A DNA stretch of 64,000 nucleotides from Oscillospiraceae bacterium (GTDB taxonomy: Bacteria; Bacillota; Clostridia; Oscillospirales; CAG-272): positions 28,829 to 92,828 of the forward strand of contig SVSX01000002.1 in NCBI GenBank assembly GCA_015064085.1, read 5' to 3'. Both the position numbers and the translations under genes were made by a program. Every line of letters starts with the position of its first letter. Within the stretch, counting starts at the first letter, position 1. Positions 1 through 64,000 of this stretch are shown here, piece by piece. The notes beneath the pieces are model-generated. The model worked only from the letters and a program-made list of their open reading frames with translations, was not told the origin of the DNA and did no database searches.

Positions 1-2
1 GA

Positions 3-533
3 ATAACCAATATGGGTTACTTTTCCTTCGACGGTTGCGCGGCGCTCACAGATGTATATTATAACGGAACGATTGAGTCCTGGTGTAATATTTCTTTCGG
101 TGACGCAGGTAATCCCATGTGGCTCAATGCCAAGTTCAACCTCAAGAACGCATCGGGTGGGTACGATGTGATCACTAAACTCGCGATCCCCGAAACGGTA
201 ACAGAGATCAAGGATTACGCGTTCGAGGGCTTTGACTCGCTGACGAGCATAGCAATACCCGATACCGTTATGAGCATAGGCAAAAGCGCTTTTAAGGGTT
301 GCGCGGGTATCACGAGCATAGCTATACCTACCTCGGTAACCGAAATATCGGTCCATGCCTTCAAGGGATGCGAAAAGCTTGAGAGCGCTACCTTCTTGAA
401 TACTGAAAATTGGGTAAGAGGCCGCTCGGGAAATACGATTTCTATACAATCAAGTGAGCTTCAGAAGCCTAAGACAGCGGCTGAATATCTGACGAAAACC
501 TTTGTAGAGGATTCCTGGCAGGTAAAAAAATAA
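3..533 (+). CDS. BspA-like leucine-rich repeat (LRR_5) surface protein, C-terminal fragment (5' end outside window)
   Basis: Repeats of the type 'AIPETVTEIKDYAFEGFDSLTSIAIPDTVMSIGKSAFKGC'; frame stays open to the window edge upstream of the ATG at 12. Confidence 0.85.
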   Translation: MTNMGYFSFDGCAALTDVYYNGTIESWCNISFGDAGNPMWLNAKFNLKNASGGYDVITKLAIPETVTEIKDYAFEGFDSLTSIAIPDTVMSIGKSAFKGCAGITSIAIPTSVTEISVHAFKGCEKLESATFLNTENWVRGRSGNTISIQSSELQKPKTAAEYLTKTFVEDSWQVKK

Positions 534-551
534 GAAAAACTCTCAAATTCA

Positions 552-602
552 TAAAGAGCAAATATGCAAGACGAAAAAATCTTGTATATCTGCTCTTTTT
601 TC
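552..602 (+). terminator. Rho-independent terminator
   Basis: aaagagca...atatgcaagacgaaaaaatcttgtatat..tgctcttttttct: long stem followed by a T-run. Confidence 0.7.
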
Positions 603-666
603 TTGAAAAAAAGAAAAATGTATGATATAATTGTCATATATATATGTTCGAAAGGAGTCGAACACT

Positions 667-1488
667 ATGAATAAAGAGAATGTATTTGATAAAATAGAGT
701 CGTTCAGACATAGAGATGTGGATAAAAAGGACGGACTCGTGAGGATAATGACCTCGAATATTTACTATACTCTGGACGAGACCGAGGAGGAAACGGAAAA
801 ACGAATGGAGATCCTCGGAGGCTATTATATGAGATTTCTTCCCGATTTTCTCGGACTTCAGGAGGTCTCAAGGCGCTCAAGACCTTTGCTTTTAAAACAG
901 ATATCCGAGAAGTATGCCTATACTCAGGTCATAGAAGGAAAGTCAAATTATACTCCCTTGATGTATAGAAAGGATCTTTACGACGTGCTTGAAACAGACT
1001 TCAAGATATTTGAGGGACACGACGGCAGTATGTGGTCTTATCAGTGGGCGCTTTATAGCTCCAAGGAGGTGCGTGAAAAGCAGATCATACATATGAATCT
1101 TCATTACCATTTCGCCTCCACCGAAACGAGACTTAAGGACGCGGAGGAGGTAAACCGTAAGATTAAAGAGCTTATGAAAAAATATCCCACAGCGCCGATA
1201 TTCGTGACGGGTGACTATAACTGCGGTGTCAGCACACCTGAGTTCAAGGCAATGTGTGAGGGAATAAAGCTGAATTCGGGAATGCTCCTTACCGATGACA
1301 ACGACGGATATAAGTCATTTTGGCATCACCCGGGTGAATACGAGATCGCAGAGGATACCGAGGAGATCGACCATATATGCGTGACCGAGGAAAGAGCAAG
1401 GGTCGTGCTCCATCGCAAGATCAGGGATAGATTTATCTGCATTGAAGGCTCTGACCACTGTCCCGTATATATAGATGTTGAAATATAA
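667..1488 (+). CDS. Endonuclease/exonuclease/phosphatase family protein
   Basis: IMTSNIYY..., FLGLQEV, HMNLHYH, VTGDYNC and GSDHCPVYIDV motifs; ATG at 667 with an upstream aaaggag SD (ORF track starts earlier). Confidence 0.8.
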   Translation: MNKENVFDKIESFRHRDVDKKDGLVRIMTSNIYYTLDETEEETEKRMEILGGYYMRFLPDFLGLQEVSRRSRPLLLKQISEKYAYTQVIEGKSNYTPLMYRKDLYDVLETDFKIFEGHDGSMWSYQWALYSSKEVREKQIIHMNLHYHFASTETRLKDAEEVNRKIKELMKKYPTAPIFVTGDYNCGVSTPEFKAMCEGIKLNSGMLLTDDNDGYKSFWHHPGEYEIAEDTEEIDHICVTEERARVVLHRKIRDRFICIEGSDHCPVYIDVEI

Positions 1489-1505
1489 AATTTTTAGGAG
1501 AGCTT

Positions 1506-1658
1506 ATGAAGAAAATAAATGAAAGAATAAAGTACGGATATGAGTCGCCTATGGCGGAGATCATTAATATCTCCGTGGGAGACATACTCGCGGCATCGGG
1601 GGATATCGTCGATCCTGAGGAGGGAGAAGAAGAGAAGAATTGGTCTAAATTCTATTGA
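1506..1658 (+). CDS. Small 50-aa peptide MKKINERIKYGYESPMAEIINISVGDILAASGDIVDPEEGEEEKNWSKFY
   Basis: ATG after 'taggagagctt' SD, uninterrupted 50 codons to TGA; below the length cutoff of the ORF track. Confidence 0.6.
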   Translation: MKKINERIKYGYESPMAEIINISVGDILAASGDIVDPEEGEEEKNWSKFY

Positions 1659-1702
1659 TAAAATTTTCCGAAAAAATTTTTAAAAAAATTTTATAAAACC
1701 TA

Positions 1703-1730
1703 TTGACAAATAGAAAAAGTGTGGTATAAT
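1703..1730 (+). promoter_or_regulatory. Sigma-A-type promoter of the perR-like/rubrerythrin unit
   Basis: ttgaca (1703-1708), 16 bp spacer, tataat (1725-1730). Confidence 0.7.
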
Positions 1731-1734
1731 TTAT

Positions 1735-1749
1735 TTGTAATCATTCTTA
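1735..1749 (+). promoter_or_regulatory. Candidate PerR box
   Basis: ttgtaatcattctta resembles TTATAATNATTATAA with 3 mismatches; overlaps the predicted transcription start. Confidence 0.5.
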
Positions 1750-1762
1750 ATAAGGAACAATT

Positions 1763-2164
1763 ATGAATAACAAAAGAAACACTTTGCAAAAACAGATCGT
1801 GTATGAGACCTTTGAGGCAATGCACAATCACCCCTCGGCAGGAATGGTTTACGAGGCTGTAAATGCCAAGTTCCCGGGGATAAGCAAAGCGACCGTCTAC
1901 CGTTTACTTTCGGAAGCAGCAGAGGAGGGGAAGATACTCAGACTGAAGCTTGGAGGTTCAGCAGACGACAGATATGATATCACACTGAAAAAGCATTATC
2001 ATATCGTGTGCAGAGAATGCGGCGCTGTGGCTGACGTTGAGGTTGACTTCGACGACGAGCATCTTTCGGCAAACACGGTTGGAATGGAGGGCTTTAGCGT
2101 AGAGTCCTGTAACTTGGAATTTTGCGGTCTGTGTGCAGACTGCTTGAAAAATCAAAAAAATTAA
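1763..2164 (+). CDS. Fur-family transcriptional regulator, PerR-like
   Basis: ISKATVYRLLSEAAEEG winged helix, HYHIVCRECG and FCGLCADC Zn-binding cysteines; directly upstream of rubrerythrin. Confidence 0.88.
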   Translation: MNNKRNTLQKQIVYETFEAMHNHPSAGMVYEAVNAKFPGISKATVYRLLSEAAEEGKILRLKLGGSADDRYDITLKKHYHIVCRECGAVADVEVDFDDEHLSANTVGMEGFSVESCNLEFCGLCADCLKNQKN

Positions 2165-2193
2165 AAAATATTTACTAAAAGGAGAAAAAAGCT

Positions 2194-2742
2194 ATGAAAA
2201 AATGGAGATGTAAGATTTGCGGAGAGATCGTTGAAGGAGATGCAGCACCCGAAAAGTGCCCCCTTTGCAAAGCTCCCGCTGAAAAGTTCGAAGAGGTAGT
2301 TGAGGATAAGATGACATGGGCTGCAGAGCACGTTGTAGGCGTTGCTAAGGGCGCACCCGAGGAGATCATTGAGGGCCTTCGCGCAAACTTCAACGGCGAG
2401 TGCATGGAGGTAGGTATGTACCTCGCAATGTCCAGAGTTGCGGCAAGAGAGGGCTATCCTGAGATCGCTCTTTATTGGAAGGAAGCAGCACTTGAGGAGG
2501 CAGAGCACGCAGCAAAGTTTGCTGAGCTTCTCGGAGAGGTAGTATGCGACTCCACAAAGGAGAACCTCGCAGTAAGAGTTGCGGCTGAGAACGGCGCAAC
2601 AGCAGGTAAGTTTGAGCTTGCAAAGCTTGCAAAGCAGCTGAATCTTGATGCTATCCACGACACAGTTCACGAGATGGCAAGAGACGAAGCTCGTCACGGC
2701 AAGGCATTCCAGGGTCTTCTCGAGAGATATTTCGCTAAGTAA
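2194..2742 (+). CDS. Rubrerythrin (reverse type: N-terminal rubredoxin-like domain, C-terminal diiron domain)
   Basis: N-term [26 protein letters not shown]-term diiron motifs EEAEHAA and DEARHGKAF. Confidence 0.92.
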
Positions 2743-2774
2743 TTAAAAACCAATAAACATAAGGCTTAAAACAC

Positions 2775-2808
2775 CGAAGAGCGACCGCAAGGTCGCTCTT
2801 CTTTTATG
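2775..2808 (+). terminator. Terminator after rubrerythrin
   Basis: gaagagcgaccgcaaggtcgctcttctttt. Confidence 0.85.
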
Positions 2809-2937
2809 CACGGTTTGCAATAGCTTTTGTGATTTCTAATTGAAATTTTTTAATTTGTGCCAAATTTGTTATAGACAGAAGGATATCTTTGAGTTATAAT
2901 ATATTTATAAAATTTGTGTGTTGAAAGGAAAGGTATT

Positions 2938-3960
2938 ATGTCACGAATCAATATCAACATCGACGGACTTATTGAAAAAGCAGAGCAGACAGTTGCATCT
3001 CATAAGTTGGGAAAAGGAGACTATGCACGTTGGCTTTGGCAAAACGAAAAAAATGACCGTGTGCTTGGCTCTAATCCATACGGTGTAGCCGATGCCGCTA
3101 ATACCCTTTACATGATAGGCGATTTCCCACAGGATGATGAAGAGCGCGCTGAATTTGTTCGTATTCTGAGGGAGTTCCAAGATCCCGAAACAGGCCTTTT
3201 TCATGAAGATACACACCATACTTATCACACAACAGCCCACTGTACTGCGGCACTTGAACTTTTTGATAAGTTTCCCACATATCCTTTCACCGCGCTTAAA
3301 AAGCTTGATGACATAAACGAGCTTTACGAGTTTCTTGACGGTCTTGATTGGTTGGATACTCCATGGCCTACATCCCATAAGGGTGCGGGTGTTTTCGCAG
3401 CAAAGGTGATTGTTGAAAGACCTTCTGTTGAGTGGCAGAAGGCGTATTTTGATTATCTTGACAGTCATTGTGACAAAAAGTACGGAATGAGCAGAGAGGG
3501 TATGATAGAAGCACTTCCCGAGGACAAAAGACATATAGATCACCATCTTAACGGATGGTTCCATTATTGCTTTAATTACAATCATTGCAAACGTCAATTC
3601 CCGTGTATCGAAACCTTTATAGATACGCTTATTGATATGTACGTAAATCAAAAGCTTCCCAAAAAAGTCTTTGGCAGATCGGTTGGATTCCGTGAGATAG
3701 ATTGGGTATTCCCGTTAAATCGCGCCACATGGCAGGTTGGATATCGCAGAGAAGACGCAAAAGAGGCTATGCGCGATTTTGCGACAAAATATATCGAATA
3801 TCTCGAATCTGTTGATATTAATAATGATGACCGCTGGAACGATCTTCACTCGCTTTTTGGTTGTGTGTGCTGCCTTTCAGAGCTTCAGCTTGCGCTTCCG
3901 GGTGAAATAATCTCCACAAAGCCGCTTAAAAACGTACTTGACAGAAGACCGTTTATTTAA
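2938..3960 (+). CDS. Uncharacterised protein, possibly an alpha/alpha-toroid (terpenoid-cyclase-like or glycosidase-like) fold
   Basis: 340-aa ORF with gaaaggaaagg SD before ATG 2938; helical His/Trp-rich sequence (FHEDTHHTYHTTAHCTAALELF). Confidence 0.7.
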   Translation: MSRININIDGLIEKAEQTVASHKLGKGDYARWLWQNEKNDRVLGSNPYGVADAANTLYMIGDFPQDDEERAEFVRILREFQDPETGLFHEDTHHTYHTTAHCTAALELFDKFPTYPFTALKKLDDINELYEFLDGLDWLDTPWPTSHKGAGVFAAKVIVERPSVEWQKAYFDYLDSHCDKKYGMSREGMIEALPEDKRHIDHHLNGWFHYCFNYNHCKRQFPCIETFIDTLIDMYVNQKLPKKVFGRSVGFREIDWVFPLNRATWQVGYRREDAKEAMRDFATKYIEYLESVDINNDDRWNDLHSLFGCVCCLSELQLALPGEIISTKPLKNVLDRRPFI

Positions 3961-4076
3961 ATTGGATTACATCGAGAGCCCTCATTTGATGTCTCCTTCG
4001 AAAATCTTTCGTTTTATTTCTTATTGACAGGGCTTTTTGAAAATAATATACTGAAAAAATGAAAGGAGAGAAAGAT

Positions 4077-4274
4077 ATGAGTTCATTTGGATTCAATATT
4101 TTTGATTTCGGTGCTAAGGGTGACGGTATTACCGACGATACCGCCGCAATTCAGGCGGCAATAGATTTCGTGGCAGAGCGAGGAGGGGGCAAAATACTCT
4201 TTCCGTATACCAAAGGGGGATATCGTATTGCATCTCCCGCAATTGAAGAGGTAGACGGAAAGCCCGTTCGCTGA
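4077..4274 (+). pseudogene. Truncated N-terminus of a pectate-lyase-3/GH28-type protein
   Basis: FNIFDFGAKGDGITDDTAAIQAAIDFVAERGGGKILFP is the classic N-terminal motif; gene ends abruptly at ~4270 where a rubrerythrin 3' copy begins. Confidence 0.75.
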
Positions 4275-4425
4275 GAACGGCGCAACAGCAGGTAAGTTTG
4301 AGCTTGCAAAGCTTGCAAAGCAGCTGAATCTTGATGCTATCCACGACACAGTTCACGAGATGGCAAGAGACGAAGCTCGCCACGGCAAGGCATTCCAGGG
4401 TCTTCTTGAAAGATACTTTGGCTAA
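4270..4425 (+). pseudogene. Duplicated rubrerythrin 3' fragment (copy 2)
   Basis: 110 bp (4270-4379) identical to 2584-2693, then near-identical to the stop; ends ERYFG*. Confidence 0.95.
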
Positions 4426-4462
4426 TACTTAAAAGTCAATAAATATAAGGCTTTAGACACAC

Positions 4463-4493
4463 AAAGAGCGACCAAAAGGTCGCTCTTCTTTTA
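4463..4493 (+). terminator. Terminator duplicated with rubrerythrin copy 2
   Basis: aaagagcgaccaaaaggtcgctcttctttt, homologous to 2775-2808. Confidence 0.85.
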
Positions 4494-4521
4494 TGCTTAT
4501 ATAGGCACAATGCTTAATTAG

Positions 4522-6891
4522 TTAGCTATTCATAGGGCTCTCGGTAAGATCTAATTCCTCACCGTCCTCTGTGACTGTTTTTATGGCGTTGTGTGGAACG
4601 TTGATTGAAAGCTCCTTTCCAAAAAGCATTATTTGGGTGTTATGCTCTATGCCGTCAATGTCGAAGCAGCGAATAACGCTCTTGTCGGTTTCCTCTGAGT
4701 TCTTTATAGCTGAGACTATCAGTGTGTCGTCGTCGCATTCGTAACATCCCATCCTTTCGGGAAGAGAGCCGTGATGGAAGCTTGCCATAATGATCCTTGG
4801 CGCAAAATTAAGCTCAATAGCTTTTTTCTCTGTATCGGAAATGCTTCTGTGAGCAAATACCGAATAAGCAAATTCGGATACGCCTTGATCCATATATTCG
4901 CATTTGTTGTCTCTGTCACCGTAATGATCGGCATATACCGCGCCGCGAAGAACGGTCAATCTCATTTCATTTGACTCGGTGTCATAGCCGTATTTCGAAT
5001 CGTTTGCGACAGCTAATTTTCCGCTGATAATGAAGCTTCCGCAGGGTTCTTCTCCTGAATATGCCGTTCTTTCTACTGTGCCGTATGGAATCTTTGCTCT
5101 GACGCTGTTTTTACTCATAGGAAAGGTAAATTTGAGGGTTCTGTGCTTTTCGTGAAAATCTATTTTTGCTTTAACGTACACTCTGTCGTCATCCGCAAGT
5201 AGAGAAAAGTCTCTCGTTACGGTGGAAGTATTGAATGTAACTGTGGATCTGAGTGTTACTCTCACAGGTCCTTCCTCGATGATCTCAAATATCGGGTTTC
5301 CAAAGCACCCCACAGTATCCCCAAGACTTGTCTTGTCGTGAGCCCATGTGTCGCAATCGCTCTCGTCAAGCAATATCGCACTGCAGGGGCGATCGATCAC
5401 ATATTCTCCAACCTCCTTGTCAAAAAGCTTGCATATGTCACCTGTATTTGAATCGAACTCAACGCAAAGTCTGCTGTTTTCAAGTCTTTGATTTGATATC
5501 GACATAGAAGAGCAGACCGTCAGCTTGCTTTCTTGTTTTGTGAATATTCTGTAGGTTGTATATCCGAGAGGAGGAATCTCTGCAATAAATGAGGTGTTAT
5601 ATATATCTCCGTTATGTCTTGTCTGCTCAGCTCTGGTGAGCTGGAAGGGGATCTCTTTTTCGTCAAATCCCGTTACTTTGCTTGCACGCTCGTTAACGCT
5701 GACACACGCATGCAGCTTCCAAGTGTGAGGATTGAATATAACAACCGGTATTCCCAAGCTCTCACTTTCCCATGTCTTTTTGTTTTTTATCATAGGTGAC
5801 GGTAGCTCATTATCTCCAAGTGTGTCGATATCAAGCACGATCTTCTGCATAGCAAAATACATCTCTTGCTCGGTTATGCTCATCGTTTCGCCAAAGAGAT
5901 AAGAGGCATCATTATATGCGCTCTTGATGGAACAGCCTCCGAGTATATCGTGGAACTGATTGAAAAGAAGATTTTTCCAAGCCTTGTTGAGCTTCTTTTT
6001 GGGATATTTGTAATCGGTCAGCTTGCTTGACATTGTGCAGAGCTTTTCTGCGGCAAGCAGATTTTGCTCACATCTTCGGTTTTCCTTTTTTATGTAGCTC
6101 AAAGCACTGTAGCAGCCTCTTGCGTGATGCTGAAGCTCACCCGAGATAGTGGGGAGATCCTTTTTGTTGAGATTATCAAAAAACTCATCGGGAGTAGCAA
6201 AGATACCGTCCGGTATATTTTCCTTGATTTCATTAATCAGTGCTATAGTAGGTCCGCCGCCGTGATTGCCGACTCCGTAAAAAAGCATGGAATCGTGCAT
6301 CAGGCTATCCACGCATTTCTTTGCCTCGGTCAATACTTCCATTGTCGGACAGCCATAGCTTATCGGTATCCTGTAAGCTGTTACGGCACTTCCGTCGTCG
6401 CTTTCCCAATTAAAAAGGTATTCGTCGCGGTTCTGCTCGTTTGGTGAAGGACGCATAAAAACATAGCTGTTCATACCGCTTGCTTTCATTATTTTGGGGA
6501 TAGAAGCATTGTGGCCGAAGGAATCCACGTTGTAGCCTGTTTTTGCTGTTATTCCGAATTTTTCCTTAAAATATCTCTGAGCAATAAGGCTATGTCTTGC
6601 AAGGCTTTCTCCACTTGGAATATTGCAATCGGGCTGAAGAAACCATCCGCCCGTTATACACCATCTTCCTTCTTTGACTCTCGTTTGTATTTCCGCGAAC
6701 ATATCGGGATCAAGCTTTTCAACGATCTGATAATAGGAAGCGCAGGCGCTTGTGTACTTGAAATCGGGGAATTCCTTCATTCTGTCAAGCGCGCTCCTAT
6801 ATGTGGCGAATATTTCGGAGAATCCTTCCTGCCATCTCCATAACCAAACGGGGTCAATGTGTGAGTTGCCTATCAAGTATAATTTGCTCAT
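4522..6891 (-). CDS. GH38 alpha-mannosidase
   Basis: IGNSHIDPVWLWRWQEG N-terminus, TGYNVDSFGHN, NQFHDILGGCSI. Confidence 0.93.
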   Translation of the reverse strand: MSKLYLIGNSHIDPVWLWRWQEGFSEIFATYRSALDRMKEFPDFKYTSACASYYQIVEKLDPDMFAEIQTRVKEGRWCITGGWFLQPDCNIPSGESLARHSLIAQRYFKEKFGITAKTGYNVDSFGHNASIPKIMKASGMNSYVFMRPSPNEQNRDEYLFNWESDDGSAVTAYRIPISYGCPTMEVLTEAKKCVDSLMHDSMLFYGVGNHGGGPTIALINEIKENIPDGIFATPDEFFDNLNKKDLPTISGELQHHARGCYSALSYIKKENRRCEQNLLAAEKLCTMSSKLTDYKYPKKKLNKAWKNLLFNQFHDILGGCSIKSAYNDASYLFGETMSITEQEMYFAMQKIVLDIDTLGDNELPSPMIKNKKTWESESLGIPVVIFNPHTWKLHACVSVNERASKVTGFDEKEIPFQLTRAEQTRHNGDIYNTSFIAEIPPLGYTTYRIFTKQESKLTVCSSMSISNQRLENSRLCVEFDSNTGDICKLFDKEVGEYVIDRPCSAILLDESDCDTWAHDKTSLGDTVGCFGNPIFEIIEEGPVRVTLRSTVTFNTSTVTRDFSLLADDDRVYVKAKIDFHEKHRTLKFTFPMSKNSVRAKIPYGTVERTAYSGEEPCGSFIISGKLAVANDSKYGYDTESNEMRLTVLRGAVYADHYGDRDNKCEYMDQGVSEFAYSVFAHRSISDTEKKAIELNFAPRIIMASFHHGSLPERMGCYECDDDTLIVSAIKNSEETDKSVIRCFDIDGIEHNTQIMLFGKELSINVPHNAIKTVTEDGEELDLTESPMNS

Positions 6892-7023
6892 ATCACTTCT
6901 CCTTGAATTAATAATGATTTTGACTACCCATTATTTTATACCTCAAAGAAAATATGTACAATGGAAAATCTTTTTATGTATATTGCTTTTCTTTGGTTTA
7001 TTTGATATAATATATAAAAAGGG

Positions 7024-7827
7024 GTGAGATTCTTGCGGATATTTAAAAACAAAGACTATATAAAAAACGATATTATAAGCGCCTCCCAAAAGAGAGTTGT
7101 AAAGGACTGCAAGCATCACGGTCACGAATTCTTTGAAATTGAATATATAATTGAGGGGTCGGGAATATATGAAATAGATGGCAGGGAATACCGAATAGCT
7201 CCAAGCACACTGTTTTTCACAAAGCCAACAAATGTTCATGCCATTAGACACCCAAACGCGTCGATAATAAATGTTATGTTTACATACGATCTCAAAAATG
7301 ACATTGTAGATATCAGCGACTTTCTTTTAAATCAGACACCTTGTTTTCATTTGGATGATAAGACAAATGATTTCTTCAGAGTAATTTTTTCTGAGATAGT
7401 GAGGGTGAATGAGAAGGAGGCGGAATACGCGATGACGCTTTTGAAGTGCGTGCTTTACCGATTGTCTGAGAGTAATGGCAAAGCAAACGTTTTTACACAG
7501 GCATCATCCTATGTGCGAAAGGCGGTAGTGTTTATTCACGAGAACTTTGCCTCGGATATCGGTCTTGGGGTAACGGCAAAGCACGTAGGACTTACGCCGT
7601 CATATTTTTCTGACCTATTTCATAAGGAACTTGGAGTTACGTTCAAGTCATATCTTGACGAGATCAGGTTTTCATATGTGAGAAAGTTGCTTAAATATAC
7701 AGATCTTTCGATAAAGGAGATACACTTTCGAGCAGGATTCTTTGATTATACTAATTTCGAAAGGCGATTCAGAAAGCGGTATGGGATCACCCCCACCGCA
7801 TACCGCGTAAAAGAAAACAACAAATGA
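7024..7827 (+). CDS. AraC-family transcriptional regulator (cupin + HTH_18)
   Basis: C-term GVTAKHVGLTPSYFSDLFHKELGVTFKSYLDEIRFSYVRKLL...IHFRAGFFDYTNFERRFRKRYGITPTAYR; divergent from GH38. Confidence 0.9.
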   Translation: MRFLRIFKNKDYIKNDIISASQKRVVKDCKHHGHEFFEIEYIIEGSGIYEIDGREYRIAPSTLFFTKPTNVHAIRHPNASIINVMFTYDLKNDIVDISDFLLNQTPCFHLDDKTNDFFRVIFSEIVRVNEKEAEYAMTLLKCVLYRLSESNGKANVFTQASSYVRKAVVFIHENFASDIGLGVTAKHVGLTPSYFSDLFHKELGVTFKSYLDEIRFSYVRKLLKYTDLSIKEIHFRAGFFDYTNFERRFRKRYGITPTAYRVKENNK

Positions 7828-7836
7828 AAACCAACA

Positions 7837-7878
7837 GGCAGAGCATTCGCGGCTCTTCTTGAGAGATACTTTGGCTAA
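7837..7878 (+). pseudogene. Rubrerythrin C-terminal remnant (copy 3)
   Basis: ggcagagcattcgcggctcttcttgagagatactttggctaa encodes GRAFAALLERYFG*, cf. rubrerythrin [14 protein letters not shown] and copy 2 [13 protein letters not shown]. Confidence 0.8.
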
Positions 7879-8038
7879 GAAAATCCTCACTATGGCGATT
7901 TGAAAAAATATTGTGAATAATTATCGCATTACATTGAAAGAGCATCATTCCTATGATACAATTAATACAATACTCGGTGAAAAGTGTTTGTGTAAACAGT
8001 CAGATCAACTATGAATTTATTTAACGGAGGTTTTAAAA

Positions 8039-8380
8039 ATGACAAAATTTCAAGAAAAATTGATTGCGGACGGCTATTGTGACGATCGCGGTGCAGGTTT
8101 CTGCGCAACTGCCACTAAACTGCCCAAAGGTGAATACGGTATTGTGGCTCTCTGTGTAAACGGAAATAAACTAAATCTGTTTGGTGTAGATATGAAAAGT
8201 AACATTGGCAAATTGTTGTATGTGGTGAATCTGAAGCAAATTGAAAATTTGAAGATTCGTACAGGACTCTTAAGCCAGGTATTGAAATTTGATTATGACG
8301 GTTATACCTATTCTTTTACAAATTTTGTTGGTGTAAAGCCCGCCTTAAATGTGATTAAAGAAGAGGCCGGTAAACGATAA
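8039..8380 (+). CDS. Hypothetical protein
   Basis: 113-aa ORF with ggagg SD and a downstream terminator. Confidence 0.7.
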   Translation: MTKFQEKLIADGYCDDRGAGFCATATKLPKGEYGIVALCVNGNKLNLFGVDMKSNIGKLLYVVNLKQIENLKIRTGLLSQVLKFDYDGYTYSFTNFVGVKPALNVIKEEAGKR

Positions 8381-8404
8381 ATTCCGATTTACCGGAACAA
8401 AATA

Positions 8405-8438
8405 AGAGCAGGACTTGCGGGTCCTGCTCTTATTTTAT
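8405..8438 (+). terminator. Terminator
   Basis: agagcaggacttgcgggtcctgctcttatttt. Confidence 0.85.
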
Positions 8439-8466
8439 TGTATATTCGGTTTGACTTGATCTGCGA

Positions 8467-8814
8467 TCAGGCGTAAACTATGAGAGCGATAAGATCGACA
8501 GGCTCACTTCCGTTATTCGCGACAGAGTGTCCGTTTCCCGAGGAGACTACAGCCGTGTCTCCAACGCACAGAGGATATTCTTTGCCGTTGTCATTATAGG
8601 TCGCCTCACCTCTTACAACGTAAAAGAGCTCACTTTCGTTCTCGTGAACGTGGTATCCTATCGATGCTCCGGGTTCAAGATGGATATTTCCGAAGAGTCT
8701 TCCTTTTTCGTTGAGCTCGGCGGAGGAGACGAACTCGGTCACGTAAACAGTACCGTTCCCACCCTTCATATTCTTTCTTGCGTCTGCCTTGCATTCACTT
8801 GCTTTGATTATCAT
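8467..8814 (-). CDS. Cupin-domain protein
   Basis: GASIGYHVHENESELFYVVRGEATYNDNGKEYPLCVGDTAVVSSGNGHSVANNG. Confidence 0.88.
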   Translation of the reverse strand: MIIKASECKADARKNMKGGNGTVYVTEFVSSAELNEKGRLFGNIHLEPGASIGYHVHENESELFYVVRGEATYNDNGKEYPLCVGDTAVVSSGNGHSVANNGSEPVDLIALIVYA

Positions 8815-9036
8815 AACATTCTCCTTTTTTATGAGATGATTTTTTATAACACAGCTATTATAGCATACTAAACGGAAAAAGTAAATAATGAAAATAAAAA
8901 ACAGCGCGGAGCACGTTTTTTGTTGATATTACCGGATGTTTTTTCCCTAAAGGATTGTATTTTTTTTTAGACCGTGCTATAATATCAAATAAAGTTATTT
9001 TTATACTTTTAGAAGATCATAAAAAGAGGTGGAAAA

Positions 9037-9819
9037 ATGAAGCTTATCGATAAACTTTGGAACTGGGGGCATCTTGAGGGGTCGCACAACGATTGCACAC
9101 CGCTCGACTGCAAAATGACGCCCGAGGAATTCGCGCTTGAGTACGGAATAAAAAATGCCTTTGTGGTGTCTTACGGAGGGAATATCCGTCCGCCGTTTAT
9201 GGATCTTGCAAACAGATTTTCCTGTCTCAAGGAAATAAAATGGTCGGTGCTTGGTGACGCAAGTACCCCTTTGCCCGAGTCGGAGCTCGGAAATACCGAC
9301 GACATTATTGATGCTTTGGAGTCTAAGGCGAATATTACGGGTGGGGTAGTGGACGATTTCTTTTCTCCTCAGCGTATGGAGCGCTTTACGCCCGAGGTGC
9401 TTAAGAAGATCAAGAACAAGCTCAATGAAAAGGGCTTGGATTTCTGGTGCGTTCTCTATGATCATCAGATGGAGCTCGAGCTTGAAAAATATATGGATTG
9501 CTTTGACGGCGTGACCTTTTGGCTGTGGGGCTGTGACAAGATCAATGATATGGAGTACCATTTGGAGAAAATTTTCGCTCTGGTAAAGGATAAGCCTCTG
9601 ATGCTGGGAATCTATCTTTGGGATTACAAGGGAGGCAATGGTGGAAATCCAATGGATCCCGTTTTGTTTGAAGCACAGCTTGCGAGATACTTTGAGCTGT
9701 TGAAAAACGGCAGAGCTGACGGCGTTATATTCTGCTCGAGCACTGTTGGAGACGCAGATCTTGAATCGAACAGGATATTGAAAAGATATCTGCGCGACAA
9801 CGGTGATCTCGAGATATAA
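9037..9819 (+). CDS. Hypothetical protein, possibly TIM-barrel-like
   Basis: 260-aa ORF with agaggtgg SD; motifs WCVLYDHQ, GVTFWLWGC, LGIYLWDY. Confidence 0.7.
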   Translation: MKLIDKLWNWGHLEGSHNDCTPLDCKMTPEEFALEYGIKNAFVVSYGGNIRPPFMDLANRFSCLKEIKWSVLGDASTPLPESELGNTDDIIDALESKANITGGVVDDFFSPQRMERFTPEVLKKIKNKLNEKGLDFWCVLYDHQMELELEKYMDCFDGVTFWLWGCDKINDMEYHLEKIFALVKDKPLMLGIYLWDYKGGNGGNPMDPVLFEAQLARYFELLKNGRADGVIFCSSTVGDADLESNRILKRYLRDNGDLEI

Positions 9820-9928
9820 GCCTGAGCCCAAAAAGCTTTTAAAAATAGATGTATCCTATTGCTATTTGGAAATTATTATGATATAATTGTTTCAATAAAA
9901 CACATTTTGTTGAAGTATTGGAGGATTT

Positions 9929-11155
9929 ATGAAAAAAGTATTGAAGCTTTATACCGATACCCCCTTGATCCTGCGTATCGCGATCGGGCTTGTAATAGGT
10001 ATATGCCTCGGAATTTTCCTGCCTAAAGCGACCTTTGTTGAAATTTTTGGCAACGTATTTGTGGGCGCACTCAAGGCTATCGCACCAATTCTGGTGTTTA
10101 TTCTTGTTATCGCGTCACTCTCAAGCGCGGGTAAGGGAATAGGTAAGCGATTCGGAACTGTCATCTTCTTTTATATTCTGACTACCTTTCTCGCGGCTGC
10201 TTGTGCTGTTCTCGCATCGTTTATCTTTAAGGTGAAAGTGCCGCTAACGATCGCTCCCGAGCTTAACTCCGCTCCCACGGGACTTGGCGAGGTCTTTAGC
10301 GCTTTGCTTGGGAATATGGTCGCAAACCCTATTTCGGCTATAATTAACGGCAACTATATCGGAATTCTCACCTGGGCAGTCATTCTTGGTCTCGCGCTCC
10401 GTCAGATAGCGTCGGACGGTACAAAGGAGATGCTTACGAATCTTTCCGACGCCGTTTCACGTGTGGTCGGTTGGGTAATTCAGCTTGCCCCGTTCGGCAT
10501 TATGGGATTGGTATTTTCATCTGTCAGTGAGTACGGCTTGAATATCTTCCTTGATTACGGAAAGCTTCTGCTTGTTCTTGTGGGATGTATGCTTTTTGTG
10601 GCGCTTGTTATCGACCCTTTGGTCGTTGGCATATCCCTTCGCCGCAACCCCTATCCGCTTGTATTCAGATGCTTCCGCGAGTCGGGGATCACCGCCTTTT
10701 TCACAAGAAGCTCGGCGGCAAATATACCTGTCAATATGAGCCTGTGCGGCAAGCTCGGGCTTGACAAGGAGTATTATTCGGTAGCTATTCCTCTCGGCGC
10801 TACCATAAATATGGACGGCGCGGCGACCACCATTACGGTGCTTTCGCTTTCGGCGGGATTCTCTCAGGGAATCGAGATAAACATATTACTTGCGATCCTT
10901 CTTTCCTTTGTTGCTACTCTCGGAGCGTGCGGCGCATCGGGCGTTGCGGGCGGATCGCTCCTGCTCATTCCTATGGCGTGTTCGCTTCTCGGGGTATCTT
11001 CCGACGTGGCGATGCAGATGGTGGGTATCGGATTTATTATCGGCGTTGTTCAGGATTCTCTTGAAACGGCGATCAATTCCTCAGGCGACGTGCTTTTCTG
11101 CGCGACCGCCGAATACCGTGAAAGACTGAAGCGCGGTGAGGAGATACCTAAATAA
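9929..11155 (+). CDS. sstT: Serine/threonine:Na+ symporter (dicarboxylate/amino acid:cation symporter family)
   Basis: IAIGLVIGICLGIF, TRSSAANIPVNM, IPLGATINMDGAA, GIGFIIGVVQDSLETAINSSGDVLF. Confidence 0.88.
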   Translation: MKKVLKLYTDTPLILRIAIGLVIGICLGIFLPKATFVEIFGNVFVGALKAIAPILVFILVIASLSSAGKGIGKRFGTVIFFYILTTFLAAACAVLASFIFKVKVPLTIAPELNSAPTGLGEVFSALLGNMVANPISAIINGNYIGILTWAVILGLALRQIASDGTKEMLTNLSDAVSRVVGWVIQLAPFGIMGLVFSSVSEYGLNIFLDYGKLLLVLVGCMLFVALVIDPLVVGISLRRNPYPLVFRCFRESGITAFFTRSSAANIPVNMSLCGKLGLDKEYYSVAIPLGATINMDGAATTITVLSLSAGFSQGIEINILLAILLSFVATLGACGASGVAGGSLLLIPMACSLLGVSSDVAMQMVGIGFIIGVVQDSLETAINSSGDVLFCATAEYRERLKRGEEIPK

Positions 11156-11190
11156 TTTAATATATATTAATATAATTAACCACAAAAATG

Positions 11191-11228
11191 GGGGCTGTCA
11201 CAAATGTGAATTTGTGACAGCCCCTTTT
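11191..11228 (+). terminator. Terminator/hairpin between convergent genes
   Basis: Perfect 15-bp stem GGGGCTGTCACAAAT-gtga-ATTTGTGACAGCCCC followed by tttt. Confidence 0.85.
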
Positions 11229-11304
11229 AGGGGATAAATGGGATCTTTTTATTTATTTTCGGACTTTTTCGGTCTTGCCAAATGTGACAGCCCCGCGGTC
11301 TTTT

Positions 11305-12744
11305 TTAATGTTTTCTCCAGGCAAAGGGAGAGAAGAGTATCAGCATAGGAATGATCTCAAGTCGACCTACAAGCATTGTCAAAGAAAGGACGATTTTTGA
11401 AAACGCCGAGAAATCGGCAAAATTGCCCACAGGACCGACAGCTCCAAGTCCCGGACCTACGTTGCTTATACAGGTCAGTACCGCCGTGAAGGTGGTTTCA
11501 AAGTCGAATCCGTCTACCGATATAAGCAGTGCGCTTCCGATAAGTACAGTGACGTGGAGGGCGAAATGGCTTGTGGCGTTTCTCACCGTCTCGTCGGGAA
11601 TCGCCTCTCCGTCGAGCTTTACCACGTTTATCGAGCGAGGACGCAGAATGTGCTTGATCTCTCTTCCCATAGTTTTCATTAGAATGATCACGCGCGAGAT
11701 CTTGAGTCCGCCCGCGGTCGATCCCGCACAAGCACCTATCAGGGTGAGGACCAGCAGCAGCATCTTTGAAAATGTGGGCCACAGATCGTAGTTCAGTGTT
11801 ACAAATCCCGTTGTAGAGATGATAGACGTGACCTGGAAGAAGGCTGTTCGAATGCAGCTTTCGAGTCCCGAGAAGCTCTTCGCGATATTAATGGCTATAA
11901 GCAGAGTTGCTGTAAGACAGATCGCAAGATAGCACCTGAGCTCCTCGCTTTTGAAGGCCTCCTTGAATTTTTTTATTAGAATAAAGAAATATATGTTGAA
12001 GTTTATACCGAAGATCATCATAAATATTGCGATGACCCATTCGGCGGCGGGGTTATTATATCCCGCGATAGAGTCGTTAAGCACCGAAAAACCGCCCGTT
12101 CCCGCAGTGGCGAAAGAGGTTACAAGGGCGTCGTAGAGTGGAAGTCCGCAGAGGCAGAGGGCAATTACCTGAATCGTAGTAAGAACAAAGTATATGCCAT
12201 AGAGTATAAGGGCGGTCTGCTTCATTTTCGGAACGAGCTTACCCTTTTGCGGTCCGGGTACTTCGGCTCGCATAAGGTAGTTGGTCTCTCCGCCCGCAGA
12301 GGGGAGGATCGCGAGAATAAATACCAGAACACCCATACCGCCTATCCAGTGAGTAAAGCTTCGCCAGAAGAGAATACCTTTTGGAAGTGACTCTATCTCT
12401 CTGAGTATAGTCGAGCCTGTGGTGGTAAATCCCGACACCGTTTCAAAAAGGGCGTCAATAAAATTCGGTATAGCTCCGCTGATAACGAAGGGAAGCGCAC
12501 CGAATAGCGAGAGGAGTATCCAGCCTGCCGCAACGGTAACGAAGCCCTCTTTCGTGTAAAACTTAATATTTTTTGGCTTGATGCATACAAAGGGGATCGA
12601 TATCGCGAATAGTAGGACAGCCGTTATCAGAAACGGCGTGATGCTTTCGCTGTATATGAGTGACACACCCATAGGTAGAAGCAGGAGGACACCCTCTATA
12701 AGCAGGAAGACACTGAGAAGATATCGTATCATTTTGAAGTTCAT
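11305..12744 (-). CDS. trkH: TrkH-family potassium uptake protein
   Basis: SGFTTTGST, GGMGVLVF, TAGTGGFS, GACAGSTAGGLKISR. Confidence 0.92.
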   Translation of the reverse strand: MNFKMIRYLLSVFLLIEGVLLLLPMGVSLIYSESITPFLITAVLLFAISIPFVCIKPKNIKFYTKEGFVTVAAGWILLSLFGALPFVISGAIPNFIDALFETVSGFTTTGSTILREIESLPKGILFWRSFTHWIGGMGVLVFILAILPSAGGETNYLMRAEVPGPQKGKLVPKMKQTALILYGIYFVLTTIQVIALCLCGLPLYDALVTSFATAGTGGFSVLNDSIAGYNNPAAEWVIAIFMMIFGINFNIYFFILIKKFKEAFKSEELRCYLAICLTATLLIAINIAKSFSGLESCIRTAFFQVTSIISTTGFVTLNYDLWPTFSKMLLLVLTLIGACAGSTAGGLKISRVIILMKTMGREIKHILRPRSINVVKLDGEAIPDETVRNATSHFALHVTVLIGSALLISVDGFDFETTFTAVLTCISNVGPGLGAVGPVGNFADFSAFSKIVLSLTMLVGRLEIIPMLILFSPFAWRKH

Positions 12745-14099
12745 TATCTGAGTATCTCCTTAAGACCCTTGATTTGGGGGGCGGTGGTGACAACAACAAC
12801 GGTATCTCCCGCTCCGATAGTGTCGTTACCCGAGGGGATAACGACCTTTTCATTCTGAAGGATGCAGGCTATAAGTACGCCCTCGCGGAGCTTCAGCTCC
12901 TTAAGAGGAACGTCGGTAAGTCCGTTGATGCGGGATTTTACCGAAAACTCGAGGATCTCGACCCTGTCACCGAGAAGTCTATGGAGTGACTCGATTTCAG
13001 AACCGCGCACACCCGAGAGGGATCTGATATATTTGAGAATATATACGGCGGTCGATGACTTGGGGGAGACAATGCTGTCGAGTCCCACCTGACTGAAAAG
13101 CTCGATATATGGAATGGCGCGTATCATAGTCACGATCTTGTTTGTGTTCTGGGTCTTTGCGTACATCGATACGATAGCGTTTTCCTCGTCGATATCCGAA
13201 AGGGCAAGAAAGGCGTCTGTCTTGTCGAGCCCCTCCTCAAGGAGAAGCTCCTGCTTTGTTCCGTCATCACAGACCACAGTGCAGCTGAACTGCTCGGCAA
13301 GCTCTCTGCAAAGCTCCTTGTTCTTTTCGATAACAGTGGATTGTATCTTTCCGCGCTTTAAGAGATTTTGAAGATAATATGTCGTTCTTCCGCCTCCCAC
13401 TATAAGCACGTTCTTTACGGGATTTTTATATGCGCCTATCGCCTTGAAGAATTTTGTGATGTCGTCCTCGGTTGCGGTAACGCAGATGGTGTCACCCTTC
13501 TGAATACTGAAAAGACCCGTGGGGATATATGCCTTTCCGTCACGGAGAACGGCACAGATCAGAAATCTTATGTTGAGCTTGATTCTCAGCTCATTGAGGG
13601 TCACGTTGCAGATGGGAGAGTCCTCGGGTACGAGATACTGAGCCACCTCGACTCTGCCCTTGCAGAAGGTATCGAGCTTAGTTGCCGCGGGGAAGCGGAG
13701 AGTGCTGTATATCTCCTTAGCCACAGCCAGCTCGGGGTTTATGGTAAGCGATAGGTTGAGGTCCTTTTTCATAAGCTGCATAAGCTCGGAATATTCGGGG
13801 TTGCGCACTCGCGCTATAGTGTTCTTGACACCGAGCTTTTTTGCCGCGAGACAGCAGAGAATGTTGATCTCGTCGCTCGAGGTCACGGCGATAAGAAGGT
13901 CTGCCTTCTCCACGTCGGCTTTTTTCAGCACAGAAAGCTCAGCGCCGTTGCCCATAACGCCGAAGACGTCGCATTTATTTGATATCTCTGTCAGCGCCGA
14001 CAGTGAAGAATCAACAACTGTTATGTTGTGGTGCTCCTCCATAAGCTGATAGCAGATCGACGCACCGACCGTTCCGCATCCTACAATGACGATATTCAT
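12744..14099 (-). CDS. trkA: Trk system potassium transport protein TrkA (two RCK modules)
   Basis: MNIVIVGCGTVGASICYQL Rossmann start plus a second NVLIVGGGRTTYYL; abuts trkH. Confidence 0.93.
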   Translation of the reverse strand: MNIVIVGCGTVGASICYQLMEEHHNITVVDSSLSALTEISNKCDVFGVMGNGAELSVLKKADVEKADLLIAVTSSDEINILCCLAAKKLGVKNTIARVRNPEYSELMQLMKKDLNLSLTINPELAVAKEIYSTLRFPAATKLDTFCKGRVEVAQYLVPEDSPICNVTLNELRIKLNIRFLICAVLRDGKAYIPTGLFSIQKGDTICVTATEDDITKFFKAIGAYKNPVKNVLIVGGGRTTYYLQNLLKRGKIQSTVIEKNKELCRELAEQFSCTVVCDDGTKQELLLEEGLDKTDAFLALSDIDEENAIVSMYAKTQNTNKIVTMIRAIPYIELFSQVGLDSIVSPKSSTAVYILKYIRSLSGVRGSEIESLHRLLGDRVEILEFSVKSRINGLTDVPLKELKLREGVLIACILQNEKVVIPSGNDTIGAGDTVVVVTTAPQIKGLKEILR

Positions 14100-14183
14100 A
14101 AAAAAACCTCCTACGCTTATTTAACTATAATTATAACACCTTTTTTTGATTTTTTCAATACAATTCGAAAATAATATAAAAAC

Positions 14184-14218
14184 AGTGCCGTTCAAAAATG
14201 AGCGGCACTGCTTTTAAT
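14184..14218 (-). terminator. Terminator of GH127 gene
   Basis: CAGTGCCG ttcaaaaatgag CGGCACTG with flanking A/T runs. Confidence 0.8.
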
Positions 14219-14231
14219 GTATATGCGTATT

Positions 14232-16046
14232 TTACTTTACAAAGTGCCAGACCTGCATCTCGCACTCGCCTCTGTTAGCAAAGGCATAATAGGGAATGAG
14301 GGTGGCTTTTGTCTCCTCAAGAAGCTCTTTTCTCTCGCGGTAAAGGGGAGCGTTTTCCTCCTTTTTGCGCCTGTACGCCTTGATCTTAAGAGTCGGCACG
14401 CCGAGTGTCGGATGAATACCCTCCTCAAATCCTGCGCCGCCGTCGAGTCTTATATCGCGTATCATCTCGCCGTTGTCTGCGCTTTCCATACAGTATACCA
14501 CAGGTCCTCTCATAACGGCGTATCTTCCGCAGTCGAAGATCGCCTCGGGTCTTGCCTCGATAAATACCGTGGGCATACCGAGATCAAGGCTGAGGGTCTC
14601 TCCGTCACTGAGGTCAAAATATGCGTATCCCTTTGTAGTCTCGCCCGTGTAGCTCTTGCACCAATAGGGTATTCTGACGGCAACCTTAAGAGCGCTTCCG
14701 TTGACAGTAAGCTCAAGCTTACCGCTCTCGGGGAAGTTGGTCTTTTGTGTCACCTTTATTTTTTTTCCGCCGACCACGGTCTCGGTCTCACTGTTCATAT
14801 ACTGATGAACAAAGAGCGTGTCATCACTCGCCGAGTAAAGGAAATTACCTATTGAGGCGATAAATCTCAGAATGTTGGGAGGACAGCAGGAGCAGTCGAA
14901 TACCTCCTTGCGTGTCGTGCTCGGGAAGTGTATTGTTCTTGACGAGTCGGACGCGCTGACGTCACGCTTGTTCATATATGGAATTATCTCAAGAGGATTT
15001 TCGTAGAAGAAGGAGCGTCCGTCAAGTGAAACCGAGGACAAAAATCCGTTGTAGATGACTCTTTCTATAGTGTCGGAGTATTTTGAGTTAGCATCGAATT
15101 TCAACATTCTGTTGGCGAAAAGGGCAAGTCCAAGGGCGGCACAGCTCTCTGTGTAGGCGAGAATGTTTGAGAGATCGTAATCCACGGTGAATGCCTCTCC
15201 CACAGAGGAAGAGCCGATACCGCCCGTGATGTACATTCTCTTTGTTATTATATTCTCAAATAGCGTTTCGCAAGCCTCAAAAAGCTCCTTGTCGCCTGTG
15301 TGGTAGGCAAGATCAGCCATTCCGCAGAAAAGATACACGGCACGGACCGCGTGGCCTTCAGCTGTTGTCTGCTCTCTTACGGGCAGGTGTGATTGACTGT
15401 AGCGCGGGTTGCTTGACTCGACTGAGCATCCCCTCTTGTCGATAAAGTGCTTTGCGAGAGCGAGATGCTTCTCGTTTCCCGTGACCTCGTAAAGCTTCAG
15501 AAGTGCCAACTCGATCTCCTCGTGTCCGGGGGTGAAAAATCCCGTGTCGGCGTCGGTCACAAAGCGCTTCTCAATATAGTCGACGTAGTCGCACATAAGC
15601 TCGAGAAATCTCCTCTTTCCGGTGGCGTTTGCGTAGGCTATAGCCGCCTCAATGAGGTGACCCGCGCAGTAGAGCTCGTGCCAATTTCTCGTGGTAAATA
15701 TCTTGTCGGGCTCGACGGTTATGAAATAGGAGTTGAAATAGCCGTTGTCAAGTCTGTTCTTTTCAATGAGTGAGACCACCTTGTCAATGACCGCCTCGGC
15801 TTCGGGCAGCGGAGCTTCCTCCAAAAGATAGGCAACGCCCTCTATCCATTTCGCCACGTCGGAGTCCCAGAAGATATGGGGCTTCAGGGGATCGCCCTCC
15901 TTCCAGTTGCACTCAAATGCGTCAAAGCGTCCCGTTTCCTTGAAGCGATCGTAAACCGCACCAACGGTGACGTTTCTCAGCATATCCTGCTTTTGTTTCC
16001 AAAATCCGTCGGTTATTTTTGTGCGTGAAAAGTCTACGGTGTTCAT
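14232..16046 (-). CDS. GH127 family glycoside hydrolase (beta-L-arabinofuranosidase type)
   Basis: WIEGVAYLLEE, ELYCAGHLIEAAIAYANATGKRRFL, YITGGIGSSSVGEAFT, FDCSCCPPNILRFIASIGNFLYS. Confidence 0.93.
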   Translation of the reverse strand: MNTVDFSRTKITDGFWKQKQDMLRNVTVGAVYDRFKETGRFDAFECNWKEGDPLKPHIFWDSDVAKWIEGVAYLLEEAPLPEAEAVIDKVVSLIEKNRLDNGYFNSYFITVEPDKIFTTRNWHELYCAGHLIEAAIAYANATGKRRFLELMCDYVDYIEKRFVTDADTGFFTPGHEEIELALLKLYEVTGNEKHLALAKHFIDKRGCSVESSNPRYSQSHLPVREQTTAEGHAVRAVYLFCGMADLAYHTGDKELFEACETLFENIITKRMYITGGIGSSSVGEAFTVDYDLSNILAYTESCAALGLALFANRMLKFDANSKYSDTIERVIYNGFLSSVSLDGRSFFYENPLEIIPYMNKRDVSASDSSRTIHFPSTTRKEVFDCSCCPPNILRFIASIGNFLYSASDDTLFVHQYMNSETETVVGGKKIKVTQKTNFPESGKLELTVNGSALKVAVRIPYWCKSYTGETTKGYAYFDLSDGETLSLDLGMPTVFIEARPEAIFDCGRYAVMRGPVVYCMESADNGEMIRDIRLDGGAGFEEGIHPTLGVPTLKIKAYRRKKEENAPLYRERKELLEETKATLIPYYAFANRGECEMQVWHFVK

Positions 16047-16167
16047 AAAAAACCTCCTGAAATTCGAATTAAAGCTTGAAAATAAAAGCTTTTTATGGTA
16101 AAATTATATCAAATAGACAAGTTGCCTTCAACCTACACAGAACGAGAAAAGGAGCAAAAATCCGACT

Positions 16168-16941
16168 ATGTACGAAAGCGTTGAATTTGTTAACGGCGGG
16201 AAGTTCACCTCGCGGGGAGTCTGGAAGCATCCCGAAAGAAGGATAGACACAACCGAAATAATTATTGTAACAATGGGAAAGATATATATAGCCCTTGACG
16301 GAGTAGAATACGAGCTCGGTGTCGGAGACGTGCTGAGGATACCTGCGGGAGTGCTTCACGGAGGCACGAGGGAGAGCAGTGAAACTGTGTCCTTCTATTG
16401 GCTTCACTTCAAGGGCGGAGACAGTGAGAGCCTTCCTCCCGTCCTCTCAAGACCCGAAAGTATATATCAGGCGGAGCTTCTGGCAAGGCAGATACTTCAT
16501 TATTCCAATACCGAGGGCTATCCGAGGCAGTGCGGTACTCTGCTTTTGCGGGTACTGCTCGTTGAGCTCGGGTATGCCAGAGTAGGAGACGAAAGCAGTG
16601 GCTATAAACTCTACTGTGAGATAAAGGAGTGGGTCAGGGCAAATTGCGATATGCCGATAAAGGTATCGGACGTGGCAGAGCGCTTCAGCTATAATTCCGA
16701 TTACGTCAACAGAGTGTTCAAAAGATATTATAAAGACGGTCTCAAGGCGTATATAGATCAAATGAAGATGCAGAGGATAAAGCACGACCTCGTCTGTACA
16801 GATATGCCCCTGAAGGAGCTCGCGCAGAAATACGGCTTTTCGGAATACAAGTATTTTCTTAAATATTTCAAGTACCACGAGGGGGCAACTCCAAGGGAGT
16901 ACACCCGCGCGTATTATAATATACATACCAATACCAAGTAG
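16168..16941 (+). CDS. AraC-family transcriptional regulator
   Basis: SDVAERFSYNSDYVNRVFKRYYKDGLKAYIDQMKMQRIKHDL...KYGFSEYKYFLKYFKYHEGATPREY; divergent from GH127. Confidence 0.9.
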   Translation: MYESVEFVNGGKFTSRGVWKHPERRIDTTEIIIVTMGKIYIALDGVEYELGVGDVLRIPAGVLHGGTRESSETVSFYWLHFKGGDSESLPPVLSRPESIYQAELLARQILHYSNTEGYPRQCGTLLLRVLLVELGYARVGDESSGYKLYCEIKEWVRANCDMPIKVSDVAERFSYNSDYVNRVFKRYYKDGLKAYIDQMKMQRIKHDLVCTDMPLKELAQKYGFSEYKYFLKYFKYHEGATPREYTRAYYNIHTNTK

Positions 16942-17089
16942 TTCACATAAAATTAACAATTGTAATTTCCAAATTGTCCTTGTAAAACGACTTGATTTGT
17001 GATAAAATTTAGTAAAATCGGGGTAAAAGGTTTGTTTGAGAGATCAGGCAAAAACCTTACTCACTATTGCACAAAAACGGAGGCACACT

Positions 17090-18478
17090 ATGGTACAAAA
17101 TGACGAAAAAGTGTACGGCGTATCAAAGGAAAGACTTGAGCTTCTTTTTGACGTCGGAACATTTGTCGAGCTTGGCGCATACACAAGACGCCCCACCTCG
17201 CCCGAGGAGTACGAAAGCGTTGTTTGCGGCTACGGAGCAGTTGACGGAAAGCTTGTTTTCGCCTTTGCTCAGGATAGCGGAAGAACAAAGGGCGCGTTTG
17301 GAGAACGCCACGCAAGAAAGATTGCCGATATGTATTCATTGGCAGTGAAGAACGGAGCGCCTGTTGTGGGCGTGTTTGACAGCGCGGGAGCAGTGGTATA
17401 TGACGGAGCGTCGGCGCTCGCGGCATACGGAAAGGTAATGAAATGTGTTTCCGACGCGTCGGGAGTTATCCCTCAGATCGCAGTGATCGACGGCGTTTGC
17501 GGCGGCTCTGCGGCTGTTATCGCTTCGATGTTCGACCTTACGGTAACTATCGAAAATAAATCAAAGCTTTACGTTAACTCTCCCTTTGCTGTGGGAGATG
17601 AAATACTGAAGAAGGGCTTTTCTTCGGCGAACGGACTTTCCGCCGCTGAAAAGGCGACCGAGGCTGATGCCTTCGCATACGTCAAGCAGCTTCTCGGAAT
17701 GCTTCCTCAGAACAATGCAGAGGGCGCGGTCATAAACGACCTTACCGACGACATAAACAGACTCGTTGGATTTGATGCCGAGAGCTATGATCCCGAGGCA
17801 CTTATGGCTCAGCTTTCCGATAACGGCAGATTTGTCAGAGTATATAAGGACTACGCCGAGAACCTTTGCGCGGGCTTTGCCGTATTCGGCGGAGTTGCGG
17901 CGGGCGTGGTCGCCTCCGACCCCAAGAATGGCGGAGTTCTCGATATAAACGCGGCAAGAGTTGCCGCAAAGCTCGTCTCCTTCTGCGACAGCTTCTCGAT
18001 CCCCGTGGTAACGCTTGTTAACAGCGAGGGACTCGACGTAAGCGCAGAGGCAGAAGGCGCGTCCTACGCATCCGAGCTTTCAAGACTTGCTATGGCTTAC
18101 GCATCGGCAGAGAACGCAAAGCTCACTGTCGTTATGGGCAAGGCTTACGGTGCGGCATTCACGCTGCTTGGCTCGAAGTCGGTAGGCGCGGATATGGCAT
18201 ACGCTCTTGAGGGCGCGGCTATAAGCGTTCTTTCCCCCGAGGCATCGGTTGCCTTTGTTTGGAACGACAAGGTCGGCAAGGACGGAGCGACCAGAGAAGA
18301 GGTCGAGGCAGAGTGGAAGGAAAAGTGCGCGTCGGCTGCCGAGGCGGCTGAGCGAGGCGAGATCGATGACGTGATCGAAGCGTCCGAGCTCCGCAAGCGC
18401 ATTTGCGCGGCTCTTTCAATGCTTGCCTTTAAGGCAGAGGGAAAGCCCTCGCGCAGACACGCTGTAATGCCTCTTTAA
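17090..18478 (+). CDS. Biotin-dependent carboxyltransferase (acyl-CoA carboxylase beta / 12S-like)
   Basis: Crotonase-like carboxyltransferase fold: RLELLFDVGTFVELGAY, FAQDSGRTKGAFGERHARKIADMYSLAVKNGAPVVGVFDSAGA; SD ggagg before ATG 17090. Confidence 0.88.
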   Translation: MVQNDEKVYGVSKERLELLFDVGTFVELGAYTRRPTSPEEYESVVCGYGAVDGKLVFAFAQDSGRTKGAFGERHARKIADMYSLAVKNGAPVVGVFDSAGAVVYDGASALAAYGKVMKCVSDASGVIPQIAVIDGVCGGSAAVIASMFDLTVTIENKSKLYVNSPFAVGDEILKKGFSSANGLSAAEKATEADAFAYVKQLLGMLPQNNAEGAVINDLTDDINRLVGFDAESYDPEALMAQLSDNGRFVRVYKDYAENLCAGFAVFGGVAAGVVASDPKNGGVLDINAARVAAKLVSFCDSFSIPVVTLVNSEGLDVSAEAEGASYASELSRLAMAYASAENAKLTVVMGKAYGAAFTLLGSKSVGADMAYALEGAAISVLSPEASVAFVWNDKVGKDGATREEVEAEWKEKCASAAEAAERGEIDDVIEASELRKRICAALSMLAFKAEGKPSRRHAVMPL

Positions 18479-18493
18479 TTCGGAGGTGCTTTT

Positions 18494-18928
18494 ATGAATT
18501 TTGATCTTATGATGTCCGGTATCGCACTGGCAATAAGAGCGGACGGAACTTATGAGCCCTTTTCGGCAGACGCCTTCGCCTACGTCGGACAGATGATGCT
18601 TCTCGGAATGGGCGCTATCTTTGCCGTACTTGCTATCCTTTGGGGTGTACTCACGGTGTTCAAGTTTGTATTTGCCGAGAAACCTATTAAGAAAACACTT
18701 GTTAAGGAAGAGCCAAAAGCTCCCGAGGCTCAGACGACGGTTGTCGAGTCAGTAGAGGAAGCTCCTTGCTCTGAGGCAGACGACGGCGGAGATCAGCTCA
18801 TCGCCGTTATAACAGCCGCCATTGCCGCATACAGAGCGGCAGAAGAACCCGAAGCGGCGGCAACGGGATTCCGCGTTGTGTCCTTCCGCAGAGTGGGCGG
18901 CGGCAACGCGTGGAACACGAGAAAATAA
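18494..18928 (+). CDS. OadG-type gamma subunit of Na+-translocating decarboxylase
   Basis: Single N-terminal TM (MMLLGMGAIFAVLAILWGVLTVFKFVF), acidic tail; operon position. Confidence 0.75.
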   Translation: MNFDLMMSGIALAIRADGTYEPFSADAFAYVGQMMLLGMGAIFAVLAILWGVLTVFKFVFAEKPIKKTLVKEEPKAPEAQTTVVESVEEAPCSEADDGGDQLIAVITAAIAAYRAAEEPEAAATGFRVVSFRRVGGGNAWNTRK

Positions 18929-18954
18929 ATTTTTGAAAGGTTAAGGTTATAATA

Positions 18955-19353
18955 ATGAAAACTTATCTTATTGCCGTTAACGGCGTTACCTATACAGTAG
19001 AGGTACAGGAGGTCGCTTCCGCTGCCTCCGCACCCGTAGCAGCTCCTGCTCCCGCAGCAGCACCCGCACCCGCGGCAGCACCCGCACCCGCAGCAGCACC
19101 CGCTCCCGCGGCAGCACCCAAGGCAACAGGCGCAAAGGGCGCTGTGTCCGTAAAAGCTCCTATGCCCGGCAACGTAGTCAAGGTAAACTGCAAGGCAGGC
19201 GCGGCTGTAAAGAAGGGCGACGTTCTCGTTGTTCTTGAAGCTATGAAGATGGAAAACGATATTTGTGCTCCCGATGACGGAGTAGTCGCAAGCGTTGAGG
19301 TATCTCAGGGCGCATCTGTTGAGACAGACGCAGTTCTCGTAACTCTTAACTGA
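18955..19353 (+). CDS. Biotin carboxyl carrier protein with Ala/Pro linker
   Basis: EAMKMEN biotinylation motif; (APAPAA)n linker. Confidence 0.95.
   Translation: MKTYLIAVNGVTYTVEVQEVASAASAPVAAPAPAAAPAPAAAPAPAAAPAPAAAPKATGAKGAVSVKAPMPGNVVKVNCKAGAAVKKGDVLVVLEAMKMENDICAPDDGVVASVEVSQGASVETDAVLVTLN
19036..19130 (+). repeat. 24-bp-period repeat encoding the APAPAAAP linker
   Basis: gcacccgcacccgcggca/gcagca units repeated. Confidence 0.85.
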
Positions 19354-19387
19354 TTCCTTTGCATAACAAAATCTTTGAAAGGAAACA

Positions 19388-20578
19388 GTGGAAATGCTTC
19401 TTGATAGTATCAAAAATTTCTTGACGTCAACAGGTATTGCCGATCTTCTTGCTACCGAAGGCTGGTGGAAGACCCTTATAATGATAGCGATTTCCTTTGT
19501 TCTCGTATATCTTGCTATCGTCAAAAAGTTCGAGCCGCTGCTCCTGCTTCCGATAGCTATCGGAATGCTGTTGACCAACCTTCCCGGCGCGGGAATGTTC
19601 CATCTTGAATTCTTTATTCAGGAGGAGGTCAATTATGCGCAGGTGCTCCACGACGGAGGACTTCTTGACCTGCTTTATCTCGGAGTCAAGCTCGGAATTT
19701 ACCCCTGTCTGATATTTATGGGAATCGGCGCTATGACCGACTTCTCACCCCTTATATCCAACCCGAAGAGTCTGCTCATCGGAGCGGGCGCTCAGTTCGG
19801 AGTATTCGTAGCCTTCGGCGCAGCTCTGCTTTCGGGTATGTTCACGCCTCAGGAGGCGGCGGCGATCGGTATCATCGGCGGTGCTGACGGACCTACCGCG
19901 ATACTCGTTACAAAGACCCTTGCCCCCGCGCTTCTCGGAGCTATCGCGATCGCGGCGTACAGCTATATGGCGCTGATACCGCTGATCCAGCCTCCGTTTA
20001 TGAAGCTGATCGTAAACAAAAAGGAAAGAATGATAAAGATGACGGCTCTCCGTCAGGTATCCAAGACCGAGAAGATCCTTTTCCCGATCGTGGTTACCGT
20101 GGTGGTCGCCCTTGTCATTAAGGACGCAGTACCCCTTGTGGGCTGCCTTATGTTCGGTAACCTTCTCAACGTCTGCGGTGTGACCGACAGACTCTCTAAA
20201 ACAGCTCAGAACGAGCTTATGAATATCGTAACAATATTCCTCGGAATAACCGTTGGAGCAACGGCAAGCGCGGATAACTTCCTCCGCCCCCAGACACTTC
20301 TTATAATCGGCTGCGGACTCGCTGCCTTCGTGGTATCCACCTGCGGCGGACTTATCACGGCTAAGATAATGAACTGGATCACGGGAGGAAAGATCAATCC
20401 TCTTATCGGCTCGGCGGGTGTTTCCGCAGTACCTATGGCGGCGAGAGTCAGCCAGAAGGAAGGTCAGAAAGCAGACCCCTCAAACTTCCTTCTTATGCAC
20501 GCAATGGGTCCAAACGTTGCCGGCGTTATCGGCTCAGCGGTAGCGGCAGGCGTGTTCCTGTCTTGGTTTGCCGCTTAA
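19388..20578 (+). CDS. Na+-translocating decarboxylase beta subunit (OadB/GcdB/MmdB family)
   Basis: LIFMGIGAMTDFSPLISNPKSLLIGAGAQFGVF, IGIIGGADGPTAI, SAGVSAVPMAARVSQ. Confidence 0.95.
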   Translation: MEMLLDSIKNFLTSTGIADLLATEGWWKTLIMIAISFVLVYLAIVKKFEPLLLLPIAIGMLLTNLPGAGMFHLEFFIQEEVNYAQVLHDGGLLDLLYLGVKLGIYPCLIFMGIGAMTDFSPLISNPKSLLIGAGAQFGVFVAFGAALLSGMFTPQEAAAIGIIGGADGPTAILVTKTLAPALLGAIAIAAYSYMALIPLIQPPFMKLIVNKKERMIKMTALRQVSKTEKILFPIVVTVVVALVIKDAVPLVGCLMFGNLLNVCGVTDRLSKTAQNELMNIVTIFLGITVGATASADNFLRPQTLLIIGCGLAAFVVSTCGGLITAKIMNWITGGKINPLIGSAGVSAVPMAARVSQKEGQKADPSNFLLMHAMGPNVAGVIGSAVAAGVFLSWFAA

Positions 20579-20601
20579 TATCAAATGGAGGATAGATTCT
20601 A

Positions 20602-21999
20602 ATGGCAAAAGTAAAAATAACAGAAACGGTTCTTCGTGACTCCCATCAGTCTCTCGTCGCAACGAGAATGACCACAGAGGATATGCTTCCGATACTCAGC
20701 GCACTTGATAAGGTCGGATATCACTCTCTCGAGGCTTGGGGCGGAGCAACCTTTGATTCCTGCCTGAGATTCCTTAATGAGGACCCTTGGGAAAGACTTC
20801 GCAAAATACGCGCGAGCGTAAAGAATACAAAGCTTCAGATGCTCTTCCGCGGACAGAATATCCTCGGATACCGTCACTATTCCGATGACGTTGTTGAGTA
20901 TTTCGTTCAGAAGTCGATAGCAAACGGAATAGACATTCTCAGAATATTCGACGCGCTTAACGATGCCCGTAACCTTGAAACAGCCATCAAGGCAACAAAG
21001 AAGGAGGGCGGACACGTTCAGGCGGCTATCAGCTACACAACGGGTCCCGTTTACACAACAGAGTATTTCACAAATTACGCAAAGACCCTTGAGAATATGG
21101 GCGCTGACTCTATCTGTATCAAGGATATGGCGGGACTTCTCAAGCCCTACGACGCTTACGAGCTTGTAAAGGCACTGAAGGAAACTGTAAGTGTTCCGAT
21201 ACAGATGCACACCCACTATACCTCGGGACTTGCTTCGATGACACTTATAAAGGCTATCGAGGCAGGAGTTGACATTGTCGATACGGCAATATCCCCTATG
21301 GCGCTCGGAACGTCACAGCCTCCCACAGAGTCTCTCGTTGCGACTCTCGCGGGAACAGAGTACGATACGGGAATCGACCTTTCGGCGCTCGATGAGATCA
21401 CAAAATATTTCGATCCCATTCGCGCAAAATATCTTGAATCGGGACTCCTTGACCCCAAGATGCTCAAGGTCGACGTTAACGCCCTTATCTATCAAGTTCC
21501 GGGCGGAATGCTCTCCAACCTCGTTTCTCAGCTCAAGCAGGCAGGAAAGTCTGATAAGCTGACAGAGGTTCTCGAGGAAGTACCGAGAGTAAGAGCAGAC
21601 GCGGGATATCCCCCTCTTGTTACCCCCTCCTCTCAGATCGTCGGAACTCAGGCGGTGTTCAACGTTATCGGCGGTGAGAGATATAAGATGGTCACAAAGG
21701 AGTTCAAGGGACTTGTTCAGGGTCAGTACGGAAAGTCTCCTATGGATATCGATCCCGAATTCGCGAAGAAGATCATCGGCGACGCTGAAAGGATCACCTG
21801 CCGTCCCGCAGACAAGCTCGCACCCGAGCTTGACGAGCTGAGAGCTAAGATCCCTCAGTATCTTGAGCAGGACGAGGATGTGCTCTCCTACGCGCTCTTC
21901 GAGCAGGTAGCGCTCAAGTTCTTCGAGTACAGAAAGGCAAAAAAGTACGGACTTGATGCAGGTATAGCTGACGCTGCGCTTGGAGTTCACAACGCTTAA
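20602..21999 (+). CDS. OadA/5S-type carboxyltransferase (oxaloacetate decarboxylase alpha / pyruvate carboxylase subunit B without fused biotinyl domain)
   Basis: ETVLRDSHQSLVATRMTTEDML, GGATFDSCLRFLNEDPWERLR, MLFRGQNILGYRHY, MHTHYTSGLASMTLIKAIEAGVDIVDTAISPM; no EAMKM. Confidence 0.93.
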   Translation: MAKVKITETVLRDSHQSLVATRMTTEDMLPILSALDKVGYHSLEAWGGATFDSCLRFLNEDPWERLRKIRASVKNTKLQMLFRGQNILGYRHYSDDVVEYFVQKSIANGIDILRIFDALNDARNLETAIKATKKEGGHVQAAISYTTGPVYTTEYFTNYAKTLENMGADSICIKDMAGLLKPYDAYELVKALKETVSVPIQMHTHYTSGLASMTLIKAIEAGVDIVDTAISPMALGTSQPPTESLVATLAGTEYDTGIDLSALDEITKYFDPIRAKYLESGLLDPKMLKVDVNALIYQVPGGMLSNLVSQLKQAGKSDKLTEVLEEVPRVRADAGYPPLVTPSSQIVGTQAVFNVIGGERYKMVTKEFKGLVQGQYGKSPMDIDPEFAKKIIGDAERITCRPADKLAPELDELRAKIPQYLEQDEDVLSYALFEQVALKFFEYRKAKKYGLDAGIADAALGVHNA

Positions 22000-22010
22000 C
22001 TTAATATAAA

Positions 22011-22050
22011 AAAAGCACTTATGGCAATCGAGCTGTAAGTGCTTTTTGAT
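22011..22050 (+). terminator. Terminator of the decarboxylase operon
   Basis: aaaaagcactta...taagtgctttttgattttt. Confidence 0.85.
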
Positions 22051-22176
22051 TTTTGTCAGAATTAATGTGAAATATCAAAAAAAGACACAAAAAAAGCATA
22101 ATAACGACCTTATTTTACCGATAAATATGTGATACAATAAGGTATAAACTATATCTTTTGATATCAGGAGGTAAAA

Positions 22177-24420
22177 ATGAATACCAATGCAAAATGGATA
22201 AAGACAGTTCCGAGCATAGGCGAGACCTCGCCCGAGTTCAGAAAAAGCTTTGCCGCCGAGAAGAAGATCAAAGCCGCGGAGCTAACGGTAACCTCTCTTG
22301 GCGCGTACGTTGCCTACATAAACGGTAAGAGAGTGGGAGATGCCTTTCTTACCCCCGGCTGGACCTCTTACACAACAAGAGTTCAGTCTCAGACCTACGA
22401 CGTGACCGATATGCTTGACAGAGCCAACCTTATCTCTGTCATCTGCGGAAAGGGCTGGATGTTCAGCGCCCTCGGATCACCCCCAAGAGCCGCTGTCGAC
22501 TGCTCGGGCATAGCTATCTGCGCAGCTCTTGAGATCCTATATGAGGACGGAACGGGTGAGACTGTTCTCAGCGACCGAAGCTGGGAGGTCTGGTCCTCGG
22601 GTATTCTTTACTCCGATCACTATAACGGCGAGATCATCGACTTTACGGTAAAGGGAGAGCTCCTCGGATACGCAATTGAGGACAACGGGGGAAAGCCCGA
22701 GATCGTTCCTCAGGTCGGTGAGTTTATAAAGGAGAGGGAGCGAGTTTTTCCCTCGGAGCTCATAATAACTCCTAAGGGTGAGACGGTCATCGATTTCGGT
22801 CAGAATCTCGCGGGATACGTTGAGATATCGGTGAAGGGCAAAAAGGGAGACAAGGTGGTCATCAGCCACGCCGAGGTCCTTGATAAGGACGGCAATTTCT
22901 ATACCGAAAACCTTCGTGCCGCAGACGCGCTTATGAGATATACCCTCAGCGGCGAGGAGCCTGTGCTGAAGCCGATGTTTACCTTCCAGGGCTTCAGATA
23001 TATAAGAATTGACGAGTTTCCCTCGGAGGTCGATCTTTCCGACTTTACCGCTGTGGCGGTCTATTCCGATATGAAGCGTACCTCTCGCTTTGTCTGTGGA
23101 AACGATAAGATCAACAGACTTTACAACAATACTATATGGGGACAGAGAAGTAACTTTGTGGACGTTCCCACAGACTGCCCTCAGAGAGACGAGCGACTTG
23201 GCTGGACGGGAGACGCCGAGGTCTTCTGTAAGACGGCGGCTATCAACTACGACGCCGAGAAATTCTTCTCAAAGTGGCTTGGCGACGTGGCTATAGAGCA
23301 GACCCCCGAGGGCGGAGTCAAGGGCGTAGTTCCCACCGTCAACGTAAACGGCGGAAGAGTGTCGGCGGCTTGGGGCGACGTTGCGACGGTAGCCCCCTGG
23401 GAGATATATCTCGCGTACGGTGACAAGGAGCTGCTCAGAAGAAACTACCCGATGATGAAGAAATGGGTAGAATATATGCATAACACGGGTGTTGAGGAAT
23501 ATCTCTGGCTCGGCGGCAATCACTACGGAGATTGGCTTGCTATGGACGCGGGCTACGGTATCTATAAGGGAGCAACCCAGACCGACTTTATAGCGAGTGC
23601 GTATTTCGCTTATTCCACCTCTCTTGTCATAAGAGCGGGAAGAGTGCTCGGCGAGGACGTCTCCTATTTTGAGGACCTTTACACTAAGGTGAGAGCAAAA
23701 TTCAGAGAGTGCTTTATGAAGGACGGAATGCCCGTGGCGCTCAGAGAATATAAGGACTCTCCTCTCGATAACGGAACAGACAGAGAGCCGAGAAAGATCA
23801 AGGACGTTACTCAGACGGCTATCATTCTTATCCTCCATTTCGGTCTTTGCGAGGAGGAGGAAAAGCCTATGCTTCTTAAGAAGCTCGCGGAGCTTATTGC
23901 CGACTTCGACGGAAGAATGACCACGGGATTCGTTGGAACTCCCTATATCCTCCACGCTCTCTCTGACAACGGAAGAGCAGACCTTGCTTATGATCTGCTT
24001 CTTCAGGAGAAGAACCCCTCATGGCTCTTCTCGGTCAATATGGGCGCGACCACTATCTGGGAGCATTGGGACAGCATAAACGAGGAAGGCAAGATGTGGA
24101 GTACCGCAATGAACTCCTTCAACCACTATGCTTACGGCTCGGTGTTTGATTGGATATTCGGCGATATGATGGGTATCAAGGTCCTTGACGAGGGCGCGGG
24201 CTATGAGAAGATAGAGATTGCTCCTATTCCCGAGAAGAGAATAGGCTTTGCAGAGGCTGAGATCGAAACAAGATGCGGAAAGCTTGGCGTAAGCTGGAGA
24301 TACGTTGGAGATAAGGTAAGATACGAGATCTGCGTACCCTGTGGCTCATCTGCAACGCTTAAGATCAAGGGACTTCCCGAGAAGACCTTGCTTGGCGGAT
24401 GTTATACAATAATTAAGTAA
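22177..24420 (+). CDS. GH78 alpha-L-rhamnosidase (paralog A)
   Basis: AYINGKRVGDAFLTPGWTSY, VIDFGQNLAGYV, VPTDCPQRDERLGWTGDAEVF, NPSWLFSVNMGATTIWEHWDS. Confidence 0.95.
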   Translation: MNTNAKWIKTVPSIGETSPEFRKSFAAEKKIKAAELTVTSLGAYVAYINGKRVGDAFLTPGWTSYTTRVQSQTYDVTDMLDRANLISVICGKGWMFSALGSPPRAAVDCSGIAICAALEILYEDGTGETVLSDRSWEVWSSGILYSDHYNGEIIDFTVKGELLGYAIEDNGGKPEIVPQVGEFIKERERVFPSELIITPKGETVIDFGQNLAGYVEISVKGKKGDKVVISHAEVLDKDGNFYTENLRAADALMRYTLSGEEPVLKPMFTFQGFRYIRIDEFPSEVDLSDFTAVAVYSDMKRTSRFVCGNDKINRLYNNTIWGQRSNFVDVPTDCPQRDERLGWTGDAEVFCKTAAINYDAEKFFSKWLGDVAIEQTPEGGVKGVVPTVNVNGGRVSAAWGDVATVAPWEIYLAYGDKELLRRNYPMMKKWVEYMHNTGVEEYLWLGGNHYGDWLAMDAGYGIYKGATQTDFIASAYFAYSTSLVIRAGRVLGEDVSYFEDLYTKVRAKFRECFMKDGMPVALREYKDSPLDNGTDREPRKIKDVTQTAIILILHFGLCEEEEKPMLLKKLAELIADFDGRMTTGFVGTPYILHALSDNGRADLAYDLLLQEKNPSWLFSVNMGATTIWEHWDSINEEGKMWSTAMNSFNHYAYGSVFDWIFGDMMGIKVLDEGAGYEKIEIAPIPEKRIGFAEAEIETRCGKLGVSWRYVGDKVRYEICVPCGSSATLKIKGLPEKTLLGGCYTIIK

Positions 24421-24433
24421 GGAGGTATTGGAT

Positions 24434-26680
24434 ATGAATAAAAATGCAAAATGGATAAGACCCACCATTGGAATAGGTGAGGTATGCCCGGATTTCAGAA
24501 CCGCGTTTGCGGTTGATAAAAAGGTGGTAAAGGCAGAGGCTTTTGTCAGCGCGAGGGGCGTTTACGACCTCTTTATAAACGGAAAAAAGGTCGGAGACGG
24601 CTTTATGGCGCCGGGTTGGACCTCAAACTTTGCGAGAGTGCAGTATCAGAGATATGATGTAACCGAGCTTATTGAGAGCGAGAACACTGTCTCTATCATC
24701 GCGGGTAAGGGCTGGGCACTCGGAAATATCGGATATCACCGCAGACCTGCCGTGGATTGCTCGATGATCGCCGTTATAGCAAGTATAGAGCTTGAATTTG
24801 AGGACGGAACAAAGCAGGTAGTCGCAACCGACAAAAGCTGGGACGTTTATAAGTCCAAGATACTCTTCTCGGAGCTCTACGACGGCGAGACGGTCGACGC
24901 GGGAGCTGAGTGCGAGTTTTACGGAAAGGCATCCTTTGACACAGACTCAAAGCCCGCGCTTGTTGAGCAGGTTGGAGAATTTATAACCGAGAGGGAGACG
25001 GTATTCGCTTCGGAGTACATCGTCACCCCCAAGGGCGAGAGAGTCATAGATTTCGGTCAGAATATGGCGGGATACGTTAAGGTCAGGATCAAGGCGAACA
25101 AGGGCGACAGGATAGTTATAACCCACGCCGAGGTGCTTGACAAGGAAGGCAATTTCTATAACGCAAACCTCCGTGTGGCGGAAAACAGAATGACATATAT
25201 ATGCAGCGGAGAAGAGGACGTATTCGCCCCCAGATTTTCCTTCCAGGGCTTCAGATATATCAGACTTGACGAGTATCCGAAGGAAGAGGTTGATATTTCC
25301 GACTTTACGGCAGTTGCTGTTTATTCCGATATGAAGAGGACATCCTCCTTCGTTTGCGGATATGACAAGCTGAACAGACTCTACAGCAACACCGTCTGGG
25401 GTCAGAGAGGAAACTTTATAGATATCCCCACAGACTGTCCCCAGAGAAATGAGCGACTTGGCTGGACGGGCGACGCTGAGGTCTTCTGCCGTACCGCAGC
25501 TATAAACTACAACGTCAAGAGGTTCTTCAACAAGTGGCTTGGAGATATGAAGCTCGAGCAGCTTCCCGACGGAGCTGTTTTCGGAATAGTTCCGGGTATC
25601 ACCGACTGCGGAAATAAGATATCAGCCGCTTGGGCAGACGCGGCGGCGGTATGTCCCTGGGAGATGTATCTCGCATACGGCGACAAGGATATGCTGAGGG
25701 AATATTACCCTATGATGAAAAAATGGGTGGAATATATGCACGGAGCGGGAGATGAGGAATTCCTCTGGCTCGGCGGAAGCCACTACGGAGATTGGCTTGC
25801 GATGGATGCGGGCTACGGCACTTATATCGGAGCAACTCAGGTCGATCTTATAGCAAGTGCATTCTTCGCCTACTCCACCTCGCTGACAATAAAGGCGGGA
25901 AAGGCGCTCGGCGAGGATACACGTGAGCTTGAGGAGCTTTACAAGAACGTAAGAGCGAAATTCAGAGAATGCTTTATGCGTGACGGTATGCCGACCTATT
26001 ATTCCAAGGACGGAAAGCGTTCTGTCGCTTACAATAACGTGGTCACAGAGCAGTCCCGCAGCGGCGTAACACAGACCGCTATAGTGCTGATACTCAGATT
26101 CGGTCTTTGTGAGGACTGCGAAAGAGAAGGACTTGTCAATAAGCTTTGTGAGCTCATAGATGAAAACGACGGAAGAATGACAACGGGATTTGTGGGAACA
26201 CCTCATATCCTCCACGCCCTTTCCGATAACGGACGCGCGGATGTGGCATTCGACCTCCTCCTTCAGGAAAAGAACCCCTCCTGGCTCTTCTCTGTAAACA
26301 GAGGAGCGACCACCATCTGGGAGCACTGGGACAGCGTGAACGAGGAAGGCGATATGTGGAGCGACAAGATGAACTCCTTCAACCACTATGCCTACGGCGC
26401 TGTGTTTGACTGGATCTTCGGCGATATGATGGGAATAAAGATAGCCGAGGGCGGAGAGGGATACAAGAAGCTCGAAATATGCCCGATCCCCGAGAAGAGA
26501 ATAGGCTTTGCCGAGGCGTCATACGAGTCGGATCACGGAGAGATCTTCGTAAGCTGGAGATATATCGGCGACAAGGTCAGATATGAGGTAAGAATACCCG
26601 AGGGTATCGAGGCAACGCTGAAGATCGGCGGAATGTCCCCGAGAAAGCTCGGCGGCGGAGCATATACCGTAATAAAGTAA
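24434..26680 (+). CDS. GH78 alpha-L-rhamnosidase (paralog B)
   Basis: Same motifs as the upstream gene along its whole length; tandem paralog. Confidence 0.95.
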   Translation: MNKNAKWIRPTIGIGEVCPDFRTAFAVDKKVVKAEAFVSARGVYDLFINGKKVGDGFMAPGWTSNFARVQYQRYDVTELIESENTVSIIAGKGWALGNIGYHRRPAVDCSMIAVIASIELEFEDGTKQVVATDKSWDVYKSKILFSELYDGETVDAGAECEFYGKASFDTDSKPALVEQVGEFITERETVFASEYIVTPKGERVIDFGQNMAGYVKVRIKANKGDRIVITHAEVLDKEGNFYNANLRVAENRMTYICSGEEDVFAPRFSFQGFRYIRLDEYPKEEVDISDFTAVAVYSDMKRTSSFVCGYDKLNRLYSNTVWGQRGNFIDIPTDCPQRNERLGWTGDAEVFCRTAAINYNVKRFFNKWLGDMKLEQLPDGAVFGIVPGITDCGNKISAAWADAAAVCPWEMYLAYGDKDMLREYYPMMKKWVEYMHGAGDEEFLWLGGSHYGDWLAMDAGYGTYIGATQVDLIASAFFAYSTSLTIKAGKALGEDTRELEELYKNVRAKFRECFMRDGMPTYYSKDGKRSVAYNNVVTEQSRSGVTQTAIVLILRFGLCEDCEREGLVNKLCELIDENDGRMTTGFVGTPHILHALSDNGRADVAFDLLLQEKNPSWLFSVNRGATTIWEHWDSVNEEGDMWSDKMNSFNHYAYGAVFDWIFGDMMGIKIAEGGEGYKKLEICPIPEKRIGFAEASYESDHGEIFVSWRYIGDKVRYEVRIPEGIEATLKIGGMSPRKLGGGAYTVIK

Positions 26681-26699
26681 AGATAATACAATAAAAGAC

Positions 26700-26732
26700 A
26701 GAAACCGCAGGTTGATTTTCTGCGGTTTTTGT
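26700..26732 (+). terminator. Terminator after GH78 pair
   Basis: aaaccgcaggttgattttctgcggttttt. Confidence 0.85.
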
Positions 26733-26781
26733 GATATAATAAGGTTGCTGAAATTATTTATAAAACAAAGTTGAGATCGGC

Positions 26782-27020
26782 GATGAAATCCTGCTTCGCA
26801 GGGTTATAACAGACGGATTTGATTTCATCCAAGGCAACGCCTTGGATTTCATCTGAGTAAAACGAAGATTTCATCGTGGCATAGCCACGATTTCATTTAA
26901 CCAACAGAAAAAGAGAGGACATTTCGGCTATGAACCGCTTTGTTCTCTCTTTCTGCTTGTTATATGGGTTTGGGCTTAGCCCATTTGCGTTTGACTAGTC
27001 AAATGCGATGCTTTCATTTT
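26782..27020. repeat. Composite intergenic repeat: GATTTCATC boxes flanking small palindromes plus a ~50-nt hairpin
   Basis: gatgaaatc at 26782; gatttcat(c/t) at 26821, 26845, 26867, 26889; stem-loops at 26790-26802, 26829-26845, 26875-26889, 26905-26955, 26970-26982, 26990-27003. Confidence 0.85.
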
Positions 27021-27086
27021 TATCAAAGCGAAAATTCTCCGCTAAGGACACCACGCTATTCTGTCGGGGTTTTATCCTTAAGGGCA

Positions 27087-27569
27087 CTATGCTAAAAGCC
27101 TTTCTTCTATTTTTCTGAAGACCTCCGCGCGGTCCTCCGAGTCCATAATGGCGTAGATCACGTAATTCCCGAAGCGCCTGACCTCGGCTCTCTCAAGCTT
27201 CGGAAGCTCCTCGGGGGCATAGCTCCCTATAAAGGCAGACTTGCCCTCCCGCATTTCTGAGAGATAGCTTTCGGCAAGAGCCGAGAGCTCCTCGGGATCA
27301 GACCCCTCCGCAAGATGAAATATTCCAAGCTCGTCGATGTCATTCACCTCGGTGGAGTAGATTATCTCAAAATCGTCGCAGAGTGCCGCGCCGTCAAAGA
27401 AAAAGTCAAGGTAGTCCTCACCGTATCGGGAATAATCCTCCGTGTCGTCGCCTATGAGTGACTCCGAGAGCTCACGGCAGCTTATTCCGTCGGAATATTT
27501 TTTCGAGGAGCAGGAGGTAAGTGTCAGAGCGAGGAGAAGGGAAAGCAGTAAAATAATTGCTCTTTTCAT
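27087..27569 (-). CDS. DUF4358-type lipoprotein
   Basis: Lipobox LTSCSSKK; sequence pattern resembles DUF4358. Confidence 0.65.
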   Translation of the reverse strand: MKRAIILLLSLLLALTLTSCSSKKYSDGISCRELSESLIGDDTEDYSRYGEDYLDFFFDGAALCDDFEIIYSTEVNDIDELGIFHLAEGSDPEELSALAESYLSEMREGKSAFIGSYAPEELPKLERAEVRRFGNYVIYAIMDSEDRAEVFRKIEERLLA

Positions 27570-28336
27570 TGAGTTACCGCTCCTTTATATCCGTGTGTTC
27601 TTATATATCCGAGTATCTTTCGGTAAGCCTCCTCGGTAAGGTGATAGCCGTCCCCCTGCTGATATTCGGGGCGAAGCGCGCCGCTCTCGCCCTTCAGTAT
27701 ATCCGCGGTGGAAAGATATCTGAGCCCCGACTCGGCAGAGAGCTCGAGAGACCAGAGGTTGATCTTGTCAATATATCGGTTCAGCTCCTCATAGCTGACC
27801 GAATATCGGCTCATATCCATATTTTTTGCCACGGGGAAGGCTGATTGAAGGATTATCACCGTGCTCGGAGAGGCTGCGCGGATAGCAGATATAAGCTTGG
27901 AGTAGCAGCTCTTGAAATAACCCTCGCCCTTTTTTATATTCTGAACAGCGCCGTTGAGACCGAAGGTGAGTATCATCATCTTCGGCTTTTTTCGCGCGGC
28001 GGCTTCCGAAACGGTCAGCTTCTCACCCGTTTCGGGATAGACGATCTTAACACTTCCCACCGACATATCAAGGGTCATAGTTCCGCCCTCGGGCGCCCAT
28101 ATCTGCTTAGTTTCACTGCCGTCCTTCAAAACCCCGCGGCTTTTCATATGGTAGGTCGTGGATTCTCCGAGAAAAATAATGCTGTCAATATACTCCTCTC
28201 CCATATCCTCACTCTCCGAAAGAAGGGCATCCTCCGCGTTTTCTTGCAGAGTCTCCTTTGCGGGAGCGGTATCCGAGCACGCCGAGATCATCGGCAGGAT
28301 AAGGAACAGTGCGCATATTGACAGCAATCTTTTCAT
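27566..28336 (-). CDS. SGNH/GDSL hydrolase-like lipoprotein
   Basis: Lipobox MISACSD; IIFLGESTTYHMKSRG, MILTFGLNGA, GDGYHLTEEAY. Confidence 0.85.
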   Translation of the reverse strand: MKRLLSICALFLILPMISACSDTAPAKETLQENAEDALLSESEDMGEEYIDSIIFLGESTTYHMKSRGVLKDGSETKQIWAPEGGTMTLDMSVGSVKIVYPETGEKLTVSEAAARKKPKMMILTFGLNGAVQNIKKGEGYFKSCYSKLISAIRAASPSTVIILQSAFPVAKNMDMSRYSVSYEELNRYIDKINLWSLELSAESGLRYLSTADILKGESGALRPEYQQGDGYHLTEEAYRKILGYIRTHGYKGAVTQ

Positions 28337-28390
28337 AATAATCTCCTTGTGATTTATGTAGACAAGCTCTGCAAGGAGATCGCTTTATTA

Positions 28391-28816
28391 TTATTTCCCG
28401 AACTGAGATCTGTATTCACCGCTCACGTCAGCCTTCGACTTGTATCTTGCGCGGAAGAGGGCGACGAGTGCTGCAACTATGATGTAAACTACCGAGAAAG
28501 TCACAAGTCCGACGGTCAGTGTTGAGGCAGGGGGCGAGATCGGGAGCATAAGACAGGCGTAAAAGGCAAAGATCGTGATGATATAGTGCAGAAAAAGCCT
28601 CAGAGCCCCGTGGAGCTTTTTTATTTTGAAGATTCCGTTGGCAATAGCCACGAGAATCGACGCCACGAAGAAGAGAAGGACTCTCGAGGCGTCAAGCAGG
28701 ACCTCTGTGTCGTCAACGTAAACTATAAGCACGATGAGTGCGTAAAGTGCGGTCACAATAGAAAAATATATACAGGCGTTAGTAAATATATTTTTTATAA
28801 GCGCTTTGAAATTCAT
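28391..28816 (-). CDS. Small four-TM membrane protein (DUF3021-like)
   Basis: Hydrophobic segment pattern; 141 aa. Confidence 0.6.
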   Translation of the reverse strand: MNFKALIKNIFTNACIYFSIVTALYALIVLIVYVDDTEVLLDASRVLLFFVASILVAIANGIFKIKKLHGALRLFLHYIITIFAFYACLMLPISPPASTLTVGLVTFSVVYIIVAALVALFRARYKSKADVSGEYRSQFGK

Positions 28817-29078
28817 CGATAAAACCCTTTCGACTTAAAAAGTATATGCCAATGATACCACAAATATGTTTTTTTTTCAACAGTAATTTGTAAATTTTAA
28901 AAACTAAAATGAAAAAAAGCCGCAAAATGAATATTTTTATAAATATTCATCGAATTCCTTGACAATTCGGGGAGAAAGATATATAATGATTAGTATGGAT
29001 AATTATGCACATTTATAATATTTCAAATATATTGAAAGGATTTTTCCGAAAATATTCATTTTGGAAAATGTGGTTGCT

Positions 29079-29486
29079 ATGACACGCAGAGAAGCAAGAG
29101 AAAGAGTTTTTGAGCTTTTGTTTGAAAGTGAATTCAGAGCTGACGAAACGGCAATAGAGATCTTCGGCACGTCGACCGAGAACAGAGAGGTGGCTGAGGA
29201 CGACTACGTTAAACGCGCTTACTTCACTATTATGGAGAAAAAGGACGAGATCGACGCCCTTATAGGTGAGCATTCCAACGGCTGGAAGACCAGCAGACTG
29301 ACAAACGTATCCCGTTCGGTGCTGAGACTCTGTGTTTATGAGATGCTCTATGAGGACAAGATACCTCACAACGTTTCGATAAACGAGGCGGTGGAGCTCG
29401 CAAAGACCTATGACGAGGAAAAGGCTCGTGTCTTTATCAACGGAGTTCTCCATTCCATAAAAAGCTCACTCCCCGCAAGAGACTGA
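29079..29486 (+). CDS. nusB: Transcription antitermination factor NusB
   Basis: MTRREARERVFELLFESEF...SVLRLCVYEMLYEDKIPHNVSINEAVELAKTYDEEKARVFINGVL. Confidence 0.95.
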   Translation: MTRREARERVFELLFESEFRADETAIEIFGTSTENREVAEDDYVKRAYFTIMEKKDEIDALIGEHSNGWKTSRLTNVSRSVLRLCVYEMLYEDKIPHNVSINEAVELAKTYDEEKARVFINGVLHSIKSSLPARD

Positions 29487-29488
29487 CT

Positions 29489-30445
29489 ATGAAAAAATAT
29501 TACGTGGGGTTTGATACCAGCAATTATACCACCTCGGTCGCCGTCGCGGACTCTGAGGGACGGATAGTTGCCAATCTCAAGCGCCCCTTGCCTGTAAAGT
29601 CGGGGGAGTGCGGACTTAGGCAGTCTGACGCCCTTTTTGCTCATATCAAAAATCTTCCGTCGATCACCGACGAGCTCTCGGAGGTGATAAAGGGAGAGAG
29701 CGTGGCGGCTGTGGGAGTTTCCTCAAAGCCGAGAGACGCTGAGGGGTCTTATATGCCCTGCTTTCTTGCGGGAGTCGCGGCGGCACATTCCTTCGCGGCG
29801 GCAGTTGGTGCGAGGGTCAGCTATCATTCCCACCAGAACGGACATATAATGGCGGCAGCCTATTCCTCGGGGAGAGCTGAATACCTCCTCGGAGGCAGAT
29901 TTATGGCGCTCCACGTTTCGGGCGGAACAACAGAGGCGCTTCTCGTGACCCCTCGCGGGGCTTCCTTTGAGGTCGAGCTCGTCGGAGGAACTCGCGACCT
30001 TAACGCGGGTCAGATAATCGACAGAGTAGGGGTCTCTCTCGGACTTTCATTCCCCTGCGGAAAGGCTCTTGAGGAGCTGGCTCTTTCCTATTCGGGAGGG
30101 CATAGGAAGACGAGAATTACCGTCAGAGACGGCTTTTGCAATCTTTCGGGGCTTGAAAATATGGCAAAGGGACTTTACGAAAAGAATGGCGACAGCGCTG
30201 AGGTGGCGGCGTTCGTGTTCGATTTCATAAGAGACACTCTCATAGAGATATGCAGACAGACCGCCGAAAAATACGGCAGAGTGCCCGTGCTTTTCGGAGG
30301 CGGGGTTATGTCTAACCGATATATGAGAAAGGAGATAAGCTCGGAGCTCGAGGCTTATTTTTCCGAGCCGCAGTTCTCGGCCGATAACGCGGCCGGTATA
30401 GCTCTTCTTTGCAGAAGAGAGAGTCTTTTTTCTTCGGAGGTATAA
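29489..30445 (+). CDS. TsaD/Kae1-family paralog (short form, in nusB-xseA context)
   Basis: GFDTSNYTTSVAV, HSHQNGHIMAA, FMALHVSGGTTEALLV, IIDRVGVSLGLSFPCGKALE, FGGGVMSNRYMR. Confidence 0.85.
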   Translation: MKKYYVGFDTSNYTTSVAVADSEGRIVANLKRPLPVKSGECGLRQSDALFAHIKNLPSITDELSEVIKGESVAAVGVSSKPRDAEGSYMPCFLAGVAAAHSFAAAVGARVSYHSHQNGHIMAAAYSSGRAEYLLGGRFMALHVSGGTTEALLVTPRGASFEVELVGGTRDLNAGQIIDRVGVSLGLSFPCGKALEELALSYSGGHRKTRITVRDGFCNLSGLENMAKGLYEKNGDSAEVAAFVFDFIRDTLIEICRQTAEKYGRVPVLFGGGVMSNRYMRKEISSELEAYFSEPQFSADNAAGIALLCRRESLFSSEV

Positions 30446-30446
30446 G

Positions 30447-31688
30447 GTGATCGATTTTAACGGCGCTGTAAGTGTAACGGCGCTGAATGGATATATAAAA
30501 TCGCTTATGGAGCGTGACGAGTTTCTCGCTACCGTCTCGGTAATGGGCGAGATATCGAATTTTAAGCGCAATTCCTCGGGGCATCTTTATTTTTCTCTTA
30601 AGGACGAGGGGGCGACGGTCAGCGCGGTGATGTTCCGCGGCGCGGCGTCGAGACTCGCTTTTCTTCCTTACGACGGAATGAAGGTCACGATCCACGGCAG
30701 AGTTTCGCTCTATGAAAAGAGCGGACAGTATCAGGTCTACGCCGAGACTATGACTATGGACGGCGAGGGGGAGCTTGCGAGAGCCTATGAGCGCCTGAAG
30801 CGTAAGCTTGAGGCTGAAGGGCTTTTCGACCTCTCGAGGAAAAGACCGATACCGAGAATGCCGAAGCGCATAGGTATCGTTACGTCTCCCACGGGAGCGG
30901 CTATAAGAGATATGCTGACCGTGACGGGCAGAAGATATCCCCTTGCGGATATCCTCCTCTTTCCGTCGGCAGTGCAGGGGGCGGAAGCGCCTATGGAGCT
31001 CCTTGCGGGAATAGAGTATTTTGGCGCGATGAAGAACGTTGACGTTATAATCATAGGACGCGGAGGAGGCTCTGTTGAGGACCTTTGGGCGTTCAATGAC
31101 GAGAGGCTTGTCCGCGCTGTGGCGGCGTCAGAGATACCCGTCATATCGGCTGTGGGACACGAGGTGGATTTCACACTTTGCGACTTCGCGGCGGATAAAA
31201 GAGCGCCTACACCCTCGGCGGCGGCTGAGCTCGCCGTCCCCGACGTTGAGACGATATTTAATTATCTCATTAGGACAGAGAGCCGACTCTTTGGAGCGGC
31301 TGATGCGAAGATACGCCGCGCAAAAGAGCGCCTTCGCTCCCTTGAGACAAGAGTGACGGCAACCTCACCCGCGGCAAGGCTTGAAAATTCAAGGCTGAGG
31401 GTGCAGAATTATGAAAAAAGGATTCTTACCGCGGCGGAAAAGACCTGCGCCCGATCAAGGGCGGAGCTTTCATCCCTTGCGGCAAAGCTGACAGCCCTTA
31501 ACCCTATGGCGGCAATTTCCCGCGGATACAGCGCCGTGGAAAACGGCAGCGGAGCTATAGTCTCCTCGGTGAGGTCACTCAGTGCGGGTGATGAGGTCGG
31601 CATTATAATGTCGGACGGAAGGGCGTATGCCACGGTAAGCAGAACAGAACCAAATGACAGAAGGGTAGGTAATACCGATGGAAAATAA
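30447..31688 (+). CDS. xseA: Exodeoxyribonuclease VII large subunit
   Basis: GEISNFKRNSSGHLYFSLKDEGA, RIGIVTSPTGAAIRDML, IIIGRGGGSVEDLWAFNDE. Confidence 0.97.
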   Translation: MIDFNGAVSVTALNGYIKSLMERDEFLATVSVMGEISNFKRNSSGHLYFSLKDEGATVSAVMFRGAASRLAFLPYDGMKVTIHGRVSLYEKSGQYQVYAETMTMDGEGELARAYERLKRKLEAEGLFDLSRKRPIPRMPKRIGIVTSPTGAAIRDMLTVTGRRYPLADILLFPSAVQGAEAPMELLAGIEYFGAMKNVDVIIIGRGGGSVEDLWAFNDERLVRAVAASEIPVISAVGHEVDFTLCDFAADKRAPTPSAAAELAVPDVETIFNYLIRTESRLFGAADAKIRRAKERLRSLETRVTATSPAARLENSRLRVQNYEKRILTAAEKTCARSRAELSSLAAKLTALNPMAAISRGYSAVENGSGAIVSSVRSLSAGDEVGIIMSDGRAYATVSRTEPNDRRVGNTDGK

Positions 31689-31920
31689 ATTTAAGGACCT
31701 TAGCTTCGAGGAGGCAATAAGAAGGCTTGAGGCGATCGCCGCCGAGCTTGAGGTGGAGAACACCACGCTTGAAGCGTCACTGAAGCTTTACGAGGAGGGA
31801 ATAGCTCTCGTAAGATATTGCAACGCCTCGCTTGAGGCGGCTGAGAGAAAGGTAAAGATCCTCTCGGTCAACCCCGACGGAGAGCTTTGCGAGTCGGATT
31901 TTTCGGGAGAAAACACCTAA
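31678..31920 (+). CDS. xseB: Exodeoxyribonuclease VII small subunit
   Basis: LSFEEAIRRLEAIAAELEVENTTLEASLKLYEEGIALV. Confidence 0.96.
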   Translation: MENKFKDLSFEEAIRRLEAIAAELEVENTTLEASLKLYEEGIALVRYCNASLEAAERKVKILSVNPDGELCESDFSGENT

Positions 31921-31936
31921 GGATAAGGAGATAACC

Positions 31937-32827
31937 GTGAATAAGGATATTATAAAAAAGCTTAAGGAAGATGCCTCTCTTTGCGAGGCGGCTCTCGCGG
32001 AGTATTTCGCGAGTGAGGACGAGGATATAAAAAGCCTTCTTGACTCGGAAAAATACTCGCTTTTTGCGGGTGGAAAGAGAATAAGACCATTTCTTGTGAT
32101 AGAGTTCTGTAAGCTCTTCGGGGGAGACGTGAAGGCGGCGCTGCCCTTTGCGGCGGCTATTGAGATGATCCATACCTATTCGCTGATCCACGACGATCTG
32201 CCTTGTATGGACGATGACGATCTCAGACGCGGAAGACCCACAAATCACAAGGTCTTCGGATATTCAACGGCGCTTCTCGCGGGAGACGCGCTTCTCACCC
32301 ACGCCTTCGGGGTCGCGGCGTCGAACGAATACGTAAGCGCCGAGGTGGCGCTCGAGGCTGTTGCCACCCTTTCCGAGGCGGCAGGCGAGTTTGGAATGGT
32401 GGGCGGTCAGGTCATCGACCTTGAGGGAGAGACACGCAGACTCTCACTTGAGACCCTTCTGAAGCTTCACTCGCTGAAGACAGGCGCGCTTATAAAGGCG
32501 TCGGCTGTAATGGGAGCTCTCGCGGCGGGCTGCAAAAAGGACTCTCCCGAAATGGCGGCAACTATAGAGTATGCCGCGGGTATAGGGCTCGCTTTTCAGG
32601 TCATCGACGATATTCTCGACGTTACCGCTACCGAGGAGACTCTCGGAAAGTCGGTGGGCTCTGACGGCGAGAGAAATAAGACCACATTTATGACCTACTA
32701 TACAGTAGACGAGGCAAGAGCCTATGCCGCAGAGCTTACGGCAAACGCCGTTTCCGAGATAGCAGACTATGAGGGATCGGAGACATTGACCGATTTTGCG
32801 GCGTTCCTTCTGGAACGTGATTATTGA
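31937..32827 (+). CDS. ispA: Polyprenyl (farnesyl/geranyl) diphosphate synthase
   Basis: GGKRIRPFL, HDDLPCMDDDDLRRGRPTNHK, QVIDDILD. Confidence 0.95.
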   Translation: MNKDIIKKLKEDASLCEAALAEYFASEDEDIKSLLDSEKYSLFAGGKRIRPFLVIEFCKLFGGDVKAALPFAAAIEMIHTYSLIHDDLPCMDDDDLRRGRPTNHKVFGYSTALLAGDALLTHAFGVAASNEYVSAEVALEAVATLSEAAGEFGMVGGQVIDLEGETRRLSLETLLKLHSLKTGALIKASAVMGALAAGCKKDSPEMAATIEYAAGIGLAFQVIDDILDVTATEETLGKSVGSDGERNKTTFMTYYTVDEARAYAAELTANAVSEIADYEGSETLTDFAAFLLERDY

Positions 32828-32844
32828 CCTTATGGAGGGTTGCT

Positions 32845-33306
32845 TTGAAGATAGTAAAGGATATATTCGGTAATTACCTTATCGTAGCACCGGCGGTGGC
32901 GTGGCTTGCGGCACAGATAATCAAGGTGTTTACGGGAATGTTTGACAAAAGAAAATTCAGCCTGAGAACCCTTCTTTTCTCGAACGGCGGAATGCCGAGC
33001 TCACACTCGGCGGCTGTCTGCGCCCTTGCGACGGGCTGTGTGATAAAATTCGGATTTTCCTCATTTGAGTGCGCGATGAGCGGAATTTTCGCAATGATCG
33101 TTATGATCGACGCCTCGGGGGTAAGATACGAAACGGGTGAACAGGCAAAGGTGATAAACAAGATCGCAAGAGAGATCTTCTCGGGTAGACCCGAGGATAT
33201 TAATACAGGACTCAAGGAGCTGGTTGGACATACCCCGTTTCAGGTGCTTATGGGAGCGGCATTGGGTATTCTTATCGGTATTCTGATGTCCTTTGCTATG
33301 CTTTGA
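32845..33306 (+). CDS. Divergent PAP2 family membrane protein (DUF212)
   Basis: LFSNGGMPSSHSAAVCALAT, MIDASGVRYETGEQAKVIN, KELVGHTPFQVLMGA; likely TTG start with ggagg SD. Confidence 0.9.
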   Translation: MKIVKDIFGNYLIVAPAVAWLAAQIIKVFTGMFDKRKFSLRTLLFSNGGMPSSHSAAVCALATGCVIKFGFSSFECAMSGIFAMIVMIDASGVRYETGEQAKVINKIAREIFSGRPEDINTGLKELVGHTPFQVLMGAALGILIGILMSFAML

Positions 33307-33313
33307 GGATTAT

Positions 33314-34105
33314 ATGAGAATAGATGTGTATCTTGCGGCGTACGGACATACGAGAAGCCGCAAAAAAGCTCAGGATCTTATTGACGCGGGAGCGGTCTTT
33401 GTCGACGGCTCGGAGGTGAAAAAAGCCTCGGAGCAGATAAACGAGTCGATCGAGCACGAGATAAGGATAGAGCAGGTATTTAAATACGTCAGTCGCGGAG
33501 GAATGAAGCTCGAGGCGGCGCTGAACGCCTTTTCGCTGAACGTCAGCGGAAAGCGCGCCGTTGACGTGGGAGCGTCCACGGGTGGCTTTTGCGACTGTCT
33601 GCTCCAAAGAGGAGCGGTGAAGGTCTACGCTGTGGACGCAGGCTACGGTCAGCTCCACGAAAGCCTTGCTGCCGACCCGAGAGTGGTGAATATCGAGCAT
33701 TTCAATGCCCGTGAGCTTTCACCCGAAATAATAGGGGAGCTCTGCGACGTGGCTACGGCGGACGTCTCCTTTATCTCCCAGACCTATATAATCCCCGCCG
33801 TTGCCTCGGTGCTTCGTGACGGGGGAAGCTTCGTCAGCCTGATAAAGCCTCAGTTTGAGGCGGGCAAAGCGGGAGTGGGCAAAAACGGTATCGTTGTCAG
33901 CGCGGCATATAGGTATCTTGCCGTAAAGCGAGTTATTGAGTGCGCTCACGAAAACGGATTTGACTGCGCGGGGCTTATAACCTCTCCCATAACGGGGGGC
34001 GACGGAAATATCGAATATCTCGCTCACTTTGTGAAGCGGAGCTGTGCCGTGCCGAGAATAACAGATAAAATGATACTCGCGATCACAAAAAATAAAAAGC
34101 TGTGA
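33314..34105 (+). CDS. tlyA: TlyA family rRNA (cytidine-2'-O)-methyltransferase/hemolysin-like
   Basis: S4 domain RIDVYLAAYGHTRSRKKAQDLIDAGAVFVDG; VDVGASTGGFCDCLLQRGA. Confidence 0.95.
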   Translation: MRIDVYLAAYGHTRSRKKAQDLIDAGAVFVDGSEVKKASEQINESIEHEIRIEQVFKYVSRGGMKLEAALNAFSLNVSGKRAVDVGASTGGFCDCLLQRGAVKVYAVDAGYGQLHESLAADPRVVNIEHFNARELSPEIIGELCDVATADVSFISQTYIIPAVASVLRDGGSFVSLIKPQFEAGKAGVGKNGIVVSAAYRYLAVKRVIECAHENGFDCAGLITSPITGGDGNIEYLAHFVKRSCAVPRITDKMILAITKNKKL

Positions 34106-34111
34106 GGCAAT

Positions 34112-34981
34112 ATGAAAAAGACTGTACTTATAACTAATTTCAACATAAAAGAAAAGGCAGACGCCGCCTTCCTTGTGGCGGACAGACTTGCCCCCTTTTG
34201 CTCGGAGATCAGGATATCCTCCAATTTTAAGGATAAGATATTCCGCTCTCATAAGCACAGAAGGGAATTTACATACAAAAACGCCGACGAGCTCTACGAG
34301 GGAGCGGACCTGCTTGTGGTCCTCGGCGGAGACGGCTCTATGCTCGAGGCGGCAAGACGCGCCGCTCCGAGAGATATCCCGATCCTCGGAATAAACCTCG
34401 GAAGAGTTGGATATATGACAGAGCTCGAGCTTGATGAGCTCGACCTTATTGAGAAGGTGTTTAATGGCGAATATACTATCGACGAAAGAGCAATGCTCAG
34501 GGTTGAGGTGATAAGCCGCGAGGGAAGCGTTAAGAGCGAGTCCTATGCCCTTAACGAGGCAGTGGTTGCGAACGGCACGACCGCAAGGATAATCGACCTC
34601 AAGCTTTCGGACAACGGAGTCCACGTTTCGGATTTTCGCGCCGACGGACTTGTGGTGGCGACCCCCACGGGCTCGACCGCATATTCGCTTTCGGCGGGCG
34701 GACCTATCATCGACCCGAAGCTCTCCTGCTTCTGTGTGACACCTATCTGTCCTCACTCGCTCCTTGCCAGACCCCTTGTTTTCCCCGACACCGCGCATCT
34801 TGAAATACAGAATACCTGCGTCAGGGAAAAGGTGCTCCACCTGACTCTCGACGGCAGAGTCACATACGACCTCTATTACGGCGATATGGCTGTCGTAACA
34901 AGATCCAAGCTTACCACAAAGCTTATCAGAGTAAAGGAAAGAAGCTTTTACTCCAAGATAAGAACCAAGAAATTTCTTTGA
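34112..34981 (+). CDS. nadK: NAD kinase
   Basis: VVLGGDGSMLEAARRAA, GINLGRVGYMTE, DGLVVATPTGSTAYSLSAGGPI. Confidence 0.96.
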   Translation: MKKTVLITNFNIKEKADAAFLVADRLAPFCSEIRISSNFKDKIFRSHKHRREFTYKNADELYEGADLLVVLGGDGSMLEAARRAAPRDIPILGINLGRVGYMTELELDELDLIEKVFNGEYTIDERAMLRVEVISREGSVKSESYALNEAVVANGTTARIIDLKLSDNGVHVSDFRADGLVVATPTGSTAYSLSAGGPIIDPKLSCFCVTPICPHSLLARPLVFPDTAHLEIQNTCVREKVLHLTLDGRVTYDLYYGDMAVVTRSKLTTKLIRVKERSFYSKIRTKKFL

Positions 34982-34995
34982 TCGAAGGGATAGAT

Positions 34996-35451
34996 ATGAA
35001 AAACGAGAGACAGGAAAAGATCCTTGAGCTTATAACTAAATTTGAGATAGAGACTCAGGACGAAATGATAAATATGCTCCGCGCCGACGGATATAACGTG
35101 ACTCAGGCAACCATATCGAGAGATATGAGAGATCTTAAGCTGACAAAGATGCTTACCTCAAGGGGAACTTATAAGTATACGGTAAACCACGCCCGTTCCC
35201 ATATGAACAACGTAAAGTTCAACAATGCCGTTGTGGACTCGATACTCAGTGTTGATTACGCCTGTAACAATATCGTGCTCAAGACCTACCCCGGACTTGC
35301 CCAGGCGGTAGGCTCTGGGGTCGACGCGCTGAATATTCAGGAGATCCTCGGCTGTGTCGGCGGTGACGATACGATCATCGTCGTTACAAGAGACGCCGAA
35401 TCGGCAAAGGAAATAAGCGAAAAAATAAAAGAGCTGATGAAGACCTTCTGA
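34996..35451 (+). CDS. argR: Arginine repressor
   Basis: KNERQEKILELITKFEIETQDEMINMLRADGYNVTQATISRDMRDLKL. Confidence 0.96.
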   Translation: MKNERQEKILELITKFEIETQDEMINMLRADGYNVTQATISRDMRDLKLTKMLTSRGTYKYTVNHARSHMNNVKFNNAVVDSILSVDYACNNIVLKTYPGLAQAVGSGVDALNIQEILGCVGGDDTIIVVTRDAESAKEISEKIKELMKTF

Positions 35452-35470
35452 GAGGGTCAGAGGAGAGGAA

Positions 35471-37147
35471 ATGATCTTTTCACTTCACATTGAAAATATC
35501 GCGGTCATAAAAAGTCTTGATATCGATTTCGGCGGTGGCTTCACCGTCCTCTCGGGCGAGACGGGCGCGGGAAAATCAATAATAATCGACTCTCTCGGTC
35601 TGCTTTCGGGTGCGAGAGCCGACAAGGAGCTTATCCGAAGGGGAGAGAGCTACTGCGAGGTGTCGGCGCTTTTCTCGGATATCAACAGAGGCGCGAGGGA
35701 GCTTATAGCCGACCTCGGCTTTTCCCTTGAGGACGATACGCTGATGCTTTCGAGAAGAGTCAGCCGCGAGGGTGGCTCGGGGGCGAGACTCAACGGAAGG
35801 GCAATCCCCCTCTCGGTGCTGAAGGAGCTCAGCTCGGCACTTTTCAATATCCACGGTCAGAGCGATAACCACCGCCTTCTCGATAAGGCAAATCACCTGT
35901 CGCTGCTCGACAGATTCGCGGGTATCTGCGACGAGGTTGCGGTCTACGAAAAGAAATATAAAGAGATATTACTGGTCCGTGCCGAAATAGATTCCTTTAA
36001 CAGGGATATTAGGGAGAATAACCGCCTTCGTGAGATGCTGAGGTATCAGATCGACGATATAAACGCCCTGAAGCTGAAGGCAGGGGAGGAGGAAGCACTC
36101 ACTGCCGAGTCCAAAAGACTTCAGAGCCTTGAGAGGATAAAAAAGAGCTGTATGCTCGCCGACAGAGCCCTCTCGGGAGGAGAGAAGGGTGCGGGAGCAG
36201 TATATCTTGTGGACAGAGCTGCCGCGGCGCTCTCTCAGCTCACCGACGCTATCCCCGAGGCAGAGGCGCTCTCGGAGAAGCTTTTTGATATAAAATATGA
36301 GCTTGAGGATATATCGTCCTCGGCGCTTTCGCTCCTTGACGGCTGTGACGAAGATCCCACCGCGAGGATCGACAAGATAGAGGGAAGGCTTGACGCTATC
36401 TCGAAGCTCAAAAGAAAATACGGCTCTACGGTGGAGGAGATAATAGCCTATCGTGACAACGCCGAGAAGCGGCTTGAAACGATAGAAAACTCCGACGAGA
36501 TAAAAGAGGAGCTTGAAAAGCGACTCGAAAAGCTTTCGAATGAGGCAAGGAGACTCGCCGCGGCTATATCGGATAAGAGACGCTCGGCGGCGGATGACCT
36601 TATAGCGAAGGTCACCGAGACCCTTGAGTTCCTCGATATGCCGAAGGTCCGCTTTGGCATAAGCCTTGAGCCCACGGCTGACTTTACCCCCACGGGACTT
36701 GACAGCGCCGAATTTCTTATTTCGGCAAACGCGGGTGAGGAAATGATGCCGATGATAAAGATCGCCTCGGGCGGAGAGCTTGCGAGAATAATGCTCTCGC
36801 TCAAGAGTGTGCTCAACGAGTGCGACGGCATAGACACCGCTATCTTCGATGAGATAGATACGGGTATTTCGGGCAAGACCTCGAGAAAGGTCGGTATCAA
36901 GCTCCGCCGTATTGCGGAGGGTACACAGGTACTCTGCGTTACCCATTCGGCACAGATCGCCTCTCTCGCGAACGAGCATCTTTTTATCTCAAAATCCGAG
37001 GTGGAGGGCAGAGTGCAGACGGCTGTGAGACGGCTTGACGATGAGGGCAGAGTCGAGGAGATAGCAAGAATTCTCGGCGGAATTGAGATCAGTGACCTTC
37101 AGCGGAGCGCCGCAAGGGAAATGATCGAGGAAGGAAAGAAGCTTTGA
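35471..37147 (+). CDS. recN: DNA repair protein RecN
   Basis: LSGETGAGKSIIIDSL, LFNIHGQSDNHRLLD, SGGELARIMLSLK, FDEIDTGISGKTSRKV. Confidence 0.97.
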   Translation: MIFSLHIENIAVIKSLDIDFGGGFTVLSGETGAGKSIIIDSLGLLSGARADKELIRRGESYCEVSALFSDINRGARELIADLGFSLEDDTLMLSRRVSREGGSGARLNGRAIPLSVLKELSSALFNIHGQSDNHRLLDKANHLSLLDRFAGICDEVAVYEKKYKEILLVRAEIDSFNRDIRENNRLREMLRYQIDDINALKLKAGEEEALTAESKRLQSLERIKKSCMLADRALSGGEKGAGAVYLVDRAAAALSQLTDAIPEAEALSEKLFDIKYELEDISSSALSLLDGCDEDPTARIDKIEGRLDAISKLKRKYGSTVEEIIAYRDNAEKRLETIENSDEIKEELEKRLEKLSNEARRLAAAISDKRRSAADDLIAKVTETLEFLDMPKVRFGISLEPTADFTPTGLDSAEFLISANAGEEMMPMIKIASGGELARIMLSLKSVLNECDGIDTAIFDEIDTGISGKTSRKVGIKLRRIAEGTQVLCVTHSAQIASLANEHLFISKSEVEGRVQTAVRRLDDEGRVEEIARILGGIEISDLQRSAAREMIEEGKKL

Positions 37148-37148
37148 T

Positions 37149-37616
37149 ATGAATAAGACCAACGCAATGCGCCGCCTTGACGCGGCAAAGATAAAATATG
37201 AGGTCTGTGAGTACGAGGTGGACGAAAACGATCTCAGCGGCGTACATATTGCCGACAGCATCGGTCTGCCCTATGAGATCACCTTCAAGACTATCGTTCT
37301 TCACGGCGACAAAAGCGGATATCTTGTCTGCTGTATCCCTTGCCATAAGGAGATCGATCTGAAAAAGACGGCGGCACTGACGGGAAACAAGAAGATAGAG
37401 CCCGTTCACGTCAAGGATCTGCTCGGACTTACGGGCTATATAAGAGGCGGCTGTTCGCCTATAGGACTCAAAAAGCCCTTTCCCACATACTTTGATAAGT
37501 CGGCTGAGGAACACGAGCGCATCACCGTTAGCTCGGGAACGAGAGGGGCGCAGCTCCTTGTGAACAGAGCCGAGCTAATAGTGTATCTTAAGGCAAATAT
37601 TGCCGATATTACCTGA
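37149..37616 (+). CDS. ybaK: Cys-tRNA(Pro) deacylase (YbaK/EbsC family)
   Basis: MRRLDAAKIKYEVCEYE, TFKTIVLHGDKSGYLVCCIPCHKEIDLKK, TGYIRGGCSPIGLKK. Confidence 0.93.
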   Translation: MNKTNAMRRLDAAKIKYEVCEYEVDENDLSGVHIADSIGLPYEITFKTIVLHGDKSGYLVCCIPCHKEIDLKKTAALTGNKKIEPVHVKDLLGLTGYIRGGCSPIGLKKPFPTYFDKSAEEHERITVSSGTRGAQLLVNRAELIVYLKANIADIT

Positions 37617-37797
37617 TTTTTGAGAGAGCCGTTATGAAAAGAATAATAAAGATCCTAACGGTTTATCGAACAGAGCTTTAAGCTAAAAACCGAAAATGCG
37701 TGATCTTTTTAAGAAAATAAGTAAAATGTCTTGAAAAAAAGGTCTGCTTGTAGTATAATATATAGGTTAAGGTAAAATAAATTTTCAGGAGTCAAAA

Positions 37798-39507
37798 ATG
37801 ATTGAGATCAAAAGAATGATAGCGGCGGCAATAGCCGATAAGATCCGAATGATAAATGAAAACTCGGGTCTTGACGCAGCGGCAGTTTTTGAGATGCTGG
37901 AATATCCCCCCGACACAAAGATGGGCGACCTCGCGCTGCCTTGCTTTAAGCTTAGCAAGAGTCTGCGCCGCTCTCCCGTGCAGATAGCCGAGACTATCGC
38001 GGAGGGCTTCGAGCTTCGCGGAGTTGCCGAGGCAAGTGCCGTGAACGGATATTTAAATATCAGAATATCGAACGATTATCTCGCGGAGAAAATACTGCCC
38101 GAGATACTCGAAAAGAAGGAAAAATATGGTGCGCCCGACCTCGGTGAGGGGAAGACAGTCGTGCTCGACTACTGCTCTCCTAACCTGGCAAAGCCGTTTC
38201 ATATCGGACACTTGGGAACTACTGTGATCGGACATTCGTTGAAAAAGCTGCACGAGTTCGCGGGTTACAAGTGTGTTGGTATCAATTATGTCGGTGACTG
38301 GGGTACTCAGTTCGGCAAGATGATGGTTGCCTACAAGAAGTGGGGCGACAAAAAAACAGTAGAAGAGGGCGGAGTAGATGCTCTCGTGGACCTCTATGTT
38401 CGCATAAATAACGCAATTTCCGACGATCCCTCTTTAGCGGATGAGGCAAGAGCCGAATTTTGCAAAATGGAGCAGGGTGATGAGGAAAATCTGGCTCTGT
38501 GGCGTTGGTTGGTTGAGAAATCTCTCAAAGCTAACGATGAGACACTCAAGCAGCTCGACGTAAGTTTTGATAGCTATAAGGGTGAGTCCGCATATACCGA
38601 GCTTATGCCCGCTCAGGTGCAGAAGCTTCGCGATTGCAACCTTCTTAAAATTGACGACGGAGCGTCCATAGTCGATCTCGAAAAATACGGAATGCCGCCC
38701 TGTCTGATCCTTAAGAGAGACGGTTCGTCGCTCTATCCTACCCGTGATATTGCGGCGGCTGTTGACCGTATGGATATGTATAACTTTGAAAAATGTATCT
38801 ACGTTACCTCAAATCAGCAGATTTTACATTTCCAGCAGTGGTTCAAGGTGGTAGAGCTTATGGGCTACGATTGGTACGATAAGCTTGTCCACGTTCCTTA
38901 CGGAACTGTTTCGCTCAACGGAGCGAAGCTCGCTACGAGAACGGGCAACGTGGTGCTCCTCAAGGACCTCTTTGCGGCGGCGATCGATAAATCGAGGAGC
39001 ATAATGGAGGAGAAGAACCCCGACCTTCGCGGAAGAGACGATATCGCCGAGGCTGTGGGCGTCGGAGCAATAGTCTTCTATTACCTCTTCAATAACAGGA
39101 TCAAGGACATCAATTTCAACCTCGAGGACGCGCTCAGCTTTGAGGGCAACACAGGTCCTTACGTTCAGTATACCTACGCCCGTACCTGCTCGATACTTGA
39201 GAAGGTAAAGGAGAGCTACGGCGGCAAGGTTGTAATAAGCTGTGACGAGGAGTCCGCGCTTTTAAAGACCCTCAGCCAATACGAGGAGAGAGTGAGAAAT
39301 GCCATAAGGGATTACGAGCCCTCGGTCATTGCCCGCTTTATTCTCGACGTTGCCTTCGCGTACAATAAATTTTATCATAACTGCCAGATACTTTCGGCAG
39401 AGGACGAAAATGTAAGAGGCACAAGAATATTGCTCACAGAGGCAACGAAGAACGTTCTCGGAAGCGCCTTCTCGCTTATATGCCTTAAGAAAACAGAAAG
39501 AATATAA
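37798..39507 (+). CDS. argS: Arginyl-tRNA synthetase
   Basis: DYCSPNLAKPFHIGHLGTTVIG, NYVGDWGTQFGKM, TRTGNVVLLKDL. Confidence 0.97.
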   Translation: MIEIKRMIAAAIADKIRMINENSGLDAAAVFEMLEYPPDTKMGDLALPCFKLSKSLRRSPVQIAETIAEGFELRGVAEASAVNGYLNIRISNDYLAEKILPEILEKKEKYGAPDLGEGKTVVLDYCSPNLAKPFHIGHLGTTVIGHSLKKLHEFAGYKCVGINYVGDWGTQFGKMMVAYKKWGDKKTVEEGGVDALVDLYVRINNAISDDPSLADEARAEFCKMEQGDEENLALWRWLVEKSLKANDETLKQLDVSFDSYKGESAYTELMPAQVQKLRDCNLLKIDDGASIVDLEKYGMPPCLILKRDGSSLYPTRDIAAAVDRMDMYNFEKCIYVTSNQQILHFQQWFKVVELMGYDWYDKLVHVPYGTVSLNGAKLATRTGNVVLLKDLFAAAIDKSRSIMEEKNPDLRGRDDIAEAVGVGAIVFYYLFNNRIKDINFNLEDALSFEGNTGPYVQYTYARTCSILEKVKESYGGKVVISCDEESALLKTLSQYEERVRNAIRDYEPSVIARFILDVAFAYNKFYHNCQILSAEDENVRGTRILLTEATKNVLGSAFSLICLKKTERI

Positions 39508-39533
39508 CGTACAATTTGAAAGGAAGATAAATT

Positions 39534-40265
39534 ATGTCAGGACATAGCAAATGGGCTAATATCAAGCACAAAAAGGAAAAGACCGACGCTCAGAGAGCGA
39601 AGATCTTCACAAAGATCGGTAAGGAGATCTCTATCGCCGTTAAGGAGGGGGGCGGAGACCCTAACTCCAACTCAAAGCTCCGCGACCTTATCCAGAAGGC
39701 AAAGTCGAACAACGTGCCTAACGATAATATCGAGCGTATCATAAAGAAGGCTCAGGGAAGCACCTCCGAGACCTATGAGGAGGTAGTTTACGAGGGATAC
39801 GGTCCTGCGGGAATTGCGGTTATCGTTGAGACGACAACAGATAACAGAAACCGTACCGCGGGTAACGTTCGCTCCTATTTCTCAAAATATCACGGAAATC
39901 TCGGTCAGGTAGGCTGCGTAGGCTACCTCTTCGCAGACAAGGGCGTTATCGTTATCTCTAACGAGGACGGCGACGTTGATGAGGATAAGCTTATGGAGGT
40001 CGCTCTCGAGGCAGGGGCTGAGGACTTCTCGGCAGAGGATGATATCTTTGAGATATACACCGAGCCCGACGATCTTTATGCTGTAAAGGAGTCTCTTGAG
40101 GCTGAGGGCTACGAGATAGCATCGGCTGAAAAGACCAAGATCGCGTCTAACTACGTTACACTTGAGGGCGAGGAGGATATCAAGTTTATGAATCTCCTTA
40201 TAGAGCACCTCGAGGACGATGACGACGTAATGAACGTTTACCACAACTGGGAAAACTGCGACTGA
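39534..40265 (+). CDS. yebC: YebC/PmpR family transcriptional regulator
   Basis: MSGHSKWANIKHKKEKTDAQRAKIFTKIGKEI. Confidence 0.97.
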   Translation: MSGHSKWANIKHKKEKTDAQRAKIFTKIGKEISIAVKEGGGDPNSNSKLRDLIQKAKSNNVPNDNIERIIKKAQGSTSETYEEVVYEGYGPAGIAVIVETTTDNRNRTAGNVRSYFSKYHGNLGQVGCVGYLFADKGVIVISNEDGDVDEDKLMEVALEAGAEDFSAEDDIFEIYTEPDDLYAVKESLEAEGYEIASAEKTKIASNYVTLEGEEDIKFMNLLIEHLEDDDDVMNVYHNWENCD

Positions 40266-40286
40266 TAAAAAAGGGTAGGGGCTTTT

Positions 40287-41708
40287 ATGAGCAGATATAA
40301 AAAGCTTATATCCAATACCCTTATTTTAGGGGCAGGGACGTTCGCCTCAAAGGTGATAGTCCTTCTGATGATGCCCTTTTACACACTGATCCTCTCACCC
40401 GAGGAGTTCGGTATTGCCGACCTTGTGGCGCAGACGGCGAATATGCTGATACCGATAGCCTGTATCGGCATATGCGAGGGACTTTTCAGATTTGCCCTCG
40501 ACTGCGAGGACAAGAAAAAGGTATTTACCACGGGCATCTCTGTCCTCTGCGTGGGAAGCGCGGCGCTTATCGCACTCATATGGATACTCAACGTCTTCGA
40601 GGATTTCAGGGGATACGTTCCTCTTATTGCCGCCTACGTTATATGCGCCAATTTTCATTCGGCGTGCGCTCAGTATATAAGAGCGCAGGGAAGGACTACT
40701 CTGTTTGCCCTGCAGGGAATAATCAACACGGCGCTCACCGTGGTGCTGAATATTCTCTTTCTCGCGGTATTCCGCATAGGCGCTTACGGATACGTCCTCT
40801 CGGTAGTGCTCGGAGACCTTACGGTAACCATTCTGCTTGTATTCGCCGCAAGGCTTTACAGAGATTTTTCTCTCAAAAACTTTTCACGCGTGACCCTTTC
40901 GGAAATGCTGAAATTCAGCATACCTTATATTCCGACCACGATGCTCTGGCTGATAATTTCGGTGTCGGACAGATATATCGTGAGAGCCTTCTGTGGTATC
41001 GATGAGACGGGGCTTTACGCCGCATCATATAAGATACCCACGCTGCTTACCTTAGTTTGCGGAGTCTTTATTGAGGCTTGGCAGTTTTCGGCGGTGAAGG
41101 ACGTGGACGGTAAGGAAAGATCGGATTTCTTCGGAAAGGTTTTCGGGGCATATCTCGGACTTATCTTCCTCGGCGCTTCGGTCCTTATCGGCGGAAGCAG
41201 GATCTTTACCGATCTTCTTATGTCGGACAGCTATAGCGAGTCCTGGAGGTTTGTGCCGATCCTTGTGGTGGCGACGGTATTTTCGACCCTCGTTTCCTTT
41301 ATGGGAAGCGTTTACTTCGTTGAAAAGAAGAGTATCTTGTCTATGCTGACAGCGCTTATGGGAGCTGTTATCAACGTGGCGCTGAATTTAATTATGATAC
41401 CGGACCACGGGGCAATGGGCGCTGCGGTGGCGACGCTTATCAGCTATTTCGCCGTCTATGCCTTGAGGGCATACGATACGGGAAGATATGTGAAATTCAA
41501 GCTCCATACCCCTCTTCTCACGGTGAACCTTATTCTGATAGCTCTTCAGATAGGTCTGCTTTTCTATACGGGAGAGAGATGGCTGCTCTCACAGATAGTG
41601 ATGGTTGCCCTTATCGGCGCGGTGAATATTAAGGGACTTTTGTCGACTGCGAAGGAATTTTTGTCGTTTTTACCTTTCGGAAGAAAAAATAAAGAAAAAA
41701 ACATCTGA
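40287..41708 (+). CDS. Polysaccharide biosynthesis flippase (Wzx/MOP superfamily)
   Basis: SNTLILGAGTFASKVIVLLMMPFYTLILSPEEFGIADL; multi-TM. Confidence 0.9.
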   Translation: MSRYKKLISNTLILGAGTFASKVIVLLMMPFYTLILSPEEFGIADLVAQTANMLIPIACIGICEGLFRFALDCEDKKKVFTTGISVLCVGSAALIALIWILNVFEDFRGYVPLIAAYVICANFHSACAQYIRAQGRTTLFALQGIINTALTVVLNILFLAVFRIGAYGYVLSVVLGDLTVTILLVFAARLYRDFSLKNFSRVTLSEMLKFSIPYIPTTMLWLIISVSDRYIVRAFCGIDETGLYAASYKIPTLLTLVCGVFIEAWQFSAVKDVDGKERSDFFGKVFGAYLGLIFLGASVLIGGSRIFTDLLMSDSYSESWRFVPILVVATVFSTLVSFMGSVYFVEKKSILSMLTALMGAVINVALNLIMIPDHGAMGAAVATLISYFAVYALRAYDTGRYVKFKLHTPLLTVNLILIALQIGLLFYTGERWLLSQIVMVALIGAVNIKGLLSTAKEFLSFLPFGRKNKEKNI

Positions 41709-41757
41709 TTTTCCAAAAAAATTGCAAAAAGGTATTGCAATTTGAAATCGGATGTGA

Positions 41758-41840
41758 TATAATATTGCACGATGTGCGAAAAAACACAAGAACAAGGGCA
41801 GTCCGCTGCGTAGCTCTGCATGAATGCCCGGATTATTAAG
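41758..41840 (+). ncRNA. Possible ribosomal protein L19 leader (5' UTR)
   Basis: Between tataat (41758-41763) and the rplS SD; closing stem gggca (41796-41800) / tgccc (41825-41829) immediately before ggattattaaggagg. Confidence 0.35.
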
Positions 41841-41852
41841 GAGGACTGAAAA

Positions 41853-42194
41853 ATGGATTTGATTCAGGCTTTTACAAACGAGCAGCTTAAGACGGAAGTT
41901 CCCGTGATCAACATTGGTGACACCATTCGTGTTCACAACAGAATCAAAGAGGGAAACCGCGAGAGAATTCAGATGTTTGAGGGAACAGTTATCGCAAAGC
42001 ATGGCGGTGGCATCTCCGAGACCTTCACTGTAAGACGTGTTTCTTATGGTTGCGGCGTTGAGAAGACATTCCCGATCCACTCTCCCAACGTTGTTAAGGT
42101 AGACATTATCCGCGTTGGTAAGGTTAGAAGAGCTAAGCTCTACTATCTCCGCGACAGAGTCGGTAAGGCATCCAAGGTTAAAGAAAAGATATAA
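41853..42194 (+). CDS. rplS: 50S ribosomal protein L19
   Basis: [54 protein letters not shown]. Confidence 0.98.
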
Positions 42195-42203
42195 TTTCTT
42201 TAA

Positions 42204-42252
42204 GAAAAGATACTGCTCGAGGCTTAAGGGCTTCGGGCAGATCTTTTTTTGA
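42204..42252 (+). terminator. Terminator after rplS
   Basis: ctgctcgaggcttaagggcttcgggcagatcttttttt. Confidence 0.75.
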
Positions 42253-42403
42253 TTTGTACCGAAAAATTCTCTTCGGATAAAATTGAATAAATTTTCGGTA
42301 TTTATAAGCCTAAAAAAGAAAAAAAGAGGTTTACAACACCGAAAAAAACAATTATAATGTAGATGTACAGATATTGCTGTCTCTATTGAAAGGGGGAAAA
42401 GCT

Positions 42404-43294
42404 TTGAGGACCTACCTTCGGCACAGAATATGGAACGTGCTCGATATAAGAGAGCTTATCGCACTCGAGTATCTCGACTTTGAGGGGAAATACAAAAATT
42501 ACTCCGAGCAGCACGATTTCTGGGAGCTGTGCTACCTTTTTGACGGCGAAATAACCGTTTCTCTTGGCGATGAGAGTCGTGATCTGTCTGCGGGAGAGCT
42601 TTTGCTCATCGATCCCGACAGAAGACATTCCTACGATTCATCGAAGGGAAATCTTTCCTCTGCGTTCGTTGTCTGCTTTGAGAGCTCTTCACAGGCTCTT
42701 CGCGCGCTTGCGGGGAAAGTTTTTTCGCACAGCGATCTTGCCGCGGCTTGCATGAGGGATATCGTAGACGAGAGCGCAGGCACGTTCAAAATGAACGACG
42801 AAGAGCATCTTGAGGCACTATCCGAGCCTAATTTCGGAGGACAGCAGATCATAATGCTTCGACTCGAGCATTTGCTGATCGGACTTCTGCGCGACGTTTC
42901 GTCGCAAAAGAATTCTGAGGTGGTTTTTCTTAAGGATGAAAATTTCTATTCCGATCTTTCAAAAGCAATAATAAAGTTTTTTGAGGAGCATATCAGAGAG
43001 GAGCTCTCACTTGACGACGTTTGCAGAAAGATGAATTACTCGCGCTCTTTTCTCTGTAAGACCTTTAAGCATCATACCGGAGAGACGATCATGGGATGCT
43101 TTAACAGAATGAAGGTCGAGGAGGCAGCGAGACTGCTCAAGGAGACAGAGTGGAGCGTTTCCGATGTCGCGCATTGTCTCGGATATGGCGAGGCGAAGCA
43201 TTTTGGAGAGCTGTTTAAAAGATATATGGGAATGTCACCTGCAAAATACAGAAAAATGGGGGGAAAAGAATATGATATCAACCGTTTGCGGTGA
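42404..43294 (+). CDS. AraC-family transcriptional regulator of the PTE/M24/ASRT unit
   Basis: LSLDDVCRKMNYSRSFLCKTFKHHTGETIMGCFNRMKVEEAARLLKETEWSVSDVAHCLGYGEAKHFGELFKRYMGMSPAKYRK; TTG start with gaaaggggg SD. Confidence 0.88.
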   Translation: MRTYLRHRIWNVLDIRELIALEYLDFEGKYKNYSEQHDFWELCYLFDGEITVSLGDESRDLSAGELLLIDPDRRHSYDSSKGNLSSAFVVCFESSSQALRALAGKVFSHSDLAAACMRDIVDESAGTFKMNDEEHLEALSEPNFGGQQIIMLRLEHLLIGLLRDVSSQKNSEVVFLKDENFYSDLSKAIIKFFEEHIREELSLDDVCRKMNYSRSFLCKTFKHHTGETIMGCFNRMKVEEAARLLKETEWSVSDVAHCLGYGEAKHFGELFKRYMGMSPAKYRKMGGKEYDINRLR

Positions 43295-44279
43295 GATAAA
43301 CGCACGCGATATAGGGATCGCGTCATCGCACGAACATATTTTCATTGATATGAGAAATTGCGTGGAGCTAACGGGACACGAGCCGCCGATCTTTTACGAG
43401 GCATTGAATACCGAAAACCGCGCAGAGGTATTTTCAGATCCTTATGCCATACTTGATAATGCCTTGCTTGAGGGCGTAGACGATGCCGTCGATGAGGTCC
43501 TCGATTTCAAAAAATGGGGAGGGCAGACTATAGTGGATTGCACACCCGACGAGATAGGACGCGACCCGCTTCTTCTCAAGGAGGTATCTGAGAGGACGGG
43601 GGTAAACATCATCGTTGGCTGCGGACATTACTACCACAAGGCACACTATCCCTACGTAAAGGACGCGAGCGTAGATCAGCTTGCCGAGGAGATGAGGAGA
43701 GATATCCTCGTTGGTATCAGAGACACGGGAATAAAGGCAGGACTTATCGGAGAGATAGGTACAAGCGCTGTTATGAGCGAGGATGAAAAGAAGGTGCTCA
43801 GGGCGGCGGGTATCGTTGCGGCGGAGACCGGAAAGGCGGTTCACGTTCACACCGACCTTTATACCGAAAACGGATATGAGGTTATAGATATACTCACTTC
43901 CGAGGGAATGTCCTCGGAGAAGATATGCATTGACCATATAGACGTTTTGCTTCGTCCCGATTACGTCAAGGCTTTGCTTGACAGAGGCGTTTACGTCGAG
44001 TTTGACAATTTCGGCAAGGAATTTTACGTCTCCGCGGAGAGAAGATTTGCATACGACCTTGAGAGGATCGAGATGCTCAAGCAGCTCTTTGATCTCGGAT
44101 ACAAGAATAAAATACTTGTATGTAACGATATATGCCTTAAGACTATGTGGAGAAAATTCGGCGGACTCGGATATTCGCATATACTTCGCACGGTCAGAAA
44201 AATGGCAGCTGACGCGGGTATTTCCGATGAGGATTATATGGCGCTGCTTAGCGATAACGTGAGAAACTTTTTAATCTAA
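43272..44279 (+). CDS. Phosphotriesterase-family (Php-like) metal-dependent hydrolase
   Basis: SSHEHIFIDM, VDCTPDEIGRDPLLLKEVSERTGVNIIVGCGHYYH, GLIGEIGTS, AVHVHTDLY, ICIDHID, LVCNDI; overlaps araC by 23 bp. Confidence 0.9.
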   Translation: MISTVCGEINARDIGIASSHEHIFIDMRNCVELTGHEPPIFYEALNTENRAEVFSDPYAILDNALLEGVDDAVDEVLDFKKWGGQTIVDCTPDEIGRDPLLLKEVSERTGVNIIVGCGHYYHKAHYPYVKDASVDQLAEEMRRDILVGIRDTGIKAGLIGEIGTSAVMSEDEKKVLRAAGIVAAETGKAVHVHTDLYTENGYEVIDILTSEGMSSEKICIDHIDVLLRPDYVKALLDRGVYVEFDNFGKEFYVSAERRFAYDLERIEMLKQLFDLGYKNKILVCNDICLKTMWRKFGGLGYSHILRTVRKMAADAGISDEDYMALLSDNVRNFLI

Positions 44280-44299
44280 AAAATATAAGGAGAAAAACT

Positions 44300-45493
44300 A
44301 TGAATTATCCAAAGATTGAAGCTAACGAGTACCTTGTGAGAGTAAACGCTCTCAGAGAAAAAATGGCAGAGGCGGGAGTTGACCTTGTTGTCGGCTTCTC
44401 GAACCTGCTTGAGATAGCCATCGTGCGCTATTATTGCGGATTTGCTCCCGTAAATGAGAGCGCGGCTATCGTGATCCCCGCTGACGGTGAGGTCGTTGTC
44501 TGCAGCGGTCAGGCTTCCTACGACTACTGCCTCGTGCAGAACAAGCTTCCCGAAAGCCGCATCGCGATACTCCCCGAGATAGGAGAGGTCAGCGGATTTG
44601 AATACGACACAGAAGGTCAGCTTGACTTTGCAGAGCTTTTTGCAAGTATCAAGGCAGAGCATCCCAATGTCAAGAAGATAGGCTTTATCGGAAGACTTAT
44701 ATTCCCTGCGATCATTATGAATAAGCTCAAGCAGGTATTCTTTGACGCCGAGATAGTTGATTTTGATGACGTACATTACGAGCAGCGTATCCGCAAGAGT
44801 CCCGCCGAGATCGAGGTGCTTAAGACAAACTGGCAGATGGTATCCGAAATGTTTGAGAACGTTGTTCCGAGAATTGAGATCGGAATGACAGAGCGCTTTA
44901 TCGAGGGTATGTTTGAAGCCGAGATGATGAAGCTTGGCGCAGAGAGCTACGTTCAGGCATTTGCGCCGATGATAGCTACAGGTCCTGAAAATTCTTACAT
45001 CAGTATGTGCAGAAATACGCTCAGACAGATAGGTGAGAGCGAGATAATAAATATCGGTGCGGGCGTTTGCTACGAGGGCTATAACGGAATTATCTGCTCA
45101 CCGCTCGTGCTTGGCGAGATCCCCGATAAGATACGTGACGCCGTCAAGTGCGCTTACGATGCGCTGAATTACGCATCCGATAAGATGAAGGCGGGAACTC
45201 CTTGTGACGTCGTGCTTAATGCATACACCGATTATCTCACAAAATACGGATACATAGATTACTGTCCCTACGGAAGTCTTCACAGCACGGGTATGCTCGA
45301 GTGCGAAGCACCCACATTTACCGTTGGGAATAAGAGGATCATCGAAGAGGGTATGGCGATCTGTATCGACGCGTATTTCAAGGGTATGGAATGGGGCTCG
45401 TTCCGCATTGAGGACTGCTACCTCATAACGAAGGACGGCGCAAAGCGCATGACTACCTACAATGATAAGGCAATACCTAAGATATTTATGTGA
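44300..45493 (+). CDS. M24-family (aminopeptidase P/creatinase fold) protein with altered metal ligands
   Basis: Creatinase_N + M24 layout: RVNALREKMAEAGVDLVV...YEQRIRKSPAEIEVLKTNWQMVSEM...INIGAGVCYEGYNGIICSP...GSLHSTGMLECEAP...EEGMAICIDAYF...FRIEDCYLIT. Confidence 0.88.
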   Translation: MNYPKIEANEYLVRVNALREKMAEAGVDLVVGFSNLLEIAIVRYYCGFAPVNESAAIVIPADGEVVVCSGQASYDYCLVQNKLPESRIAILPEIGEVSGFEYDTEGQLDFAELFASIKAEHPNVKKIGFIGRLIFPAIIMNKLKQVFFDAEIVDFDDVHYEQRIRKSPAEIEVLKTNWQMVSEMFENVVPRIEIGMTERFIEGMFEAEMMKLGAESYVQAFAPMIATGPENSYISMCRNTLRQIGESEIINIGAGVCYEGYNGIICSPLVLGEIPDKIRDAVKCAYDALNYASDKMKAGTPCDVVLNAYTDYLTKYGYIDYCPYGSLHSTGMLECEAPTFTVGNKRIIEEGMAICIDAYFKGMEWGSFRIEDCYLITKDGAKRMTTYNDKAIPKIFM

Positions 45494-45501
45494 GGTGCGT
45501 G

Positions 45502-45870
45502 ATGGAGAAGGGAAAAAAGAATTGGGTCTTTTGTGACGGATATCTTCCTCCTCACGGAAACGATCCTGAGTTTGAGGGTCACGAGGCACTTATGCTGACA
45601 AATCTTAACACAGATAAGACCAAGATTGAGCTTGTCTTTGTTTTTGAGGACAGAGAGCCTGTCGGAGAGATATATGTTGAGCTTGACGGAATGAGAACGA
45701 CCTGCATCCGTCTTGATAAGCCACTCGGAGAAAAGAAATTTATGCTTGGAGAGGCAGTGCAGTATACTGTTTGGGTCAAGAGCGAGCTGCCTATATGCGC
45801 TTGCTTCGGTAGACTTGATGTAAGACAGACAAATATGGCGTACTACAGCGTAGAGGGATATTCCTTCTGA
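45502..45870 (+). CDS. Sensory rhodopsin transducer (ASRT) family small-molecule-binding protein
   Basis: GKKNWVFCDGYLPPHGNDPEFEGHEALMLTNLNTDKTKIELVFVFEDREPVGEIYVELDGMRTTCIRLDKPLG...RLDVRQTNMAYYSVEGYSF matches the remembered ASRT pattern (W.ia.GyiPp...H E...LN....A.v.i.....d.ePvg......aRrt...r......R.D.RQ). Confidence 0.88.
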   Translation: MEKGKKNWVFCDGYLPPHGNDPEFEGHEALMLTNLNTDKTKIELVFVFEDREPVGEIYVELDGMRTTCIRLDKPLGEKKFMLGEAVQYTVWVKSELPICACFGRLDVRQTNMAYYSVEGYSF

Positions 45871-45883
45871 TAAATACAAAAAT

Positions 45884-45982
45884 GGGCTGTCGCATTTAGC
45901 GCAGAACAAAAATACACTAAAAAATGATAAGCGAAAAACCGCTCTCACCGTCAAAAATGCGACGGCGGGGCGGTTTTTTGAT
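45884..45982 (+). terminator. Long hairpin element / terminator
   Basis: GCTGTCGCATTT (45886-45897) pairs with AAATGCGACGGC (45955-45966), followed by gcggttttttg. Confidence 0.6.
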
Positions 45983-45990
45983 AGAATTTC

Positions 45991-47364
45991 TTATGAATTT
46001 AAATTTTTATTTTTATAGAATATTTCTTTTCTTTCCTTGAAAACTGTTACAAGCTCAACGGTGAGAAGTGTGATTATCGTCACCGATTGGAGTATAAAGT
46101 TTATTCCGAAGACAAGGGGGGTTATAAAGAGGATGTTGAAGGAAACGAAATAGTATATCCGTTTTTTCATAGAAAGCTCGGTGAAGCGCCTGATGTATTC
46201 AAGGAAGGGGATCACCGCGAAGATTATCGTGTAGAAATAAGAAATGGTGGGAATGAGTGTTACCACGCCGAAGCAGATAATATACCTTGAAAGATCCTTC
46301 TTTGTTACGATCGCGGTGTAGGTGCTCAGAAGGAAGGTGACGACCATAAGAGCCATACTCAATACCTTGTATATCGCGGAGGTGTCCGAGATAGAGGGGA
46401 CAATAAGATGGAGGAGCTTATAGAGCTGAGCCGAGATCGAAATATTGTTCGTTCCAAGGAGTCTGTCCTCGCTGGAAGCAAAATCGCCCAGATGCTCAAG
46501 GAAGGGCGTCACGTTGTCAAGTCCGTTCTTGAAGAAGAAGAAGGAGAGCCAGAATATCGCCACAAAGTAGATCGCCACACGGATCGAGGCGAGTATCTTT
46601 TTGTCCTTAAGCAGGAAAACACCGAAGAAAAGAGGGTATATCTTTATTGCTCCCGCCATAGCGAGGCAGAAATAGGATATCTCACGCAGAACGGGATTTT
46701 CGCTTCTTCTCAGAAGGAGAAACGCAACAAGAAAGATAAGCGCGAAGTATATTGTGTTTCCTCGCATTACAGTGAAGACAAAGGGGGCGCTGAGCAGAAT
46801 TATAGAGCCGAGAGTGAAGGTGTCCTTTCCTCGAATGCCGAAAAGACGGGACGTGAGAAGGATCACGAGGATCGAGCAGATAAGGAAAAAGAGGATTATC
46901 GCAATCCAGAACTGAGGATAAACAATGATCTCCGCCGTCAGCTCGTCCGCTGTCAGCTCACTGCTTCTGTACATAGCGAAAACGTCCTTGCATATGAGGG
47001 CGAAGGGGTAGAGTATCGCTATGGCAATAGGGGGATATGAGGAGTCACCCACAACGTAGGGGCTTTCCTCAAGGGAGAAATCCATTATCACCACAAAATC
47101 CGAGAAGATTCCGAGAAGCCAATCAAACTTACTGACTCCGTTGTAAAGCGACGCGTAGGCATAAACGTAATAGAGAATAACGGCAACCGTCGCAAAAAAT
47201 GTGGTGAAGCTTATTATTTTAAAAAATGAATCAAAAATTCTTCTGTTTGAAGCGTTAAAAACTATTTTTCCGTCGTCTGACAACGGCGGAGTCGGTGCTG
47301 CATCCTCCTTTCCAAAGAAGGAAAGGAGCTGTTTTTTTGCTTTTTCCAGCATAGCTGCCTCCAA
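45991..47364 (-). CDS. GT87-like (DUF2029) membrane glycosyltransferase
   Basis: YPPIAIAILYPFALICKDVF, FLLLRRSENPVLREISYFCLAMAGAIKIYPLFFGVFLLKDKK. Confidence 0.8.
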   Translation of the reverse strand: MEAAMLEKAKKQLLSFFGKEDAAPTPPLSDDGKIVFNASNRRIFDSFFKIISFTTFFATVAVILYYVYAYASLYNGVSKFDWLLGIFSDFVVIMDFSLEESPYVVGDSSYPPIAIAILYPFALICKDVFAMYRSSELTADELTAEIIVYPQFWIAIILFFLICSILVILLTSRLFGIRGKDTFTLGSIILLSAPFVFTVMRGNTIYFALIFLVAFLLLRRSENPVLREISYFCLAMAGAIKIYPLFFGVFLLKDKKILASIRVAIYFVAIFWLSFFFFKNGLDNVTPFLEHLGDFASSEDRLLGTNNISISAQLYKLLHLIVPSISDTSAIYKVLSMALMVVTFLLSTYTAIVTKKDLSRYIICFGVVTLIPTISYFYTIIFAVIPFLEYIRRFTELSMKKRIYYFVSFNILFITPLVFGINFILQSVTIITLLTVELVTVFKERKEIFYKNKNLNS

Positions 47365-47612
47365 ATTCAGGGCAAATTTAGGATATTTATAGGTTGCCCC
47401 TTAGAATAATTATACCACAACCCTTAAAAAGTGTCAACTATTTGTGGATTATTTTGGTCTTTATAAAAAAATCTTTATAAATTCGGGAAGCAAAATGACA
47501 AAAAAGCGTTTTTTTGCTCAAAAAAAGAAAAAATAAAGTAAAAAATCAACTTTGCTTATATACAAAACGAAGAAAATGTGGTACAATTAAGTGATATATT
47601 TTTTACGAAGGA

Positions 47613-48476
47613 ATGGTACAGGATATGAGCGAGAGGCAAAACGGCAACGGAAGAGCTCCTTATCCCCGCAAAGGGGGCAAAAACGAAAGACCCTACCGCA
47701 ATGACAGAAACGAGAGACGGGAGACTCCCGCTGAGGATCTGCCCGAAAATCTTGTGGTAGGTCGCAACGCCCTCAGAGAGCTTTTGCGCTCGGGAAGAGC
47801 GGTCGATAAGATATTCGTCCAGAAAGGGGCGAGAGAGGGCTCTATCGTGGCAATAGTCGGCGAGGCTATTGAGAAGAAGATCCCCGTGGTCGAGGTTGAT
47901 AAGGCAAAGCTTGACAGAATGTCGGGCAACGCAATGCATCAGGGCGTTGTGGCAATGGCTGCCGAAAAGGAATATTGCAGTGTTGAGGATATACTCGAGA
48001 TCGCGCGAGAGCGAGGCGAAAAGCCGCTTATCGTCATATCCGACGGTATTTCCGACCCTCACAATCTGGGAGCGCTTATAAGATGCGCCGAGGGCGTTGG
48101 CGCACACGGAATTATCATTCCCAAAAGACGCGCCGTTGGACTTACGGCGGTTGTCTCAAAGGCGTCGGCTGGAGCTATCGAGCACCTTGCGGTGGCAAAA
48201 GTTCCGAACATTGCGGCGTGTATAGACGAGCTGAAGGAAAAAGGTGTGTGGGTCTTTTCTGCCGAGGCGGGAGGAGACGCGTATTACAATACCGATTTCA
48301 ACTGCGCCTGCGCTCTGGTCTTCGGAAGCGAAGGGGACGGAGTGTCAAAGCTTGTAAAGGACAAGTCGGACTATATCGTCTCAATACCGATGTACGGCAA
48401 GGTAAATTCCTTTAACGTGTCCACTGCTGCGGCAATAATTCTTGCCGAGGCATCAAGACAGCAGAGAAATAACTGA
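47613..48476 (+). CDS. rlmB: 23S rRNA (guanosine-2'-O-)-methyltransferase RlmB (TrmH/SpoU family)
   Basis: VVGRNALRELLRSGRAVDKIFVQKG, ISDPHNLGALIRCAEGVGAHGIIIPKRRA, LVFGSEGDGVSKLVKDKSDYIVSIPMYGKVNSFNVSTAAAI. Confidence 0.95.
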   Translation: MVQDMSERQNGNGRAPYPRKGGKNERPYRNDRNERRETPAEDLPENLVVGRNALRELLRSGRAVDKIFVQKGAREGSIVAIVGEAIEKKIPVVEVDKAKLDRMSGNAMHQGVVAMAAEKEYCSVEDILEIARERGEKPLIVISDGISDPHNLGALIRCAEGVGAHGIIIPKRRAVGLTAVVSKASAGAIEHLAVAKVPNIAACIDELKEKGVWVFSAEAGGDAYYNTDFNCACALVFGSEGDGVSKLVKDKSDYIVSIPMYGKVNSFNVSTAAAIILAEASRQQRNN

Positions 48477-48496
48477 GATAAAAAAGGAGAGGCAAA

Positions 48497-51400
48497 ATGA
48501 ATAACCCGCAAAATATAGAAGATATTCTGAAGCTTCTCAAAAGCTCCTACAACGATGAGGAAAAGGCTGAGGAGAAAGCCCCGAGCGTCAGGCGCTCGAG
48601 TGGAAAGATGACGAACGAGGAGCTTCAGAACAAGCTCAGGGCGCAGTTTCTTTCGGACGGCGAGGTTCAGGGTGAGAGCGACCTTGAGAGTGAGGACAGC
48701 TATACCCTTGACGAGGATTTCCTTTCCGATGCCGCTGTTGATTCGGAGGAAAAGGAGACCGAAACGCCTGAGGCAGAGCCTGTAACGGAAGCTGCCGAGG
48801 ATATTGATGAGGACGACGGAATACCGCCTTTTGATATAGTAGACGAGGACGAGCCCACCGAGGAGGAGATCACCGAGGAAGAGATCACCGAGGAGGAGAT
48901 CATCGAGGAAGAGGTCGCCGAGGAAGAGATCACCGAGGAGGAGATCCCCGAGGACGAGCCCACCGAGGAGGAGATCACCGAGGAAGAGATCACCGAGGAG
49001 GAGATCATCGAGGAAGAGGTCGCCGAGGAAGAGATCACCGAGGAGGAGATCATCGAGGAAGAAATCGCCGAGGACGAGGTCGTCGAGGACGAGCCCACCG
49101 AGGAAGAGATCGTCGAGGAAGAGATCGTCGAGGAAGAGATCACCGAGGAAGAGATCCCCGAGGAAGAGATCCCCGAGGAAGAGATCACCGAGGAAGAGAT
49201 CGCCGAGGAGGAGATCACCGAGGAAGAGCCCGCCGAAGGGGATACCATCGACATTACAGACGAAGAGGAGGCTCTCTTTGACGTGCTTGGTGAGGATAGC
49301 GATATTGACGACGGTATCTTCATCGAAAACGAGGAGGGTGAGCTTGTCTTCGCAAAGCTTTCTGAGAACGACAAGGCTAAGGTGGAGATACGCGGAGAGC
49401 AGACCGAAAAGAGAACACCGCCCCTCGAGCTTTACAGCAGAGACAGCGGACAGCTTGCTCTCTTTGAAAAGGAGGAAACCGAAGAGCCCGAGCCCGCGGA
49501 GACCGAGGCGGAGGTTTCATCGGAAAGCGACGATAGCCAGATCATAATGGATTTTGGCGACAGCGACGAGAAAATACACACCCCCGAGCTTTCCGATAAT
49601 ATAAACGAGATCGACGATTCTGTGCTCAATCTTATGTACGAGTTCGGAGACAAGAGCTTTGCCGAGAGGATCGCGGCTGACCCCGAGACCGAGGAGCGGC
49701 TGATCGGTGCGGTGAAGGAGAGGGAGAATCGCGAAGAGAAGATAGAGTCGGAGGAGGCGTTTGCCTTCAACGGCAGAGAATACGAGGAGGAAGAGCAGAA
49801 GGACGACGTTTTCGATGCCTATATGCGAGAGAAGAAATTCCTTTTGCTGCGTCTTCTCGGCTGTGGCGCTTTCGCGGCGGCGCTTGTAATATACGAGCTT
49901 CTCGCAAGGCTTGGCGTTGAGCTCAGGGGAATATTCAGCTATCTGGACTACCCCACCGCCTTTATACTGATAGGCGTTCAGCTGCTTATCTTTTCGGTAG
50001 CCTTTGCCTGGAGAGAGCTTTTCTCGGGAATGAAAAAGGCGTTTACCTTCAGGGCGACCAGGTGGTCGAGCCTTGCGCTTGTGGTATTTTTCTCGGTTGT
50101 ACACAGCGTTGTGCTGTCTATAGCCGCTCCCGAAAGTCTTAACTATCTTTTTGGCGGAATAGCGGCAATTTACGTCTTTATCGGTCTGCTTTGCGAATAC
50201 CTTGAGCTTTCAAGAGAGATAAAGACCTTTTCGGTATATTCGGCGGAGGGAAGCAAGTTTACCTTCTATACCGACGCCGCCCCCGGTTCGTCAGCCGATA
50301 TGATGTACCGCGGCGGAGTGCCGAACACAAAGAAGATCTATTCTCCTATGGAGATAAGCTTCCCCAACGGATATTTCTCGGCGGTCAACCGCGCTGAGAA
50401 CAAGGATATTCTGGTCAACTATTCTATAACCACTGTGGTGGTGCTCAGCACTATCGCCTTCGTTATAGCCGCGCTGCTCGGAAATTCCGCCGACGTCGCA
50501 CTTGCCGTCTTTATGCTGACTATGGCGGTCATATCCCCCATATCATCCTTTGCCCTTCACACAATGCCGATCTGCATGACCTCCTCGAGGCTCTATCAGA
50601 GGGATTGCGCTGTGGCGGGAGAGGTTATGGCGAAGAAATACGCTGAGTGCGACTATATAGTCTTCAGCGACAGACATCTTTTTGCCGCCGCTGAGGCGAG
50701 AGATAACGGTATCGTGGTTTATGACGAGCGCAATACAAAGCGTGTTATCGAATACCTCTCGGCGCTTTACGGGGAGATCGGCGGTCCTATGAGAGGAGTT
50801 TTCGGCGAGTGCAGGGAAAAGCACGTTGTGAAGCTCAGAAGGATCGCGAGAAACGGTGTTGAGGCGGTTATCGACAATGCTCACAGTCTTATACTCGGCG
50901 ACGCTGAGTTTGCAAAGAGATACGGCATCAGCTTCCCGGGAGGAGCAGAGGGCGACGGTATTATAGGCTTTGCAATTGACGGACGCCATTCCGCAAAGCT
51001 CTGCCTCAAATACAAGACCGAGCCCCTCTTTGAGATGCTTGCGGGAAAGCTTGCCGAAAACGGTATAAGCTGCGTTATCGAGACCTATGACCCCGTTATC
51101 AACAGCAGCTTCGTAGCTGCTTGCAGGAAAAATAACGACGATCCCATAAACGTCGTACATAAAAACGTTATGGACTTTTACAGAAAGACACAGTACAGAT
51201 CCCTCGAGAAAACCGGCATTGTGGTATCCGCCTCGAGATTTAAACTCGTTGAGGCTGTTATATGGTGTAAGCGCCTCTGCCCGATCTTCAAGCGCGGCAG
51301 TGTGATACAGCTTGTGCTTTACTGCGTATCCTTCGCGGCAATAATGGCACTGACGGTTCTCGGCTTGATACCTATGCTCAATCAATACGCGGCGCTCGTC

Positions 51401-51523
51401 TTCCAGCTTCTTTGCTTCCTGCCGATACCGCTGCTTATGAGAGGTCTTCCCAAAAAGGATTACTTCTCCTTCGACGAGGGTGAGGACAATAAAAATAATA
51501 ACGAAACAGAGACAAGAGAATGA
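48497..51523 (+). CDS. Large membrane protein: Glu-rich repetitive N-terminus + degenerate P-type-ATPase-like C-terminal half
   Basis: (EEEIT)n repeats; TM pairs; HTMPICMTSS...DYIVFSDRHLF; RNGVEAVIDNAHSLILGDAEF; GFAIDGRHSAKLCLKYKTEPLFEMLAGKLAENGISCVIETYDP. Confidence 0.85.
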   Translation: MNNPQNIEDILKLLKSSYNDEEKAEEKAPSVRRSSGKMTNEELQNKLRAQFLSDGEVQGESDLESEDSYTLDEDFLSDAAVDSEEKETETPEAEPVTEAAEDIDEDDGIPPFDIVDEDEPTEEEITEEEITEEEIIEEEVAEEEITEEEIPEDEPTEEEITEEEITEEEIIEEEVAEEEITEEEIIEEEIAEDEVVEDEPTEEEIVEEEIVEEEITEEEIPEEEIPEEEITEEEIAEEEITEEEPAEGDTIDITDEEEALFDVLGEDSDIDDGIFIENEEGELVFAKLSENDKAKVEIRGEQTEKRTPPLELYSRDSGQLALFEKEETEEPEPAETEAEVSSESDDSQIIMDFGDSDEKIHTPELSDNINEIDDSVLNLMYEFGDKSFAERIAADPETEERLIGAVKERENREEKIESEEAFAFNGREYEEEEQKDDVFDAYMREKKFLLLRLLGCGAFAAALVIYELLARLGVELRGIFSYLDYPTAFILIGVQLLIFSVAFAWRELFSGMKKAFTFRATRWSSLALVVFFSVVHSVVLSIAAPESLNYLFGGIAAIYVFIGLLCEYLELSREIKTFSVYSAEGSKFTFYTDAAPGSSADMMYRGGVPNTKKIYSPMEISFPNGYFSAVNRAENKDILVNYSITTVVVLSTIAFVIAALLGNSADVALAVFMLTMAVISPISSFALHTMPICMTSSRLYQRDCAVAGEVMAKKYAECDYIVFSDRHLFAAAEARDNGIVVYDERNTKRVIEYLSALYGEIGGPMRGVFGECREKHVVKLRRIARNGVEAVIDNAHSLILGDAEFAKRYGISFPGGAEGDGIIGFAIDGRHSAKLCLKYKTEPLFEMLAGKLAENGISCVIETYDPVINSSFVAACRKNNDDPINVVHKNVMDFYRKTQYRSLEKTGIVVSASRFKLVEAVIWCKRLCPIFKRGSVIQLVLYCVSFAAIMALTVLGLIPMLNQYAALVFQLLCFLPIPLLMRGLPKKDYFSFDEGEDNKNNNETETRE
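48848..49245 (+). repeat. 15-bp-unit coding tandem repeat (EEEI[TIPAV]) with an embedded 105-bp higher-order repeat
   Basis: gaggargagatcacc-type units; gacgagcccaccgag at 48848 recurs at 48953 with nearly identical following sequence. Confidence 0.93.
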
Positions 51524-53379
51524 ACAAGGATATCAGTACCATCTTGAAAAGCGTCTCGAAGCCCGGCAGATATTCGGGCGGAGAGTTCGGTCAGATAATC
51601 AAAGACAAAAGTAAGATCAAGGCAAGATTTGCCTTCTGCTTTCCCGATACCTATGAGATAGGAATGTCAAACCTCGGAATGAGGATACTTTACGGTGTCC
51701 TCAACCGAGAGGAGGACGTATGGTGCGAGAGGGTGTACACACCTTGGCTCGATATGCAGGAGCAGATGCGGGAGCACGATATCCCGCTCACCGCCTGTGA
51801 GAGCGGAGACGAGCTCACTGCCTTCGATATGATAGGCTTTACCCTCCAATACGAAATGAGCTACACCAACGTTCTGCGTATGCTGAAGCTTGCGGGAATA
51901 CCTCTGAGGAGTGCCGACAGAGACGACTCTATGCCGATAATCATCGGCGGCGGCCCTTGCGCTTATAACCCCGAGCCCGTTGCCGATTTTTTCGATCTCT
52001 TTAACATCGGTGAGGGGGAGGAGATGCTCCCCGAGCTTTGCCGTCTTTATATTTCGATGAAGGATGACGGAAGCTATACAAAGGAGGCGTATCTCCACAG
52101 AGCCGCCTCGGAAATAGAGGGGATCTACGTTCCCTCGCTCTATGAGGTCAGTTACCGCGATGATGGAACTATAAAGGAATATAAGCCAAAATATGACGAT
52201 ATTCCGAGATCGGTCAAGAAGAGAATAATCACCGATCTTGATAAGGCATATTTCCCCGACAAGGTGGTAATGCCCTATATCGAGACGGTACACGACAGAG
52301 TGATGCTGGAGGTCTTCAGAGGCTGTATCAGAGGCTGTCGCTTCTGTCAGGCGGGTATCATATACCGCCCCGTGAGAGAAAAATCCCCCGAGGTGCTGAA
52401 TTCTCAGGCAAAGTGCCTTTTCGAGTCTACGGGCTACGATGAGATATCGCTCACCTCGCTGTCTATCAGCGACTATACCGAGCTCGAGGAGCTTACAGAT
52501 ATGCTCCTTAAGTGGACCGACGAGAATATGGTCAGCCTTTCGCTCCCATCGCTCCGTGTGGACAGCTTCACAAAGGAGCTTATGGAAAAGATAGCATCGG
52601 TACGCTCCTCCTCGCTTACCTTTGCCCCCGAGGCGGGTACTCAGAGGCTTCGGGACGTTATCAACAAAAACGTCTATGAGGAGGATCTTCTCAGAGCGGT
52701 GAACGTCGCCTTTGAGGCGGGTAAAAACAAGGTCAAGCTTTACTTTATGCAGGGACTTCCCACAGAGACCTACGAGGATCTTGAGGGAATAGCAAAGCTC
52801 GCTACCTCTGTGGTAGATGCCTACTATAAATGCCCGAAGCGAAATAAGGCAAGGTCGCCTCAGGTAACGATCAGCGTATCCTGCTTTATACCCAAGCCCT
52901 TTACCCCATTCCAGTGGGCGGCTCAGGACAGCCTTGAGACCCTCGAGGAGAAGCAGGTCTATCTCGGTAGCAAGGTGACCGACAGAAAGGTAGTCTACAC
53001 CCACCACGACGCTAAGGTCAGCCGTATCGAGGCTGTACTCGCCAGAGGTGACAGAAGGCTGTCCGCAGCGCTTGAGCTTGCGGCGGCAGAGGACTTTATG
53101 TTCGACTCCTGGGATGAATGCTTTGACTATGACAAGTGGATATCGGTGATAGAGAGAAGCGGACTTGACGCCGCCTTCTACGCGAACCGTGAGTTCGGCG
53201 AGGACGAGGTGCTCCCTTGGGATATCATCGACTGCGGAGTTACAAAGGAATTTTTGCTCCGTGAATATAAGAACGCCAAGAGCGAAAAAACAACCCCCAA
53301 CTGCCGCGAAAAGTGCAGCGGTTGCGGAGCTAACAGACTTGGAGGTGAGAGATCGTGCTGTCCGAAGGCGGTAAAATAA
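51520..53379 (+). CDS. TIGR03960-family B12-binding/radical SAM protein
   Basis: CFPDTYEIGMSNLGMRILYGVLN, RGCIRGCRFCQAGIIYRPVREKSPE; ATGA overlap with upstream gene. Confidence 0.92.
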   Translation: MNKDISTILKSVSKPGRYSGGEFGQIIKDKSKIKARFAFCFPDTYEIGMSNLGMRILYGVLNREEDVWCERVYTPWLDMQEQMREHDIPLTACESGDELTAFDMIGFTLQYEMSYTNVLRMLKLAGIPLRSADRDDSMPIIIGGGPCAYNPEPVADFFDLFNIGEGEEMLPELCRLYISMKDDGSYTKEAYLHRAASEIEGIYVPSLYEVSYRDDGTIKEYKPKYDDIPRSVKKRIITDLDKAYFPDKVVMPYIETVHDRVMLEVFRGCIRGCRFCQAGIIYRPVREKSPEVLNSQAKCLFESTGYDEISLTSLSISDYTELEELTDMLLKWTDENMVSLSLPSLRVDSFTKELMEKIASVRSSSLTFAPEAGTQRLRDVINKNVYEEDLLRAVNVAFEAGKNKVKLYFMQGLPTETYEDLEGIAKLATSVVDAYYKCPKRNKARSPQVTISVSCFIPKPFTPFQWAAQDSLETLEEKQVYLGSKVTDRKVVYTHHDAKVSRIEAVLARGDRRLSAALELAAAEDFMFDSWDECFDYDKWISVIERSGLDAAFYANREFGEDEVLPWDIIDCGVTKEFLLREYKNAKSEKTTPNCREKCSGCGANRLGGERSCCPKAVK

Positions 53380-54098
53380 CAAGACCTATGCTTATGAGGT
53401 CGCTACCCGAGCTTCAGTCACCGATCACCGTGAGACTGAAATTCATAAAAACGGGAAGCTTACAATATATCTCCCACCTTGATCTTCAGCGTACCTTCAA
53501 CAGAATACTTGTCCGTTCGGGACTCCCCGTGTGGTATTCCAAGGGCTTTAATCCCCATATAAAGCTGGTTTTCTCAACACCTCTCTCGGTGGGAACGCAG
53601 AGCGAGTGCGAGTATCTCGACCTGAGACTTGACAGAGAAATGCCCCTTGACAAGGTCAAGGAGCTGCTTAACGCCGAGATGACAGAGGAGCTGTACGTTA
53701 CCGACGTATATATTCCTACGGCGAAATTCTCGGATATCGCGTATTGCAGATATGAATATGAGATTTTCTCCGACGGAGTTTCAAAGGAGCTTTGCGGGGA
53801 GATATCCGAGCTTTTCAGCACGTCGCCCTTGAAAATGGTGAAGAAAACGAAGTCGGGCGAAAAGGAGATAGATATAGTTCCGCTTATCAAGTCCTTTGAG
53901 GTAGGATATTGTGAGAGCTTTGGCACGCTCAAGCTTGAGGCGGTGCTGAGCGCGGCTACAGATAGCTTCCTGAACCCCGAAATGATAATAACTGCCCTTA
54001 AGGAAAGGCTTTTGATACTTTGCGGAGATCCCTCAAAGGAGTGGTACACGATAACCCGCAAGGAGGCGCTTACCGCGGAGCTTAAGAGCTTCAGATAA
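53355..54098 (+). CDS. TIGR03936/DUF2344-family radical-SAM-associated protein
   Basis: VRLKFIKTGSLQYISHLDLQRTFNRILVRSGLPVWYSKGFNPHIKLVFSTPLSVG. Confidence 0.92.
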   Translation: MLSEGGKITRPMLMRSLPELQSPITVRLKFIKTGSLQYISHLDLQRTFNRILVRSGLPVWYSKGFNPHIKLVFSTPLSVGTQSECEYLDLRLDREMPLDKVKELLNAEMTEELYVTDVYIPTAKFSDIAYCRYEYEIFSDGVSKELCGEISELFSTSPLKMVKKTKSGEKEIDIVPLIKSFEVGYCESFGTLKLEAVLSAATDSFLNPEMIITALKERLLILCGDPSKEWYTITRKEALTAELKSFR

Positions 54099-54101
54099 TA
54101 A

Positions 54102-54152
54102 AAACTCGGATACCGTCAGAGCGGCGTACCGCTCGGTATCCGAGTTTTTTCT
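54102..54152. terminator. Bidirectional terminator between convergent genes
   Basis: aaaaactcggataccg...cggtatccgagttttttc. Confidence 0.88.
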
Positions 54153-54153
54153 T

Positions 54154-55092
54154 TTATAATGATACGATCTTTTGCGCGATCCAGAGGACGCAGGGCATTG
54201 TGGCAATAGATAGCAGTGAGGACGTTCCCACCGAGTTCGCGGCATACTCGGGGCGTATGTCGTATAGCTCGGAAAGCATCGAGATGACAGCCGCGCAGGG
54301 CATTGCCGACACCGCGGTGAGGAAGAGTATCCAATCGCTTGAAAAGCCCACAAGCTTTGTGATAACGCAGACGAGAAGAGGCATTACTATAAGCTTCACG
54401 AATGAGATATAGTACATCTTTGCCGAAAGGAATATCTCTGCGAATTTGCGTCTCGCAAGGAGCGCTCCCGTGATGAGCACCGAGATCGGTGTGCAGAGAG
54501 AGGCGAGGTATGAGGCGCTTGAGTAAACAAAATCGGGCATATTGAGGTTGAGCAGGAAGAGTACAAAGCCGATGGCGCTCGGCACTGTTCCGAAGTTCAG
54601 AAGCGCCTTTTTCAGTGTGAGCTTTATGTCGCTTCTCTGTCTCGAAAGAATGATAATGCCCCAGATCCAGACGATGATGTTGAAGCTTGCTATGTAAAAA
54701 GCACCCATAAAGAGTCCTCGCGCTCCGAAGAGCGAGTCGAGTATCGGGAATCCGATAAAGCCGACGTTGCCGAAGATCATAGCGAATTCCGAGAGCTTTC
54801 GCTCGTCGATATTCTTGATTCTGAAGCAAGCGAGATAAGCCACAAGCGCCATAACTCCGTGGACCACAAACCCGAGTCCGAGAGATTTGAGTCCGAGTAT
54901 CAGATTGTCGGGGGTGTACTCCACGTTTATGAGGGAGGAGATAAGCAGAAAGGGCTGACCTATGTTGATTATAAGCTTTGAGAGCCTTTTTGAGGAGACC
55001 TCGTCAATGATATTCAGCTTGCTTGCCACAGCTCCCACTATCATAAGGGCAAAGAGAGTGGCAATGACGTTTAAGAGAGAGATAAAATCCAT
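54154..55092 (-). CDS. AEC (auxin efflux carrier) family transporter
   Basis: LFALMIVGAVASKLNIIDEVSSKRLSKLIINIGQPFLLISSL, FGNVGFIGFPI. Confidence 0.9.
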   Translation of the reverse strand: MDFISLLNVIATLFALMIVGAVASKLNIIDEVSSKRLSKLIINIGQPFLLISSLINVEYTPDNLILGLKSLGLGFVVHGVMALVAYLACFRIKNIDERKLSEFAMIFGNVGFIGFPILDSLFGARGLFMGAFYIASFNIIVWIWGIIILSRQRSDIKLTLKKALLNFGTVPSAIGFVLFLLNLNMPDFVYSSASYLASLCTPISVLITGALLARRKFAEIFLSAKMYYISFVKLIVMPLLVCVITKLVGFSSDWILFLTAVSAMPCAAVISMLSELYDIRPEYAANSVGTSSLLSIATMPCVLWIAQKIVSL

Positions 55093-55104
55093 TTTTATAC
55101 CTGT

Positions 55105-55677
55105 TTAATCCTGTAATTCACTGAGCTTTGCCTTTATCGCCTTCATATCCTCGAGCATCTCTTCCTTTCTTCTCGGGTCTCTGAGAAGAAGAGCGGGGTG
55201 GTAGACGGCGGTGATGAGGTAGTTGCCCTTTTTGAACCAAATGCCGTGCTCCTTGGTGATCTTGAAATCGGGCTTGATAAGGCGCATTGCCGAGATCCTT
55301 CCGAGGCAGACGATTATCTTCGGCTGAATGAGCAAAAGCTGTCTGCGAAGGAAATCGATACAGCAGTCCTCCTCCTCGGGAAGGGGGTCACGGTTTTTCG
55401 GCGGACGGCACTTGAGAATGTTGGCAATATAAACGTCCTCACGGTCGATGTCAACAGCAAAAAGAAATTTGTCGAGAAGCTGACCCGCTCTGCCGACAAA
55501 GGGAGTACCCGAAAGGTCCTCGCTCTCACCGGGCGCTTCTCCTATAAACATAATATCGGCGTTTTTGTTGCCCACGCCGAAAACGCAATTCGTTCTTGTT
55601 TTTGAGAGCTGACAAGCCTCGCAGGACCTGCAATCCTCAAGCAGCTTTTCCCATGAATCAGCCATAGCTACCTCCAA
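55105..55677 (-). CDS. Type-4 uracil-DNA glycosylase (Fe-S family)
   Basis: CRSCEACQLSKTRTNCVFGVGNKNADIMFIGEAPGESEDLSGTPFVGRAGQLLDKFL, NILKCRPPKNRDP, VYHPALLLRDP. Confidence 0.95.
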   Translation of the reverse strand: MEVAMADSWEKLLEDCRSCEACQLSKTRTNCVFGVGNKNADIMFIGEAPGESEDLSGTPFVGRAGQLLDKFLFAVDIDREDVYIANILKCRPPKNRDPLPEEEDCCIDFLRRQLLLIQPKIIVCLGRISAMRLIKPDFKITKEHGIWFKKGNYLITAVYHPALLLRDPRRKEEMLEDMKAIKAKLSELQD

Positions 55678-55735
55678 AGATAAGTTTTAAATATTATATC
55701 ATACATCTCTTATTTTTTCAATAGGGCAAAGAAAA

Positions 55736-55766
55736 ATGCTGTCGCAAATTATATTTGCGACAGCAT
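55736..55766 (-). terminator. Terminator hairpin
   Basis: Perfect 14-bp stem ATGCTGTCGCAAAT-tat-ATTTGCGACAGCAT; T-run on the minus strand. Confidence 0.85.
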
Positions 55767-55782
55767 AATTATGAGCCCTTGC

Positions 55783-56241
55783 TTACTTTTTGAGAGAGTT
55801 TATAAGTCCGAGGACACCGTCGATAGCGAGCATAACGCCGACAATGATGATCATAATGTCGAGTCCGTTACCGATAGCAAGCATTACACCGACGACTACC
55901 GTAAGTATCGGGAAAACAATGTCGAGGGCGGTTGTTTTCTTCTTTTTGAATGCATCGATGAGAGCTATAACACCCTTGATCGCGATGAGGATACCGAGAA
56001 CGAGAAGAACGATCTTTGCGGCAGCCCAACCAAGCACCAGAATAGCGATACCGATGATGAGGCTTACAGCTCCGCCCGCAAAATTCTTCTTGATAAGGTC
56101 AAGAATGCCCGAAACAACGAAGATGATACCCGCAATTGTCATTGCCCAACCAAGTGTCTCAGATCTGAAGATCACGAGAAGAACACCGATGATGATGTAA
56201 AGCAAGGCTGAAAAAAGCTCGGAATTTTTCTTGTTAGCCAT
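55783..56241 (-). CDS. HdeD/DUF308-like membrane protein
   Basis: Repeated hydrophobic GI..IV.GI..L segments, 152 aa. Confidence 0.75.
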   Translation of the reverse strand: MANKKNSELFSALLYIIIGVLLVIFRSETLGWAMTIAGIIFVVSGILDLIKKNFAGGAVSLIIGIAILVLGWAAAKIVLLVLGILIAIKGVIALIDAFKKKKTTALDIVFPILTVVVGVMLAIGNGLDIMIIIVGVMLAIDGVLGLINSLKK

Positions 56242-56446
56242 TGAAAAAGCTCCTTTCTGATTATTTTACATAATTATATCACAAATTTATTGTTTTTTCA
56301 ATTTTTTTTAATAATTTTTTTGCTTTTTTTTTCAGATTTTCGCAAGTTCAGCATTATTTATATTTTATTCGTAAAGAAGGCAAAAAGTGATTGAAAAAAA
56401 ACGAAAACTGTGGTACAATGAGAAAAAGTAAAAAGGAGGGCAGAAA

Positions 56447-56977
56447 ATGAATTTTAAGGAAATAGCCGAGGCTCGGCAGTCCTGCCGAAGCTACGACCCC
56501 GAAAGAGAGGTCGAGAGGGATAAGCTTGATATGATACTTGAGGCGGCGAGGCTTTCTCCCTCGGCGTGTAACGGTCAGCCCTATCATATAACCGTTTGCC
56601 GTGGAGATGCCGCGAAGGCTGTGGCGAAGGCGGTTCAGGGAATGGGAATGAACAAATTCGCGTCAGACGCGCCCATGATGCTCGTTATCTCCGAGAAGCC
56701 CTACGTTGCAACGGCAGCGCTCGGCGCGCGGGTGAAGGGTAACGACTACCGTTCAATAGATATCGGTATTCTTAGCGCATATATTACCGCTGAGGCGACG
56801 GCGCAAGGGCTTGGTACTTGTATCTTAGGTTGGTTTGACGACGCCGAGATACGGAAGATCTGTAAGCTGGGTGAGGCGGTGAGACTTGTTATAACCCTTG
56901 GATATCCGAAGGCAGAGGACAAGCTCCGCGAAAAAAAGAGAAAGGATATAGAGGCGCTTGTGAGCGAGATCGAATGA
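56447..56977 (+). CDS. Nitroreductase family protein
   Basis: EIAEARQSCRSYDPEREVERDKLDMILEAARLSPSACNGQPYHI, SIDIGILSAYITAEATAQGLGTCILGWFD. Confidence 0.92.
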   Translation: MNFKEIAEARQSCRSYDPEREVERDKLDMILEAARLSPSACNGQPYHITVCRGDAAKAVAKAVQGMGMNKFASDAPMMLVISEKPYVATAALGARVKGNDYRSIDIGILSAYITAEATAQGLGTCILGWFDDAEIRKICKLGEAVRLVITLGYPKAEDKLREKKRKDIEALVSEIE

Positions 56978-57621
56978 TCCGAGCGCTTTTTGGAAATATG
57001 AAAATGAAGGTATCGGAAGTAACCGAAAAACAGCTATTGGCAATGACGCCCGAGCAGAAATGGGAGTTTGTTTGCGGCGGTATCAAGGACGAGGGGGAAA
57101 GCGCCGACTATGCTTTGCTTCTCGGCACGATGCCGAGCTTTTCGGCGGCGCGCGCCCATGCCGCCGCAAGACTTTACCTCGAGGGAAGGGTAAAATATAT
57201 CGTTCCCACGGGAGGAGTAGAGTGGGAATATGAGGGTGAGACTTTGAGCGAGGCTCACTATATGAAGCGTATCCTTCTTTCGGAGGGTGTTCCCGAGGAG
57301 GCGATCATTATCGAAAATGAGGCTACCACAACCAAGGAGAATATGTTCTACAGCGTACTTCAGATCAACAGAAGAACAAAATTCTATGGCGGTAAGCGAG
57401 TTATGATCGTCACCTCACTTAATCATATGAAGCGAAGCGTGGCGCTCGCCAAGAGCTTCCTTCCGCGTTTTGTGGAGATCACGTATTCACCATCAGCGCC
57501 CGACCTTCCTTATGAGGAATGTATGAGGGATACCTCAAGGCTTGACAGCGGCATACACCTTATGTGGGGGCTTGTACACAACGGGATCGTTGAGGATTTC
57601 GAGATCGGATTTGATATTTAA
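56974..57621 (+). CDS. YdcF-like (DUF218) protein
   Basis: ALLLGTMPSFSAARAHAAARLYLEGRVKYIVPTGGVEWEYEGETLSEAHYMKRILLSEGVPEEAIIIENEATTTKENM. Confidence 0.9.
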   Translation: MIRALFGNMKMKVSEVTEKQLLAMTPEQKWEFVCGGIKDEGESADYALLLGTMPSFSAARAHAAARLYLEGRVKYIVPTGGVEWEYEGETLSEAHYMKRILLSEGVPEEAIIIENEATTTKENMFYSVLQINRRTKFYGGKRVMIVTSLNHMKRSVALAKSFLPRFVEITYSPSAPDLPYEECMRDTSRLDSGIHLMWGLVHNGIVEDFEIGFDI

Positions 57622-57630
57622 GGGAGATAG

Positions 57631-58200
57631 ATGACTATGAGAAAAAATTTTGGCGCTAAGACCTGGCTTTATCCTATGCCCGTGCTGATAATCGGCACGT
57701 ATGACGAAAAGGGCAGACCCGACGCGATGAACGCGGCTTGGGGCGGCATTTACGATACAAATCAGGTAATGCTCTGCCTTGCGGACGACCATAAGACTAC
57801 AAAAAATATCAAAGAAACGGGAGCTTTTACGGTTAGTTTTGCCACAGCAAAGACGGTGATCCCCTGCGACTATGTGGGTATCGTCTCGGGCAATGACGAG
57901 CCGAATAAGCTTGATAAGGCGGGATTTCACACCGTGAAGAGCGAGTTCGTCAACGCCCCCGTGATAGAAGAGCTTCCTATGACGGTGGAGTGCAGACTCG
58001 TAAAGTTCAATGAGGACGGCATCTGCATCGGAGAGATCGTCAACGTGTCCGCCGACGAGAGTATTCTTGACGAAAATGGCAAGGTCGACGCGAAAAAGCT
58101 CGACCCCATAATATACGACGGAGTGACTCACGCGTACTGGAGCTTTGGCGAGAAGGTCGGTCAGGCATTTTCTGACGGAAAAAAGATAAAAAACAAATAA
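57631..58200 (+). CDS. Flavin reductase-like FMN-binding protein
   Basis: YPMPVLIIGTYDEKGRPDAMNAAWGGIYD, FTVSFATAKTV. Confidence 0.9.
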   Translation: MTMRKNFGAKTWLYPMPVLIIGTYDEKGRPDAMNAAWGGIYDTNQVMLCLADDHKTTKNIKETGAFTVSFATAKTVIPCDYVGIVSGNDEPNKLDKAGFHTVKSEFVNAPVIEELPMTVECRLVKFNEDGICIGEIVNVSADESILDENGKVDAKKLDPIIYDGVTHAYWSFGEKVGQAFSDGKKIKNK

Positions 58201-58211
58201 GGAGAGTCACT

Positions 58212-58727
58212 ATGAGTAACGTAAAGAACGACCCCAAATATAAAAACGGATTGCTTCAGGCGATCCGCGCACAGCTCGAGCACAGAGCATTCTGGCTTTA
58301 CCTCCTTTGCGACGAGGCAAAAAAGAGAGGGCTTGATCCGAGAGATTTCGGCAGCGACGCTGTAAAGCGCTGCGGACTTTCTCAGGGCGCTGATCTGGTG
58401 AAAAAGGGAAATACCGACAGCCTTGTGGGGCTTCGCAAAACCCTCTTCACAAAGCCGGCTCAGCTTGTCTTTGAGATGAAGATACTCGAGTCGACAGACG
58501 ACAAGCTTTCTATAGACTTCCATTATTGCCCTCTGGTCAAGGCGTGGCAGAAGGCGGGCTGCAGCGATGAGGAGATCGCTATGCTTTGCGACATCGCGAT
58601 GTGCGGTGACCACGGTATCGGCGAGTGCTACGGAAGCGTTCTCGACCTTCCCAAGTGCATAGCGAAGGGCGACGATATCTGCAGTCTCAGATACCACAAA
58701 AAAGAGAGCGGGAATGAGGAAAAATAA
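58212..58727 (+). CDS. L-2-amino-thiazoline-4-carboxylic acid hydrolase-like protein
   Basis: FHYCPLVKAWQKAGCSDEEIAMLCDIAMCGDHGI motif. Confidence 0.75.
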   Translation: MSNVKNDPKYKNGLLQAIRAQLEHRAFWLYLLCDEAKKRGLDPRDFGSDAVKRCGLSQGADLVKKGNTDSLVGLRKTLFTKPAQLVFEMKILESTDDKLSIDFHYCPLVKAWQKAGCSDEEIAMLCDIAMCGDHGIGECYGSVLDLPKCIAKGDDICSLRYHKKESGNEEK

Positions 58728-58785
58728 GATCACTAGGTCTTCCTCAGTGCTCTGAAAAGATCCTTATGAAAAGGAATTAAAAATT

Positions 58786-59364
58786 ATGAAATATATTGTT
58801 TTTGATCTTGAATGGAATCAACCGCAGGATAAAAGTCAGATGATCCTTGAGCCGATCAAATTCGTGGGCGAGATAATCCAGATAGGCGCTGTCAGAATGG
58901 ACGGAGCATTGAAAATAGAGGACACCCTCGACATTATGATCAAGCCGATCTATTATACCGTTATGCACTCAAGAGTTGAGGATCTTACGGGAATAGACGA
59001 GGCGGATCTCGAGGAGGGTGTGAGCTTTTCAGAGGCATATAAAAGATTTATGGAGTTTTGCGGAGAGGACTTCTGTCTTATGACCTGGGGCGGAGACGAT
59101 ATAAGGATACTGACCTCAAATATGACGGTACATAATCTACCTTTTCCCGCCGAGCTGAAGTCGTATAATCTCCAAAGGGTGTACGGAAAGCAGATAGCCA
59201 AGGAAAAGAAGCAGATAGCGCTTGAGACCGCCGTGGAAGCCTTGGGCGAGCCGCCATACGACGCGCATAACGCGCTGAATGACGCTATGAGCACCGCTCG
59301 TGTCTGCCGACATCTTGATCTCAAGCAGGAAAAAATGACCGTTCGCCATTTCAGACAGAGTTGA
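58786..59364 (+). CDS. DEDD-family 3'-5' exonuclease
   Basis: YIVFDLEWNQP, IQIGAVRMD, YDAHNALNDAMSTARVC. Confidence 0.9.
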   Translation: MKYIVFDLEWNQPQDKSQMILEPIKFVGEIIQIGAVRMDGALKIEDTLDIMIKPIYYTVMHSRVEDLTGIDEADLEEGVSFSEAYKRFMEFCGEDFCLMTWGGDDIRILTSNMTVHNLPFPAELKSYNLQRVYGKQIAKEKKQIALETAVEALGEPPYDAHNALNDAMSTARVCRHLDLKQEKMTVRHFRQS

Positions 59365-59427
59365 CCTTGACGTCGGCATTTCCTTACGTTACGGCATAAA
59401 AAACGAAAGGTATTTAAGTTATTTTGT

Positions 59428-60354
59428 ATGAAGATTGGAATTGACATAGGCGGAACGAAGTGCGCGGTGGTGCTGGGAGACGATAAGCATATTGAAAAGA
59501 AGATCAGATTTGAAACCACCACCTGCCGCGAGACACTTGAAAACATAATAAAAGCCGTCTCCGAGATAGGCGAGGGCGACGCTATCGGTATATCCTGCGG
59601 CGGTCCTCTTGATTCGGAAAGGGGCATAATAATGTCTCCGCCAAACCTCGTCGGCTGGGATGACGTGCATATCACCGATATGCTCGGCGAAAGGTTTGGT
59701 ATTCCCGCGTATCTTTGCAATGACGCCAACGCCTGCGCCCTTGCGGAGTGGAAATACGGAGCGGGTAAGGGAACGAAAAATATGATCTTTCTCACCTTTG
59801 GTACGGGACTCGGCGCGGGTATCATACTTGACGGAAGGCTTTACGGCGGAACTCGCGGTATGGCGGGAGAGATCGGACACGTAAGGCTGTCCGACCGCGG
59901 ACCCGTGGGATACGGCAAGCAGGGCTCCGCGGAGGGCTTTTGCAGCGGCGGAGGTATAGCGCAGCTCGGAAGAAGTCTGGCACTTGAAAAATTGCAATGC
60001 GGAAAAACACTCCCTTATTGCGAAAGCTTGGCTTCTCTTGAGACCATTGACGCAAAGACCCTTGCGGAATACGCAAGAAAGGGAGACGAGGTAGGAATAG
60101 AGACCTACAGAATATGCGGCGAAATGCTTGGAAGAACACTTTCAATACTTGTGGATATTCTCGACCCCGAGGCAATAGTTATCGGAAGCATATTTGCCCG
60201 CGCGGAGGAGCTTATAAGACCCTCTATGGAGGAGATATTGAGAAAAGAAGCCCTTGAGGCGTCAAGGCGCGGACTTCGGGTGCTGCCCGCCGCCCTTGGT
60301 GAGTCGATAGGTGATTTTGCCGCTTTGGCAGTAGCTTTTGAAGGAGGAAAATAA
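59428..60354 (+). CDS. ROK-family sugar kinase
   Basis: MKIGIDIGGTKCAVVLGD, LCNDANACALAEWKYGAGKGTKNMIFLTFGTGLGAGIILDG, GEIGHV. Confidence 0.94.
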   Translation: MKIGIDIGGTKCAVVLGDDKHIEKKIRFETTTCRETLENIIKAVSEIGEGDAIGISCGGPLDSERGIIMSPPNLVGWDDVHITDMLGERFGIPAYLCNDANACALAEWKYGAGKGTKNMIFLTFGTGLGAGIILDGRLYGGTRGMAGEIGHVRLSDRGPVGYGKQGSAEGFCSGGGIAQLGRSLALEKLQCGKTLPYCESLASLETIDAKTLAEYARKGDEVGIETYRICGEMLGRTLSILVDILDPEAIVIGSIFARAEELIRPSMEEILRKEALEASRRGLRVLPAALGESIGDFAALAVAFEGGK

Positions 60355-60355
60355 A

Positions 60356-60982
60356 ATGCTTAATGAACTTATGGAAAGATATCCGTCTCTCAGATGCTGT
60401 GAGGCAGAAATAGAGAGGGCGAGAGATATGATACTCGACACCTACCGCCGCGGCGGAAAGATACTCGTGTGCGGCAACGGAGGCTCCGCCGCGGACTCCG
60501 ACCACATCGTGGGCGAGCTTATGAAGGGATTTATACTCCCGAGAAAGATGGATAAGACCTGCGCCGATAAATTCAAAGATGCTCTCGGAGACGAGTCGGA
60601 GGAGCTTGTTGAGAAGCTCCAGCGCGGTATCCCCGCCATATCTCTTCCCGCGCAGAGTGTCGTGCTTTCAGCATATATCAACGACGTGGATGCCGACCTG
60701 ATGTACGCTCAGCTCGTTTTCGGATATGCCCGTCCCGAGGATATGCTTATCGCGATATCAAGCTCGGGAAATTCAAGGAACGTAGTTGCCGCCGCCAAGG
60801 TAGCAGGGGTCATGGGGATGAAGACCCTGGCGCTTACGGGAGAAAAGGAAAGTAAGCTTTCGGCGGCTTGCGACTGTACTGTAAGAGTTCCCGAGACCGA
60901 GACCTTCAAGGTCCAGGAGCTGCATCTGCCCGTCTACCATTACCTTTGCGCGGCAGTTGAAAAGACACTTTTCGGAGATTAA
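60356..60982 (+). CDS. SIS-domain phosphosugar isomerase, GmhA-like
   Basis: GGKILVCGNGGSAADSDHIVGELMKGF, ISSSGNSRNVVAAAKVA; ATG 60356 with aggagg SD. Confidence 0.88.
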   Translation: MLNELMERYPSLRCCEAEIERARDMILDTYRRGGKILVCGNGGSAADSDHIVGELMKGFILPRKMDKTCADKFKDALGDESEELVEKLQRGIPAISLPAQSVVLSAYINDVDADLMYAQLVFGYARPEDMLIAISSSGNSRNVVAAAKVAGVMGMKTLALTGEKESKLSAACDCTVRVPETETFKVQELHLPVYHYLCAAVEKTLFGD

Positions 60983-61008
60983 CGTATTTATCAAAGGAGA
61001 ATAAGACA

Positions 61009-62970
61009 ATGTATCAGATAAATAAGATCACGTCAAACCGGGTTATTGATTTTGCCGCCGAGGAGCTGGCTAAATATCTGCGTATGATGATGCCGTATTG
61101 CGGCGATATAGATGTTGTTTACGCGCCGAGCGCTACCGACGGCTTCCGCCTTGGACTTATGCAGGACCTCGGACTTGACGTGTCGGATGCCGATGATACC
61201 GAGCTCGATGACATTCTGTATATCAACACCGACGAGGAGGGAGGAATTATCGCGGGAGATAACGGCAGAAGCGTTCTTCTCGCGGTCTACGAATACCTCA
61301 GACAGAACGGCTGCCGTTGGCTGATGCCGGGGATCGACGGTGAATATATCCCGAGGAGGGATATCACCCCCGTTTCCTACCGCTTCAAGCCCTCCTGCCG
61401 TTATCGCGGTCAGGCTACCGAGGGAGTTATTTCCTATGAAATGTCAAAGGACGTGCTCGACTTTATGCCAAAGCTCGGACTCAACCTCTTTATGAACGAG
61501 GGAAGAAATCCCGTCGGCTGGTATAACGGATATTATAATCACGTCTATAACGAGGAAAACCGTCCCCCCGAGCCCATAAGCGAGGAGCAGGGGTTGCAAT
61601 GGAAGAGATCCTTTGAGTCGGAAATGAAGAAGAGGGGAATACAGTTCCACGACGTAGGGCACTGCTGGACATACGATCCCTTTGGTCTGCTCTTCGGCGA
61701 GTTCGACAAATCAAACACCGCCGACGACAGCCACCTTGTACCCCCCGGACAGAGGCAGTATCTCGCGATGGTAAACGGTAAGCGCCGTATCTATCAGGGT
61801 CTGCCCGTGAACACGAATATCTGTATGTCAAACCCCGAGGCAAGGGAGAAGATCGTCCGCTATGCCGCCGATTATGCCGCAAAGAACCCGAGCGACTATC
61901 TGCATATCTGGCTCTCCGACTCGAAAAATCAGCAGTGCGAATGCGAGGCGTGTCAGAAAAAAACGCCCTCGGATTGGTACGTGGTGATGATGAACGAGCT
62001 TGACGAGCTGCTGACAAAGGAAGGACTTGACAACCGAATAGTCTTTATTGCCTACCTCGATACCACCTGGGGAGCTGAGGTCGAGACGATAAAAAATCCC
62101 TCTCGCTTCACTCTGCTTTTCGCGCCTATAACAAGAAGCTACACAGAGACTCTCCCCAAGGAGCGTACCTATCCCACCTCTCCGAAATACGACCGCAATA
62201 AGATGGTACTGCCGAAAAATCTTGAGGAGAACCTCGCCTGCTTCCAGAGCTGGCGCGAGAGCTGGAAGGGCGGAACACTCTTCTTTGAATATCATTTCTG
62301 GAGACACCAGTGCTTTGATCTCGGAGGTATAGAGCTTGCAAAGCGGCTTAACGAGGACGTGAGGGTATATCTCGAAAACGGCATCAACGGCGGTATGCAG
62401 GACGGCTCTCAGCGCTCCTTCTTCCCGACGGGATTTGCCTTTTACGTCTATTCCCGTACCCTCTTTGACGTTTCTCTCACCGTTGAGGAGCTTGCGGAGG
62501 AATATTTCTCGGTTGCCTTTGGCGAGGATTGGCGAAGCTTTTATGACTATCTCGAGCGCCTCGGCGCGGCTTTCAGTATGAAATATCTTGAGGGTGAGAT
62601 ATATTTCGACCCCGAAAATTCGCCATATTATAATCCCGATCATCTTGCCTCCCTCGCGAGAGCTAAGGATATCCTCGAGGAGGGCAGGGCGCTTATAAGC
62701 TCACATTATAACTCGGCTCAGCGTGTGCAGACGGCGTCTGTCCGTATTCTGGAGAAGCACGTGATCTATTCGGAGCTTCTGCTTGATGCCCTTATGTCCA
62801 AGGCGGCGGGAGATGATGACGCGGCGCTTGAAAAATATAAGAGTCTCATAAAGCGCTTCGGTCGCGAGGAGGTCTTTGTGGATAGATTTTACGATCACCG
62901 TAACTTCAGCTATGCTTACGAAAAGCTCTTCAAGACCCGCGCAAAGGTGACAGAGCCGATAACTCAGTGA
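61009..62970 (+). CDS. DUF4838-family protein (putative CAZyme-like)
   Basis: FAAEELAKYLRMMM, AVYEYLRQNGCRWLMPGIDGEYIP, WLSDSKNQQCECEACQ. Confidence 0.85.
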   Translation: MYQINKITSNRVIDFAAEELAKYLRMMMPYCGDIDVVYAPSATDGFRLGLMQDLGLDVSDADDTELDDILYINTDEEGGIIAGDNGRSVLLAVYEYLRQNGCRWLMPGIDGEYIPRRDITPVSYRFKPSCRYRGQATEGVISYEMSKDVLDFMPKLGLNLFMNEGRNPVGWYNGYYNHVYNEENRPPEPISEEQGLQWKRSFESEMKKRGIQFHDVGHCWTYDPFGLLFGEFDKSNTADDSHLVPPGQRQYLAMVNGKRRIYQGLPVNTNICMSNPEAREKIVRYAADYAAKNPSDYLHIWLSDSKNQQCECEACQKKTPSDWYVVMMNELDELLTKEGLDNRIVFIAYLDTTWGAEVETIKNPSRFTLLFAPITRSYTETLPKERTYPTSPKYDRNKMVLPKNLEENLACFQSWRESWKGGTLFFEYHFWRHQCFDLGGIELAKRLNEDVRVYLENGINGGMQDGSQRSFFPTGFAFYVYSRTLFDVSLTVEELAEEYFSVAFGEDWRSFYDYLERLGAAFSMKYLEGEIYFDPENSPYYNPDHLASLARAKDILEEGRALISSHYNSAQRVQTASVRILEKHVIYSELLLDALMSKAAGDDDAALEKYKSLIKRFGREEVFVDRFYDHRNFSYAYEKLFKTRAKVTEPITQ

Positions 62971-62972
62971 TA

Positions 62973-63527
62973 ATGACGGAAAAAAAGAGATGCAGGTGGT
63001 GTAACCCCAAAAATCCGCTCTACGTGGAGTATCACGACAGCGAATGGTGTGTTGCGAGATATGACGAACAGTATCTTTACGAGATGCTGATACTCGAATC
63101 CTTTCAGGCGGGACTCTCCTGGGAATGCGTTCTCAATAAAAGAGAGAGCTTTCGAAAAGCCTACGACGGCTTCGATATCGACAGGGTGATATGCTACGGC
63201 ACGGAAAAGGTCGATGAGCTTATGAATAATAAAGAGATCATAAGAAACCGACGGAAGATCGAGGCGAGTATAAAAAACAGCAGGATATTTAAGGCGATAG
63301 CCGATGAGTACGGCTCGTTTTACAGCTACCTCAGAGGATTTACAAATGACATAAGGATATATGAGTCGGACCGAACGACAAATGAGCTGTCGGACGCCAT
63401 ATCAAAGGACCTCAGAGAGAGGGGAATGACCTTTGTGGGCTCGGTTATCATATATTCTTATCTTCAGGCGATCGGTGTGATATACTCACACGACAGAGAA
63501 TGTTATCTTTACAAAGACGGTATATGA
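62973..63527 (+). CDS. tag: DNA-3-methyladenine glycosylase I
   Basis: RCRWCNPKNPLYVEYHDSEW, LYEMLILESFQAGLSWECVLNKRESFRKAYDGFD. Confidence 0.95.
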   Translation: MTEKKRCRWCNPKNPLYVEYHDSEWCVARYDEQYLYEMLILESFQAGLSWECVLNKRESFRKAYDGFDIDRVICYGTEKVDELMNNKEIIRNRRKIEASIKNSRIFKAIADEYGSFYSYLRGFTNDIRIYESDRTTNELSDAISKDLRERGMTFVGSVIIYSYLQAIGVIYSHDRECYLYKDGI

Positions 63528-63546
63528 CCGCGGAAGGAGTAGATTT

Positions 63547-64000
63547 ATGAAGCTTGCGTTCAGAGCGCTTATAAAATTTGCGGTGGGGCTGCTCCTTGTC
63601 GGGGCGTTGATCTTTCTCCCCGCGGGAAGCTTCAGCTTCCTTAACGGTTGGCTCTTTATAGGACTTTTGTTCATTCCGATGATGATACTCGGTGCGATCC
63701 TTCTCCTGCGGTCTCCCAAACTCCTCGAAAAAAGACTTTCGGCAAAGGAAGGAGAGAAGACCCAAAAGGGGGTAGTCGCCGTTTCGGGACTCTTGTTCAT
63801 TTTGGGATTCACGGTCGCGGGGCTTGATTTCCGCTTTGGCTGGTCGGATCTGCCGACTATCGTGGTGGTCGCCGCCTCCGCTGTGCTGCTGATCTCCTAC
63901 GCCCTTTACGCAGAGGTGATGAGGGAGAATGCCTACCTTTCAAGAACGGTAGGTGTTGAAGAGGGGCAGAAGGTGGTCGACAGCGGGCTTTACGGGATCG
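63547..64000 (+). CDS. Isoprenylcysteine carboxyl methyltransferase-like integral membrane protein (3' truncated by window end)
   Basis: MKLAFRALIKFAVGLLLVGALIFLPAGSFSFLNGWLF...ENAYLSRTVGVEEGQKVVDSGLYGI; open to the edge, absent from the ORF track. Confidence 0.8.
   Translation, partial: MKLAFRALIKFAVGLLLVGALIFLPAGSFSFLNGWLFIGLLFIPMMILGAILLLRSPKLLEKRLSAKEGEKTQKGVVAVSGLLFILGFTVAGLDFRFGWSDLPTIVVVAASAVLLISYALYAEVMRENAYLSRTVGVEEGQKVVDSGLYGI

What the first reader, a model, noticed from the sequence alone, without database searches (positions are those of the whole stretch)
26782..27020. Compact non-coding element made of GATTTCATC boxes and perfect palindromes
Four forward copies of gatttcat(c/t) start at 26821, 26845, 26867 and 26889 (24/22/22-bp period), plus one inverted copy (gatgaaatc, 26782). 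The segments between boxes are alternately small perfect stem-loops (CCAAGGC-aa-cGCCTTGG, CGTGGC-ata-GCCACG; also CCTGC-ttc-GCAGG after the inverted box). Then comes a ~50-nt hairpin (cagaaaaagagaggaca...tgttctctctttctg), TGGGC-tta-GCCCA and the palindrome TTTGACTAGTCAAA. The arms differ while boxes are conserved, which suggests structure rather than sequence is selected: possibly a MITE-like or REP/BIME-like mobile element, a structured RNA, or a protein-binding array.
Basis: seen in the sequence. Interest (0 to 1): 0.7.

Follow-up and report, generated by a model that had tools for sequence, protein, structure and literature searches.

The report
Hairpin-array mobile element with cassette relatives
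A non-coding patch of repeated 9-letter boxes and hairpins in a gut bacterium is a worn copy of a mobile DNA element; its intact relatives sit behind tRNA genes, carry one small helical-bundle protein whose lineage matches the box word, and ferry assorted cargo genes, a cassette-like system I did not find described.

Summary
The element is not unique: about 11 close copies and hundreds of related arrays exist in herbivore-gut Clostridia/Oscillospiraceae. Hairpin arms between boxes change in a compensatory way while boxes stay fixed. The window copy is a left-truncated member of a constant ~360-bp element that inserts at the apex of host terminator hairpins (10 of 16 copies have complementary flanks above the 95% null). 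The same array type, whose left half is Rfam's functionless "Gut-1 RNA" (RF01706), also starts tandem cassettes directly downstream of tRNA/tmRNA genes (44/61 same strand, 0 opposite). Those cassettes encode a four-helix-bundle protein (PF05635, S23/Avd fold) and varied cargo (GNAT, MazG, methyltransferase, phosphatase and others). Across 14 box words, box and protein lineage are almost perfectly coupled (15 changes on the tree, minimum 13, shuffled 47). A few insertions duplicate 18-24 nt of the tRNA/tmRNA 3' end. The array lies between a terminator and the gene's promoter, which points to a DNA-level role. The best reading is a decayed non-autonomous copy of a protein-recognised hairpin array from a mobile cassette family. 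The enzyme that moves it is unknown. No description was found in the open library searched.

The parts
26782..26790 (-). inverted box GATGAAATC (remaining piece of the left, Gut-1-like half)
   Evidence: homologous to the left half of full copies such as L010, L050, L068
26790..26802 (+). hairpin CCTGC-TTC-GCAGG
   Evidence: helix 1 of alignment A2, 96% of cells paired
26821..26829 (+). box 1 GATTTCATC
26829..26845 (+). hairpin CCAAGG..CCTTGG
   Evidence: helix 2 of A2, 100% of cells paired
26845..26853 (+). box 2 GATTTCATC
26853..26867 (+). hairpin CTGAGT-AAA-ACGAAG with tandem G.A/A.G mismatch
   Evidence: helix 3 of A2, 2 pairs with changes on both sides; the motif occurs in 37 of 212 segments
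26867..26875 (+). box 3 GATTTCATC
26875..26889 (+). hairpin CGTGGC-ATA-GCCACG (CGTTGC-CGC-GCAACG in the C21 copy: compensatory change)
   Evidence: helix 4 of A2, 2 pairs with changes on both sides
26889..26897 (+). box 4 GATTTCATT, end of the array
   Evidence: in tRNA-anchored relatives this position lies just upstream of the promoter of the four-helix-bundle gene
26905..26955 (+). 50-nt hairpin CAGAAAAAGAGAGGACA...TTGTTCTCTCTTTCTG, a genus-wide repeated module also found with other box words
   Evidence: helices 5-6 of A2
26971..26983 (+). hairpin TGGGC-TTA-GCCCA
   Evidence: conserved in type-B copies
26990..27003 (.). palindrome TTTGACTAGTCAAA
   Evidence: conserved in type-B copies
27037..27059 (+). 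right end of the mobile element, CTCCGCTAAGGACACCACGCTAT
   Evidence: exact match to the right-end pattern, 19 pattern sites in the genome against 0 for the reversed control; conserved in type-B copies
27061..27073 (.). surviving arm of the presumed host terminator (CTGTCGGGGTTTT); the partner arm and the element's left end are missing
   Evidence: inference from the terminator-apex geometry of intact copies
27087..27569 (-). neighbouring lipoprotein-like gene with DUF4358, whose terminator the element probably entered

Best explanation
The segment is a left-truncated, non-autonomous copy of a mobile element of about 360 bp (here 'type B') that inserts at the apex of intrinsic-terminator hairpins. 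Its core is a box-and-hairpin array of the kind that starts a larger family of tRNA-anchored cassettes ('type A'). A type-A cassette consists of a terminator-like hairpin right after a tRNA 3' end, then the array, a promoter, a small S23/Avd-like four-helix-bundle gene, and a cargo gene that differs between cassettes. Proposed mechanism: the four-helix-bundle protein, a pentamer in its solved relatives, recognises its own box word repeated through the array, while the arms between boxes extrude as hairpins in DNA. The resulting complex marks the element for mobilisation by an enzyme acting in trans, and the box nearest the promoter may also serve for self-regulation. Type-A cassettes go to tRNA/tmRNA 3' ends; type-B copies go to terminator tips. 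Shown here: array anatomy, compensatory arms, terminator-tip insertion, tRNA anchoring, tandem units, cargo variety, coupling of box word and protein lineage, and tRNA-end duplication in a few cases. Inferred: protein-box binding, extruded DNA as the recognised form, and trans mobilisation.
For: In 212 segments each of the outer arm positions pairs in 70-92% of cases against 37-48% shuffled, with all four Watson-Crick types. On 11 window-type copies, 97.3% of cells pair and 7 pairs change on both sides, 0 of 500 shuffles. Terminator-tip insertion: 10 of 16 copies above the null 95%, e.g. AAAAATCCCGAGGAA|element|TTCCTCGGGATTTTTT. tRNA anchoring: 44 of 61 same strand, 0 opposite, 25-40 nt gap in nearly all; around four-helix-bundle genes 56 of 92, 0 opposite, with adjacent ORFs in 76 of 107. 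Box/protein coupling: 15 changes, minimum 13, shuffled 46.9, 0 of 200. Cargo variety, and homologous cargo on backbones of different lineages. tRNA/tmRNA 3'-end duplications of 18-24 nt in L277, L290 and L049; tmRNA site without this cassette in relatives. Protein fold: 2RLD TM 0.89, Avd 4DWL about 0.8. Array between terminator and promoter: exact TATAAT in 25 of 59 (3.7 expected), downstream of the last box in 34 of 35.
Against: No recombinase or transposase gene was found inside the cassettes inspected, so the mobilising step has no identified enzyme. Reverse transcriptase shows no association with the four-helix-bundle genes. Coupling of box and protein could partly reflect plain co-inheritance, since they are physically linked. 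Type-B copies never carry the gene (0 of 13), and the window's genome has only one such gene, of another box type, so how type B moves is open. tRNA-end duplication is clear in few of about 60 testable loci. G.T deviations exceed A.C in the element sense strand (32:13), which leaves room for an RNA role. Most data come from fragmented metagenome assemblies.
Confidence: 0.68

Rival explanations
1. A structured non-coding RNA (Gut-1 and relatives) is the functional product, and the DNA repeats are its genes.
For: The left half matches Rfam Gut-1 above the gathering score in L077, L114, L060, L158, L087 and the C21 copy. Weinberg 2010 lists Gut-1 as a likely non-coding RNA (PMC2864571). G.T exceeds A.C in the element sense strand, 32 to 13.
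Against: The array lies between the tRNA terminator (T-run in 53 of 59) and the downstream promoter (exact TATAAT in 25 of 59 against 3.7 expected), so it is in neither transcript. The G.T:A.C ratio is weaker than in tRNA stems (45:4). Box words switch wholesale between lineages together with the protein gene.
Confidence: 0.15
2. The array is only an operator: a multi-site binding region through which the four-helix-bundle protein regulates its own promoter, and mobility is due to something else.
For: The last GATTTCAT box ends about 48 nt before ATG, roughly where a -35 element would lie for the -10 at about 27 nt; box word and protein lineage are coupled.
Against: An operator does not need compensatory hairpin arms or two oppositely oriented half-arrays. 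Type-B copies have no gene to regulate (0 of 13) yet keep the array and its covariation.
Confidence: 0.2
3. The window element is a REP/BIME-like repeat mobilised by a RAYT (Y1) transposase.
For: RAYT-like genes with an HIH motif occur in 25 of 30 genus genomes. A 1.3-kb element with the same ends carries broken RAYT pieces plus a NUDIX gene.
Against: The intact RAYT genes inspected lack the element's ends and arrays. The window's genome has no Pfam Y1_Tnp match and only RAYT-like fragments. Box word tracks the PF05635 lineage instead.
Confidence: 0.15
4. Compensatory arm changes arise from template switching at quasi-palindromes rather than from selection, and the array is inert repeat DNA.
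For: Loops of the same arm occur in both orientations in 3 of 24 arms, as template switching would give.
Against: It does not explain the preserved boxes, the coupling with a protein lineage, conserved tandem G.A mismatches or the fixed position behind tRNA genes.
Confidence: 0.08

Closest known systems
Gut-1 RNA motif (Rfam RF01706; Weinberg et al. 2010, PMC2864571)
   Same: Three hairpins separated by UGAAAU-type boxes are exactly the left half of these arrays; the C21 copy and many type-A copies pass the gathering score.
   Different: Gut-1 covers about 77 nt only. The full element adds an oppositely oriented second half-array, a tRNA-side terminator, a protein gene and cargo, or terminator-tip insertion ends. 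The window copy itself scores below the cut-off (23.9 against 50 bits).
23S rRNA intervening sequences (IVS) encoding S23 / PF05635 proteins (e.g. Coxiella, PMC4990558)
   Same: Same protein family, selfish-element behaviour, and insertion in place of the tip of a hairpin (23S helices 9, 25, 45) resembles type-B insertion at terminator tips.
   Different: IVS lie in rRNA and are removed by RNase III; the elements here lie at tRNA 3' ends or terminators, have box arrays and cargo, and 14 different box words.
Diversity-generating retroelement accessory protein Avd
   Same: Same four-helix-bundle fold (4DWL, 8UB7; TM about 0.8).
   Different: No reverse transcriptase is linked, and genome-wide presence of RVT_1 is unrelated to the four-helix-bundle genes (21/88 against 15/58).
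REP/BIME elements with RAYT transposases; MITEs
   Same: Short non-autonomous palindromic intergenic repeats in many copies.
   Different: Much longer ordered arrays with two mirrored halves, protein-coupled box words, tRNA anchoring of the autonomous-looking form; no RAYT with these ends found intact.
Integron gene cassettes and tRNA-targeting islands (e.g. tycheposons; from general knowledge)
   Same: Tandem units with one varied cargo gene each, anchored at a fixed site, in one orientation.
   Different: No integrase gene in the units inspected; each unit carries its own four-helix-bundle gene or none; no attC/attI relation was tested.

Membership tests
Gut-1 RNA (RF01706) | Covariance-model score at or above 50 bits | tested here: not met
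   Window: 23.9 bits. The second copy in the genome (C21) reaches 50.9 bits, so the family link holds for the type, not for the window copy.
MITE-like mobile element | Many short non-coding copies of constant length with common ends at unrelated sites | tested here: met
   Intact copies mostly 347-368 bp, some 402-412 bp, shared ends, different terminators.
MITE-like mobile element | Autonomous partner encoding a transposase with the same ends | tested here: inconclusive
   Only a broken RAYT in a 1.3-kb element with similar ends; no intact partner seen.
MITE-like mobile element | Target site duplication | tested here: inconclusive
   Type B: flanks are the two arms of one terminator, so short duplications cannot be separated from arm sequence. 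Type A: 18-24 nt tRNA-end duplication in a few loci.
REP/BIME with RAYT | Linked REP-associated tyrosine (Y1) transposase | tested here: not met
   No Pfam Y1_Tnp match in the window's genome; the RAYT genes inspected in the genus lie elsewhere without the arrays.
23S rRNA IVS | Insertion inside 23S rRNA, removed by RNase III | tested here: not met
   The window copy is intergenic; relatives lie at tRNA genes and terminators.
Diversity-generating retroelement | Linked reverse transcriptase, template and variable repeats | tested here: not met
   No association with RVT_1; none in the window's genome.
CRISPR array | Direct repeats with unique non-palindromic spacers plus cas genes | tested here: not met
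   Spacers are hairpins with compensatory changes and boxes occur in both orientations; no cas-like gene recognised by eye among the ORFs next to the element.
Integron cassettes | attC recombination sites used by a linked IntI integrase | not tested
   No attC or IntI search was made; no integrase ORF seen in the units read by eye.

The most novel reading that the evidence does not exclude
Gut Clostridia carry an undescribed class of mobile gene cassettes. Each lies behind a tRNA gene and is addressed by a private 'box word' repeated in a DNA hairpin array that only its own S23/Avd-like four-helix-bundle protein recognises. The units tandemise and exchange cargo genes without encoding a recombinase, and the arrays (including Rfam's Gut-1 'RNA' and the window element) are their DNA recognition sites rather than RNAs.
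Probability: 0.42. Interest if true: 0.88.

Novelty: new variant of a known kind. Interest (0 to 1): 0.72.

Why it matters
It would give a role to an Rfam orphan (Gut-1) and to one of the commonest unexplained bacterial proteins (PF05635/TIGR02436 'four helix bundle protein'). It would also show a cassette-like gene-exchange system at tRNA genes of uncultured gut bacteria, and provide a natural set of at least 14 matched protein/DNA-word pairs from which a recognition code could be read. The terminator-tip insertion shares its geometry with 23S rRNA intervening sequences, which encode the same protein family and whose mobility has been debated since the 1990s.

Tried and rejected
CRISPR: rejected (spacers are hairpins, boxes in both orientations). 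RAYT/REP: Pfam Y1_Tnp search and a RAYT protein search of the genus gave genes without the element's ends. Reverse transcriptase in trans: no association. Plasmid search: no match. Viral contigs: 10 hits, of which only L165, L167 and L173 are true arrays; the others are simple repeats or coding tandem repeats. My first three strand-asymmetry tests mixed element orientations and are withdrawn; one search is the corrected one. A first regular expression for type-B ends was too strict, replaced. The own-genome PF05635 gene is at tmRNA and has no GATTTCATC boxes, so it is not the window array's partner. No strict pre-insertion site was found for the window copy: relatives matched only pieces of the locus. 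Paper searches found no description of these cassettes; the library holds only open-licence PMC papers.

Full report
OBSERVATION. The box GATTTCATC occurs four times in the 64-kb window, all within this patch, against 1.16 expected, and the spaced pair is 300 times above chance. The single strand folds with z = -5.1. One detail is off: the segment 26853-26867, which looked unstructured, is a hairpin with a tandem G.A/A.G mismatch, a recurrent feature of the family (37 of 212 segments). The element also runs on to a conserved right end at 27037-27059, CTCCGCTAAGGACACCACGCTAT.

COPIES. The genome holds a second near-complete copy on another contig and several partial ones, some of which keep the right-hand module but use other box words (AATATCAC on C89, AATTCATG on C75). 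The spaced-box pattern hits 35 of 98 relatives with almost no hits of the reversed control. A scan of one genome per species stopped at its limit with 115 loci, nearly all from herbivore-gut Clostridia and Oscillospiraceae assemblies.

COVARIATION. Between boxes, 212 distinct segments were collected. At each of the five outer arm positions beside the box, 70-92% of segments pair, against 37-48% after shuffling partners, and all four Watson-Crick pair types occur. On 11 copies of the window's own type, a named structure gives 97.3% paired cells and 7 pairs with changes on both sides; none of 500 shuffles reaches either value, and sliding the partners by one base drops pairing to 35-43%.

WHAT THE WINDOW COPY IS. 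Close copies (here type B) share a left-end hairpin such as AGCGTGATACTCTTAACGGAGTATCACGC and the right end named above, and are mostly 347-368 bp long. Their outer flanks are the two arms of a host intrinsic terminator: for example AAAAATCCCGAGGAA|element|TTCCTCGGGATTTTTT in L136 and AAAAAGCACTCGCAAATA|element|TCTATTTGCGAGTGCTTTTTT in L308. Ten of 16 copies exceed the 95% point of mismatched left/right pairings; at least two of the low scorers are mis-paired ends. The window copy keeps the right end and one probable terminator arm (27061-27073), next to a DUF4358 gene on the minus strand. Its left end and part of the left half-array are gone. It is therefore a decayed, non-autonomous copy.

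THE LARGER FAMILY. Most other GATTTCAT arrays (type A) start right after a tRNA or tmRNA gene. In 44 of 61 arrays with enough upstream sequence, a same-strand tRNA lies just upstream, with none on the opposite strand; in nearly all, 25-40 nt (a terminator-like hairpin) separate the tRNA from the conserved TTTTCAACTAAATCC start. Most of the rest are later units of tandem rows. The array ends in GATTTCATT, followed by a promoter and a gene of about 115 codons of Pfam PF05635, then often a second ORF overlapping by four bases. Starting from the protein instead, 107 genes in fetched loci (many drawn from 146 family genomes) show the same picture: tRNA or tmRNA on the same strand in 56 of 92, opposite strand in 0, adjacent ORF in 76 of 107. 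Cargo is varied: GNAT, MazG, methyltransferase, histidine phosphatase, DUF218, DUF4279, C_GCAxxG_C_C. Homologous cargo occurs behind backbones of different lineages, 60% and 40% identical in two pairs. NUDIX and HD genes lie in elements with type-B-like ends.

BOX WORD AND PROTEIN. Different four-helix-bundle lineages sit behind arrays with different box words (GATTTCAT, TATTTCA, ACTTCAC, ATATCAC, ACATCAT and others). On a tree of 66 proteins, 14 words need only 15 changes; 13 is the minimum, shuffled labels need 46.9 on average and none of 200 is as low. Linkage alone would cluster labels, but all copies of a box in an array, in both orientations, have switched together while the hairpin arms between them differ. 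That is what recognition by a co-evolving protein predicts. Binding itself is inferred.

PROTEIN FOLD. The predicted structure (pLDDT 94) matches the S23-family protein 2RLD (TM 0.89) and 2GSC, and more weakly Avd of diversity-generating retroelements (4DWL, 8UB7; TM about 0.8). Both S23 entries have five chains per entry, and the cited literature describes 2GSC as five four-helix bundles (PMC10053308 reference list).

DNA OR RNA. The left half of the array is Rfam's Gut-1 motif, reported in 2010 as a likely non-coding RNA without function (PMC2864571). Two observations argue for a DNA role. A T-run follows the tRNA before the array in 53 of 59 cases. An exact TATAAT lies upstream of the protein gene in 25 of 59 (3.7 expected), at 25-30 nt from ATG in most, and downstream of the last box in 34 of 35. 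The array is thus outside both transcripts. Against this, G.T deviations outnumber A.C 32 to 13 in the element sense strand, though less than in tRNA stems (45 to 4). Single-stranded DNA or RNA both remain possible. Earlier versions of this test mixed orientations and are withdrawn; only the tRNA control is used.

MOBILITY. Evidence: tandem units with different cargo, up to nine genes per genome, and duplication of 18-24 nt of the tRNA or tmRNA 3' end in a few loci (L290, L277, own tmRNA L049). The tmRNA site shows a related cassette in G005 and other downstream sequence in the other genus members inspected. No recombinase was seen inside units. Reverse transcriptase presence is unrelated (21 of 88 against 15 of 58). 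RAYT genes are frequent in the genus but without these ends, apart from one broken gene inside a 1.3-kb element. The enzyme is therefore unknown.

VERDICT. The finding is real and its mobile-element reading is supported, but the window copy is a worn non-autonomous member. The interest lies in the family. A box-coded hairpin array, an S23/Avd-like protein and exchangeable cargo anchored at tRNA genes is a combination I could not find described, within a library limited to open-licence papers. The window copy is classed as a new variant of known kinds (MITE-like element, Gut-1-like array); the whole cassette system might deserve more.

Noticed in passing
L049 1300-2050 (own genome C70, tmRNA): The only PF05635 gene found in the window's genome sits at the tmRNA 3' end with a duplicated tmRNA end (CGACTCCCCTCGGGTCCACCAAAA) and its own TTATCTTTTATC-type repeats.
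   Followed up: partly
window 26693-26741: The terminator after the upstream gene (ACAGAAACCGCAGgttgattttCTGCGGTTTTTGT) is itself a dispersed repeat with mostly 88-96% identical copies in many genomes of the genus.
   Followed up: no
L194 (own genome C47) and L195 (C23): Elements with type-B-like ends in terminator loops carry a NUDIX and an HD-domain gene; C47 also holds two broken copies of a RAYT gene start.
   Followed up: partly
genus genomes, L339-L367: RAYT-like proteins (HIH motif, 170-240 aa) occur in 25 of 30 genus genomes, up to 13 matches each, yet Pfam Y1_Tnp misses them in the genus members tested.
   Followed up: partly
L114 2290-2760, L058 4900-5200: A conserved 150-nt stretch with GGGATAAGTGTACCC ends each tandem cassette before the next terminator hairpin; not matched in Rfam.
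   Followed up: no
own genome C16, C59 and genus-wide (query 976-1039): A 60-nt sequence (CGGAGATCGACAAGCTGGCTTGTCAGGCGGAGAGCGCGGGAATATTCGCC..) next to the duplicated tmRNA end is dispersed throughout the genus, sometimes in regular tandem (G012 C4, G009 C6).
   Followed up: no
window 22177-24420 and 24428-26680: Two tandem large related genes (747 and 750 aa, likely alpha-L-rhamnosidases by recall) lie directly upstream, apparently a duplication.
   Followed up: no

Follow-up and report, generated by a model that had tools for sequence, protein, structure and literature searches.

An M24-fold protein lacking its family's metal site is paired with an ASRT-domain protein in putative sugar-related operons of Clostridia

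In the 64,000-nucleotide stretch of an Oscillospiraceae contig that was analysed here (hereafter the window), a predicted four-gene operon ends with a gene of the Anabaena sensory rhodopsin transducer (ASRT) family, and comparative sequence data indicate that the conserved core of this and related operons is the pair formed by the ASRT gene and the M24-fold gene directly before it. With moderate confidence, we propose that the four genes serve the breakdown of a sugar-derived compound under the control of AraC, and that ASRT would bind the ligand as a dedicated partner of the M24 protein, which would work without metal.

The four genes are all on the forward strand. The araC gene (42404..43294, TTG start) encodes an AraC-family regulator with an N-terminal cupin-type sensor (PF12833, HTH_18, 1e-19; PF02311, 2e-7) and overlaps by 23 bp the gene of a phosphotriesterase-family (PTE) metallohydrolase (43272..44279; PF02126, 2e-58), the AraC stop lying at 43292-43294 and the PTE ATG at 43272. 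After a gap of 20 bp comes M24 (44300..45493; PF00557, 1e-29; Creatinase_N PF01321, 9e-10), a pita-bread-fold protein without the metal site of its family, and 8 bp separate its stop from the ATG of ASRT (45502..45870; PF07100, 6e-24), which encodes an ASRT/ASRAH-domain protein of 122 aa. The left border is the rplS intrinsic terminator (42213..42240, forward strand, 12-bp stem and T run), with a folding energy of -25.3 kcal/mol and z of -5.6 for 42205-42260; the right border is a terminator-like hairpin (45932..45980, forward strand, T run in the 3' arm) of -28.7 kcal/mol and z -5.7. An earlier note on this DNA had described the same coordinates, same-strand packing and coupled junctions between these two structures; this description holds, and both borders are stable in folding. 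A sigma-70-type promoter (TTTACA-17-TATAAT, 42330..42358, forward strand) is predicted from its consensus match alone, with 11 of 12 consensus positions and the top score of the region, about 45 bp 5' of the AraC start. The AraC-PTE-M24-ASRT genes are accordingly drawn here as a predicted single transcription unit, from promoter to terminator, and transporter and glycosidase genes are absent among the four. Elsewhere in the window, a 1008-aa ORF (48497-51523) has long acidic TEEEI/AEEEI-type repeats in its N-terminal third, followed by membrane-like segments.

The identity of the last gene, suggested before from the letters alone, was confirmed with the PF07100 profile, which it matches with 84.8 bits (cut-off 25) over profile positions 2-118 of 119 (Pfam). 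The closest solved structures are 2ii7 from Anabaena (3e-13) and 1nc7, Thermotoga TM1070 (3e-12). A Trp opening strand 1 and an Asn closing strand 2 are ASRT/ASRAH hallmarks in the study by De Souza and colleagues (2009, PMC2739507), who predicted ASRT to be a sugar binder; the earlier note had correctly linked the gene to this proposal of a sugar-like binding superfamily. The two hallmark residues are W8 and N34 in the window protein and are kept across groups, and His31-Glu32 (126-aa frame; His27-Glu28 of the 122-aa protein) is present in nearly all sequences. The pocket signature SHEshChhN reads GHEALMLTN, where His, Glu and Asn are kept, Ser is replaced by Gly and Cys by Met. Compared with the TM1070 type, the window's subfamily has Met/Ile for the pocket Cys, Cys for His72 and Gly for Ser30. 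Because the pocket residues are partly kept and partly replaced, the ligand of the M24-linked ASRT is likely related to that of the other subfamily, yet different from it.

The solo ASRT/ASRAH genes of sugar operons described in the 2009 paper, such as TM1070, share with the window gene a single PF07100 domain, the kept Trp, His and Asn, a catabolic operon and the lack of a nearby rhodopsin; the window ASRT differs from them in belonging to a subfamily of its own and in having M24 as a partner. The main text of that paper mentions neither peptidase, M24, creatinase nor phosphotriesterase, and an ASRT-M24 link was not found in the mostly open-access literature searched. In Sinorhizobium and Nitrobacter, plasmid-borne ASRT genes are flanked by genes resembling those listed in 2009, with M24 absent. 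Microbial rhodopsin (PF01036) was found in neither the host genome nor nine related genomes, a weak test since no control genome matched. Two 518-549 aa proteins (L133:229-1785, forward strand; L134:1477-3126, reverse strand), with a metallo-beta-lactamase fold by eye, carry a C-terminal stretch that weakly matches the ASRT profile (E 1.8e-6 and 5e-4); they are possibly a new ASRAH domain architecture, of which contig 9 of genome G289 may hold a third case. An ASRT frame with four internal stops (genome G010, contig 86, 17998-18321) is apparently a decayed copy.

A survey of 391 genomes of the class, in which the genes of the loci were called as mechanical ORFs, divides ASRT into two subfamilies. 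For the lower-scoring one, to which the window protein belongs, a same-strand M24 gene is at most two genes away in 40 of the 46 assessable loci, three more having been left out for contig ends or breaks, while for the other subfamily this was the case in none of the 30 best-scoring loci (both counted by hand). The M24-linked ASRT also parts from other ASRT in the tree at 100/99 support. The host genome itself has three ASRT genes, each adjoining one of its four M24 genes; three such adjacencies by chance would have a P near 1e-7, a rough estimate that assumes about 1900 genes. One of these pairs (L074), at the end of contig C69, faces a gene with sialidase-type Asp-box repeats, as judged by eye. 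Over 68 loci, the ASRT alignment begins at a median of 12 nt after the M24 stop. The surveys cover Clostridia best, and 300 genomes of the wider phylum added a single M24-type locus (L155). Within the genus ASRT is sparse, with hits in five of 29 further genomes, two of the five being weak and of another architecture.

Exceptions occur on both sides. Some loci with ASRT of the window's subfamily have no M24 (L075, L077, L078, L079, L103 and L114), and some M24 relatives have no ASRT directly 3' (L007, L014, L021, L022, L031, L034, L035 and L039). Three of the former (L078, L079 and L103) have an ASRT of the M24-linked type together with PTE and an Amidohydro_2 pair or an SftI/AraA-like isomerase, and could reveal what ASRT does without M24. 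In L018 and L082 a window-type M24 is paired with a divergent ASRT; the pair can therefore be re-sorted.

Relatives of the window's M24 were found at 39 loci, mostly from MAGs titled goat, sheep, deer or buffalo gut or rumen. By hand count, ASRT is directly 3' of M24 in 27 of the 37 assessable loci, PTE is nearby in 24 of the 39, and in 17 a same-strand AraC gene, 47-55% identical to that of the window, is found upstream; all four genes are present in 13. The conserved neighbourhood that had been expected is thus found, both for the pair and, less widely, for the whole operon. Neither rplS nor the other window neighbours were found at the related loci, which marks the operon as a cassette at differing genomic places.

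The third enzyme varies. The M24-ASRT module is accompanied by PTE, by a creatininase-family protein or by M81/MlrC, three unrelated metallohydrolases, and the M24 tree separates by partner into a creatininase-linked clade (100/100), the window's PTE-linked clade (100/99) and an M81-linked clade (100/100), mutually only 23-25% identical. Of the stray PTE-labelled rows, L030 is a locus with two modules, and L028 and L080 are long branches; the order and root of the clades were not used because the branches between them are very long and L075 is an outlier. The earlier note had treated all four genes as one operon with PTE as a fixed member; what is conserved, however, is M24 with ASRT, and PTE is one of three hydrolases that can take the third place. 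Within the clades, M24 and ASRT distances correlate (r of 0.66, 0.93 and 0.95, values reached by no more than 6 of 2000 permutations). These data bear on the possibility that we are dealing with ordinary co-located genes of a sugar island, where PTE, as a lactonase or an amidase, works separately from M24, ASRT is a regulator with a loose link to them, and M24 and ASRT form no unit. Joint inheritance of one operon is sufficient to give the correlated distances, and PTE, AraC and M24 are each found apart too; however, the M24-ASRT gap is tight across all three divergent clades while the third enzyme changes, and we consider this explanation unlikely.

The genes around the module in relatives are largely concerned with carbohydrates. 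Next to the creatininase flavour we found DUF4432 in five loci and GH3 in two, as well as GH1, PL8, GH78, GH127, SASA, sugar-binding proteins, LacI and AP_endonuc_2; next to the PTE and M81 flavours, AP_endonuc_2 in four, solute-binding proteins (SBP_bac_1), LacI, ROK, GH3, GHL6, two Amidohydro_2 genes and an SftI/AraA-related isomerase (7e-28, below its cut-off). Since carbohydrate genes surround the module, we infer a sugar-derived substrate. Two further families recur. One of about 260 aa (L038:6186-6965, also L004, L009, L015, L023 and others) often lies between AraC and PTE; its sequence matches nothing in Pfam or the PDB, and its predicted structure is a TIM barrel (pLDDT 93), whose glycoside-hydrolase-like fold matches are too weak and mixed to serve as a substrate clue. 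Another of about 680 aa (L008:9744-11807 and nine relatives) adjoins the PTE-type module and matches no Pfam family at 1e-3; GHL6 appears as a weak match in one of seven members, and its ubiquitin matches are short and due to chance.

The AlphaFold2 model of M24 is a confident pita-bread fold (pLDDT 93), and a Creatinase_N domain is present. With Foldseek, prolidases are the top matches by E-value; the TM is 0.83 in both directions with EutD (6twk) and about 0.80 with creatinase. A viral fold search gave no useful match. Aligned with EutD and the host genome's own prolidase, the columns of the metal ligands D, D, H, E and E read G253, I264, H328, D357 and E371, so that the five-ligand pattern of prolidases is broken, and the columns of His79 and His178 of MetAP hold M236 and C335. 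The loss extends to the other clades, with A/N/G and I/S/A/T at the metal Asp columns and M/I/V and C/V/A at the auxiliary His columns, while the prolidase of the host, used as a control, retains every one of these residues. H328, R369 and E371 are invariant, and D357 is found in nearly all sequences. The description of M24 as creatinase-like is valid for the fold alone, since both the metal Asp pair and the EutD/creatinase-type His are missing.

Comparison with EutD/DoeA and EutE/DoeB (ectoine hydrolase and deacetylase) is instructive: this system shares the M24 fold, an M24 gene beside a metallohydrolase gene and a small-molecule substrate, but has no ASRT, and its hydrolase families differ from those of the window's module. 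EutD keeps its His79-type residue (His232) and has no equivalents of His328 and Glu371, the reverse of the window's M24, which therefore represents a distinct pattern and adds to creatinase and EutD a further way in which an M24-fold protein has lost the metal site.

Loss of the metal ligands is what one would expect if M24 were a non-catalytic scaffold that forms with ASRT a ligand-sensing transcriptional co-regulator, and Anabaena ASRT is a reported DNA binder that loops DNA and affects a reporter (PMC8660804). The conserved pocket residues nevertheless exceed the needs of a mere scaffold, the operon already has a regulator in AraC, and of the residues reported to contact DNA, Arg and Gln agree with the family motif, as judged by eye, but Asn is unaligned; such a role seems to us quite improbable. 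Degradation of guanidino or creatinine-type compounds, in which PTE or the creatininase would open a ring before a creatinase-like M24 acts, is formally mirrored by the creatininase-family gene with M24 in about 20 loci. The creatinases 1chm, 1kp0 and 7yto do resemble M24 in fold and length, but are distant in sequence (with a profile E of 4e-20 they rank behind many prolidases), and M24 has another residue at the position of their catalytic His; creatinase catalysis presumably uses the His that the window's M24 has replaced, and the same column holds M/I/V in the other clades. The creatininase relatives reach only 54-67 bits, where the curated model of true creatininase has its cut-off at 235, and a role of the IolN inositol type was likewise discarded for them (50-57 bits against 245, a distant relation at most). 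With carbohydrate genes as neighbours, the guanidino compounds that the earlier note had listed are very unlikely substrates, and we reject this pathway. Peptide catabolism by an Xaa-Pro-type peptidase, for which prolidases as the top matches in sequence and fold could be cited, can hardly be reconciled with the loss, in all three clades, of the Asp pair of the metal site and of the two auxiliary His, and with the change of one Glu to Asp, when the host's prolidase keeps them all.

PTE, by contrast with M24, has an intact two-metal site: the family's HxH, bridging Lys/Glu, two His and Asp are present as H20, H22, E161, H193, H222 and D286, each kept in at least 94% of 34 relatives. The nearest PDB entry is 3rhg (Pmi1525, 3e-49), and the window's PTE matches cog1735 members (3rhg, the PTE-related protein 9efa, phospho-furanose lactonases) over its full length with all six ligand positions; its scores with the models of named activities, organophosphate hydrolase and phospho-furanose lactonase, are 92.5 and 60 bits and stay below the curated cut-offs of 500 and 630.

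In the AraC-controlled catabolic operon that we favour, AraC would sense the sugar-derived compound and PTE would hydrolyse a lactone-, ester- or amide-type bond. M24 would need no metal and would act on this compound or on what is formed from it, or else present the compound, and an ASRT tetramer would bind the compound and gate or support M24, as a binder or allosteric subunit. The reactions of PTE and M24 and a physical M24-ASRT complex are inferred. The support by ASRT is proposed by analogy with EutD, an M24-fold ring hydrolase that needs its neighbour EutE, which is thought to aid product release (PMC8739950). More tentatively, the pair could be a two-protein catalyst for sugars or sugar acids, in which an acid/base pocket of His328, Asp357 and Glu371 replaces the metal and ASRT is an obligate ligand-binding subunit.

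In herbivore-gut Clostridia, genes of this kind are probably misdescribed by the annotations Xaa-Pro peptidase, creatininase and phosphotriesterase, and the M24-ASRT operons point to a sugar-handling unit unrelated to light. If true, the two-protein catalyst would be the first defined cellular job of ASRT in rhodopsin-free bacteria.
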